Shown in pieces: positions 1-39,121 of a stretch of 39,121 nucleotides of DNA. The notes below the pieces were generated by a model that was not told where the DNA came from, searched no databases, and was given only the letters and a program-made list of their open reading frames with translations. Every line of letters starts with the position of its first letter. Positions within the stretch are counted from its first letter, which is position 1. The position numbers were made by a program, and so were the translations under genes. The stretch spans positions 1 to 39,121 of the forward strand of contig PHGD01000047.1 of assembly GCA_011090425.1 (NCBI GenBank), given 5' to 3'. Source of the stretch: Nitrospira sp. LK70 (GTDB lineage: Bacteria > Nitrospirota > Nitrospiria > Nitrospirales > Nitrospiraceae).

Positions 1-1
1 C

Positions 2-310
2 GGGCACGCAGCGGAACAGAACCATCATCGTGTTGCCTCGCAGCTCAAGCTTGTGGCTGACCGGATTCAGTCGCGAGGGGTGTCGGTGTGCACGGTCATT
101 CGTGGCGGCCTGCCGGCCGATTCCATTCTTGAGTTTATTGACGGCTCCGACTGCGACCTCGTTGTCATGGGAACGCACGGCCGTCGCGGGCTCTCTCATC
201 TCGTGAAGGGCAGCGTGGCTGAAGCCGTGTTGCGCCGGGCGTCGTGCCCAGTCCTCGCAGCAAAGCATTTCACGCAGACTCGGAGCGGCCGGCTTGCGGC
301 GGCATCGTAG
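2..310 (+). CDS. Universal stress protein (UspA family), C-terminal part
   Basis: The open frame enters from the left edge, so the N-terminal part lies outside; about 102 residues are visible. The end carries the UspA nucleotide-binding signature G-2x-G-9x-G-S, seen as GTHGRRGLSHLVKGS, followed by the usual SVAEAVLRRASCPVL helix and strand. Proteins of this family are small cytoplasmic ATP-binding or AMP-binding stress proteins; the intact motif suggests the ATP-binding subclass. An internal GTG at 53 could be mistaken for the start, but the reading frame and Usp-like sequence continue upstream of it. Domain assignment is firm; the exact stress role cannot be told. Confidence 0.88.
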   Translation, partial: GHAAEQNHHRVASQLKLVADRIQSRGVSVCTVIRGGLPADSILEFIDGSDCDLVVMGTHGRRGLSHLVKGSVAEAVLRRASCPVLAAKHFTQTRSGRLAAAS

Positions 311-413
311 CGCGTGCAGAACGATCTATGAGAATTTGTCCCGGTGGAGCAGCAGTGTCTGAAGGATCGCCAAGAGAAGAGGTGAAGGGTGAACGGAAGC
401 GGGTGGTGTACGG

Positions 414-1388
414 CTACCGGCCGCCATGGACGAGGATTTGGCGGTGGCTGTAGAGCAACAGCGCGTGCTGCTCGGCCTCATCCGCCCGGGCAGCTTGTCC
501 TGTCTGCCGGTAGAGGTGGCACAGCAGTGACAAAGCCGCCGCTTCCCCGGCGGCATCACGCAGAGATTGAGAGAGAATGAGCGCGCGCTTCGCTGACTCG
601 ACAGCGTCGGTCAGCCCGTCATCTTCCGCATAGAGATAAGCGAGCCTGAGTCGCAGCAGGGCTTCAACCTGCCGGTCTCGCTCCTGTTCGGCAAGTTGGA
701 GTCCCTCTTCGTAATACCGGCGCGCTTCGGGGGCTTGGTCCAACAACCACGAGGCCGTGCCCAGCGCCAGGACAGCGGCCAGTTCCTGCCGGCGATCCCG
801 GCGCTCGGCTGCCTGATGCCGGACCTGCTGGAGCGCCGACAGACCTTGCCCGCTCGATCCGTCACCCACTTGGAGCAACCCCAATTGAATCAGTGCGTCA
901 TTCCGTCCAGCCTGATCTTTGGCACGATCAAACAATGTGACGGCTCGACTGAGCGACGCCCGCGCCTCTTCCAGATATCCCAATCGAGCCGAGACGCGCC
1001 CAGCCACCAAGAGAGCACGTGCATGGGTGAGTCGATCGGAGGGCCGAGCCAGAATGGGAACGGCTTCTCGCAACGCGACGTCGGCATCTCGGAATTTGCC
1101 TTGGCGTTCGTAGACCTGAGCGATCTTCACCAACGCGACGGCAATGCCTCGCGCCTGTTTCTTTTCGCGAAAGCTCGACAAGGCGAGTTGGTAGTAGGTG
1201 AGCGTTTCAGGAAAATGCTGTTGAAACTCGTGCGTCTCGCCGATTCGGAGCAGTTCCTCGCCGCTGAGTGTGTGGTCTGTGGATACGCGCTGAGACAAAT
1301 TTAGCTGCGGTGGAGACCATTCTGCGCTTGGCGACAATGGAAGAAAAAAGGCCAGCAAGGCGGCCGGTCCCGCGCTCGATGAATGCAT
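414..1388 (-). CDS. Exported TPR-repeat protein
   Basis: A 324-residue protein from the ATG at 1388. This start is preferred because the first residues form a hydrophobic export signal (PAALLAFFLPLSPSAEW); an upstream TTG at 1439 would add 17 charged residues with no clear benefit. The rest is helical repeats of TPR type: phrases such as YYQLALSSFREKKQARG, AQVYERQGKFRDADVALREA and RLGYLEEARASLSRAV show the alternating small and aromatic positions of TPR helices. TPR arrays act as protein-protein docking surfaces. There is no catalytic domain, so the partner is unknown. It is convergent with the usp gene and reads in the same direction as the exported phosphatase-fold gene upstream of it. Confidence 0.75.
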   Translation of the reverse strand: MHSSSAGPAALLAFFLPLSPSAEWSPPQLNLSQRVSTDHTLSGEELLRIGETHEFQQHFPETLTYYQLALSSFREKKQARGIAVALVKIAQVYERQGKFRDADVALREAVPILARPSDRLTHARALLVAGRVSARLGYLEEARASLSRAVTLFDRAKDQAGRNDALIQLGLLQVGDGSSGQGLSALQQVRHQAAERRDRRQELAAVLALGTASWLLDQAPEARRYYEEGLQLAEQERDRQVEALLRLRLAYLYAEDDGLTDAVESAKRALILSQSLRDAAGEAAALSLLCHLYRQTGQAARADEAEQHALLLYSHRQILVHGGR

Positions 1389-1500
1389 ACTTGAAGGATG
1401 CGCCTGCTCGTTGGAGAGGTCAAGGGCGCGCCGCCGCAACAGAGTGAAGGGTGGAACTTGAATTGTGCAATGGCAAGAGGATGTGGGTTTGGAACCTTTT

Positions 1501-2475
1501 TTACCGAGTGTCGGTGTCGGACAGCCGGCTTATCCGTGGCCGATCGATAGGGACAAACTCAATATCCGCCAACACGCCGCGATGGTCCGATGGCCAGAGT
1601 GCGTCACCGTTCGGGAGGTGACCGGGATGGTCGAATGTCAGACGGCTTGAGCGCACGATAGGACTCTTTTCGTTACCTCCATCAAACAGGAAAATAAAAT
1701 CGACGCGCCGATCGGCAGTGGGCCATTCAACATAGATGTTTTGCCAGACGGTGCCCCCGGATACTCCCGGATTCGCGACCCGGAAGACATCGATGAAACC
1801 GGCCTCTTTCTGCCATCCGGTGAGAACAGGAGATTGCTCTCCCGTGTTCAAGTCCCCCATGAGGATGGCTTGGCCCTTTCCTCGATGTTCACGGAACAAC
1901 TCTCCGACTCGCTGGAGCTGGCATTCGTCTCCTTTCGAGGTGTGGGCGGAAAAGACCTGAACCGGTCCGTTCGGTGTAGTGATTTCAGCCCGGAGTAGAA
2001 TGCGAGGATCAAGGCGATGTTGGCAGCGGGGCAGATCGTAGACCTCCGAGGCGGCGATTGGATATCGGCTCAAAATGGCCGGTCCCTCCCTGAAGCCGAT
2101 GGCTGCGGCGATCAGCCGATCCAAGAGGCTGATTCCGAAGATATGTTCGGTCGCGGGAGCGAACACCATCTGGTACCCGAGCGCATCGGCGATTCGTTGC
2201 GGGACGTTGCCATGCTTCCGACTGTCCGACGCTTCCTGAAGAGCGATCACGTCAGGTTGCAGCTGCTGCAGTTCCTGGATTGTCATGTCGAGTCGTTCAG
2301 CGAGATGAGTCCCGCTCTCGAAAAATCCAGACCATGGTCCATCGTGCAGCAGGTTGTAGGTCAATACACGCAGTCCGGGTGAATCACTTCGACCTTCTTC
2401 AGCGTGAGCTGCCGGATTGCAGAGCAGCAACATGACGGCCAGCCACGGGAGCGTATGAGCGGTGCGATTGATCAT
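1501..2475 (-). CDS. Exported endonuclease/exonuclease/phosphatase-fold protein
   Basis: The ATG at 2475 gives a 324-residue protein with a signal peptide (INRTAHTLPWLAVMLLLCNPAAHA) and is preferred to the longer frame starting at 2568. Motifs of the EEP superfamily occur in order: LRVLTYNLL near the mature N-terminus, DVIALQEA with the metal-binding glutamate, GDLNTGEQS with the catalytic Asp/Asn pair, and SDHRGVLADIEF with the terminal Asp-His pair. All key residues of a Mg-dependent phosphodiesterase or nuclease are present. Substrates in this superfamily range from DNA to sphingomyelin and inositol phosphates, so the substrate cannot be named; the signal peptide places it outside the cytoplasm. 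It is divergent from the thioredoxin-fold gene. Confidence 0.85.
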   Translation of the reverse strand: MINRTAHTLPWLAVMLLLCNPAAHAEEGRSDSPGLRVLTYNLLHDGPWSGFFESGTHLAERLDMTIQELQQLQPDVIALQEASDSRKHGNVPQRIADALGYQMVFAPATEHIFGISLLDRLIAAAIGFREGPAILSRYPIAASEVYDLPRCQHRLDPRILLRAEITTPNGPVQVFSAHTSKGDECQLQRVGELFREHRGKGQAILMGDLNTGEQSPVLTGWQKEAGFIDVFRVANPGVSGGTVWQNIYVEWPTADRRVDFIFLFDGGNEKSPIVRSSRLTFDHPGHLPNGDALWPSDHRGVLADIEFVPIDRPRISRLSDTDTR

Positions 2476-2524
2476 GGGTGATGTCCATAACCATACGCCT
2501 CCCTTCCAAACCTTTCCACCTTGA

Positions 2525-2534
2525 ATTATATAAT
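2525..2534. promoter_or_regulatory. Candidate -10 region in a divergent intergenic gap
   Basis: A perfect AT palindrome containing TATAAT on both strands sits between the divergent EEP-fold gene (start 2475) and thioredoxin-fold gene (start 2645). It could serve as a -10 box in either direction. No convincing -35 hexamer is found at 16-18 bases on either side, so this is a weak call. Confidence 0.25.
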
Positions 2535-2644
2535 GACGCGACTCGGCGATTGGAGCTGATCTTGGCATCGTCCTTGCGCAGGCTTTTTACCCGGTGCTAA
2601 GATCCGAACATCAGAAACATGAGGAACCTGTTTCAGGGAACACC

Positions 2645-2911
2645 ATGCCGAACATCACGTTACTTGTGTCGCCCAGTTGTGGAGCCTGTCCCTCTGCCAA
2701 GAGCCTGTGGAAGCAATTGAGGGTCAAATACAGCTTCTCCTATCGGGAAGTTGATATTACGACGAAAGACGGTCAGGAACTGGCCGACCGCCATTCTGTC
2801 AGAGCAGTCCCTGCAACGATTATCGATGGACGATTGACCTTCGTCGGGGTGCCGAGCCGCGAAAGTGCGGAAAAGGCCATTCAGTTGAAGATCAAACAAC
2901 GGGAAGGATAG
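2645..2911 (+). CDS. Thioredoxin/glutaredoxin-fold protein
   Basis: An 88-residue protein starting at the ATG at 2645; the in-frame ATG at 2594 would add 17 hydrophilic residues not expected in the fold. It carries the redox motif CGAC at the end of the first strand (LLVSPSCGACPSAK) and the cis-proline segment VRAVPATIIDG, followed by the GVPSRESAEKAI helix. That order is typical of small thioredoxin-like or glutaredoxin-like disulfide reductases. There is no signal peptide, so it is cytoplasmic. It is the first gene of a plus-strand run that leads into the nuclease genes. Physiological partner unknown. Confidence 0.82.
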   Translation: MPNITLLVSPSCGACPSAKSLWKQLRVKYSFSYREVDITTKDGQELADRHSVRAVPATIIDGRLTFVGVPSRESAEKAIQLKIKQREG

Positions 2912-2984
2912 GCACTGGTAGAAATTATCCTCCTCGTCGTGAATGTTGGCGCACCAAAGATTCAATCTTTACCAGTACCGAAGG

Positions 2985-3152
2985 ATGAGCGAGATCATGG
3001 ACGAAGACGATATTGAGCTACCTGATCTTCCACTTCTTGACAAGGGTCCTCCACCCGACTGTCCAATCTGCGGCGATCCCATGTCTTTTATCGACGGCGA
3101 TTGGGCCTGTGTGGACTGCAACGGAGAGCTCTTGGGACCGGAGACAGGGTAG
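2985..3152 (+). CDS. Small zinc-ribbon protein
   Basis: A 55-residue protein with an acidic N-terminus and one four-cysteine zinc ribbon: PDCPICGDPM then WACVDCNG, two CxxC knuckles 16 residues apart. The start is uncertain: ATG codons lie at 2943, 2985 and 2997; an AAGGA at 2981-2985 would suit 2997 with a somewhat long spacer. It ends 16 bases before the AddB-like gene, so it probably shares its transcript. Function not known; such proteins can bind nucleic acid or protein partners. Confidence 0.6.
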   Translation: MSEIMDEDDIELPDLPLLDKGPPPDCPICGDPMSFIDGDWACVDCNGELLGPETG

Positions 3153-3168
3153 CGTACAATGACTCGCC

Positions 3169-6100
3169 ATGTTGCGGGTCGTTTCCGGTCGGTTTCATCC
3201 CGATTTAGAATCTGCTCTTGTCGAGCGTCTCACGTGTATCAAGGCAAGGGATTTCCTTGCGTCCATCGCGATCTTCGTTCCCTCCAAGCCACTAGCCGAC
3301 CGTGTTCGCACTTTGCTTGGAATCGAACACCGGCTGTCTTTCCTGAACCTACATGTCTTGACCTTCCATCAATTGGCTCTCCGACTGGCCGGAGAAGTAC
3401 CTGTCGGCCAACGGTTGCCCCGGATCGTTGACGAGCTGTTCTTCGAACAATTGGTCCGTCACATTGTTCGCAGCAAATTTTCCAGCCAGGCTCCCTTACA
3501 ACGGCTCAGGCAATCCTCTGGGACATGGAGCGCGCTTTGGGCGACGATTCGCGATTTGAAGGATGCCGATGTCGATCCAGTACAGGCGCTCCAAGGCCTA
3601 GGTGAAGGCTGTTTTGGAGAAGATGATCAGGAATGGCTCAGCGCACTGGTTTCACTCTTTGCGGCAGTGAAGCAAGCGGGCAAGACGCTTGGGGTCGGAA
3701 CGCAAGACGATCTGGCCGAGGCGCTGATCCACTTTGCCCCGACTGCCTCGTTCCTCCAACCATTGAGGGAAGTGTTCTATTATGGGTTCTACGACCTGAC
3801 TCAGGTGCAGCTGTCGCTCTTTGAAGCGATCAGCCGAGCGAAGGACACGACATTATTTTTTCCGCTGGAGGACGTTCCGGTCTGTGGATTCGCCCGGCGC
3901 TTTTTCGATCGCTGCATCCAGCCGCTGGTGAGGTCAGACGAGGCGATGATCCGATTGGAGCAGAAATCCTCCACCGCGGCCGAACCTCCCGTCCAGCTCA
4001 CTATTCGGAGTGTGATCGGGGCAGAAGAAGAATTGGCGACAACGTGCCGCACGATTCTCGATTTGGTTGAAACCAACGGGTATCGATTCGAGGAGGTCGG
4101 CGTCACTGCCAGGACGCTCGATCCTTACAGTCTGCATCTCCAATCGATCTTCGGTCGACATCGCATCCCCTTTCGGACGACCGCCTCGCAGCCATTGATT
4201 CAAGAACCGATCTGTAAACTCGTGTTGCAGTTGGCCTCCCTGCCGTTGAACGATTTCTATCGCGCGTCGGTCCTCGATGTCGTGACGTCTCCGCTCTATG
4301 TCACTGATTTGCGCGACGAGCTGTCGGAGTCATACCGATCCGAACAGTGGAAGCTGCTCGTTCAAACCCTGCACATCACTCATGGAGTCGAGGAGTGGAA
4401 ACGGTTGGAGCAAGCGAGCCAAGCTTCGCTGGTCCTGGAAGGCGAGGAGAGTCTCGTTGATTCTATGGCGATTGCGCCTGAGGTGATCAGTCTGCTTTGG
4501 CAGGTGGTCTCACAGCTCACACAGGACTGTTCGGCCCTTCCATCACGAGGCACGATCGGCCGGATGGTCACGGCTTGTCGGGCTCTCGTTGATCGGCGTC
4601 TGCGTCGGCCTGAGTCAGTGGAATCGAGCACCGAAGCTATGCAGCTTACGCGCCAAGCCGTGACGTGGGAAGCCATCGATCGCATTTGGAGCACCCTTCT
4701 GGAATTGGAGTCGCTCAATGAGGAGCTGACTTGGGCCGAATTTGTCGAATTGCTGACGCATACCTTCGAGAGGACGCCGAAGCCTTTGCCGGATGGCTCA
4801 CCACAGGGAGTGATGGTATACGACGTCATGGCGATTCGTGGGGTGCCGTTCAAAGCCCTATTCGTCCTCGGCCTGAACGAAAAAGTCTTTCCGCGTTTTA
4901 TCCGAGAGGATGCATTCTTGCGTGATCGCCATCGGCTGGTGCTCGACGCCACGCTCGGATTTAAGATCGACGAAAAGTTGACCGCGTATGGAGAAGAGGC
5001 GTTGCTCTTCCACCTCTGTTGTCAGGCTGCCTCTCAGCGCCTGTACCTATCCTATCAGCGGGCCGATGAATCGGGGCGCATGCTGGCCCTGTCTCCCTAT
5101 CTCGGAGAAGCTCGCCGGCGGTTCCGCCAAGATCAGCAACCGAGTGATGTAGTGCCCCGTCGCCTGACGGATCGAGTCTCGCAACGGCCGACGATCAAAC
5201 GGTTCCTGTCGCCGGCTGAACTGAGTCAGTGGTTGGCGATCAGTGGGGAAGACCCGACCGAGCTGGTACAGGCGCTCGGGCGTGACGCGGATACGTACCG
5301 CCATGCGGCATCGGCGCTCGATCGAATCGAAGAGGATGGCGCAATGTTGAATCTCTTCGATGGGATAACAGGGATGGTCGAGTCCCATTGGACGAGGGTT
5401 ATGGAACGGGGCCTCGCCCCGACGCCGCTCGAACGGTATGCGCGCTGTCCCTTCCAATATTTTGCCGCCGATGTGCTGCGACTCGAGCCGAGCCGCGTTG
5501 CGATTTCACAGGAACCGGATGCAGCGCTGGTCGGTACGCTCTGCCACGCTGCATTACGAGGTGCCTATGAACGGCTTGTGAAGGAAGGATGGCCGACCGA
5601 ACCAGTGACGGGCAAGACGGTGGAGCAGGCGATCCGTGTGTCGGTGGAGCAAGCGGCGGCGAGCTTGGAGTCACAATATCGGACAGGCCACTATCTGCTG
5701 TGGGAGTTGGGGAAGGAACTGGTTGTGAGGCTTGTGTCCGAGGCGGCGAAAGAGGAAGAGGGTAAGCAAGCAGAACACCCGTGTATACCTATTGCCTTTG
5801 AAGTGGATGGAACAGGAACGGTTCCCGGCGTCCTCGATGATGGGTCGTTGAAGATCCGTGGTCGCATCGATCGGCTTGATCGGAATCGAACCACCGGCGC
5901 ATTACGTGTGGTTGACTACAAGTTCAAGGTCGGCTCATCCATGAAACCGGAAGACCGTAATCTGGCTCAATCGGCAGTCCGTGGGTATCGGCTGCAACCA
6001 CCACTCTATAGTTGCCTCACCGTTTCAGGACAGTCCACAGCGAGCCAGGTGCAGTTTCTGTTTCTCGCCCCTCGGTGGTCAACGTCAATCTGTCGCTCGA

Positions 6101-6339
6101 CGTTTGAGGCGGTGTCATGGTCATCCGATACCGGCACAGTCATCCAGAACACGATTAGAACGTTGGTGGATGGTATCCGTGCCGGACGATTTTTCATTCT
6201 TCCGGATGGCTATTGCGAAGGATGTGAATTTCGCGTGGTCTGTCGGAGGGAACATGCTCCGACTTGGTGGAGGGCCCATCGTGCGGCAGAACCCAAAACC
6301 CTGAAGATGCTTCGCCTGCAGAAGATTGACGATGAATAA
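3169..6339 (+). CDS. AddB-like PD-(D/E)XK nuclease subunit
   Basis: A 1056-residue protein resembling the AddB/RexB partner of AddAB-type double-strand-break repair enzymes. The N-terminal half is a UvrD-like fold without a Walker A motif: the opening phrase VVSGRFHPDLE replaces the GxxGxGKS loop, so it is probably not an active ATPase. The C-terminal part is a RecB-family nuclease: GRIDRLDR near residue 897 and VVDYKFK near 914 supply the catalytic Asp and Asp-x-Lys. A cysteine at ARCPFQYF (about 759) and three in YCEGCEFRVVC (about 1014-1021) match the four ligands of an AddB-type Fe-S cluster. The stop overlaps the AddA-like start by eight bases, pointing to translational coupling. Confidence 0.85.
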   Translation: MLRVVSGRFHPDLESALVERLTCIKARDFLASIAIFVPSKPLADRVRTLLGIEHRLSFLNLHVLTFHQLALRLAGEVPVGQRLPRIVDELFFEQLVRHIVRSKFSSQAPLQRLRQSSGTWSALWATIRDLKDADVDPVQALQGLGEGCFGEDDQEWLSALVSLFAAVKQAGKTLGVGTQDDLAEALIHFAPTASFLQPLREVFYYGFYDLTQVQLSLFEAISRAKDTTLFFPLEDVPVCGFARRFFDRCIQPLVRSDEAMIRLEQKSSTAAEPPVQLTIRSVIGAEEELATTCRTILDLVETNGYRFEEVGVTARTLDPYSLHLQSIFGRHRIPFRTTASQPLIQEPICKLVLQLASLPLNDFYRASVLDVVTSPLYVTDLRDELSESYRSEQWKLLVQTLHITHGVEEWKRLEQASQASLVLEGEESLVDSMAIAPEVISLLWQVVSQLTQDCSALPSRGTIGRMVTACRALVDRRLRRPESVESSTEAMQLTRQAVTWEAIDRIWSTLLELESLNEELTWAEFVELLTHTFERTPKPLPDGSPQGVMVYDVMAIRGVPFKALFVLGLNEKVFPRFIREDAFLRDRHRLVLDATLGFKIDEKLTAYGEEALLFHLCCQAASQRLYLSYQRADESGRMLALSPYLGEARRRFRQDQQPSDVVPRRLTDRVSQRPTIKRFLSPAELSQWLAISGEDPTELVQALGRDADTYRHAASALDRIEEDGAMLNLFDGITGMVESHWTRVMERGLAPTPLERYARCPFQYFAADVLRLEPSRVAISQEPDAALVGTLCHAALRGAYERLVKEGWPTEPVTGKTVEQAIRVSVEQAAASLESQYRTGHYLLWELGKELVVRLVSEAAKEEEGKQAEHPCIPIAFEVDGTGTVPGVLDDGSLKIRGRIDRLDRNRTTGALRVVDYKFKVGSSMKPEDRNLAQSAVRGYRLQPPLYSCLTVSGQSTASQVQFLFLAPRWSTSICRSTFEAVSWSSDTGTVIQNTIRTLVDGIRAGRFFILPDGYCEGCEFRVVCRREHAPTWWRAHRAAEPKTLKMLRLQKIDDE

Positions 6340-9300
6340 CGATCTCCTGGTATCGGATCGCATCGATCGCAACGTGGTCGTCGTAGCAGGAGCAGGGACA
6401 GGCAAGACGACCTTGTGAATCGTCTCGTGTATCTGCTCATGAAAGAGCCCAATCCGGTCATGATTACGCAGGTCGTCGCCCTGACGTTCACCAACAAGGC
6501 GGCGACCGAAATGAAAGTACGGTTGCGCGAGCGGCTCGCCGTTCTCGCCTGCCCGGAGGCCGATTCGATACGATCAAGCGATGGGGGGGCTGTCTCATGC
6601 AGCGATCTTCAAGCAAGATATAGACTGAGCATCGGCGAGATCGCCGCTCGTGCTCAGGCGGCACTCAACGACATTGAAAAGGCTCAGATCGGTACCCTGC
6701 ACAGTTTCGCCGCGCACCTATTAAGACTCCATCCGCTGGAGAGCGGAGTCGATCCTGATTTCAAAGAAGACGACGGCTTGCGGTTTGAAGAGCAGTTCAC
6801 CGCCGCGTGGGATTGCTGGCTCGATCATGAATTGAGCCGAGCCGGACAACAGCATCATCTGTGGCGATCGGTCTTGTCGCCGACCACTCTCGAAGCGGTC
6901 AGCGCGTTGGCCCGGTCCTTGTGCAGCGAATTAATTGATCTCACTACCCTGCAAGAGCAAGTCGAATCGACGGCAGTGACGCCGGCCATCTTGCATTGGA
7001 TCCAACACATGGAAGACCGGGCGAATCAGCTCATGAAAACCTATGATCGGCCGAAGCGCCGTAAGGTCGAGCATATGCTCGTTGCGACGGCGTCTCTGAT
7101 GCGGCTTGTGGCCGCAAAAGGATTGCCAGGTCGGCAAGACTTGACGACGGCAGAAGGAGAATGGCTCGGCAAGGATCTCGGAAGCGCTGTGGCCGGATGG
7201 GAAAAGGGCGATTTCAAAGAGGCCGCTTTGTTCATCCAGACGGCGCAACAGCTTCTGTCGGTCGATCATGCATTCTTGAACGATCTCCTGAACCTCCTCA
7301 TCCCGCTTGTGCGGAACATACGCGAAACCTTTGCTCGGCAAGGCTGGATTTCGTTTGATGGGTTGCTGGCACGGGCGCGGGCGCTCCTCTTCGAACATCC
7401 GTCTGTCCGTGAACGGATCAAACGGGACTATCGAGCCGTGCTGGTCGATGAATTTCAGGACACGGACCCCGTGCAGTACGAAATCATCCTTGCCGTCTCG
7501 GAGCAGCAGGGCAGCCAGGCGCCTGACTGGCAGGCGATGCGGCTCGAACCGGGGAAACTCTTCATTGTCGGAGATCCCAAACAATCGATCTATGCCTTTC
7601 GCCGTGCCGACATCGAAGCCTTCGACCGAGTCGTGGAAAAAGTCACGGCTGATGGTGGAGCGATCGAGACGTTGACGACGAATTTCCGAAGCGATGCGGC
7701 AGTCTTGGAGCCGGTGAATGAGGTCTTCGATCGGCTGTTCGAACGGAAGCCGCTGGTCCAGCCGGCGAATGTCCGCCTGGAGGTGCGCCCTCAGCGACGA
7801 TCGGCCTCGATCGAGCCGGGCGTTCGTCTCAGCGTGACAATCCCGGACGGTGAACAAGAGACATTCGATGCGGCGGGAGCGACGAGGGCCGAGAGCGAAG
7901 TGCTGGTTCGCTGGCTGACTGACGAGGTCCTGAATCGTCCTTCCATGAAACCCGGCCACGTGGCGTTGCTGTTTAGAAAGCTTACGCAAGCCGATGCCTA
8001 CCTCGATGCCCTGCGTCGGCACGACATTCCGTACATCATTGAAGGGGAAAAGCATTTCTATCGCCGTCAAGAGGTGATCGACCTCGTCAATTTGCTGCGG
8101 GTCTTGGATCATCCTCATGACGAGATCGCCTTGACCGGCCTCCTTCGTTCACCGCTTGGGGGGCTAGCTGATGGGGAACTCTATGAGCTCAAGCAGGCAG
8201 GGTGTTTCAATTATCTCGATGCGAAGCGCCTGGAGGGATGGCCCCATACCTGTGCCGCAGCAGTTCGGCGACTGTACGAGCACCTGGCTTGGCTCCATCG
8301 GGCCATCGCTGTGCTGCCATTGGTTGAGGCCATCGAACTGATGTTTGACCGATTGCCGATTCTGGATTTGGCAGCCGCATCGCTGCATGGCGAACAGGCC
8401 GTAGCGAATCTCATGAAGGTCAAACAGACGGCTGCCTCATTAGCCGACCGGCCCCACATGACCTTGAGTGGATTTGTGGAGCTTATGATCGCCAGGCTTG
8501 AAGAACAACCGGACGAATCGGAGAGCCCTCTCGCTGAGGAGTCGCTCGAGGCCGTGCACGTCTTGACGATTCATAAAGCCAAAGGCTTGGAATTTCCCGT
8601 TGTGGTGCTGCCGGGCCTCCACCAGGGGAGCGGGCGGGAGCGGAGCGTGCCGCAGGTCTCGTACGATTGGTCGAGTGGAACCTATGGGCTTTCTCTGGAC
8701 CGTCATCGATCCCTCGGCTCGCTGCTGGTCCAACACAAGCTGCGGCTTCGAGAAGAGGCGGAACGGCGACGGGTGCTCTATGTGGGGATGACCAGGGCTA
8801 AGGAATTGTTGTTGTTATCGGGAGGGATGACGAGCCGCTCCGTCGGTGAAACGGTTTTCGACCTATTGCAGAACATCGGTACGGGGGAGATCGGAACAGC
8901 CTCGACCGAGGCCTTGAAGGTCGGCGGATGTAGGATTCCTCATCGCGCCGTTGCGGCACCGAAACGAAAGTCGCCACGTCGACGTTCTGAAAGCGTAGGT
9001 AGCGCGTCATTGATCGATCCAGAGGAGATTGCCTCGCTGTGGGAAGCAAGGGCCGCTCGATGGACCGAGATTCGTGAGACCCCACATCATCTGACGCCCA
9101 CGAGGCTGGGTAAGCGAGGGGTGGTCATACGTGAGACGACCCCTGTTCGACAGGATATGGAGATCGGACGATTGGCCGGAGTGGTGGCGCACCACCTGCT
9201 CGAGCGATGGGATTTTTCACAGGACCCTTCCGGGTTACTTTCTCATGTTGATTCAGCCCTTCGATCTGTCCTTGGACCAGACGAACAACCTAGAGCTGGA

Positions 9301-9645
9301 GCGGTCGCTGACTCCATGAACGATCTCCTGGTGACGTTCGGTCGATCTGAGGCCTATGCACGTCTCCGCTCATCCCAGATCCTCGGCCGTGAAGTTCCGT
9401 TCATCATGCCGTGGGAGGACAGGCAAGTCATGGAAGGAGTCATTGACCTCATCTACCGGCTTGATGGAGAGCTCTGGATAACCGACTATAAGACGGACAT
9501 GGTATCGCCGGATCAAGCGTCGGCTCGGGCCGAGCAGTACCGCACACAGAGTGAGATCTATAAGGCTGCTGTAGAGCAGGGACTGGGAATCAAGCCGCGT
9601 TTTCACTGTCTGTTTCTGCGATGTGCGACGGTAGTAGAATTATAA
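6332..9645 (+). CDS. AddA-like UvrD helicase-nuclease, frameshifted in Walker A
   Basis: Frame 1 begins at the ATG at 6332, overlapping the AddB-like stop, and encodes VVVVAGAGTGKTTL before a TGA at 6416. The protein continues in another frame from GTG 6415 for 1076 residues (VNRLVYLL onward). Adding one base at about 6415 restores the normal helicase sequence TTLVNRLVYLL. All other motifs are present: TFTNKAATEM (Ia), VDEFQDTDPVQ (II), VGDPKQSIYAFR (III), TTNFRS (IV), VLTIHKAKGLEFPVVVLP (V), RVLYVGMTRAKE (VI), and a C-terminal RecB-type nuclease with GVIDLIYR and ITDYKTD. With the AddB-like protein it would process DNA ends for recombination. Taken as written, the long frame lacks the ATP-binding lysine; a sequencing error or a recent mutation are both possible. 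Confidence 0.85.
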
Positions 9646-9664
9646 GAGATAGGGGAGAATGGAA

Positions 9665-10042
9665 ATGGCCAGGCGCGAGCACATCTCAGCTGAGGCCTTT
9701 GCCAAGCTGGTTCAGCAGGCGATCGCAGACCTGCCGCCTCCCTATGCCAAACTGATGGAATCGATCGCTGTCCTGGTGGAGGAGGAACCGTCTCAGGACG
9801 TGCTCGAAGACCTTGAACTGGACAGAGCGGACGATTTGCTTGGGCTGTACCAAGGCCAGTCGTTGGCGGCTGACTCATTTTTCAGGCCAGGCGGGGAAGC
9901 GCCTCCGCAGATTTCCATCTATCGCGGACCGATCCTCCGATTGTGTAAGAGTTCGGAAGAAGTGGTTCAGGAAGTGTACGACACGGTGGTGCACGAGTTG
10001 GGCCACCACGTGGGCCTGGACGATGACGAGATGCCGTACTGA
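9665..10042 (+). CDS. Zincin-like metallopeptidase family protein
   Basis: A 125-residue protein. The ATG at 9665 is preferred over 9659 because the AGGGGAG ribosome-binding site at 9651-9657 is properly spaced only for the second ATG. The C-terminus holds a zinc-protease signature, VVHELGHHVGLDDDEM, i.e. HExxHxxGxDD, typical of the small zincin_1 family often found in bacterial genomes. The protein is short, has no signal peptide and is probably cytoplasmic. It follows the AddA-like gene by 19 bases, so the two are likely cotranscribed, though no functional link between this family and DNA repair is known to me. Confidence 0.85.
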   Translation: MARREHISAEAFAKLVQQAIADLPPPYAKLMESIAVLVEEEPSQDVLEDLELDRADDLLGLYQGQSLAADSFFRPGGEAPPQISIYRGPILRLCKSSEEVVQEVYDTVVHELGHHVGLDDDEMPY

Positions 10043-10057
10043 CAAAGTGTTGAGATG

Positions 10058-10102
10058 TGAGTACTGAGTTGAAAGCGTGGGAAACCCTTCACTCAGCACT
10101 CA
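10058..10102. terminator. Intergenic hairpin between convergent genes
   Basis: TGAGTACTGAGT at 10058-10069 pairs with ACTCAGCACTCA at 10091-10102, with one mismatch in twelve, around a 21-base loop. It lies in the short gap between the converging metallopeptidase and lgt genes, where a bidirectional terminator would be expected. There is no T-tract, and it could equally be a dispersed intergenic repeat. Confidence 0.35.
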
Positions 10103-10108
10103 TGACTG

Positions 10109-10924
10109 TTAGGAGTGCGCAGCCGTCAGCCTCGCTTTTTGATAGCCCCAGATAAGCATGCTGGCCCCAACCAACACCATGGGCAAGGACAGAATTTGAC
10201 CCATGGTGATCGGTCCCAAGATAAATCCCAAGTGCAGATCCGGTTCACGGAAGAATTCTACGATCAGTCGGCTGATCCCGTAACCGGTGATGAAACTCCA
10301 AAAGACCGTGCCGGCCGGGGTCGGACGTCGATCGATCCACCATAATGCCGTGAATAAGACAAGGCCTTCCAATGTTGCCTCATACAATTGAGAGGGATGG
10401 CGGCAAGCAGGGCCCCCCGCGGGAAAGACCATGCACCAACCCACGTCGGTTGACCGACCGAAGAGTTCACCGTTGATGAAGTTTCCGATCCGACCGAACC
10501 CTAAGCCGATCGGTGTGACGCAGGCGGCCAAGTCTGCGATGGTATAGGCAGGAATTCCTTGCCTTCGGCTGAACCAGATCAGGGCAATGATGGTTCCGAG
10601 GAGCCCACCGTGGAAGGACATGCCGCCTTCCCAGACCGCGAGGAGTTTCAGTGGGTTTTGGATGTAGTAGGAAAAATTGTAAAAGAGTGTGTAGCCGATG
10701 CGCCCACCGAGAAATACGCCGAAAGCAGCGTAGACGACCATATCATAGATCTGGTCCTTCCTGATCGCCAGTTCTTTTCGAGCGACTTTATGTTGGATAA
10801 GGAAGTAAGCCGCGGTTAGGCCGATCAGGTACATCAACCCATACCAGCGGAGCTGGATGGGACCCAGCGCCACAAGCACTGGGTCGATGTTTGGGTAGGG
10901 GATGGCGGCTGCTGGACCCATCAC
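10109..10924 (-). CDS. lgt: Prolipoprotein diacylglyceryl transferase
   Basis: A 271-residue polytopic inner-membrane enzyme that moves a diacylglyceryl group from phosphatidylglycerol to the lipobox cysteine of prolipoproteins. The sequence shows the family landmarks: IQLRWYGLMYLIGL with the conserved tyrosine early on, GGRIGYTLFYN, WEGGMSFHGGLLG with the conserved His, and the Lgt signature GFGRIGNFINGELFGR near the middle; the C-terminal HPSQLYEA and the GxxGxSRLIVEFFREPD phrase are also there. Length is normal. Two Met codons start the frame; which is used is not decided by a ribosome-binding site. It reads toward the metallopeptidase gene and has a long upstream gap. Confidence 0.96.
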   Translation of the reverse strand: MMGPAAAIPYPNIDPVLVALGPIQLRWYGLMYLIGLTAAYFLIQHKVARKELAIRKDQIYDMVVYAAFGVFLGGRIGYTLFYNFSYYIQNPLKLLAVWEGGMSFHGGLLGTIIALIWFSRRQGIPAYTIADLAACVTPIGLGFGRIGNFINGELFGRSTDVGWCMVFPAGGPACRHPSQLYEATLEGLVLFTALWWIDRRPTPAGTVFWSFITGYGISRLIVEFFREPDLHLGFILGPITMGQILSLPMVLVGASMLIWGYQKARLTAAHS

Positions 10925-11278
10925 TGTGCTTTCAGTCCAGTCCTTCGCGAGATGGCGCTCATAGCTTGAAAGGAACGCGAATATTGATCATACACAGTAC
11001 CCTTAGCGACCTACGGCAAAACTTGCCGCTGGATCATACGGGGGCTCCTGTGTCAATGCAAGCGCGACAAAGGTTAGAAACGCTTAAAGTTCGACCCTGG
11101 TAAATCGGCCTCCATGGCTGATTCACCAGCATGGATGAATCGAAAGTGTTGGTTTTCTGAAACGACTGTGTCCCAGCCTGTCGAGAAAAAGAGACCAAAA
11201 ATTAGTCACTCCTAATTGCCAAAAAACGCCCCCTACGGTTTTTCGCGGAAATCGCGCCCTCTCCGAACATTCTTATCC
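10925..11278. other. Intergenic gap upstream of lgt and ytxH
   Basis: About 350 bases with no gene I can support. A short frame on the plus strand shows no recognisable protein. The only structures seen are the small inverted repeat at 11200-11217 and the sigma-54-like site that follows it. Confidence 0.5.
11200..11217. repeat. Short perfect inverted repeat
   Basis: AATTAG and CTAATT face each other around a six-base spacer. The repeat sits about 60 bases upstream of the sigma-54-like promoter and could be an activator-binding site for the YtxH gene, but it may be chance in an AT-richer gap. Confidence 0.3.
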
Positions 11279-11294
11279 TGGCACAGAGCATGCT
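11279..11294 (+). promoter_or_regulatory. Candidate sigma-54 (-24/-12) promoter
   Basis: The bases TGGCACAGAGCATGCT fit the RpoN pattern TGGCAC-N5-TTGCW with one mismatch, and the essential GG and GC are exactly ten bases apart. Transcription would start about 60 bases before the YtxH-domain gene at 11365. No rpoN or enhancer-binding protein gene is in the window, so this rests on sequence alone. Confidence 0.4.
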
Positions 11295-11364
11295 CAAACA
11301 TCTCGACATAGAAAGGGTCCTTAAACGATCTTCCGGCTCATTCACCATCACGAGGAGGTTCACC

Positions 11365-11634
11365 ATGTCGGAGCAGGAGAATCAGGTCGCCAAGGCAGCA
11401 GCACTTATCGCCGGTGGGGCGGTCATCGGAGCAGGACTCGGGCTCCTCTTCGCTCCACAGACCGGTGTGGAAACTCGCCGAAGTATCAGCCGCTATGCCC
11501 GCAAGGCGCAAGTGCAGACCAGCCGATGGGGCAAGGCGATCAAGTCGGGAGTGGAGGGAGCGCTGGACCGTAAGGCCGGGAAAGAGAAGGGCTGTGAGCA
11601 AGAACGGCCACAACTGACTGCGGTGTTGAACTAA
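11365..11634 (+). CDS. YtxH domain protein
   Basis: An 89-residue protein. The ATG at 11365 is chosen because GAGGAGG at 11352-11358 is an excellent ribosome-binding site; the longer frame from 11290 would start inside the putative promoter. It has a short acidic start, one small-residue-rich hydrophobic segment with glycine zipper spacing (AALIAGGAVIGAGLGLLFAPQTG), then a basic helical tail. That hydrophobic segment ending in LLFAPxxG followed by R/K-rich sequence is the YtxH signature. Members are membrane-associated small stress-type proteins of unknown mechanism. The possible sigma-54 promoter upstream suggests conditional expression. Confidence 0.8.
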   Translation: MSEQENQVAKAAALIAGGAVIGAGLGLLFAPQTGVETRRSISRYARKAQVQTSRWGKAIKSGVEGALDRKAGKEKGCEQERPQLTAVLN

Positions 11635-11713
11635 GCTTCTCGAAGATCATCGGTAGCAGGTCACCCCGTCGCTCTCCTCCGTCGGCACGGGCTGCCTGGT
11701 ACCGATGGTCCGA

Positions 11714-11956
11714 GGGGATCTGAATGCTGATGATCCCGGCCAGTCCTCCTACTCGATCATCTTCTTTCGGATAACCAGAACTGTCCAGGATCCCTTTGGG
11801 GTCCTCCTGGCAGGCGAGACAATTCTCAGTATAGTCGGGCGGCATCAGGGTGCTGAGGAGCCTTCCCCCGTCGATCCATTCGGTAAGCGGCATCGTCGAG
11901 GCCGGTTGGCTCGCAAGCCGCTTCAGCACCGTTTCTTCGTATGAATCCGGCGCATT
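11714..11956 (-). pseudogene. Remnant of a Tll0287-like (DUF3365) heme-sensor domain
   Basis: This stretch reads NAPDSYEETVLKRL, then CLACQEDPKGILDSSGYPKE and GGLAGIISIQIP, which follows the end of DUF3365/Tll0287-like domains: Asn-Ala-Pro-Asp, a heme-binding CxxCH followed by PKG, GYPKEG and GDxxGAISV. Here the CxxCH histidine is glutamine, so heme attachment would be lost. There is no credible upstream part in the same frame and the sequence after it is unlike the family. I take it as a decayed fragment. The match is from memory of the family pattern, not from a search. Confidence 0.42.
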
Positions 11957-12027
11957 CTTCTCCGAACGGCGACAGTCAATCCCGTAAAGCCTTCCTGGAC
12001 GGCCGCGAGCGCAAGCAGTTTTCCATT

Positions 12028-12339
12028 CTACGTTCGAAATTCGTACCATGGCTGTTCTCTTACTTCGGGATTTTGGATGATGGTTCCGGTACCCTCTTGA
12101 TGGAAATAGAGAGGAGGAAACCACAGGCCTGTCGGACTGACACCGGGAACGGTTCCGCTCACGGGCGAGACGAACAGATCCAGCTCGCATTCATACATTG
12201 TGATGAGCAGAATCGGGAAGCCGGGTGACGTGCAGGGTCGGAACGATGGGAGTCTGTCCGCCGCATGTTGTAGCGCATCGAGAACGAGATTGCTGGAAGA
12301 ATTTCCTGAAGGTCTTGTTTGAGCTACCGGTGTTCTATT
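12028..12339 (-). other. Unrecognised open stretch, possibly decayed gene
   Basis: About 104 codons without a stop, just upstream of the DUF3365-like remnant and in a different frame. The reading is protein-like (DALQHAADRLPSF, then GFPILLITMYECELDLFVSP, then GTIIQNPEVREQPWYEF), but the first ATG lies midway, leaving only 56 residues. It may be another piece of the same broken gene. I do not recognise the sequence. Confidence 0.25.
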
Positions 12340-12441
12340 TCAGTTGAACGGCACCCCATCTTGAGCAGGGTGAACGGGTAGGGAAGAGGTGGCGAGAAAA
12401 GTGACTGTGGTCCGTAGCCGCTATGGTAGAATCCGCCTCTC

Positions 12442-12531
12442 GCCGGAGTGGCGGAATAGGCAGACGCAAGGGACTTAAAATCCCTCGGGCTCAAAAGGCC
12501 TGTACCGGTTCGATCCCGGTCTCCGGCACCA
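12442..12531 (+). tRNA. tRNA-Leu (anticodon UAA)
   Basis: A class II tRNA with a long variable arm. The acceptor stem GCCGGAG (12442-12448) pairs with CTCCGGC (12521-12527), followed by discriminator A and an encoded CCA. The anticodon stem AGGGA/TCCCT closes the loop CTTAAAA, giving anticodon TAA at 12476-12478. The T arm holds GGTTCGATCC. A TAGAAT about ten bases before the 5' end may be its -10 box. Neighbouring protein genes on both sides are intact, and nothing suggests an integration event here. Confidence 0.96.
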
Positions 12532-12579
12532 GTCACTGTGGCTCGTGTATCAGTCGCGAACGAACCTATAGAGGGATTC

Positions 12580-12825
12580 ATGAATATAAAAAGCATAGTG
12601 GTGCCCGTTGTCAGCGGCCTACTTTTTCTGTTTGTCCTGGGCGTTGGGGCTTGGGTCATGACGGCGCCTCTGGCAGCCGGGGAGGTCGAGACGAAGCGTT
12701 GCAATGAATACGTGGACCAGTTGGACATGCTGAAGCGATACAACTGGTTTTGGACTCCCTATCATCGTCGAATGGCATTCAACGATTGCTTGACAAGAAA
12801 GTTGGGCGAGCAAAAGCAACCATAG
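12580..12825 (+). CDS. Small single-pass membrane or exported protein, unknown
   Basis: An 81-residue protein from the ATG at 12580, which has AGAGGGA upstream; the longer frame begins inside the tRNA trailer. Residues 2-30 are a strongly hydrophobic segment (VVPVVSGLLFLFVLGVGAWVM), then a short charged tail with two cysteines (KRCNEYV, FNDCLTRK) that could form a periplasmic disulfide. It could be a signal anchor with a small periplasmic domain. I do not recognise a family. It lies just downstream of tRNA-Leu and upstream of the adhesin-E-like gene. Confidence 0.5.
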   Translation: MNIKSIVVPVVSGLLFLFVLGVGAWVMTAPLAAGEVETKRCNEYVDQLDMLKRYNWFWTPYHRRMAFNDCLTRKLGEQKQP

Positions 12826-12914
12826 GAGGCCTTTCCGTCAAAGCGCTCGTCCTACGAAGTATCGGGAGTAAAATCGGTTGGGCCCTCTTCAAAATATTCC
12901 TGGTTCGGTATCCC

Positions 12915-13340
12915 ATGCGTGCTGGTGACTTCTTCCGCGTATTTTCTAGTGCTCTCCTCGCGTTGATCGTGCTTCAGGTGTGGCATGCGACCTCGGTGTT
13001 CCCTGGGTGGGAGTTCGTCGACGGTAACGAGAGGGCGAAGGTCTATGTTGATCCAAAGACCGTCACCCGGAGCGGTGCATGGGTGAGCGTGTGGGTCATG
13101 GATGATCTGAAGACTGCTCAGACACGAGGTTTCAGGAAATACTTATCTTCTCGTGCCCAAGAAGAACACGACTGTATCAAAGGACACTTTCGGCTGCTGA
13201 CCTTGGAATATTTCTCGGGGAATATGGGGTCCGGAGAAGTGCTGTATAAGACGTCAGGGGAATCGGACTGGGCACCTATCCCACAAGGAACGTTGGCTCA
13301 ATCAGTCTGGGAATTTGTCTGCGGAAGTAGAATTCCTTGA
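12915..13340 (+). CDS. Exported surface-adhesin-E-like protein
   Basis: From the ATG at 12915 the protein has 141 residues with an N-terminal signal (MRAGDFFRVFSSALLALIVLQVWHA is partly basic then hydrophobic). The mature part follows the Adhesin_E pattern: WEFVDGNERAKVYVDPKTV, then VWVMDDLKT, then RAQEEHDCIKGHFRLL and a final VWEFVC, giving two cysteines likely bridged outside the cytoplasm. The frame extends upstream to 12750 but that part overlaps the preceding gene and looks non-coding. The family name comes from Haemophilus protein E; most environmental members have no tested role, so adhesion should not be assumed. Confidence 0.68.
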   Translation: MRAGDFFRVFSSALLALIVLQVWHATSVFPGWEFVDGNERAKVYVDPKTVTRSGAWVSVWVMDDLKTAQTRGFRKYLSSRAQEEHDCIKGHFRLLTLEYFSGNMGSGEVLYKTSGESDWAPIPQGTLAQSVWEFVCGSRIP

Positions 13341-13484
13341 CGACGGGTGGGAGAAGTCAAAGCGGAGGCCTTTCCCGCCCTCATTCTCAACTGATGCCAC
13401 TCAGGATCAGACAGACAGAGGGAGGCTCACGGCTGTCGGGAATCACCCGCAATCTCCCGTTTGTGCTTCACAGATTGCGCGCCG

Positions 13485-13742
13485 TCACTTCTTAAAGATC
13501 AGCCTCGGGTTCGTCATGTTCGCCGTCGCAACTGTTACCAATTCCCACCCATTGGCGCCGAATTCATTCAACGCGGCCCGCATGTCCTCCGTGTCCGGCA
13601 GCACCTCGATAATTTGGTATTGATAGCGCTTCGGCTCCTGAGCCGTTACCGCGAATGGTTGGCCAAGGAGCACCATGAGTCCGAGGACCACAAGAGTGAC
13701 GGCTGCTATTGTCCAAGCAACTGAAATTCGTATGGTCAACAT
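13485..13742 (-). CDS. DUF4177-like small exported protein, copy 1
   Basis: An 85-residue protein with an N-terminal signal or anchor (AWTIAAVTLVVLGLMVLLGQPFAVTAQ) and a short domain of DUF4177 type: KRYQYQIIEV, then LNEFGANGWELVTVA, ending in RLIFKK. The phrase LNExGANGWELV is the hallmark of this family, whose function is unknown. A closely similar copy lies at 14258-14515 in the same orientation, and the sequences just upstream of both starts are also nearly identical, so one arose by duplication. A transposase remnant separates them. Confidence 0.8.
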   Translation of the reverse strand: MLTIRISVAWTIAAVTLVVLGLMVLLGQPFAVTAQEPKRYQYQIIEVLPDTEDMRAALNEFGANGWELVTVATANMTNPRLIFKK

Positions 13743-13910
13743 ATATCACCTCGCTGGAGTTGTAGGTTAAGATTTGCACCATGCGTCAGTTCTGCCGACG
13801 GCGACATCCCCTACCTCTGTTCTTACTGGCTGCGTGGTCTTGTTGCAAGTGTCGGCGGCGAGCATTGAGGATTTCAATCTCATGGCAGATTGTAGAGGAA
13901 GCTGGAAGGG

Positions 13911-14226
13911 GATCTGGCCTTTCGGATGCTGGTAGCGAATCAGCGGTCGGATTTCCAGACGCGCAGCGACTTCCGGAAGTAGCATCTGGCCGTCTGGGCC
14001 GATCTGTTTGTCCAGGGGTTGAAAGTCTGCCAGCGGCAGGCTTGGTCAAGTTGGGCCACATCGCCTTGGATGGCACCAAGGTCAAGGCGAATGCATCGAA
14101 GCACAAGACGATGGGCTATGGCCGGATGGTCACGGAGGGGGCCCGGTTGCAAGCCGAGGTCGAGACGGTACTCAAGCTGGCCGAGGCCGCTCTCAAGCAG
14201 GTGGCTCATGAGGCACGCCAGACAGC
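13911..14226 (+). pseudogene. Transposase remnant (IS5/IS1182-like)
   Basis: The plus strand reads DLAFRMLVANQRSDFQTRSDFRK, a stop, then HLAVWADLFVQGLKVCQR in one frame, and AGLVKLGHIALDGTKVKANASKHKTM in another. Together these follow the middle of IS1182/IS5-type DDE transposases, where SDFRKxHL, GLVKLGxxALDGTKVxANASKHKxM and a downstream helical linker occur in this order. It has at least one stop and one frameshift and lacks both ends, so it cannot be active. The long frame running from 13781 to 14497 is not one gene: beyond about 14250 it is the antisense of the second DUF4177-like gene. Confidence 0.7.
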
Positions 14227-14257
14227 AGGCCCTCGTCGCGGCCAGCCGCCGCAGGCG

Positions 14258-14515
14258 TCACTTCTTAAAGATGAGCCTCGGTTCCGTCATGCTGCCCATC
14301 GAGACTGCCACCAGTTCCCATCCGTTTGCGCCGAACTCGTTCAGCCTGGTCTGCATGTTCCCAGTATCGGGAAGAACTTCAATGATTTTGTACTGAAACC
14401 GTTTCGACTCTTGTGCTTTCGCGGTGAATGGTTGGCCAAGGAGCAACATGAGTCCGAGGGCCACAAGACTGACGGCTGCTATTGTCCAAGCAACTGAAAT
14501 TCGTATGGTCATCAT
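14258..14515 (-). CDS. DUF4177-like small exported protein, copy 2
   Basis: An 85-residue paralogue of the protein at 13485, with the same architecture: a hydrophobic N-terminal segment (AWTIAAVSLVALGLMLLLGQ) and the domain KRFQYKIIEVLPDT, LNEFGANGWELVAVS, RLIFKK. Most differences are conservative, which suggests that both copies have been under selection since duplication. A purine-rich GCGAGGTGAT precedes the start, and copy 1 has nearly the same leader. It lies 24 bases downstream of nothing coding on its own strand except polA in the same direction further left; cotranscription is not evident. Confidence 0.8.
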   Translation of the reverse strand: MMTIRISVAWTIAAVSLVALGLMLLLGQPFTAKAQESKRFQYKIIEVLPDTGNMQTRLNEFGANGWELVAVSMGSMTEPRLIFKK

Positions 14516-14539
14516 AAATCACCTCGCATGTGATGTGAG

Positions 14540-17197
14540 TTAGGAATGCGCCACCCGCCAGTTTTTACCGCAGCCGAGATCAACCTCGAGCGGCACTGAT
14601 AAGCCCAACTGCTTGCCGACACCTTCCATTTCTTGCTTCACCAGCCGCCTTGCTTCTTCCAGGTCATGATCCGGCACTTCGAAGATCAGTTCATCGTGAA
14701 CTTGGAGGATCATCTTCACGTGGGGCAGTTCATCGTGGAGGGTATTGTGAACGTTGATCATGGCAACCTTGATCAAGTCCGCCGCGGAGCCCTGGATGGG
14801 GCTGTTCACCGCCATGCGTTCGCCGAAGCCTCGTTGTGCCGGATCGCTGCTTTGTAGCTCTGGAATCGGCCGGCTACGACCAAGGATTGTGGTGGTGTAG
14901 CCATTCTCTCGTCCTTCGGCGATATTTCGATCCATGAGCGCGCGCACCGCCGGGAACCGCTCAAAGAAGGTGTCGATGTACTTCTTTGCCTCCGGTTGGG
15001 GCACGCCCAGATTTTGGGAGAGACCGAAGGGACTGATTCCGTAGACGATGCCGAAGACGACTGTCTTGGCGGCGCGGCGCATGTCTCTGGTGATCTGACC
15101 GGAGGGCAGGCCGAATATTTCCATGGCTGTGGCCATATGAATGTCCTCCCCCCTGGTAAACACGGACAGCAGACGAGGATCTTGCGAGAGATGGGCGAGA
15201 ATACGCGGCTCGATCTGGCTGTAGTCCGCGCAGAGGAGCTGGTGGCCCTTGGGGACGATAAACGCTTCACGGATGCGGAGACCATAGTCGCCTTTCACGG
15301 GGATGTTTTGGAGGTTTGGGTCGGTGGATGAGAGGCGTCCGGTTGCCGCGACAGTCTGGTTCAGCGACGTGTGGAGCCGTTTGGTCTCCGGATGCACCAG
15401 TTCCGGAAGAGCATCCACGTAAGTCGACTTGAGTTTGCTGAGGCTTCGGTAACTCAGAATCTGTGCTGGTAGCTCATGTTGGGCCGCAAGTTGTGTGAGC
15501 GTATCTTCATCGGTGGAGTAACCGGTCTTGGTCTTGCGCAGGGGTTTTAGGCCGAGCTTTTCGAATAGGACCGTCGCCAGTTGTCTTGGTGAATTGATGT
15601 TGAATTCGTCGCCGGCCGATCTGGCGATGGTTTCCATCATGCGGTCTAACTCCCGTTCGAGCTCCTTACTCAATTCGCGCAGCCGTTCGACATCGAGCAA
15701 GAACCCGTTCCGCTCGATGTCCACCAGGACCGGGACGAGCGGCATCTCAACCTCGGTGAAGAGTTTCAAGCTGCCTTGCTCCGTCAATTGCCCTCTCATG
15801 ATCGGTTCGAGTTCGACCAGGGCAGCAGCGGCTTCCGTTGCCGCTTCGCGCGAACCGGTGCCCACTTCGAAGAGGGACTGCGGTTGGAGCTTCTCCTGCT
15901 TTTCCGATCCCAGCCGTTTTCCTAATCGCTCCAGCATGATTGTGTCGAGGCTGTGGTCACGGCGGTTGGGGTTGAGCAAATAGTCCGCGATCATCGTGTC
16001 CATGTACGGCGGGGCCAAGGTGACGCCGATGCGGTGAAAGGCCAACAGGGTGGCCTTGAGGTCGTGCACGATCTTCGGCCTGTGCACGTCATGCAAGACG
16101 GGTATGATCGGCCGCAGGAACGTGTGCACATCGATCGGAATAAAGCCTGTCTGCTCGCCGATGGAAAGGGTCAGGCCTAGGACGTCGGCGTGAATACCTG
16201 GCCGACCGGTCAGCAAACAGTGCACACCGAGTGGACCGGATTTCGGTACACCGTCGACGAATCGCCTGGCGGTCGTTTCGTCCTCGATGATGACGGTCGC
16301 TTGGAGCTTCGCCTCCGGCTGCTTCGGCGAGGGTTGGAGACTCTTGAGGAGGGAGGTGAATTCCAGCTCGCGCAGCAGATCGGACAGCTGGTCGTCATGG
16401 GGCGGCTTGAGCTGGCAGGACTCCGGATGGAATTGCACAGGACTCTGGGTATCGATGGTCGCCAGTCTTCGGCTGAGCCGTGCATTGTCCGCCTGTTCGG
16501 TGAGGAGCGTCTTGACGCGAGCCGGTGCGACCTCGTCGAGGCGTTGGAGCAGTTCATCGATCGTCCCGAATTGTGTGATCAACTTCATCGCGGTTTTCTC
16601 GCCGACCCCTTTCACGCCTGGTATGTTGTCGCTGCTGTCGCCCATCAGACCCATGACTTCGATGACTCGCGCCGGCTCGACGCCGAACTTGGCGACACAT
16701 TCCGCTTCGCCTGACCACTTGTCTTTCACGGGATCGTAAATCCGCACATGGGGCGTCACTAGCTGGAGCATGTCTTTATCGCCGGTGACGATGACGATGT
16801 CATAGCCGGCCTGCTCCGCCTGGCGGGCCAAGGTGCCGATCAGATCGTCAGCTTCGTACCCGGCCTGCCTGACTGCGGGAATATTCAGTGCCTGCACCAC
16901 ACGATGAATATAGGGAATCTGCGCCTTCATTCCGTCCGGCATCGGTGGACGCTGCGCTTTATATTCCTTGAATTCCTCGTGTCTGATGGTCGGGCCCTTT
17001 TCGTCGAAGGCGACGGCCAGACCATCCGGTTTGTGTTCGCGGATGATCTTGAGGAGCGTGGTCATGAATCCGTAGACCGCATTCGTCTGCAGGCCTTTGG
17101 AATTATTGAGAGTCGGCAGAGCGAAGAAGGCGCGATAGATGTAGGCGCTGCCGTCGATGAGGTAGAGGGTTTTGCGCTGGTCCGTCGAGTCAGACAT
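14540..17197 (-). CDS. polA: DNA polymerase I
   Basis: About 885 residues; the ATG at 17197 is preferred over a GTG six bases upstream. The 5' nuclease domain (residues about 10-260) has LIDGSAYIYRAF, YEADDLIGTLA, TGDKDMLQLV and GDSSDNIPGVKGVGEKTA. The 3'-5' exonuclease domain (about 300-480) is degenerate: the first motif DxE is absent (LGVHCLLTG) and the second reads KIVHDLKATLL, so proofreading is probably lost, as in Taq polymerase. The polymerase domain has motif A ADYSQIEPRILAH, motif B RRAAKTVVFGIVYG and motif C QVHDELIFEVP. Motif A has Pro where Leu is usual. The enzyme serves Okazaki-fragment maturation and repair synthesis. Confidence 0.97.
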   Translation of the reverse strand: MSDSTDQRKTLYLIDGSAYIYRAFFALPTLNNSKGLQTNAVYGFMTTLLKIIREHKPDGLAVAFDEKGPTIRHEEFKEYKAQRPPMPDGMKAQIPYIHRVVQALNIPAVRQAGYEADDLIGTLARQAEQAGYDIVIVTGDKDMLQLVTPHVRIYDPVKDKWSGEAECVAKFGVEPARVIEVMGLMGDSSDNIPGVKGVGEKTAMKLITQFGTIDELLQRLDEVAPARVKTLLTEQADNARLSRRLATIDTQSPVQFHPESCQLKPPHDDQLSDLLRELEFTSLLKSLQPSPKQPEAKLQATVIIEDETTARRFVDGVPKSGPLGVHCLLTGRPGIHADVLGLTLSIGEQTGFIPIDVHTFLRPIIPVLHDVHRPKIVHDLKATLLAFHRIGVTLAPPYMDTMIADYLLNPNRRDHSLDTIMLERLGKRLGSEKQEKLQPQSLFEVGTGSREAATEAAAALVELEPIMRGQLTEQGSLKLFTEVEMPLVPVLVDIERNGFLLDVERLRELSKELERELDRMMETIARSAGDEFNINSPRQLATVLFEKLGLKPLRKTKTGYSTDEDTLTQLAAQHELPAQILSYRSLSKLKSTYVDALPELVHPETKRLHTSLNQTVAATGRLSSTDPNLQNIPVKGDYGLRIREAFIVPKGHQLLCADYSQIEPRILAHLSQDPRLLSVFTRGEDIHMATAMEIFGLPSGQITRDMRRAAKTVVFGIVYGISPFGLSQNLGVPQPEAKKYIDTFFERFPAVRALMDRNIAEGRENGYTTTILGRSRPIPELQSSDPAQRGFGERMAVNSPIQGSAADLIKVAMINVHNTLHDELPHVKMILQVHDELIFEVPDHDLEEARRLVKQEMEGVGKQLGLSVPLEVDLGCGKNWRVAHS

Positions 17198-17268
17198 ACG
17201 CACAGCCTATAGCGTTCAACTATCAGCAGTCAGAAAGGGATTGTCGGCTTCTCCCGACGGTTCTCGCT

Positions 17269-17700
17269 TCATGAGTCGGAGGCGATGATCAGCGGCGGCG
17301 TTCCAAACTTCTGGCGCATGTTGTTGATGGCACTCAGGACAGCCGGGTGACCGATCATTTTTGCTTCCAACTTGCGCTTGCCGGGAAAGTCCAGCATCGT
17401 CACGCCGATCAACATCGTGAGAATGCCTTGACCCGGCAAAAACAACATCAAGAATCCGGCGAACAAAAAGATGGCTCCGACGGCGTTCTTGACGATATGG
17501 CCGAGCAACCGAAGCACAGGGTGATGGTTTTCCATCCAATTCCGCGGGACACGGGTGTCGAAGAAATCTGCCGGAAGCCGGACGAGGATGAACGGGATCG
17601 CAATCAATGATCCGACGAAGAAAACAACCGAGAGCACCGTCAGCGTAACGAGGGTTTCGGTCGAGATATACTGCTGAATCGCGGAAAGAAGCCCATCCAT
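17269..17700 (-). CDS. Inner-membrane protein of the PGPGW family
   Basis: A 143-residue membrane protein starting at the ATG at 17700 (a CTA/Met six codons upstream is less likely). It has two or three hydrophobic segments: TLVTLTVLSVVFFVGSLIAIPFILV, then AVGAIFLFAGFLMLFLPGQGILTMLIGV, the latter containing the PGxG turn of the PGPGW family (FLPGQGILTMLIGVTMLDFPGKRKLE). The conserved tail LDFPGKRKLE places a basic stretch at the membrane face. Function unknown in all members. It is divergent from the DsrE gene and follows polA on the opposite side of a short gap. Confidence 0.75.
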   Translation of the reverse strand: MDGLLSAIQQYISTETLVTLTVLSVVFFVGSLIAIPFILVRLPADFFDTRVPRNWMENHHPVLRLLGHIVKNAVGAIFLFAGFLMLFLPGQGILTMLIGVTMLDFPGKRKLEAKMIGHPAVLSAINNMRQKFGTPPLIIASDS

Positions 17701-17927
17701 CGGTCGGCATCCTAGCATGGGCTTCTGTACCTCTCAAGATAGATCGGGCCGAGGTCTCGTGTTTACGCAGTCGTCTTCGATCGTTATAATCATTCGTTAT
17801 GGAGCCTCGGTATGAATCTTTGTCGATGAAAGCGAGACGCATGACGGCCCAATAATCTCCAACGAAGTCGAGCCCCGATCAGAGACTCCGTCAACAGCGT
17901 GAGAGCACGCGCGCAGAAGAAGTAGGT

Positions 17928-18347
17928 ATGTCGACTAAACCGAAGTTCGTCATCTTTGCCCACAACGCCACCTACGATAAGCTGCACCAGGTCGCGACGC
18001 TCGGTATGACAGCTGCGGCGATGGGCAAAGACGTGATCATCGTCCTGTTGTTCTGGACGATCAAAAAACTCGCGGAAGGGAGGATCGATCAGATCGATTT
18101 CCCCCCAGAATATGCCGAATCGGCTGCGGAAGTTGCCCGGCTGCTTAAAGAGAAAAAGGTGCCGAAGATCTCGGAGATGTTCCAAGATGCCAAGCATGTC
18201 GGGAAGCTGCGGATGATTGCCTGCAGCGCCGGATTGGAATATATGGGTGTAGACAGTTCTGCGGTCGAACAGAACGTCGACGAGGTGTTGGGCCTGCCCG
18301 CCATCCTTTCATTAACTGCTGACGCCGAAACAAAGCTCTTTATCTGA
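17928..18347 (+). CDS. DsrE family protein
   Basis: A 139-residue protein of the DsrE/DsrF-like fold. It begins KPKFVIFAHNATYDKLHQVATLGMTAAAMGK, where the first strand and helix carry the family pattern, continues with VIIVLLFWTIKKL, and has a late IACSAGLEYMGVD in the position of the DsrE active-site loop; the cysteine there could carry sulfur. The AGTAGG before the ATG is a fair ribosome-binding site. DsrE proteins move sulfur between carriers such as TusA. This copy stands alone, 2.6 kb from tusA and the second DsrE-like gene, so a link is only suggested. Confidence 0.82.
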   Translation: MSTKPKFVIFAHNATYDKLHQVATLGMTAAAMGKDVIIVLLFWTIKKLAEGRIDQIDFPPEYAESAAEVARLLKEKKVPKISEMFQDAKHVGKLRMIACSAGLEYMGVDSSAVEQNVDEVLGLPAILSLTADAETKLFI

Positions 18348-18412
18348 GGCAGGTGAAAAGTGATAGATTGTTCCCCTGTCCGATCGTACGGTTCACATCT
18401 TACCGTTCTCGT

Positions 18413-19072
18413 CTAACGACTTCTCGTTACTCCCACTCGATCACACAATTCGGTCAACTTGCATGTGCTGCACAGAGGCGAGACCGGAAGACAGAGGTTC
18501 TGCCCATAGGGAACGAGGAGGTCGTTGTAGATGATCCAGTATTGCTTGGGTAGCGTGAGCCGAAGGGCCTGTTCAGATTCTTCTGGTGTCTTCGTCTTGA
18601 TATAGCCCCATCGATTGCTGATCCGATGGACATGAATATCGACACAGATCCCAGGCTTGCCGTATCCGATAGTCACAACCAGGTTCGCGGTTTTTCGTCC
18701 TACTCCGGGTAAGGTGACCAGTTCATCGATGGAGTCCGGTACCATCCCGCCATACTCGTCGAGCAACTTGCTGGAGATCTGGTGAATGGCTTTGGCCTTT
18801 ATCCGGTAAAAGCCGACCGGATAAATAATCCGTTCGAGCCTCTTCAGCGACAGCTTCAGCATGGCTTCCGGTGTGCGAGCCATGACAAAAAGTCGGTCGC
18901 CCGCTTCCCTTGTTGTCCTATCCTTGGTTCTCAAACTGAGCAGGGTGGAAATGAGGATGAGAAAGGGATCGCGATCCGATTCCTTAGCTACGACGCCAAC
19001 GACCGGCTCTTGCCAACGACGAATCTCACGCTTGAGGATGCGGATGGCTGCATGGATTTGCTCGTGACGCAT
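18413..19072 (-). CDS. nth: Endonuclease III family DNA glycosylase
   Basis: A 219-residue base-excision repair enzyme. The helix-hairpin-helix LPGVGRKTANLVV supplies the catalytic lysine, VDIHVHRISNRWG gives the catalytic aspartate, and the C-terminal C-x6-C-x2-C-x5-C (CLPVSPLCSTCKLTELC) binds the 4Fe-4S cluster. The family's LSxQTxD segment is LLSLRTKD here, a difference near the damaged-base pocket that may mark a subfamily with altered specificity. It removes oxidised pyrimidines from DNA and nicks the abasic site. It is convergent with the DsrE gene and runs downstream of rpsU. Confidence 0.95.
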   Translation of the reverse strand: MRHEQIHAAIRILKREIRRWQEPVVGVVAKESDRDPFLILISTLLSLRTKDRTTREAGDRLFVMARTPEAMLKLSLKRLERIIYPVGFYRIKAKAIHQISSKLLDEYGGMVPDSIDELVTLPGVGRKTANLVVTIGYGKPGICVDIHVHRISNRWGYIKTKTPEESEQALRLTLPKQYWIIYNDLLVPYGQNLCLPVSPLCSTCKLTELCDRVGVTRSR

Positions 19073-19136
19073 GGGAGGATACGGTCACGGACGGGAAGAA
19101 GGATGGTGGGACGAACGAAGACCTCTAACAGTAGGT

Positions 19137-19331
19137 CTAGTCAGGCCTCCGCTTCGATAGCCACTTCTGTCGGCGTCGCTGAGCTTCGCGTTGCTTGGCT
19201 TTCTTCCTCACACTGGGCTTCTCATAGAAGCGACGGCGCTTTAACTCGCGGAACAGACCCTCGCCTGCCAGCTTTTTCTTAGCGACCTTGAGGGCTTTCT
19301 CGACGTTGTTGTTAAAAACCTTGATTTCCAT
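19137..19331 (-). CDS. rpsU: 30S ribosomal protein S21
   Basis: A 64-residue, very basic protein with the S21 pattern: MEIKVFNNNVEKALKVAKKKLAGEG, then LKRRRFYEKPSVRKKAKQREA and a R/K-rich tail. S21 helps 30S subunits bind mRNA during initiation. A short hairpin (AGACCT/AGGTCT at 19119-19138) overlaps the stop and might end transcription, though it has no T-tract. The gene stands between ftcD and nth on the same strand. Confidence 0.97.
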   Translation of the reverse strand: MEIKVFNNNVEKALKVAKKKLAGEGLFRELKRRRFYEKPSVRKKAKQREAQRRRQKWLSKRRPD

Positions 19332-19403
19332 CCGATTGGTTTCCGACTTTCTCAGGCCAGGTCGGCCTGCTGCTTACGGTTTCCAATAATTAGGCGCCGG
19401 AGT

Positions 19404-20870
19404 CTAACACAAGCCCTTGAGTTCCTCAAGACTTTCCATGGCCTTGGAAATCCTGAATTGCATGGTTGTTATAAGCTGCTGATTTCGTTGGGCATTTATG
19501 TTCGTGCGCACCGTAACAAGGCCTGCTTGAGCCGCTGCAATGGCTATGATCTGACCCACCGCCAGGTCTGATTGAATCGTCGGCTTAGCTCCCTCGTGCA
19601 ACAGGTGGAGCGACTGCGCAACCTCGCAGGACAACTCCGCGATTTCTAACGGCACTTCTGTAGCTCGTTGGAGCGCAATCGAAATCGCATGAGGGCGATC
19701 AGAATGTTCTTTGGGTATCCTATAGGCGTCCATCAGCTCGGTGTAAACATCTGTATCTGTCTGAACAAGCCGATGAAGCTGCCGACTTAACTCAAGTAAA
19801 CGCTGTGCTCTGTCCGATGATCCACCAAGGCGTGCCCCCATCACTCCCAAGGAAGCTGCCAGGGCACCTACAAATGCCGCCGTGCTGCCACCGGCAGGAG
19901 TTGGTTTGGCCGAGGCGAGGGCGCTAAGGAAACCTGATAGCGTTTCTACCGGTTCTTTCTTGGCAAGCGCAGCCTCGGCAATTTTCGTTTCGAGTACTTG
20001 GTCTGAGTTGAATCGATCGAGCTGCAGCGACGCTGCTGCAGCCTGATCCAGTGCCGCCTCCGGAACTAATCCGATTAGTTCACTACTCGCTACTGTTATG
20101 CCACGTTTCGCGGCTTCAGTCTTGACCGCCTGAAACGCGGTTAGCAGCGGTGTCACTTCGTAGTCCGTCAGATTCATTGCGACCTGCACCATGCCACGGC
20201 TGGCCAACTCTACGCCGATTGCCTTCAGATGGGGCAACCCTCCGCTCGATTGGCGCACAGCCCTGGCGATAGACCTGGCTTTATCCACTTCCGTCGAACG
20301 GAGGTTCACGTTGTAGGCGATCAGTGCAGGCCGAGCCCCGATCGCGATCGCTCCTGCGCTCGGATGTAGTCGAGACGGGCCAAAGTCGGGAGTCCAGTCA
20401 GGATCGGAGGCCATCCGGAAAGCCAACCCCTCAACCCCTCCTCGCCTGACCGCCTCCAAGGGGCCATGGTCGGCACGAGCTGCGGCACGTTCGTATAAGA
20501 AAACGGGGATCCCCAGTTCACGCCCAACTCGTCCTCCTAGTCGTTTGGCAAGCTGGACACAGTCTTGCATTGTCGTATCCCTGATCGGGATAAATGGCAC
20601 AACATCTGTTGCTCCTATGCGGGGGTGTACTCCGACATGTGAACGCAGGTCGATGAGTTCAGTTGCGATCCGAACGGCACGAAACGCAGCTTCAATGGTC
20701 GCGTCCTGGCCTCCACAAAACGTCAACACCGACCTGTGGTGGTCGGTATCCATCGAGTGGTCCAGGAGAACCACGCCGGCTGTCGAAGCTACAGCATCAA
20801 TCAGAGCCTGAACAATCGCCTGATCCCGGCCTTCACTGAAATTCGCCACGCATTCGACGATTCCATCCAT
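19404..20870 (-). CDS. Glutamate formimidoyltransferase / formimino-THF cyclodeaminase
   Basis: A 488-residue bifunctional protein from the ATG at 20870. The N-terminal transferase begins IVECVANFSEGRD and has the LRSHVGVHPRIGATDVVPFIP active-site stretch with its histidine. The C-terminal part, from about residue 310, is the cyclodeaminase: TLSGFLSALASAKPTPAGGSTAAFVGALAASLG matches the FTCD_C opening. In histidine degradation it transfers the formimino group of formiminoglutamate to tetrahydrofolate and then releases ammonia to give 5,10-methenyl-THF. No hutH, hutU or hutI is near, so its role may be folate one-carbon supply. The order of domains is the same as in the mammalian enzyme. Confidence 0.92.
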   Translation of the reverse strand: MDGIVECVANFSEGRDQAIVQALIDAVASTAGVVLLDHSMDTDHHRSVLTFCGGQDATIEAAFRAVRIATELIDLRSHVGVHPRIGATDVVPFIPIRDTTMQDCVQLAKRLGGRVGRELGIPVFLYERAAARADHGPLEAVRRGGVEGLAFRMASDPDWTPDFGPSRLHPSAGAIAIGARPALIAYNVNLRSTEVDKARSIARAVRQSSGGLPHLKAIGVELASRGMVQVAMNLTDYEVTPLLTAFQAVKTEAAKRGITVASSELIGLVPEAALDQAAAASLQLDRFNSDQVLETKIAEAALAKKEPVETLSGFLSALASAKPTPAGGSTAAFVGALAASLGVMGARLGGSSDRAQRLLELSRQLHRLVQTDTDVYTELMDAYRIPKEHSDRPHAISIALQRATEVPLEIAELSCEVAQSLHLLHEGAKPTIQSDLAVGQIIAIAAAQAGLVTVRTNINAQRNQQLITTMQFRISKAMESLEELKGLC

Positions 20871-20890
20871 AGGTCCTTGCCTGTGCAAAC

Positions 20891-20926
20891 GAAAAAGCCG
20901 GAGGACCGATGACCGTTCCTCCGGCT
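20891..20926 (-). terminator. Rho-independent terminator after tusA
   Basis: A perfect ten-base stem, AGCCGGAGGA (20896-20905) with TCCTCCGGCT (20917-20926), closes an 11-base loop. Read on the minus strand it is followed by TTTT, and it lies about 35 bases after the tusA stop. It also separates tusA from the ftcD gene downstream, which starts at 20870. Confidence 0.85.
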
Positions 20927-20961
20927 GCTGGCTTAACCGTCGTTCTCTTGAAGGAGTCTAG

Positions 20962-21207
20962 CTATTTCGCCTTCTTCACAAACGCCTTATAGATGGGGCC
21001 CGACTTTGCTTGTTCCTCCTCCAAGCCCATCATTTGATGCCCCGTGGTTTCACACCAAGCCGGCATGTCTTTCTTGATACCCTCGTCGTCGGAGACGACT
21101 TCCAGCACCTGTCCCAACGCCAATTCTTTGATTTTCTTGGATGTGAGAATAATCGGCATTGGGCAAAAGTATCCCACGGTGTCCAGTTTGACATCGGCCT
21201 GCATCAT
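20962..21207 (-). CDS. tusA: TusA-family sulfur carrier protein
   Basis: An 81-residue protein with the TusA/SirA hallmark near the N-terminus: LDTVGYFCPMPIILTSKKIKEL, where Cys in CPxP carries the persulfide. The strand VLEVVSDDEGIKKDMPAWCETTGH follows as in the family. GAGGGTGG before the start is a good ribosome-binding site. TusA proteins relay sulfur for tRNA thiolation, molybdopterin cofactor and dissimilatory sulfur metabolism. It sits 28 bases downstream of a DsrE2-like gene and ends in a terminator, so the two form a small operon; that pairing is common in sulfur-relay loci. Confidence 0.92.
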   Translation of the reverse strand: MMQADVKLDTVGYFCPMPIILTSKKIKELALGQVLEVVSDDEGIKKDMPAWCETTGHQMMGLEEEQAKSGPIYKAFVKKAK

Positions 21208-21235
21208 GAAACCACCCTCGTTTCAAGTAGACGGT

Positions 21236-21769
21236 TCAAATGAACAGATTGACATTGCCCTGTTTGGCCTCCGCCAGATACGTAGTCACGCCTGCGAACT
21301 GATCGATGCCGTCGATCAACGTATTCTTGGTAATGCCCATGAGGCCCATCGTCGTCGTGCATGCGATGAACCGCACCCCCAGATCGAGGGCCGTTTGCAT
21401 CAACTCAGGCACGCCCGGCATCCGGTTTTGCTTCATCACCGTCTGCATCATCTTCGTTCCCAACCCCGCGAAGTGGAATCGGGACAACGGCAGTGCGTCG
21501 GCGCCACCCTTGTTGAGCAGCCCGAACATCCGTCGAAGCCAATCTTTGGCCGAACTCGTAGCTCCCCGTCTCCGAATCGTGTTCAATCCCCAAAACGTAA
21601 AAAACATGGTCACACGCATACCCATCGCAGCAGCGCCTGTGGCTATGATAAAGGCCGCCATCGCCCGATCGAGATCACCACTCAGCAATACGATCGTGAC
21701 TCTCTCGGGCTTGGATTCTTGCAGTTGTGCCAACGTCGTCGTCGGCTCGATCTGTTGTGTGGCAATCAT
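21236..21769 (-). CDS. DsrE2-like (DsrE/DsrF/DrsH family) protein
   Basis: A 177-residue protein with good GAGGTGAG ribosome-binding site. It contains ERVTIVLLSGDLDRAMAAFIIATGAAAMGMRVTMFFTFWGLN, the core of DsrE2-type proteins, and a long helical insert before the later strand RFIACTTTMGLMGITKNTLIDGID. The cysteine in IACTTTMGLMG sits where DsrE2 proteins have the sulfur-binding cysteine. The hydrophobic helix in the first segment may hold it at the membrane. DsrE2 pairs with TusA and rhodanese proteins as a sulfur donor/acceptor. Here it is the first gene of a two-gene operon with tusA; no sulfur-oxidation enzymes are nearby. Confidence 0.88.
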   Translation of the reverse strand: MIATQQIEPTTTLAQLQESKPERVTIVLLSGDLDRAMAAFIIATGAAAMGMRVTMFFTFWGLNTIRRRGATSSAKDWLRRMFGLLNKGGADALPLSRFHFAGLGTKMMQTVMKQNRMPGVPELMQTALDLGVRFIACTTTMGLMGITKNTLIDGIDQFAGVTTYLAEAKQGNVNLFI

Positions 21770-21873
21770 GATCTCACCTCATCACACGCTCAACTTCTGC
21801 GCATGGACAGAATAGTATGTGATCCTTGGGGGTGTCAAGGAACCGGGTAACCGCGCAACCGTGTTGACATTGC

Positions 21874-22275
21874 TTGATCAATCGCCATCTTCTCGATATA
21901 GTCACAATTCATCGGACGAACCTGTCTCGCGAGTTTTCTCCCTATCGAAAGACCCTCGTCATCGAACAGCCATTGCCCGAGGTTGCACCTTCGAAGAGTC
22001 GTCCCCCCGTTGGCTTCTGGTACCCGGCCGTGCCCGGTCATACCCTGGGCCCGAGCACGATGAAGAGGCCGCAGGTGCTCGGGTTGCCGATCGTTCTCTG
22101 TCACGATCGAGCGGGTGGACTCGTGGCGATGCGTGATATCTGTCCGCACCGTGGTATGCTCCTGCCATTCGGCCGGTTCAACGGTGAACGAGTGGAATGT
22201 TCGTATCATGGTTGGCAGTTCGACTGGAAGGGACGCTGGCGAAAATGTTTCTCGGCTAGGATCAGTGGACGATGA
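21874..22275 (+). CDS. Truncated Rieske [2Fe-2S] protein
   Basis: The frame from TTG 21874 encodes one Rieske domain with all four ligands: CPHRGMLLPFG (Cys and His) and CSYHGWQFDWKG (Cys and His), preceded by PPVGFWYPAV. That arrangement is typical of the N-terminal domain of Rieske-type ring hydroxylases. It stops soon after the second ligand pair (GRWRKCFSARISGR), whereas a complete hydroxylase runs on for about 200-300 residues with a mononuclear iron site, so the gene is broken or was cut down to a ferredoxin-like remnant. A 58-codon frame starting in its last codon may be a displaced tail. Divergent from dsrE2-tusA. Confidence 0.6.
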   Translation: MINRHLLDIVTIHRTNLSREFSPYRKTLVIEQPLPEVAPSKSRPPVGFWYPAVPGHTLGPSTMKRPQVLGLPIVLCHDRAGGLVAMRDICPHRGMLLPFGRFNGERVECSYHGWQFDWKGRWRKCFSARISGR

Positions 22276-22448
22276 CCCGCCTGGCGGTAGGACTTCACCA
22301 CAGACCCTCGTCGATGTTTCTCGGCGATGCCGATATACCGGAGAACTGGTACTCCATGCTGAGAGCGGCCCATCCGGCAGCCGTGCAAACAGGCCGGCCT
22401 TTTGATCATCCGGTCAAAGAACGAGTGATGCTCCGGTGGCGAAGCTGA
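22272..22448 (+). pseudogene. Possible displaced tail of the Rieske protein
   Basis: A 58-codon open frame starting at an ATG overlapping the Rieske stop. Its reading (FLGDADIPENWYSML, then RAAHPAAVQTGRPFDHPVKERVML) looks protein-like. It overlaps the start of the next gene by a few codons and has no ribosome-binding site. I read it as a leftover of the same original gene, but do not recognise it. Confidence 0.3.
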
Positions 22449-23095
22449 CTGCGCTCTTTCGGCTGTTGTTTATGCTGACGGTGGCGGTCATGCCTACGAT
22501 ACCGTCGTATGCCGGAAGCTCCAAAATCGTCTCCGTCCCGACGTTGGGCGTACTGGGTGAGGATCTTCCCGGTGTTGTGAACTACATCTTAGTTCAGCTT
22601 GATCACGTGGCTGGGCATAGCGGCCCTACCGTTGAGTTCAATGAAATCAACTTGGGAGGAGGATCCGTCGTCGGCGAAGAGTGGAAGGAAGGTGCCCGCC
22701 GAGCCCTGCGTGCCGTGACCCATACTGTGGGTGACAGCGGTCATGATTGGTTGATCACGATCAAAAATCGCTCTGTGACGTCTTTGACCGACGGGATGAG
22801 CGCCAGCGCTGCCGTTGCGGTGGCGATTATGGCAGCCTACCGAGGAGATGTGATCAGATCGGAGGTTGCCCTATCAGGCCAGATCACTCCGGATGGTCGT
22901 GTAGATGTGGTAGGAGGGTTGCCCGTGAAAATTGAGGCTGCCGCCAACGCGCATTACCGAACAATCATCGTCTCTCGGGATCAACCGCTCACCCCGGATT
23001 GGGTAGACGCGACGGATGTTGCCTCTCGCAAGAGAGTCCAGCTCATTCAAGTAGGCACACTGGATGAAGCCTACCAAGCGATGACGATACGCTGA
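22436..23095 (+). CDS. Exported stand-alone Lon-type (S16) protease domain
   Basis: A 219-residue protein from the GTG at 22436, with a signal peptide (KLTALFRLLFMLTVAVMPTIPSYA). There is no AAA+ ATPase domain. The rest is the Lon proteolytic domain: TDGMSASAAVAVAIMAAY carries the catalytic serine in DGxSAS, and VDVVGGLPVKIEAAANAHY supplies the catalytic lysine in GGLPxK. Lon itself is cytoplasmic and needs ATP to unfold substrates; an exported domain without the ATPase must act in the periplasm on unfolded proteins or by itself in another way. A second start at ATG 22472 would shorten the signal only. Intact active site seen; activity inferred. Confidence 0.78.
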   Translation: MAKLTALFRLLFMLTVAVMPTIPSYAGSSKIVSVPTLGVLGEDLPGVVNYILVQLDHVAGHSGPTVEFNEINLGGGSVVGEEWKEGARRALRAVTHTVGDSGHDWLITIKNRSVTSLTDGMSASAAVAVAIMAAYRGDVIRSEVALSGQITPDGRVDVVGGLPVKIEAAANAHYRTIIVSRDQPLTPDWVDATDVASRKRVQLIQVGTLDEAYQAMTIR

Positions 23096-23346
23096 GGGTC
23101 TTGCACACACGGTCGGTTTTGCGGACAGGCTCGAGTTGTTGATCACCGATGGCTTAGAGGCCGAGGCGTAGTCATTCCACCCACTCGCCACGAGCTACTT
23201 TGGCAGCTCTTACCCGGTGGGACGGTGAGGCCTTGAGGTTTACGGTGCGTCGAATAAGGCGCGGCACGTTCGTGAGCGCTGCCGAGATAGTGAGGCTGCA
23301 GTGTCCCGTGAGAATGAGGTTGGAGGGCTTTTGCAACATCCTCACG

Positions 23347-25356
23347 CTAGTCTTTGCCCTGATTTGCCAGGATAAACCCCATGGCTCGTCTGATCTGATC
23401 GCGCGTTCCCAGCAGTACCACAATGTCGCCGACAAGGAGTTTGGTTTTCTCCGAGGGGTTGGATTCCGTGACGCCGTTTCTGGTCAGGGCGATGATGGAC
23501 GTTCCGATTCGCGGCCGCAACGCCAGTTGAATGATCGTTTTTCCAGCCGCCGGTGAATCCTCTTCGATTCGACAGGTCTCTACTTCGACATCAGCGAGGG
23601 TTCCGCCGCGAAGGTGATGAGCCAGTTCGGGGACCTCGCTGCGGCGGAGCAGCGCATACCCTTCTCGACGCACCTGTTCAGCCTTTCGCGTGATGAAATC
23701 GTGCGGCATGTTGTAGGTGCGGAGGACGAGTGCAAAGATTTCAATCGACGTTTCGAATTCTTCCGGCACGACGTCATCGGCGCCTAGCTGATGGAGTTCT
23801 TCCAATTCCCGCAAGTAACGGGTTCGTACCACGATGTGGATCTTAGGGTTCAAGCCTCGAGCCGCCTGCACGGCTCGCCGAGTCATGAATGGATCGGAGA
23901 TGGCGATGACCAGAACACGCGCATCTTCGATTTTCACGTGCCTCAAGACAGTCGGGTTTGTCGCATCTCCATAGTAGAGCGGCAAGCCGTGAGCCGCTTC
24001 TCGGCGCACCGTATCTCCCTCCAAATCCAACGCGATGTAGGGCACTTCCGTCTCACCCAGTACACGGGCCAGGTTGCGTCCGTTGAGCCCATACCCCACG
24101 ATAATCACATGGTCTTTGATGCGTAGATGCCTCCCCTCTGCCTCGAGTACATGGGCTGTCGTCTGCCCGGGAAACCAATGGTGCAGTCGCTGCACGGCCT
24201 CAACACGCCGGGCGAGATGCGGGGATACCTGCATTAAGAACGGCGTGATGATCATGGAGCAGACCGAGACCGCGAGGAAGATTTGGTATGGCGGCCCCGA
24301 CAAGAGCTGATTGTCCAAGCCGACCTGTGCCAGGATAAAACTGAATTCACCTACCTGGGCGAGGGCAATTCCAGTCATGACGGCCGAGCGAGGAGGCACG
24401 GAGACCGCCAACACGGCTCCCGTTCCAGCGCTGAACTTTAGGAGCAGTACGACGAGTAACACACCGGTCACGACGAGTGGATACTCGAGCAGGATGCGCC
24501 AATCCATCAAGATGCCGATGGAGACAAAAAACAGGCTATTGAAACTGTCTCGAAACGGCAACACGTCGGCGATGGCCTGGTGACTGTACTCCGATTCGGA
24601 AATCACGAGCCCGGCGATGAAGGCTCCTAAGGCCAGGGACAGCCCGCCGAGAGACGTCAGCCACGCAATGCCGAGACACATAACAATGATGGTCAACAGG
24701 AAGAGTTCACGGCTTCGGCTACGAACGATGTGGTCGAGTAATTTCGGAACCACATACCACGCGGCTGCAACAATGCATACGACCACCACCATCGATTTCA
24801 TCAACGAGAGCAGCGCTGGTGTCAGCGTCCCGTCGCCGTGGCTGGCCAGAATAGGCGTCAGCAAGATCATCGGGACGACGGCCAAGTCCTGGAAGATCAA
24901 GATCCCGATGGTGGCTCGCCCGTGGGGTGAATCGCTGTCTCCACTGGCGGCCAACGCTTTCAAGACAATCGCAGTGCTGCTGAGGGACAGCAGAAAACCC
25001 CAAAAGATCGCCTGAGGTGTCGGTAATCCTGCCAGTATGCCGCCGAGCCATGAGATTGCGATGACCCCCCCGACTTGGATCGGAGCGGCAATCAAGAGCA
25101 GCCGACGAAGCGAGGTCAGTTGCATCAGAGAAAATTCGATACCGATGGTAAACAGAAGCAGCACAATCCCGATTTCCGCCAGCACGTGCACTGTTGCGAT
25201 GTCGGAGATCAGGTTGAGTCCATGAGGACCGATCAAAGCCCCGGCGACGAGAAAGCCGGCGATAGACGGCAGTCGGAATTGATGAAACAGAAACACCACC
25301 GCGATAGATACGGTGTAAATGAGCACCAAATTCCCGAGTACGCTGTAATCCGTCAT
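23347..25356 (-). CDS. CPA2 cation/proton antiporter with TrkA domains
   Basis: A 669-residue protein of the KefB/RosB type. The N-terminal half is about twelve membrane segments of a Na+/H+ exchanger fold, from VLIYTVSIAVVFLFHQ and GFLVAGALIGPHGLNL to the GLALGAFIAGLVISESEY segment. It is followed by a TrkA_N domain (DHVIIVGYGLNGRNLARVL with a GxGxxG nucleotide-binding loop, then YYGDATNPTVLRHV) and a C-terminal TrkA_C domain (LRGGTLADVEVETCRIEE to LLVGDIVVLLGTRDQ). The family exchanges K+ or Na+ for protons and is gated by NAD(H) and other ligands through TrkA domains. It stands alone, convergent with the Lon-like gene. Confidence 0.92.
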   Translation of the reverse strand: MTDYSVLGNLVLIYTVSIAVVFLFHQFRLPSIAGFLVAGALIGPHGLNLISDIATVHVLAEIGIVLLLFTIGIEFSLMQLTSLRRLLLIAAPIQVGGVIAISWLGGILAGLPTPQAIFWGFLLSLSSTAIVLKALAASGDSDSPHGRATIGILIFQDLAVVPMILLTPILASHGDGTLTPALLSLMKSMVVVVCIVAAAWYVVPKLLDHIVRSRSRELFLLTIIVMCLGIAWLTSLGGLSLALGAFIAGLVISESEYSHQAIADVLPFRDSFNSLFFVSIGILMDWRILLEYPLVVTGVLLVVLLLKFSAGTGAVLAVSVPPRSAVMTGIALAQVGEFSFILAQVGLDNQLLSGPPYQIFLAVSVCSMIITPFLMQVSPHLARRVEAVQRLHHWFPGQTTAHVLEAEGRHLRIKDHVIIVGYGLNGRNLARVLGETEVPYIALDLEGDTVRREAAHGLPLYYGDATNPTVLRHVKIEDARVLVIAISDPFMTRRAVQAARGLNPKIHIVVRTRYLRELEELHQLGADDVVPEEFETSIEIFALVLRTYNMPHDFITRKAEQVRREGYALLRRSEVPELAHHLRGGTLADVEVETCRIEEDSPAAGKTIIQLALRPRIGTSIIALTRNGVTESNPSEKTKLLVGDIVVLLGTRDQIRRAMGFILANQGKD

Positions 25357-25919
25357 GTCGATTGCTGGGTCGTTGGATGTCCCGATGCCTCAATTATGCA
25401 CGTGATTATCTTCATAACCCTGTGCTTTCGAGCCGATCAATGAATCAGCAAGGTAACTGTAATGTCCGGGAGATAGGCAGGATACCTGAGGTTTCTGGCA
25501 GGGACAAGGTAAAGGCAGATGTCGGCTTGGTTAGCCTGTGCTCCTATTCTCTTTCGGAAGGATTACCCCGGGCGAGCTACGCAGTAGAGCGCCAGAACTG
25601 TCTTGCCATCCGGGCTAAACACCGGAGGTGCATTCCATTGCTCCTTCCGAGCTTGTCCTAAAGGATTCTAAACCTAACGACACGGCGTTTCCTTGTCTGG
25701 GACGCTTGATGGAGATCTGAGAGCGATAAAGAGAGAAGTCCTCCTGAGGAGTACGGTCGATCTTACTATTTCCCATCGAGGGCTGCCTCGGATAGTTGAG
25801 CTGACGTGGTGAGAACTTGCAGGCGCAGACGCCTATATTTATTACCTTTGGGTTCAATCATTCAAGCTGGTTGTGGTAGCATGTCTAAGAGGTGCACTTC
25901 AGGAAGTCGTGTGGGGTAG
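25357..25919. other. Gene-poor gap with a beta-propeller remnant
   Basis: About 560 bases without a gene I can support. On the minus strand, around 25580-25645, NAPPVFSPDGKTVLALYC has the PD40/WD-like beta-propeller pattern (P-x-F-SPDGK), but stop codons flank it and no further repeats are intact. It is probably the trace of a decayed propeller protein. Nothing else is recognised. Confidence 0.4.
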
Positions 25920-26318
25920 TTGACCTCGATTGTGCTAAGTTCTGCCCTTCGAAAAGGAGGACCCGAGCGAGGCACTCTGAAGGAGGGGGATTGGGCCCTC
26001 AAGGAGCGTTTCCTCCAGCTCTGGGATCATGCCTATCGAGAGGCAGCCCATAATTTCTTTGCCCGCTGGTTCAGGGGCGCCATCCATAGCTGGCTGAGAT
26101 CAAGCACTGAGGTGGCGAAGCGGATCCAGCGCCACCGCGTCACCGGGCTGACTTATCTGCTGCACGGCACCACCAATGCGGGAGTAAGAGCCGTCAAGAC
26201 GACGATCGAATGGCTGAAGAAAACGGCGCAGGGCTTCCGCAACGTCGAGCAATTCAAGATCGCCAGATACTTCAAGTTCAGAGGCTTGGATCTCCAACCA
26301 ACTTACACAAGAGCGTGA
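25920..26318 (+). pseudogene. ISL3-family transposase C-terminal remnant
   Basis: The 132-residue frame matches the C-terminal part of ISL3-type transposases: DWALKERFLQLWDHAY, a WFRGAIHSWL helix, then RIQRHRVTGLTYLL, TTNAGVRAVKTTIEWLKK, AQGFRNVEQFKIARYFKFRGLDL. In active members the segment before the last helix reads TNAxxEGxNSKI and holds the third catalytic acid; here Glu and Asn are replaced (GVRAVK). The first two catalytic Asp positions and the zinc-binding N-terminal domain are missing. It is inactive. The first 20 or so residues do not match and are likely fortuitous. Confidence 0.7.
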
Positions 26319-26341
26319 AAGACCAAAGATATAGATATAAT
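26313..26341 (+). promoter_or_regulatory. Candidate sigma-70 promoter of the sdh operon
   Basis: A perfect TATAAT at 26336-26341 lies about 90 bases before sdhA. The -35 region at the correct spacing (GCGTGA) is poor. It overlaps the end of the ISL3 remnant, so insertion or decay of that element may have placed the operon under a new promoter. Confidence 0.3.
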
Positions 26342-26446
26342 GAAGACCTCCGGTTACAATTTCTCATATGGCGATGAGATGTTTTCTCTCTTGTCCTTTT
26401 TGACGTGCGGTCATCTGCCTGATTCGAATGGATGTGTGTCACTGAC

Positions 26447-28162
26447 ATGACGACTGCTAACGAATACGATGTGCTGGTGATGGGTGCGGGGTTGGCGGGG
26501 ATGCGCGCGGCTCTGGCCGCGCATGAGGCAGGCGCTCGCGTGGCGATCATGACGAAGGTCCATCCGGTTCGAAGTCATTCCAATGCGGCGCAAGGCGGCA
26601 TCAATGCCGCGATGACGGACCGTGGGGATGAGTGGGAGGAACATGCCTTCGAGACCGTCAAGGGGAGCGATTACTTAGCGGATCAGGACGCGGTTGAAAT
26701 CCTCGCTCAGGAAGCCGGACGCGAGATTCTTACGTTGGAGCACATGGGTGTCATTTTTAATCGGAATGAAGAGGGCCGGCTCGGCACACGTCGGTTTGGC
26801 GGGCAAAAGCGGGCACGGACCTTTTTCGTGTCGGATTTTACCGGACAAGCGATGCTTCACGTCCTCTTTGAGCAACTCATCAAAGCGCGCGTACCGGTTT
26901 TCGAGGAATGGTTCGTGACCTCATTGGTGAAGGATGCTGATGGCCGTTGCGCAGGCCTAGTAGGGTTTGAAATTCGAACGAGTCAATTTGCCTTGGTGAA
27001 GGCGAAAGCCGTCATCATCGCTTCCGGGGGATTGGGGCGCGTGTTTGAGCCGAGTACCAATGCGTTGATTTGTACGGGTGACGGCATGGCGATCGCCTAT
27101 CGCGCGGGCGCCGCTTTGATGGATATGGAAATGGTGCAGTATCACCCGACAACCTTAAAGGGAAAAGGGCTGTTGATTACAGAAGCCGCTCGTGGAGAGG
27201 GCGCGTATTTATTGAATCGTGACGGCGAACGGTTTATGAAACGGTATGCCCCGAATATGATGGAGTTGGCTTCACGCGATGTAGTGTCGCGGGCCGAACA
27301 AACCGAAATCAACGAAGGTCGAGGGGTGGACGGGTGTGTCCTGCTGGATTGTCGTCATTTGGGTCGACAGCTTATCCACGAACGGCTCCGGCAGATTTCT
27401 GACGAAGTACAGTCCTTTGCAGGAATTGATTTAACGAAAGAGCCCGTTCCAATCCGGCCAGGCATGCATTACCAGATGGGCGGCATCAAGACCGATGTGG
27501 ATGGGCGATGCTGGGAGATGCACGGCGCATGGGCTGGTGTCCCAGGGCTGTTTGCCGCCGGGGAGACGGCTTGTCTGAGCCTTCATGGGGGTAATCGGCT
27601 TGGCGCGAATTCATTATTGGACACCGTCGTGTTCGGCCGACGGGCCGGGCGATGCGCCGCGGAATATGCGCGGGAGGTTCCAACGCCTCACGTTCCTGAT
27701 TCGACCGTGGGGATGGAGCAGCAGGCTGTTTCCGCATTGCTGTCACGTCATGCCAACAGGGACTCGGTTGCAACCATTCGGCACGAAATGGGTGTCGCGA
27801 TGCATACTCACCTAGGGGTCTTTCGCGACCAGGAAGGCATCATGGCGGCGAAAGGGACGTTGGAATCTCTGCGCGATCGGTACTCGCGTGTGGGCGTGCA
27901 GGATAAAGGTCGGGTGTTCAATACCAGCCTCATCCGTGCCTTAGAGCTTGGGTTCATGTTGGACTGTGCTGAAACGATTGTGTGTGGCGCCTTACTCCGT
28001 CGGGAGAGCCGAGGCGCACATTTTCGGACGGATTATCTCTATCGGGATGATGAGCAGTGGTTGAAACACATTTTGGTCTATCACCAACCGGATGGTTCCT
28101 CACGGGTAGAATATTTGCCGGTGCGCCTCACCCGATGGGAGCCCAAAGTACGGATCTATTAG
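26447..28162 (+). CDS. sdhA: Succinate dehydrogenase/fumarate reductase flavoprotein
   Basis: About 571 residues (ATG at 26432 or 26447; neither has a clear ribosome-binding site). The FAD-binding GxGxxG is VLVMGAGLAGMRAA, and RSHSNAAQGGINAA contains the histidine to which FAD is bound covalently. The substrate-binding part has HPTTLKGKGLLITEAARGEGAYLLN with the catalytic arginine, and RPGMHYQMGGIKTDVDGR near the C-terminal third. It oxidises succinate or reduces fumarate. Next to it are an SdhB and a CCG-domain SdhE, without SdhC/SdhD, so this is the non-classical type E complex. In Nitrospira-like organisms fumarate reduction could serve the reductive TCA cycle. Confidence 0.93.
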   Translation: MTTANEYDVLVMGAGLAGMRAALAAHEAGARVAIMTKVHPVRSHSNAAQGGINAAMTDRGDEWEEHAFETVKGSDYLADQDAVEILAQEAGREILTLEHMGVIFNRNEEGRLGTRRFGGQKRARTFFVSDFTGQAMLHVLFEQLIKARVPVFEEWFVTSLVKDADGRCAGLVGFEIRTSQFALVKAKAVIIASGGLGRVFEPSTNALICTGDGMAIAYRAGAALMDMEMVQYHPTTLKGKGLLITEAARGEGAYLLNRDGERFMKRYAPNMMELASRDVVSRAEQTEINEGRGVDGCVLLDCRHLGRQLIHERLRQISDEVQSFAGIDLTKEPVPIRPGMHYQMGGIKTDVDGRCWEMHGAWAGVPGLFAAGETACLSLHGGNRLGANSLLDTVVFGRRAGRCAAEYAREVPTPHVPDSTVGMEQQAVSALLSRHANRDSVATIRHEMGVAMHTHLGVFRDQEGIMAAKGTLESLRDRYSRVGVQDKGRVFNTSLIRALELGFMLDCAETIVCGALLRRESRGAHFRTDYLYRDDEQWLKHILVYHQPDGSSRVEYLPVRLTRWEPKVRIY

Positions 28163-28165
28163 TGC

Positions 28166-29125
28166 ATGATTACGATATTTCGCATTCGGCGCTTTAATCC
28201 AGAGACCTCACCCTCCATGCCGTATTTCCAGGAGTATAAGCTGGATACGGAGCGAGCGGATACGGTGTTGGATGCGCTCATGCATATTCGAGAAACACTC
28301 GATGAATCCTTAACACTCCGATGTTCCTGTCGAGGAGCGATTTGCGGTTCCTGCAGCATGCGCATCAATGGCCATGCGGCCTTAGCCTGTAAAACCAAAG
28401 TCCAGGCGATGGCTTCAGAACGGGGAGTCGTGCAGGTGGAGCCCATGAATAACATGCCCGTGATCAAAGACTTGGTCACCGATATGGCTGGGTTTTGGGA
28501 TAAAGTACGACAGGTGCAACCGTGGCTCCAGCCAGCCGGCCAGGAACCGGAAGCTGAGTACCTCGCTTCATCCGAGTCGATGAACCACCTCACGGGCGTG
28601 ATGGGGTGCATTATGTGCGGAGCCTGTGTGTCGGACTGTGCCGCACTGGAGGCGGATGAACGGTTTCTCGGCCCGGCCGCGTTGGCAAAAGCGTACCGAT
28701 TCGTGGCCGATCCCCGTGATGGCGCCGGCCGCTCCAGGTTGTTGGCTCTCAACGAGCCAGGCGGCATGTGGGACTGCACCCGCTGTATGGAATGTATTGA
28801 AGTGTGTCCCAAGGGCGTTGGGGCCATGGATCGCATTATGTCGCTCAGGAGCCGAGGGATACAGGCGGGTGTCCCTTCAACATGCGGGTCTCGACATGCT
28901 GAAGTGTTCGCGGACCTCATTTACCGGAAGGGACGGTTGGATGAACCCATGTTGGCGGCTCGAACGTTTGGTCTTCAGAACTTGTCTCGACTGCTGTCTC
29001 TCCTTCCCATGGCCCTCCGGGCATTCGTGAGAGGGAAAGTCCCCAAATCCGGCCCGTTGCATCGGGCCATTCCCGGCGTGGAGAAGTTTCGGAGGCTCTT
29101 TCAACGGATGGAGGAACGACCGTGA
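28166..29125 (+). CDS. sdhB: Succinate dehydrogenase/fumarate reductase iron-sulfur subunit
   Basis: A 319-residue protein, longer than the usual 230-250. The N-terminal ferredoxin domain has RCSCRGAICGSCSMRING and a later AC for the 2Fe-2S centre. The C-terminal dicluster part has GCIMCGACVSDCAAL and WDCTRCMECIEVCPKG for the remaining clusters. A C-terminal extension of about 70 residues (from RSRGIQAGV) has no cysteine clusters apart from one Cys and may contact SdhE. The ATG is three bases after the sdhA stop; the stop overlaps the next gene by four bases, a coupled translation arrangement. It carries electrons from the flavoprotein to SdhE. Confidence 0.93.
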   Translation: MITIFRIRRFNPETSPSMPYFQEYKLDTERADTVLDALMHIRETLDESLTLRCSCRGAICGSCSMRINGHAALACKTKVQAMASERGVVQVEPMNNMPVIKDLVTDMAGFWDKVRQVQPWLQPAGQEPEAEYLASSESMNHLTGVMGCIMCGACVSDCAALEADERFLGPAALAKAYRFVADPRDGAGRSRLLALNEPGGMWDCTRCMECIEVCPKGVGAMDRIMSLRSRGIQAGVPSTCGSRHAEVFADLIYRKGRLDEPMLAARTFGLQNLSRLLSLLPMALRAFVRGKVPKSGPLHRAIPGVEKFRRLFQRMEERP

Positions 29126-30009
29126 AATTCGCATTTTTCCCAGGGTGTGTGTCCAAAGGGGGATGTCCGGAGCTCTATCAGTCGGTGATGGAGGTCTATC
29201 CGCAGCTTGGTTTGGAACTGGAAGAAATGACCACGGCGTCGTGCACCGGAGCGGGCGTTCTGCAAGAGAAAGACCGGAAGTTGGGAGATATGCTGAATGC
29301 CCGGACCTTTGCCTTGGCGGAACAAGCCGGGTTGCCGATCATGACGATTTGCAGCACCTGCCAGGGTGTCATGAGCCAAGCCAACCACCGCCTCACGGCG
29401 GATCCTTCCTATCTGGCCGCCGTCAACGAGATATTGAACGAGGAAGGCTTAACCTATCGAGGGACGACGCAGATCCGTCATTTTGTCTGGATCTTACTCG
29501 AAGAGTTGGGGGAACAGGGCATTCGGCAACGGGTGCGACGACCATTGACGGAGCTTCGGGCGGCTCCGTTCTATGGATGTTATTTGCAACGTCCATCTGA
29601 AGCGTTGGGGTTTCAGGACCAACCGGATCGGGCGAAATCGTTGGAACTCATCATGAGCTGGTTGGGATTGGAGGTCGTGGACTTTCCCGGGAAAACTCGA
29701 TGCTGCGGGTTTCCGCTTCTGACGATCAATGAAAAGAATTCCTTACGCATGGTTGCGAGCCACACGTTGGATGCGAAACGCAATGGTGCCGATATCTTGG
29801 TGACTCCCTGTCCGTTGTGCCACCTCAACCTGGATGGGATGCAGTCGAGGGCAGGCGGCCAGCAGCAAGCCGACATTGATCTTCCGATATGGCATTTGCC
29901 TCAACTGCTTGGCCTGGCGATGGGTATGGAGCCGAAGCGTCTTGGGTTGACTCGTCATCTCGTGTCAACTCAAGGAGTGCTCGACAAGCTCGGATCCGCC
30001 GTTGCGTAG
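29122..30009 (+). CDS. CCG-domain SdhE / HdrB-like subunit
   Basis: Starts at GTG 29122 inside the sdhB stop (GTGA overlap). It is a 295-residue protein with two cysteine-rich CCG-type domains: FFPGCVSKGGCPELYQ, TASCTGAGVL and TICSTCQGVM make the first; PFYGCYLQRP, TRCCGFPLL and TPCPLCHLNLD make the second. The second has the full CCG motif; in the first the Cys-Cys pair is reduced to SCTG. HdrB and SdhE proteins of this kind hold an unusual Fe-S cluster and, with SdhAB, substitute for cytochrome b subunits in type E complexes. No transmembrane segment is present, so membrane contact would have to be peripheral. Confidence 0.9.
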   Translation: MKFAFFPGCVSKGGCPELYQSVMEVYPQLGLELEEMTTASCTGAGVLQEKDRKLGDMLNARTFALAEQAGLPIMTICSTCQGVMSQANHRLTADPSYLAAVNEILNEEGLTYRGTTQIRHFVWILLEELGEQGIRQRVRRPLTELRAAPFYGCYLQRPSEALGFQDQPDRAKSLELIMSWLGLEVVDFPGKTRCCGFPLLTINEKNSLRMVASHTLDAKRNGADILVTPCPLCHLNLDGMQSRAGGQQQADIDLPIWHLPQLLGLAMGMEPKRLGLTRHLVSTQGVLDKLGSAVA

Positions 30010-30024
30010 CGTGGTGCGTGATGG

Positions 30025-30414
30025 TCAGAGGGCCTCGTGAGCGACCGTTTTAAAATAGGCGAGGAGATCGCGAGCGGAAAGAATACCCACGATCGTGCCT
30101 GCATCGGTGACCGCCAGATGGCGGATGTGTTTGTCTGCCATGAGGTCACGCGCGTAATGCGGTGATAGGTTCTTTTCCACCGACATAATCGGCTTCGACA
30201 TCAACTGCGAAACGGCGGTGTCCGTTACGTCGATTCGTTCGGCGACAGCCCGGACGATGTCGGTTTCCGTGATGATTCCCGAAAAAGTCTCGTCGGTTTT
30301 CACTAACAATGAGCCGATGTGACTGCCGTGCATGCGTGCCGCCGCTTCTCGGATCGTCGTCTCTCCTGGAACCACACTGAGGTCACGGGTCATGAGTTGT
30401 CCTACGGTTGCCAT
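30025..30414 (-). CDS. CBS-domain protein
   Basis: From the ATG at 30414 the protein has 129 residues; AGGAGAG lies in the right place for this start, and the longer frame back to 30525 would add unlikely sequence. It is a CBS pair and nothing more: TVGQLMTRDLSVVPGETTIREAAARM, a GIITETDIVRAV strand-helix, then LMSKPIMSVEKNLSPHYARDLM and GTIVGILSARDLL. CBS pairs bind adenosine nucleotides and sense energy charge, often regulating other proteins in trans when alone. It is convergent with sdhE. Confidence 0.9.
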   Translation of the reverse strand: MATVGQLMTRDLSVVPGETTIREAAARMHGSHIGSLLVKTDETFSGIITETDIVRAVAERIDVTDTAVSQLMSKPIMSVEKNLSPHYARDLMADKHIRHLAVTDAGTIVGILSARDLLAYFKTVAHEAL

Positions 30415-30735
30415 GAGGAGCTCTCCTGGTTCAAGGGGTTGTCGAGTTTCTTGTCCAATGAATGATGGGACCATTTTAGGAAACGGTAAGGGGGATGTGC
30501 AATGTAGGTAAAACGAGGGAGACATCTGATCGCGTGAGGAGGATGTCGATCGAGCAACATGAGGTACGACGATGGAATGAACGGCGAGCTCGAAACTGCT
30601 CCAGCAGTGGTTTCCCCCCTAAAGAGGCATAGACCAAAGAATAAAGTATTGCGTAGGCTGTGGGCACAGTTTCATAGGAATGACCATGAGTGGTTAGGCA
30701 ATGAGTGCCTTCGCCACCGGATCTGGAGGTGCCCC
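30415..30735. other. Intergenic gap between CBS and DUF4124-like genes
   Basis: About 320 bases separating divergent genes. A reading frame runs through it into the DUF4124-like gene from 30559 but looks non-coding. No clear promoter, RNA or repeat is seen. Confidence 0.5.
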
Positions 30736-31299
30736 ATGCGGCCGACGCAGATGCTTCCCTTCCTCACGGCAATGCTTGCGGTCTTTTCCGCTGGTCCGGC
30801 ATTCTCGGATACCCAGCCTGGATCGGGCACGACTTGGGAATGTCCTCAAGCTGACGGCAGTTCCATGTATACCAATAAAGAGAGGGCCGGTTGCCATGTC
30901 ATGATGCTCAAGCCGCTTTCTGTCGTGCCCGATTTGGAGAATATGCCGACGGCTCCCCGAGCGACAACAACCGCCGCTCCTCATTATGAAGTCCCGCCGT
31001 ACCAGGATCGTGCTCCCGGCATGGAAGGTCCGAATGTGCCGGATTGGGCGCGTGACTGGCGTGCGAGCAACACGTCTTCCGGCTCAGCACAGACTGAAGT
31101 GTGTTCGTTATACTCGGAATGGATGCAACTAGTGCAGAAGACCCGTGGAGGGATGTTCTTCGGATCTGATCCTTCCTATGGAGGAGATGTCACGGGGCGC
31201 GCTCAGCGGATGCCAAGTTACTCCTTTTACGATAATGCGCGCTATATCGCACTGTCGAGGCTGTTCGGCACAGGGTTCGTCCCCGTTGGCTGTTTTTAG
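30736..31299 (+). CDS. Exported protein with DUF4124-like N-terminal segment
   Basis: 187 residues from the ATG at 30736, which has GGAGGT at 30725-30730. A signal peptide (LPFLTAMLAVFSAGPAFS) is followed by TTWECPQADGSSMYTNKERAGCHVM, which follows the short DUF4124 pattern of a tryptophan-x-C, a YTN and a GC, found at the start of many small periplasmic proteins. The remainder is low in recognisable motifs and has a second cysteine pair near SYSEW-type sequence (EVCSLYSEW) and the C-terminal GCF. Function unknown. It is divergent from the CBS-domain gene and convergent with the epimerase gene. Confidence 0.72.
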   Translation: MRPTQMLPFLTAMLAVFSAGPAFSDTQPGSGTTWECPQADGSSMYTNKERAGCHVMMLKPLSVVPDLENMPTAPRATTTAAPHYEVPPYQDRAPGMEGPNVPDWARDWRASNTSSGSAQTEVCSLYSEWMQLVQKTRGGMFFGSDPSYGGDVTGRAQRMPSYSFYDNARYIALSRLFGTGFVPVGCF

Positions 31300-31317
31300 A
31301 TTTTCGAGCCAGGCTCA

Positions 31318-32340
31318 TCAGGCTTTATAGAATTCCCGATACCACTTCACGAAACGAGGGATGCCCACTTCAATTGGTGTGGTCGGCTTGAATCCGACAT
31401 CGCGGGTGAGATCGTCGATATCGGCGTACGTCGCCGGGACATCCCCCGGTTGCAACGGCATCAGTTTTTTCTCCGCCTTCTTGCCTAACGCCTGCTCCAG
31501 GACCTCGATAAAGTGCAGCAGTTCAACCGGCCGATGGTTGCCGATATTGTAGATCCGCGCCGGAGCCGAGCTGGTTCCTGGTGTCGGCCGATCTCCAGAC
31601 CAGGTTGGATCGGCCGTGGCCGGGTGATCAAGCGTTCGAATGACCCCCTCGACAATGTCGTCCACATAGGTGAAATCGCGTTTCATCCGGCCCTGGTTAA
31701 AGACTTCGATCGGTTTGCCCTCCAAGATGGCCTTTGTAAAGATGAAGAGGGCCATGTCAGGACGCCCCCAAGGCCCGTAGACGGTAAAAAATCGAAGACC
31801 GGTGCAGGACAGGTGATAGAGATGCGCGTAACAGTGCGCCATCAGTTCATTGGCTTTCTTGGTGGCGGCATACAGAGAAACCGGATGGTCCACGTTGTCA
31901 TGGATGGAGAAGGGCATATGGGTATTCCCCCCATAGACAGAACTGGACGAGGCATAGACCAAATGCTCGATGGTGTTCCGCCGGCAGCCTTCCAGAATGT
32001 TGATGAATCCCTCGACGTTGCTTTCGGTGTAGGCGTGAGGATTGGCCAGTGAGTAACGGACGCCTGCCTGGGCGGCGAGATGAACCACGCGCCCTATCGA
32101 ATCACCGGCAAAGAGATCGCGCATGCCTTGTCGATTGGAGAGATCGAGCTTGATGAAACGAAATCGTTCGTGCTGCGTCAATTGGGCGAGCCGGGCCTCT
32201 TTTAACCGCACATCGTAGTATTCGTTGATATTGTCCAGGCCGATCACCTGGTCGCCACGGTCCAACAGGCGCATGGCCACATGAAATCCGATGAATCCCG
32301 CTGCTCCTGTGACAAGAATCGGTGACTGCGTCCCGGTCAT
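31318..32340 (-). CDS. UDP-glucuronate 4-epimerase family protein
   Basis: A 340-residue extended short-chain dehydrogenase. The Rossmann opening is [19 protein letters not shown] (GxxGxxG), the active site has [11 protein letters not shown] and [12 protein letters not shown] (Ser/Thr, YxxxK), and the C-terminal sugar-binding part has the [23 protein letters not shown] and [14 protein letters not shown] stretches typical of UDP-glucuronate/galacturonate epimerases. It would make UDP-galacturonate for cell-surface polysaccharide. GAGGAGC precedes the start. It lies 24 bases after the MBL-fold gene in the same direction, the only surface-sugar gene in the window. Confidence 0.9.
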
Positions 32341-32364
32341 GGCTGCTCCTCAAAGAAAAATGGT

Positions 32365-33996
32365 CTATCGTCCCTTGCCTGTTTTCATGAACGGCGGATC
32401 GTCGTGGTCCAACCGATACAGAGTCAGCGGGGCGAGGGTATCTCTTGCCGAATCGACCTCGATCAGCCCTCCACTCAGAACTCGATAGACGTCGAAGGCG
32501 TGGGCACGATGATAGCGGCATCCCTGCGAAACAAGAAGGTCTTTCAATTTTTCAGGTGGTTCCCAATGAGCCGTTAAGAGCGCGGTTCTGCAGGGATTAC
32601 GGCGGCTGAACATGAACGACAGGTGATCTGGGTACCAGTCAGCTCCACCGGTGGCGTAGGAAACGAACATTCGTGCATGGGCAGCCGTGCACAACTCGGC
32701 GAGATAGGCGTTCGTGAGATAGCCGTTCTCGCCGACATCCAGCCACTTGCCGGGATGGGAGAGTGGAGCATGGGCGGCATGGCTCCGAATTTCAAGCAAC
32801 TGCTGTTGTGACGCGAACAACAGCGGAATCGGTCCGTATTGCCCGACCAATTGCTGGATGACATTGTCCTTGAGCGCGGACCGTCCGTCGTTCGTCGGGC
32901 CGCTGTCCGCATGGATCAGCACATTGTGCCCTCGATCCGAAATTAAATAGCAATTCCTGGGCATGTTCAAGTCGCAAGGGTCCTCTCCGTAGAAGGGGAC
33001 AGACACGACCGTGCCGCCCTCAAATGGCCAGGTTTCTCCATGGGCCAGCTCGATGACTCGGTCAAAACCCAGTTCTGCGAGGAGCGACCGATAGTCAAAG
33101 AACAGGCTTGTTCGATTCCGCCGACTGGGCACGATGATCGGCGTGTCCTTCGGCAAATGGAGCAAGGTGCGGGGATCGACGTGATCATCATGGTCGTGAG
33201 TCAGAAACACGGCGGCTGGTTTCGGGAACAGTCCACTCCAGACCGACGGCGAGGGAGATTCGGCAAACCAAGGCAGAAGCCATGGGTCGAAGAGGAGTGC
33301 GCTGTCCCGTTGCCGGTAGAGGAGGGCTGCATGTCCGAGGTGCACGGTGTCCTGATCCTGTACGACCTCGAACCAGTGCCGACGGATAGAAGTCGTCGCA
33401 GAAGCGGCCAGACAGTCATATTGGTAGAGCGACTCCATCACCTTGGTCAGCAGCATCTGCGAATCACGCGGCATTGCCGACAACGCAGACCGGAGATCGT
33501 TCACGGTATGGGTTCCGTCGAGCAGACCGAGGAGTTTTCCTACCATGGAACCCAACGTTCGTCCGTTGAATCCAATGGGGATCGCCTGGTGATTGATTGC
33601 GTGAAAGATGCGGAGCCCTCCGTTGGTTACGGTTGCGGCTTTAGCTGGATCGGTCGGGAATTCCCACTGGAAGGTCCCGTCCGGTCGCCGCCCGCAGCGG
33701 ATGTGTTGTTGAAGATACGGCCGTGCATGGACCAGCTCCGCATAGGCATCTTCCAACCGTCGCCGTCGATCGGGATCGTCAAGCGGTGCCCGTTTTGAAA
33801 AGACATCGCTGATGGCGGTATCGATCGCACTGGAGAGGAGGCTGTGAGCCTCGTGGAGGCTGGTGACGACTTCAGGGGCTACGCCGCCTACGAATGGGAA
33901 GGGTCCAGGTGGTTCGGCACTCTCCAGCTGTACCCAGCACCAGGGAGCGAGGCTCAGATAGTGATTTTTGGGAAGGCTGGTCCAGGTCTGGTTCAT
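32365..33996 (-). CDS. MBL-fold hydrolase with PqqD/RRE-like segment
   Basis: A 543-residue protein. Its start ATG overlaps the VOC gene stop (ATGA), so translation is coupled. Residues about 205-480 are a metallo-beta-lactamase fold with FLTHDHDDHVDP (HxHxDH) at 266-272 and the later NVLIHADSGP and HWEP strands. Upstream, residues about 135-198 (IPIGFNGRTLGSMVGKLLGLLDGTHTVNDL to MESLYQYDCL) resemble the PqqD-like winged helix (recognition element) of RiPP pathways: a leucine-rich GLLDGxxTVxDL helix, and a final helix ending LxQYDCL. The N-terminal 130 residues are unrecognised. It is most like large, UlaG-type or CMP-sialate hydroxylase-like MBL proteins. Function unknown; the RRE reading is an inference. 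Confidence 0.78.
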   Translation of the reverse strand: MNQTWTSLPKNHYLSLAPWCWVQLESAEPPGPFPFVGGVAPEVVTSLHEAHSLLSSAIDTAISDVFSKRAPLDDPDRRRRLEDAYAELVHARPYLQQHIRCGRRPDGTFQWEFPTDPAKAATVTNGGLRIFHAINHQAIPIGFNGRTLGSMVGKLLGLLDGTHTVNDLRSALSAMPRDSQMLLTKVMESLYQYDCLAASATTSIRRHWFEVVQDQDTVHLGHAALLYRQRDSALLFDPWLLPWFAESPSPSVWSGLFPKPAAVFLTHDHDDHVDPRTLLHLPKDTPIIVPSRRNRTSLFFDYRSLLAELGFDRVIELAHGETWPFEGGTVVSVPFYGEDPCDLNMPRNCYLISDRGHNVLIHADSGPTNDGRSALKDNVIQQLVGQYGPIPLLFASQQQLLEIRSHAAHAPLSHPGKWLDVGENGYLTNAYLAELCTAAHARMFVSYATGGADWYPDHLSFMFSRRNPCRTALLTAHWEPPEKLKDLLVSQGCRYHRAHAFDVYRVLSGGLIEVDSARDTLAPLTLYRLDHDDPPFMKTGKGR

Positions 33997-34430
33997 GTCT
34001 CAGCACTGAATTTCAACCTGCTGATCGCCGGTTCATACAGAGCCTGGATCAGGTTGCCGTCGGGGTCAGCAAAATAGAATGAATAACTCCCGTCACGGTG
34101 CTGCTTGGGTTCTTTGGTGATTCGTCCACCCAGAGATTCGATCTTCGGCAGGATCTCTCTGTAGATCTGATCGACGGCTTGCGGACTGTCGAAAATCACG
34201 CCGAGGTGATCGAGTAATTGGGCCTGCGTGGGTTGATACGAGGAGAGTTCATCTTTTGGAACTTGGTGGAGCGCCAGGTTGTCTGCGCCGGAACTGAAAT
34301 ACACACTATCCTGATCCGGCTCCCACACGGCCCGAAAGCCGAGTAACTGTTCATAGAAGCGTCGCGATCGAGGCAGATCGATGACGCGCAGGGCTACATG
34401 CCGAAGGCCTCTATGGAGTGGAGCAGTCAT
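33993..34430 (-). CDS. VOC (glyoxalase-fold) family protein
   Basis: 145 residues from the ATG at 34430. A single VOC module: LRHVALRVIDLPRSRRFYEQLLGF, then LALHQVPKDELSS, and QLLDHLGVIFDSPQAVDQIY, ending in DGSYSFYFADPDGNLIQALYEP. The metal ligands expected at the HVAL and DHLGVIF histidines and the final Glu/Asp positions are present in part. The family covers glyoxalases, dioxygenases and bleomycin-resistance-type proteins, so the substrate is undetermined. Its gene leads a coupled unit with the MBL protein and is divergent from hemD. Confidence 0.88.
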   Translation of the reverse strand: MTAPLHRGLRHVALRVIDLPRSRRFYEQLLGFRAVWEPDQDSVYFSSGADNLALHQVPKDELSSYQPTQAQLLDHLGVIFDSPQAVDQIYREILPKIESLGGRITKEPKQHRDGSYSFYFADPDGNLIQALYEPAISRLKFSAET

Positions 34431-34550
34431 ACTAAGCGCTTGTTGGTTGAACTGACTGAAATATGCATAGTAGTGAGACCAACTGCAACCCGTCAACGGA
34501 AAATCAGCTCCTGCTCAAGGATCAACGGCTATGGTACGATCACCGTATCC

Positions 34551-35384
34551 ATGACATTCGACGGCATAATAGTCGCTGCGTTCGAAAGCCGGATGGCGAC
34601 AGAGATCACCCGGCTGATCGAGCGTTACGGCGGCAGGCCGCTCGTGGCTCCCGTTCTACGCGAAATCCCACTGGAGGACAATTCCGCAGTGCGGGAGTTC
34701 GGGGTCCGGCTCATGGCTGGGCGGATCGATCTGCTTATTCTCCTGACTGGTATTGGCACAACGATGCTGTTTGACCTGCTCAAGACCCGCTATGCCTGGT
34801 CGTCCGTCGTCGCGGTGCTCAAAGGCATGGCGATCATCGCACGAGGGCCGAAGCCGGTCGCAGCTCTTAAGGCCGTCGGTCTTCAACCGACGGTGACGGT
34901 GCCGGAACCAAATACATGGGTCGATCTGGTTTCCGCGCTGGATAACTATCGTCCTGTGAAGGGATTACGGGTTGCCGTTCAGGAATATGGAGTCTCCAAT
35001 CCTGATCTCGTGAACGCGCTGGAACAGCGAGGTGCGGAAGTGTTCCCAGTTCCCATCTATAAATGGGCCCTGCCCGAGGACCTTGGACCAGTTCGTCATG
35101 CACTCGATGAAATCATCGCCGAGCGAGTCCATGTGATCCTGATCACCAATGCGGCGCAGGTGGACCATGTCATGCGGGTATTGGACCAGGATGGGAAGGT
35201 GGAACGATTTCGATCGGCGCTAGAGAAGCTGGTTGTCGCCTCAATCGGTCCCACTGCAAGCGAACGGTTGCGCCACTATGGCTGGTCGGTTGATTTCGAA
35301 CCGGCACACCCAAAGATGGGAGTGCTCGTCAAAGAACTCAGCGAGCAGACAGCCCATCTACGATCGTCAAAACGCACTGAGTAA
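34551..35384 (+). CDS. hemD: Uroporphyrinogen-III synthase
   Basis: 277 residues from the ATG at 34551; the longer frame from 34398 would run antisense to the VOC gene. The sequence has the HemD pattern of two Rossmann-like lobes: IVAAFESRMATEITRLIERYGGRPLVAPVL, a middle LRVAVQEYGVSNPDLVNALEQRGAEVFPVPIYKW, and VILITNAAQVDHVMRVL followed by VASIGPTASERLRHYGWSVDFEPAHPKMGVLVKEL. It closes hydroxymethylbilane with inversion of ring D in heme, siroheme and cobalamin synthesis. No other heme gene is adjacent. A diverged copy of its last 45 codons lies at 36036-36180, beyond a TA-like pair. Confidence 0.9.
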   Translation: MTFDGIIVAAFESRMATEITRLIERYGGRPLVAPVLREIPLEDNSAVREFGVRLMAGRIDLLILLTGIGTTMLFDLLKTRYAWSSVVAVLKGMAIIARGPKPVAALKAVGLQPTVTVPEPNTWVDLVSALDNYRPVKGLRVAVQEYGVSNPDLVNALEQRGAEVFPVPIYKWALPEDLGPVRHALDEIIAERVHVILITNAAQVDHVMRVLDQDGKVERFRSALEKLVVASIGPTASERLRHYGWSVDFEPAHPKMGVLVKELSEQTAHLRSSKRTE

Positions 35385-35401
35385 AGGCCCTCGAACTCAC
35401 C

Positions 35402-35430
35402 TTTTTTCTAGGATACAGGCCGTCTATACT
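35402..35430 (+). promoter_or_regulatory. Candidate promoter of the TA-like pair
   Basis: TATACT at 35425-35430 could be a -10 box for the DUF4258 gene starting at 35460. The hexamer at the proper distance upstream is TTTTTT, a poor -35. The call is weak. Confidence 0.25.
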
Positions 35431-35459
35431 AGCAGCCATCGCTGAAGGGATACTGTGCG

Positions 35460-35750
35460 TTGCCAAGACAATTACTGGCCAGAATCAAAGCGGCAATCAA
35501 GAAGGGGGCGTACGACATGACGGCTCATGCTTCGGAGGAAATGGCTGAAGATGACCTGGACATCGTAGGCGTAGAAACATCGATCCTCAAGGGTAGACTT
35601 GTGAGGTCAGAAAAAGACGATCCTCGTGGAACACGGCATATCGTGTATGGGATAGGACCGGATCAAAAGGCACTCATCGGAACTGTTGGTCGATTCACCG
35701 AAACCAGTCGCTATCTGATCATCACCGTGTATAGAGTCACGGAGACGTAA
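35460..35750 (+). CDS. DUF4258 protein, possible toxin
   Basis: A 96-residue basic and acidic protein from a TTG at 35460, which has AAGGGA nine bases before it. It follows the DUF4258 pattern: YDMTAHASEEMAEDDLDIVGVETSILKGRLVR, with the early His-x-x-x-x-x-Met signature, and a final LIGTVGRFTETSRYLIITVYRV strand pair. DUF4258 proteins are often predicted toxins related to RelE-type ribosome-dependent RNases, next to small antitoxins. The zinc-finger gene follows after two bases, so the two are clearly one unit. Toxicity has not been shown for this type here; it is an inference from family context. Confidence 0.75.
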   Translation: MPRQLLARIKAAIKKGAYDMTAHASEEMAEDDLDIVGVETSILKGRLVRSEKDDPRGTRHIVYGIGPDQKALIGTVGRFTETSRYLIITVYRVTET

Positions 35751-35752
35751 CC

Positions 35753-35998
35753 ATGAAGAAGCAATTCGGATATGGCTGCGAATTTTGCAGCGGTATTGTA
35801 AAGGGCAAGCGAGTTGATCGCGAGGCCTTCAAGCACAAAACCGGCTTCGTGATTCTCGAACAGGTCTTGATCGGCGTATGTGATCAGTGTGGAAGCCGTT
35901 ATTACACTGCGAAGACGCTCAAACGGGTTCATGCGATCGCATCCGGGAAAGCCAAGCCAACCAGGACTCAACGAGTGCCTGTCGCCCAAGCGGTGTGA
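35753..35998 (+). CDS. YgiT-type zinc-finger protein, possible antitoxin
   Basis: An 81-residue protein with an MqsA N-terminal-type zinc finger: GCEFCSGIVKGKRV and GVCDQCGSRYY, two CxxC pairs about 36 residues apart, separated by the usual FVILEQVL strand. A short tail (RTQRVPVAQ) follows. YgiT/MqsA-like proteins act as antitoxins and transcription regulators, but this one lacks the Xre-type DNA-binding domain of full MqsA. It follows the DUF4258 gene by two bases. Its downstream end abuts the hemD 3'-end copy. Confidence 0.8.
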   Translation: MKKQFGYGCEFCSGIVKGKRVDREAFKHKTGFVILEQVLIGVCDQCGSRYYTAKTLKRVHAIASGKAKPTRTQRVPVAQAV

Positions 35999-36035
35999 TT
36001 GTCGAGTTTCCACCGATCTTCTCCAGTCGCGAGAC

Positions 36036-36180
36036 ATCGGTTGCCCATTGTTGCATCGGCAGCGAACGGTTGCGTCACCAAGACTGGTCGGTTGATTTTG
36101 AGCGGTCGCATCAGAAGATGGGAATCTTAATCAAGGAAGTGTCTGAGCGGGCTTCGAGCATTCTCGACCGAAGGCGATAG
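36036..36180 (+). pseudogene. Diverged copy of the hemD 3' end
   Basis: The last 40 codons read GSERLRHQDWSVDFERSHQKMGILIKEVSERASS, which matches the end of HemD at 35259-35384 (ASERLRHYGWSVDFEPAHPKMGVLVKEL) in most positions, and similar wording continues a little upstream. It ends in its own stop. Nothing in front is a usable hemD body, so it is a fragment. It could be the original hemD 3' end displaced by an insertion or a leftover from a gene duplication. The two-gene TA-like unit lies exactly between the copies. Confidence 0.75.
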
Positions 36181-36548
36181 GGTAAAACCTCTGGAAGTTT
36201 GCTGAACACTTGTCTGGCATCTTCACAGCCGAACAAGCCTGCTTCCGTAACCGCTCTTACTTATGGTATCTATGCGGATACATGGCGTATCTGAAATGGG
36301 CATCACCGGATGGCGAGCACCCCTCATCATCGGTTACGTCACTCCACTAAGCGCTGCTCCAGTTATTCGCTGAACAACCACTTCACGAATGCACAGACGC
36401 GCAGGGGGCTGTCCTCTGCCGGCATTCTCATTGCTCACGTTGGGAAAACCGTTGGGTCAATGAAAAGCTCATTTACCAGTACGGCGTGAAAGGCATTCAC
36501 TGCGGAGGCTTTGGCTGTATAGCTCCATCGCAGATGATGTCAACGTGC
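36181..36548. other. Gap upstream of the TIR gene
   Basis: About 370 bases between the hemD fragment and the TIR gene. Fragments of open frame on the plus strand (WYLCGYMAYLKWASPDG near 36265, and RWVNEKLIYQYGVKGIHC near 36450) look protein-like but are short and broken by stops; I do not recognise them. They may be relics of a mobile element or another gene. No promoter or RNA is clear. Confidence 0.4.
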
Positions 36549-38990
36549 ATGGCTGATCGATCACCAACTCACTTCGATGTCTTTCTCAGCTACCACTGGC
36601 GCGACCGAGAGCCGGTCGAGCGCATCGCGCGATCACTCCGCGATCAGGGGCTCAAGCCATTCCTCGATCGCTGGTATCTCGTCCCGGGCAGGCCCTGGCC
36701 ACAGGTGCTGGAACAGACGCTGGTTTCGTGCCGGGCGGTCGCCGTGTGCATTGGACCCGGAGACATGGGACCATGGCAGACACGGGAATCAAACTTTGCG
36801 CTGGATCGGCAGGGGCGCAACGCGGACTTTCCTGTCATCCCCGTCTTGCTGCCGGGCTCGGATCCGGTGCTTGGCTTCCTTAGCCAGAATACCTGGGTCG
36901 ATTTGCGCCAGGGCACGGATGATCCGGGGTTGCTTTCGCTGCTTGCCGGAGCGATCCGAGGTGAAGCGCCCGGACCGGATCTTGCCGAACGTCTCAGAGT
37001 CACCCGTGCGACCCTCTGTCCTTACCGCGGCCTTCTCTATTTTCGAGAAGAGGATGCCCCGTTCTTTTTTGGGCGGATGGCCGCAATCCGAAATCTCCAT
37101 GAGGCCATCCGGCAGCAGCGGTTCATCGCCGTCGTGGGGGCATCGGGCTCCGGCAAGTCGTCGGTCGTGAGAGCCGGCCTCGTCCCGCGGCTACGGCAGG
37201 AGAAGGAAACGACCTGGGAAGTCGCGACCCTGTTTCCTGGCGATGAACCGCTGAAGGCTCTTGCGCGATCGGTGTCTCCGCTCCTTGAGCCGGAAACGAT
37301 GGATGAAACAGATCGCCTAGTGAAGATCAACAAGCTCGCGGAGGCCTTCGCGAAGCAAGACGTCAGCCTGCACGACGTCGGCCTGCGCATCTTGGAAAAA
37401 CAATCGGGAACGAATCGGTTGTTGCTCGTCATCGATCAAGCCGAGGAACTCTATACGGTCGCGAAAGATGATCACACAGGCCGCCGGTTCATCGATGAAA
37501 TGCTCGATGCCAGCGAGAGAGGCTCATGGACCGCGATGCTCACACTCCGCGGGGACTTTGTCGGAAAGGCGCTTTCCTATCGCCCGCTCTCCGACCGACT
37601 GCAGGGCGCGCAGGTCAATGTGGGACCGATGACGCGAGCCGAATTGGAGCAGGCCATCACGGCCCCGGCCCGACGCGTCGAACTGTCCTTTGCCGATGGT
37701 CTGGTGACCAGGATCCTGGACGACGTCGGTGATGAGCCGGGCCATCTGCCCCTGCTCGAGTTCGTGCTCAAACGCTTGTGGGAGGACCGCCAAGGGCCGG
37801 AGCTGTCGCACCAGGCCTATGAAGCCATGGGCGGGTTGCAGGGAGCCGTGGCGAAGAAGGCCGAAGAGGTCTTTGCCAAGCTCACTCCCCCGGAACAAGA
37901 AGCGGTCAAACACGTCTTCCTTCAGGTGGTCCGAGCAGGCGAAACCGGTGAGGATACCCGCCGCAGAGCGGCGCTCTCAGAAATCGGTTCGGCCGCGATG
38001 GACGTCGTCAAGAAACTTGCGGACGAGCGACTGCTCGTCACGAATCGCGCGGTGGCCGGAGAAGAGACCGTCGAAGTCAGTCACGAAGCGCTGATCCGCC
38101 AGTGGCAACGGTTGCAAGGATGGCTGAATGAGGATCGTGAGTTTCTGCTGTGGCGGGAGCGGCTGAGAGGGCGCGTGAATGAATGGCAGCACAATACACA
38201 GGACGAAGGCACGCTGCTCCGAGGTGCCTTGCTGGTGGAGGCGCAACGCTGGGTCTCTCAGAAAGCAGACATGCTGACCGATGAGGAAAAGGACTACATC
38301 CGGCACAGTGTGGAGGCTCGTGAACGGGCGGTGCAGGCGGAGCAGCAGCGGGCCGAACACGAGCTGACACAGGCGAAGCGCCTCGCGGAGGAAGCGGCTA
38401 AACGTGAAGAAGCCGAACGGGCGCGAGCCGCAGCGGCAGAGCAAGCGCAGAAGGCGGCGGAGAGTGCTCAGCAACGATTAAAGTATCTCATCTTGGCGCT
38501 CGGGATCCTCATTCTAGGGATCGTGATGATTGTCTGGTTAGGGAAGGAGGGAATAACGGTTCAATATGCGAGGTCGATCGTGCTGGCCCGATTGCATCTG
38601 GTGTCTGTGTCGGAGCCGGAAATGGTCACGATCTCGGGAGGAAGCTATCAGCAAGTAGATATCCGTGGTCTAGGCTCCAAGGATGAACAACCTGTTCGAG
38701 CGGTGACGATCAAACCGTTCGCCATGGGCAAGTATGAGGTGACCTTTCAAGAGTACGATCGGTACGTGGAGTTGACTGGTGACCGATCGCCGACTGATGA
38801 ATCATGGGGGCGAGAGAAGCGTCCCGTGATCAATGTCTCGTGGGGAGATACGGCGGCATACGCCAAGTGGCTGTCTCAAGCAACGGGCAAACGGTATCGG
38901 CTTCCGAGGGAATCGGAATGGGAATATGCCGCACGCAGTGGGGGAAAAGATGAAGTCTGGGCTGGGACCTCCGACGAGAGACCTGTATGA
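36549..38990 (+). CDS. TIR-nSTAND ATPase-transmembrane-FGE-sulfatase protein (C-terminally truncated)
   Basis: 813 residues from ATG 36549, just before the TIR fold; in-frame starts at 36486 and 36534 are possible. Domains in order: TIR (1-140: FDVFLSYHWRDRE, FLDRWYLVPGRPW, CRAVAVCIGP); nSTAND linker CPYRGLLYFREEDAPFFFGR; ATPase with Walker A VVGASGSGKSSVVRAG (196-210) and Walker B LLLVIDQAEEL (about 290); helical region; alanine/glutamate-rich coiled coil (about 590-640); a transmembrane helix LKYLILALGILILGIVMIVWLG; and the start of a formylglycine-generating-enzyme-like domain (VTISGGSYQQV to SEWEYAARSGG). The FGE part is cut after about 125 residues where the family has about 230. Such STAND proteins are linked to phage defence and programmed death. 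The catalytic acid of an NADase-type TIR is not clear, so this TIR may signal instead of cut NAD+. Confidence 0.85.
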   Translation: MADRSPTHFDVFLSYHWRDREPVERIARSLRDQGLKPFLDRWYLVPGRPWPQVLEQTLVSCRAVAVCIGPGDMGPWQTRESNFALDRQGRNADFPVIPVLLPGSDPVLGFLSQNTWVDLRQGTDDPGLLSLLAGAIRGEAPGPDLAERLRVTRATLCPYRGLLYFREEDAPFFFGRMAAIRNLHEAIRQQRFIAVVGASGSGKSSVVRAGLVPRLRQEKETTWEVATLFPGDEPLKALARSVSPLLEPETMDETDRLVKINKLAEAFAKQDVSLHDVGLRILEKQSGTNRLLLVIDQAEELYTVAKDDHTGRRFIDEMLDASERGSWTAMLTLRGDFVGKALSYRPLSDRLQGAQVNVGPMTRAELEQAITAPARRVELSFADGLVTRILDDVGDEPGHLPLLEFVLKRLWEDRQGPELSHQAYEAMGGLQGAVAKKAEEVFAKLTPPEQEAVKHVFLQVVRAGETGEDTRRRAALSEIGSAAMDVVKKLADERLLVTNRAVAGEETVEVSHEALIRQWQRLQGWLNEDREFLLWRERLRGRVNEWQHNTQDEGTLLRGALLVEAQRWVSQKADMLTDEEKDYIRHSVEARERAVQAEQQRAEHELTQAKRLAEEAAKREEAERARAAAAEQAQKAAESAQQRLKYLILALGILILGIVMIVWLGKEGITVQYARSIVLARLHLVSVSEPEMVTISGGSYQQVDIRGLGSKDEQPVRAVTIKPFAMGKYEVTFQEYDRYVELTGDRSPTDESWGREKRPVINVSWGDTAAYAKWLSQATGKRYRLPRESEWEYAARSGGKDEVWAGTSDERPV

Positions 38991-39071
38991 TGGATGTCTG
39001 GTGTCAGTACAAGTCCTCTTTCGTGAGTATGATGGTGCATGGAATCGCCATTGTGCGAAGGAGGACTTCCG

Positions 39072-39121
39072 ATGAAGCGCCAACCCTTTGTGCCGCGTGA
39101 CTATGAGGTGTTTGCCGGATT
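39072..39121 (+). CDS. Probable IS110-family transposase, N-terminus only
   Basis: The window ends after 16 codons. AGGAGG at 39058-39063 precedes ATG 39072, and the reading KRQPFVPRDYEVFAG resembles the start of IS110-family DEDD transposases, whose opening phrase (FVPxDYxVFxGLDVDK) leads into the first catalytic aspartate just beyond the edge. The TIR gene breaks off just upstream, at about 38978, which fits the left end of an inserted element. The call depends on a short string and on context. Confidence 0.5.
   Translation, partial: MKRQPFVPRDYEVFAG

Follow-up and report, generated by a model that had tools for sequence, protein, structure and literature searches.

A predicted exported Lon protease domain without its ATPase in Nitrospira, one of several stand-alone S16 lineages in the order Nitrospirales

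The window analysed here is a contig of 39,121 nucleotides from Nitrospira sp. LK70 (GenBank assembly GCA_011090425.1, contig PHGD01000047.1). At positions 22436..23095 of its forward strand it carries a gene, opening on a GTG codon and encoding 219 amino acids, for a stand-alone S16 domain (the protease domain of Lon) that is predicted to be exported. Residues 1-26 (22436..22513, + strand) form a predicted Sec signal sequence, for which cleavage is proposed after S-Y-A, and the proposed mature chain (22514..23092, +) corresponds to a complete S16 protease domain. The codons of the putative catalytic residues, placed by alignment, are those of Ser122 in the motif DGMSAS (22799..22801, +) and of Lys165 in GGLPVK (22928..22930, +). 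A convergent gene for a KefB-type cation/H+ antiporter follows (23347..25356, - strand), and on the other side lie genes for a divergent DsrE-like protein (21236..21769, -) and a TusA sulfurtransferase (20962..21207, -), all three named by Pfam. Between these and the S16 gene is a remnant of a Rieske oxygenase gene (21868..22445, +), broken in frame and lacking about residues 157-349 of 420 when compared to the intact 420-aa copies found upstream of the orthologue in other Nitrospira. The remaining neighbours among the 20 window open reading frames scanned by Pfam include the flavoprotein and Fe-S subunits of a succinate dehydrogenase-like complex, an endonuclease III, an FTCD, a CCG/HdrB-like protein, an epimerase, one protein with no match and one with a weak metallo-beta-lactamase-like match under the cut-off. 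Further away, a PD-(D/E)XK nuclease (weak ADDB_N match) adjoins a UvrD helicase/nuclease in what resembles an AddAB-like pair (3169-9645, +), and an 834-aa protein with TIR, nSTAND1 NTPase and FGE-sulfatase-like domains (36486-38990, +) has the appearance of a defence or signalling protein.

The 219-aa protein belongs to the S16 family by both sequence and predicted fold. Lon_C (PF05362) is matched at 40.3 bits (cut-off 21.1; E 3.4e-10), and a sequence search of the PDB at E <0.1 retrieved Lon proteases only, led by A. fulgidus LonB (1z0c), E. coli Lon (1rr9) and T. onnurineus Lon (3k1j). Pfam detects no AAA+ module in the chain, as an earlier note made from the DNA letters alone had recognised, which sets the protein apart from the ATP-dependent Lons (LonA, LonB and LonBA). 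No PDZ domain is matched at E 0.01 and no further domain was found; a large N-terminal AAA-like region of the LonC type is likewise absent, the domain beginning near residue 30 of only 219. None of the NCBIfam models claims the protein, the best reaching 44 bits against a cut-off of 723. The AlphaFold2 model, computed with a 25-row alignment as input, has a pLDDT of 88.6 and a pTM of 0.82, and its residues 30-219 superpose on the protease domain of E. coli Lon (1rr9) with Z 24.3 at 2.2 A over 174 residues. This top score is tied with 3wu6 and closely followed by 6on2 and 8dvh (B. subtilis LonBA), and chains of RadA and BrxL share the fold. As the match covers the whole length beyond the leader, the protein is a complete protease domain to which nothing has been added.

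The earlier note had also read the S16 serine and lysine as intact, and the alignment bears this out. Ser122 and Lys165 are 43 positions apart, leaving 42 residues between them, the same number as given for the dyad of LonA and LonB in PMC9569914, and both are invariant across the 25-row alignment, in which identity to the window protein falls to 24%. Among 62 stand-alone homologues (the 64 stand-alone sequences from the loci fetched, minus the incomplete L011 and L022) the catalytic serine is kept in 61 and the lysine in all 62. The single exception, in L105 (5334-6017), has threonine in place of the serine and retains the lysine, and is either a natural Ser-to-Thr or an inactive variant. Position 147 is occupied by Thr in 36 and by Ser in 26 of the homologues, and from its spacing we take it to be equivalent to the Lon threonine that contacts the catalytic lysine. 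The residue before the serine, on the other hand, is of eight kinds (Met 18, Pro 12, Asp 12, Ala 6, Arg 5, Glu 5, Ser 3 and Thr 1). When nine orthologues were each compared with the window sequence, the mature region gave dN/dS values of 0.09-0.19, the value of 0.19 against the closest relative (L045) being rough since few substitutions separate the two. Judged from these ratios, the mature part is under purifying selection, also where the upstream oxygenase is a pseudogene, and the invariant dyad together with the low dN/dS excludes chance as an explanation.

The N-terminus of the protein reads MAKLTALFRLLFMLTVAVMPTIPSYA followed by GSS, with basic residues at K3 and R9 and with S-Y-A just before Gly27. 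It contains a run of 20 residues free of D/E/K/R/H/N/Q, compared to runs of 7-14 in 13 further proteins of the window for which no leader is predicted, while the hydropathy peak separates poorly (2.35 for the S16 leader, at most 2.05 in ten controls, 2.6 in the transmembrane antiporter). The structure matches begin at model residues 28-32, which places the leader outside the domain. Among the 62 homologues, 56 reach a hydropathy of at least 1.8 in the stretch of 65 residues that precedes the domain; among the six below, L091 fails narrowly (1.75), and the other five possess an extra N-terminal region, with the leader further upstream and N-termini that are leader-like by eye. By the stricter charge-free run, 45 of the 62, with the window protein at 20, exceed the best control (14) and 17 do not. 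The lowest six here comprise four from the group with the extra region, in which the 65 residues before the domain are not the true N-terminus, and two f2 orthologues (L017 and L018). In all nine pairwise comparisons, with the window sequence always one partner, dN is higher for the leader than for the mature chain, and the leader stays hydrophobic; signal sequences usually show such a higher dN. Directly after the start, (A/E)-K-L is kept in ten aligned genus orthologues, nine of which have S-Y-A, A-Y-A, A-H-A or V-W-A at the signal peptidase position (L041 is less clear). Leaders of a similar kind, though unrelated, are found on stand-alone S16 proteins from other families of the order, and another S16 lineage (L035, L031, L106, L107 and L108) has an extra, Cys-containing N-terminal region between leader and protease domain. 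The signal peptide put forward in the earlier note thus finds its support at the sequence level, in the charge-free leader and S-Y-A, and from this composition and the A-x-A-like site we infer export, an extracytoplasmic location and cleavage after residue 26.

In its own genome (G000; 4.7 Mb, 201 contigs) the window gene is the single member of stand-alone size. Lon-sized frames of 839 and 889 aa are located on other contigs, and Lon_C also matches inside frames of 527 and 466 aa. With the window protein as query against 35 genus genomes, 11 were matched at E<1e-70, and in a twelfth a contig-end piece was found (E 1.4e-27). The exact lineage of the gene is patchy, occurring in 12 of the 35 and missing from 23, and is therefore dispensable in many. 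A survey of 295 genomes of the phylum, using a profile built from several stand-alone lineages, found strong matches (E<1e-24) in 90 of the 98 Nitrospirales genomes (37/40 in the genus, own genome included; 37/39 in the rest of the family; 16/19 in the remaining order) and in none of the 197 others (0/15 in the remaining class, 0/182 in the remaining phylum; best 1.7e-20). Measured from stop to stop, the frames that hold the strong ones among the matches listed span 177-455 aa. For 15 of the 197 outside genomes, which were searched again, the listed matches fall in Lon-sized frames of at least 670 aa, except for one contig-end piece of 115 aa. The trait is concentrated in Nitrospirales, as far as this phylum is concerned, but eight of the 98 order genomes without a strong match speak against a strict order-wide rule. 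So do G037, G040, G043 and G046, from a further family (f4) of the order, where the single protein, used as the query, matched at 1.8e-6 at best. Three genus genomes with no strong match were also searched again, and one of them (G159) has a weakly matching frame of 126 aa with an inner stop, perhaps a decayed S16 copy. Plasmids gave no match to the S16 protein, and in PHROGs the sole match was to a long profile of unknown function (33.5 bits).

A tree was computed from 83 rows, the 62 stand-alone sequences and 21 of 22 Lon domains, the remaining one being too short. In it the Lons group as a single clade, set off by a long branch (1.46; support 100/100). The window lineage is one clade of 37 rows (99/95), inside which families f2 and f1 are separate. 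The rest of the stand-alone lineages stand apart, and one of them, with five rows, is attached on the Lon side. Several of the joins between long branches are flagged as unsafe, and no single origin is claimed for all stand-alone lineages.

The gene neighbourhood was surveyed on the 29 contigs of the window lineage, partly as a search for an AAA+ partner, the conserved companion whose discovery would have undermined the earlier note. The most constant neighbour is the KefB-type antiporter gene (27 of 29 contigs), which is absent in L054 and cut off by the contig end in L062, is truncated in L043 and lies 1.3 kb off in L045. The DsrE and TusA genes recur upstream on 26 contigs, being missing in L042 and L054, with L041 beginning at the S16 gene. 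Oxygenase sequence is found directly upstream on 21 contigs and is absent on seven (one contig starts at S16); it is broken in three of the 21 (the window, L045 and L096), with a similar deletion in L045, the closest relative. The oxygenase stop overlaps the S16 start by 13 nt in L036-L040 and L043, which suggests translational coupling. An obligate partnership is nevertheless rejected, as the S16 gene persists where the oxygenase is broken or absent and is therefore independent of it. In L043 a deletion (5001-5820) seems to have taken the end of the S16 gene and most of the KefB-type gene. When neighbours were clustered all-against-all and representatives named by Pfam, no AAA+ gene was among those recurring across the 29 contigs; Pfam matches neither cluster c7 nor an 838/879-aa frame on three f2 contigs. 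Nor did the sequences give evidence of a cytoplasmic location, the other finding that would have counted against the earlier note. The P-loop proteins of the window are about 13 kb or more from the S16 gene (the UvrD-type helicase at 6415-9645 and the nSTAND1 protein at 36486-38990). A replacement of DegP-type proteases was also considered and rejected, the genome having one S41 match and 11 to Trypsin_2, ten of them above the cut-off.

The domain, its dyad, the leader, the purifying selection and the lack of a recurrent ATPase neighbour are consistent with a periplasmic, ATP-independent Ser-Lys endopeptidase acting on short or unstructured substrates, which we regard as the probable function. 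Synthesised with a Sec signal, the chain would leave the cytoplasm unfolded and lose the signal after residue 26, and the bare protease domain would then fold as indicated by sequence and predicted structure. Going by conservation, Ser122, activated by Lys165 and perhaps aided by the hydroxyl at position 147, would cut the peptide bond. With no unfoldase, only short, unstructured or already unfolded chains would be taken, by analogy with MtaLonC and SepM (see below). Assembly into a ring, as in other Lon protease domains, is probable and constitutes the weakest step of the scheme. Several such lineages of exported S16 proteins would exist in Nitrospirales, probably differing in their substrates, and that of the window protein appears to have descended mainly vertically beside the KefB-type antiporter gene, with many losses.

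The same leader could instead remain uncleaved and anchor the protease domain in the membrane, facing the periplasm as proposed for YlbL and cleaving membrane-bound partners. It is long enough for one membrane helix, and YlbL itself has a predicted transmembrane segment and acts on a membrane protein that is mostly extracellular, according to PMC6051672; the A-x-A-like site at the signal peptidase position in nine of ten genus orthologues and the few residues between leader and domain argue against anchoring, which we consider rather unlikely. That the protein stays in the cytoplasm, its leader being an artefact of start choice that an internal Met would remove, is very improbable. Internal start codons do exist within the leader, and the GTG start overlaps the oxygenase stop in six relatives, but the start and (A/E)-K-L are kept in ten orthologues, the leader remains hydrophobic though its sequence drifts, and similar but unrelated leaders occur on the stand-alone S16 proteins of other families.

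The protein might also be exported and act as a binding or assembly module, without proteolysis. RadA uses a Lon-like domain in this way, and the fold common to the RadA and BrxL chains, together with the threonine of L105, agrees with such a role. Under it, however, the near-universal retention of serine and lysine down to 24% identity in the 25-row alignment would be difficult to explain, and since the neighbour before the serine varies freely the dyad itself seems to be selected; a non-proteolytic role is accordingly given little credence, less than the anchor. As an endopeptidase, the protein would be among the smallest Lon-type enzymes possible and a native test of the protease domain without its ATPase, including ring formation and active-site switching, and Nitrospirales would gain an envelope protease family that Pfam and NCBIfam do not name as such. 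More speculatively, and with considerable doubt, envelope proteolysis in this order may draw on several exported lineages of bare Lon domains, forming self-compartmentalised rings with neither unfoldase nor PDZ domain, beside the Trypsin_2 (DegP-like) and S41 proteases.

Lon is normally an intracellular, ATP-consuming protease. Exported S16-like proteins of archaea constitute COG1750, and SepM of Streptococcus carries a PDZ domain; literature searches for COG1750 and for SepM with Lon and PDZ found nothing, nor did searches of the open-access literature for Nitrospira with Lon or S16, or for a Lon-like S16 domain with a signal peptide. The S16 label of SepM derives from the name of NCBIfam NF041438, against which the Nitrospira protein scores 13.6 bits with a cut-off of 200. 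SepM is described as extracellular, trimming a 21-mer pheromone to 18 (PMC8545107), and YlbL of Bacillus subtilis as combining S16 and PDZ domains, a putative Ser-Lys dyad and a predicted transmembrane segment with no AAA+ module (PMC6051672). YlbL and CtpA are the two proteases proposed there to degrade the outward-facing inhibitor YneA, and its discoverers regarded the absent ATPase as logical outside the cell. The earlier note, which called Lon-type proteolysis outside the cytoplasm uncommon, was thus half right: YlbL and SepM are precedents, and stand-alone S16 proteins are common in Nitrospirales. The Nitrospira protein shares with YlbL the S16 domain, the putative Ser-Lys dyad and the lack of AAA+, and its signal-like leader would place it outside the cytoplasm, where YlbL is likely to work; it differs in having no match to PDZ or any other domain. 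No activity of YlbL lacking its membrane segment could be detected in vitro (PMC6051672), and it follows that an activator may be required by bare S16 domains. MtaLonC of Meiothermus degrades unfolded substrates without ATP (PMC3391209) and shares the S16 domain (Z 19.6 to the model), whereas LonC retains a large, degenerate AAA-like portion and, according to PMC9569914, is a soluble enzyme of the cytoplasm. The fold of the protease domain, the Ser-Lys dyad and its spacing are those of LonA and LonB, from which the Nitrospira protein differs by the lack of AAA+ and N-domain, by its leader and by the Met before the catalytic serine, which is Pro in LonA (PMC9569914). From YlbL, SepM and MtaLonC the principle is already known, in each case with further domains, while the Nitrospira protein is a bare protease domain. 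What seems to be new, as far as sequences tell, is that such bare domains, PDZ-less and predicted to be exported, make up a widespread family of several lineages within one order.
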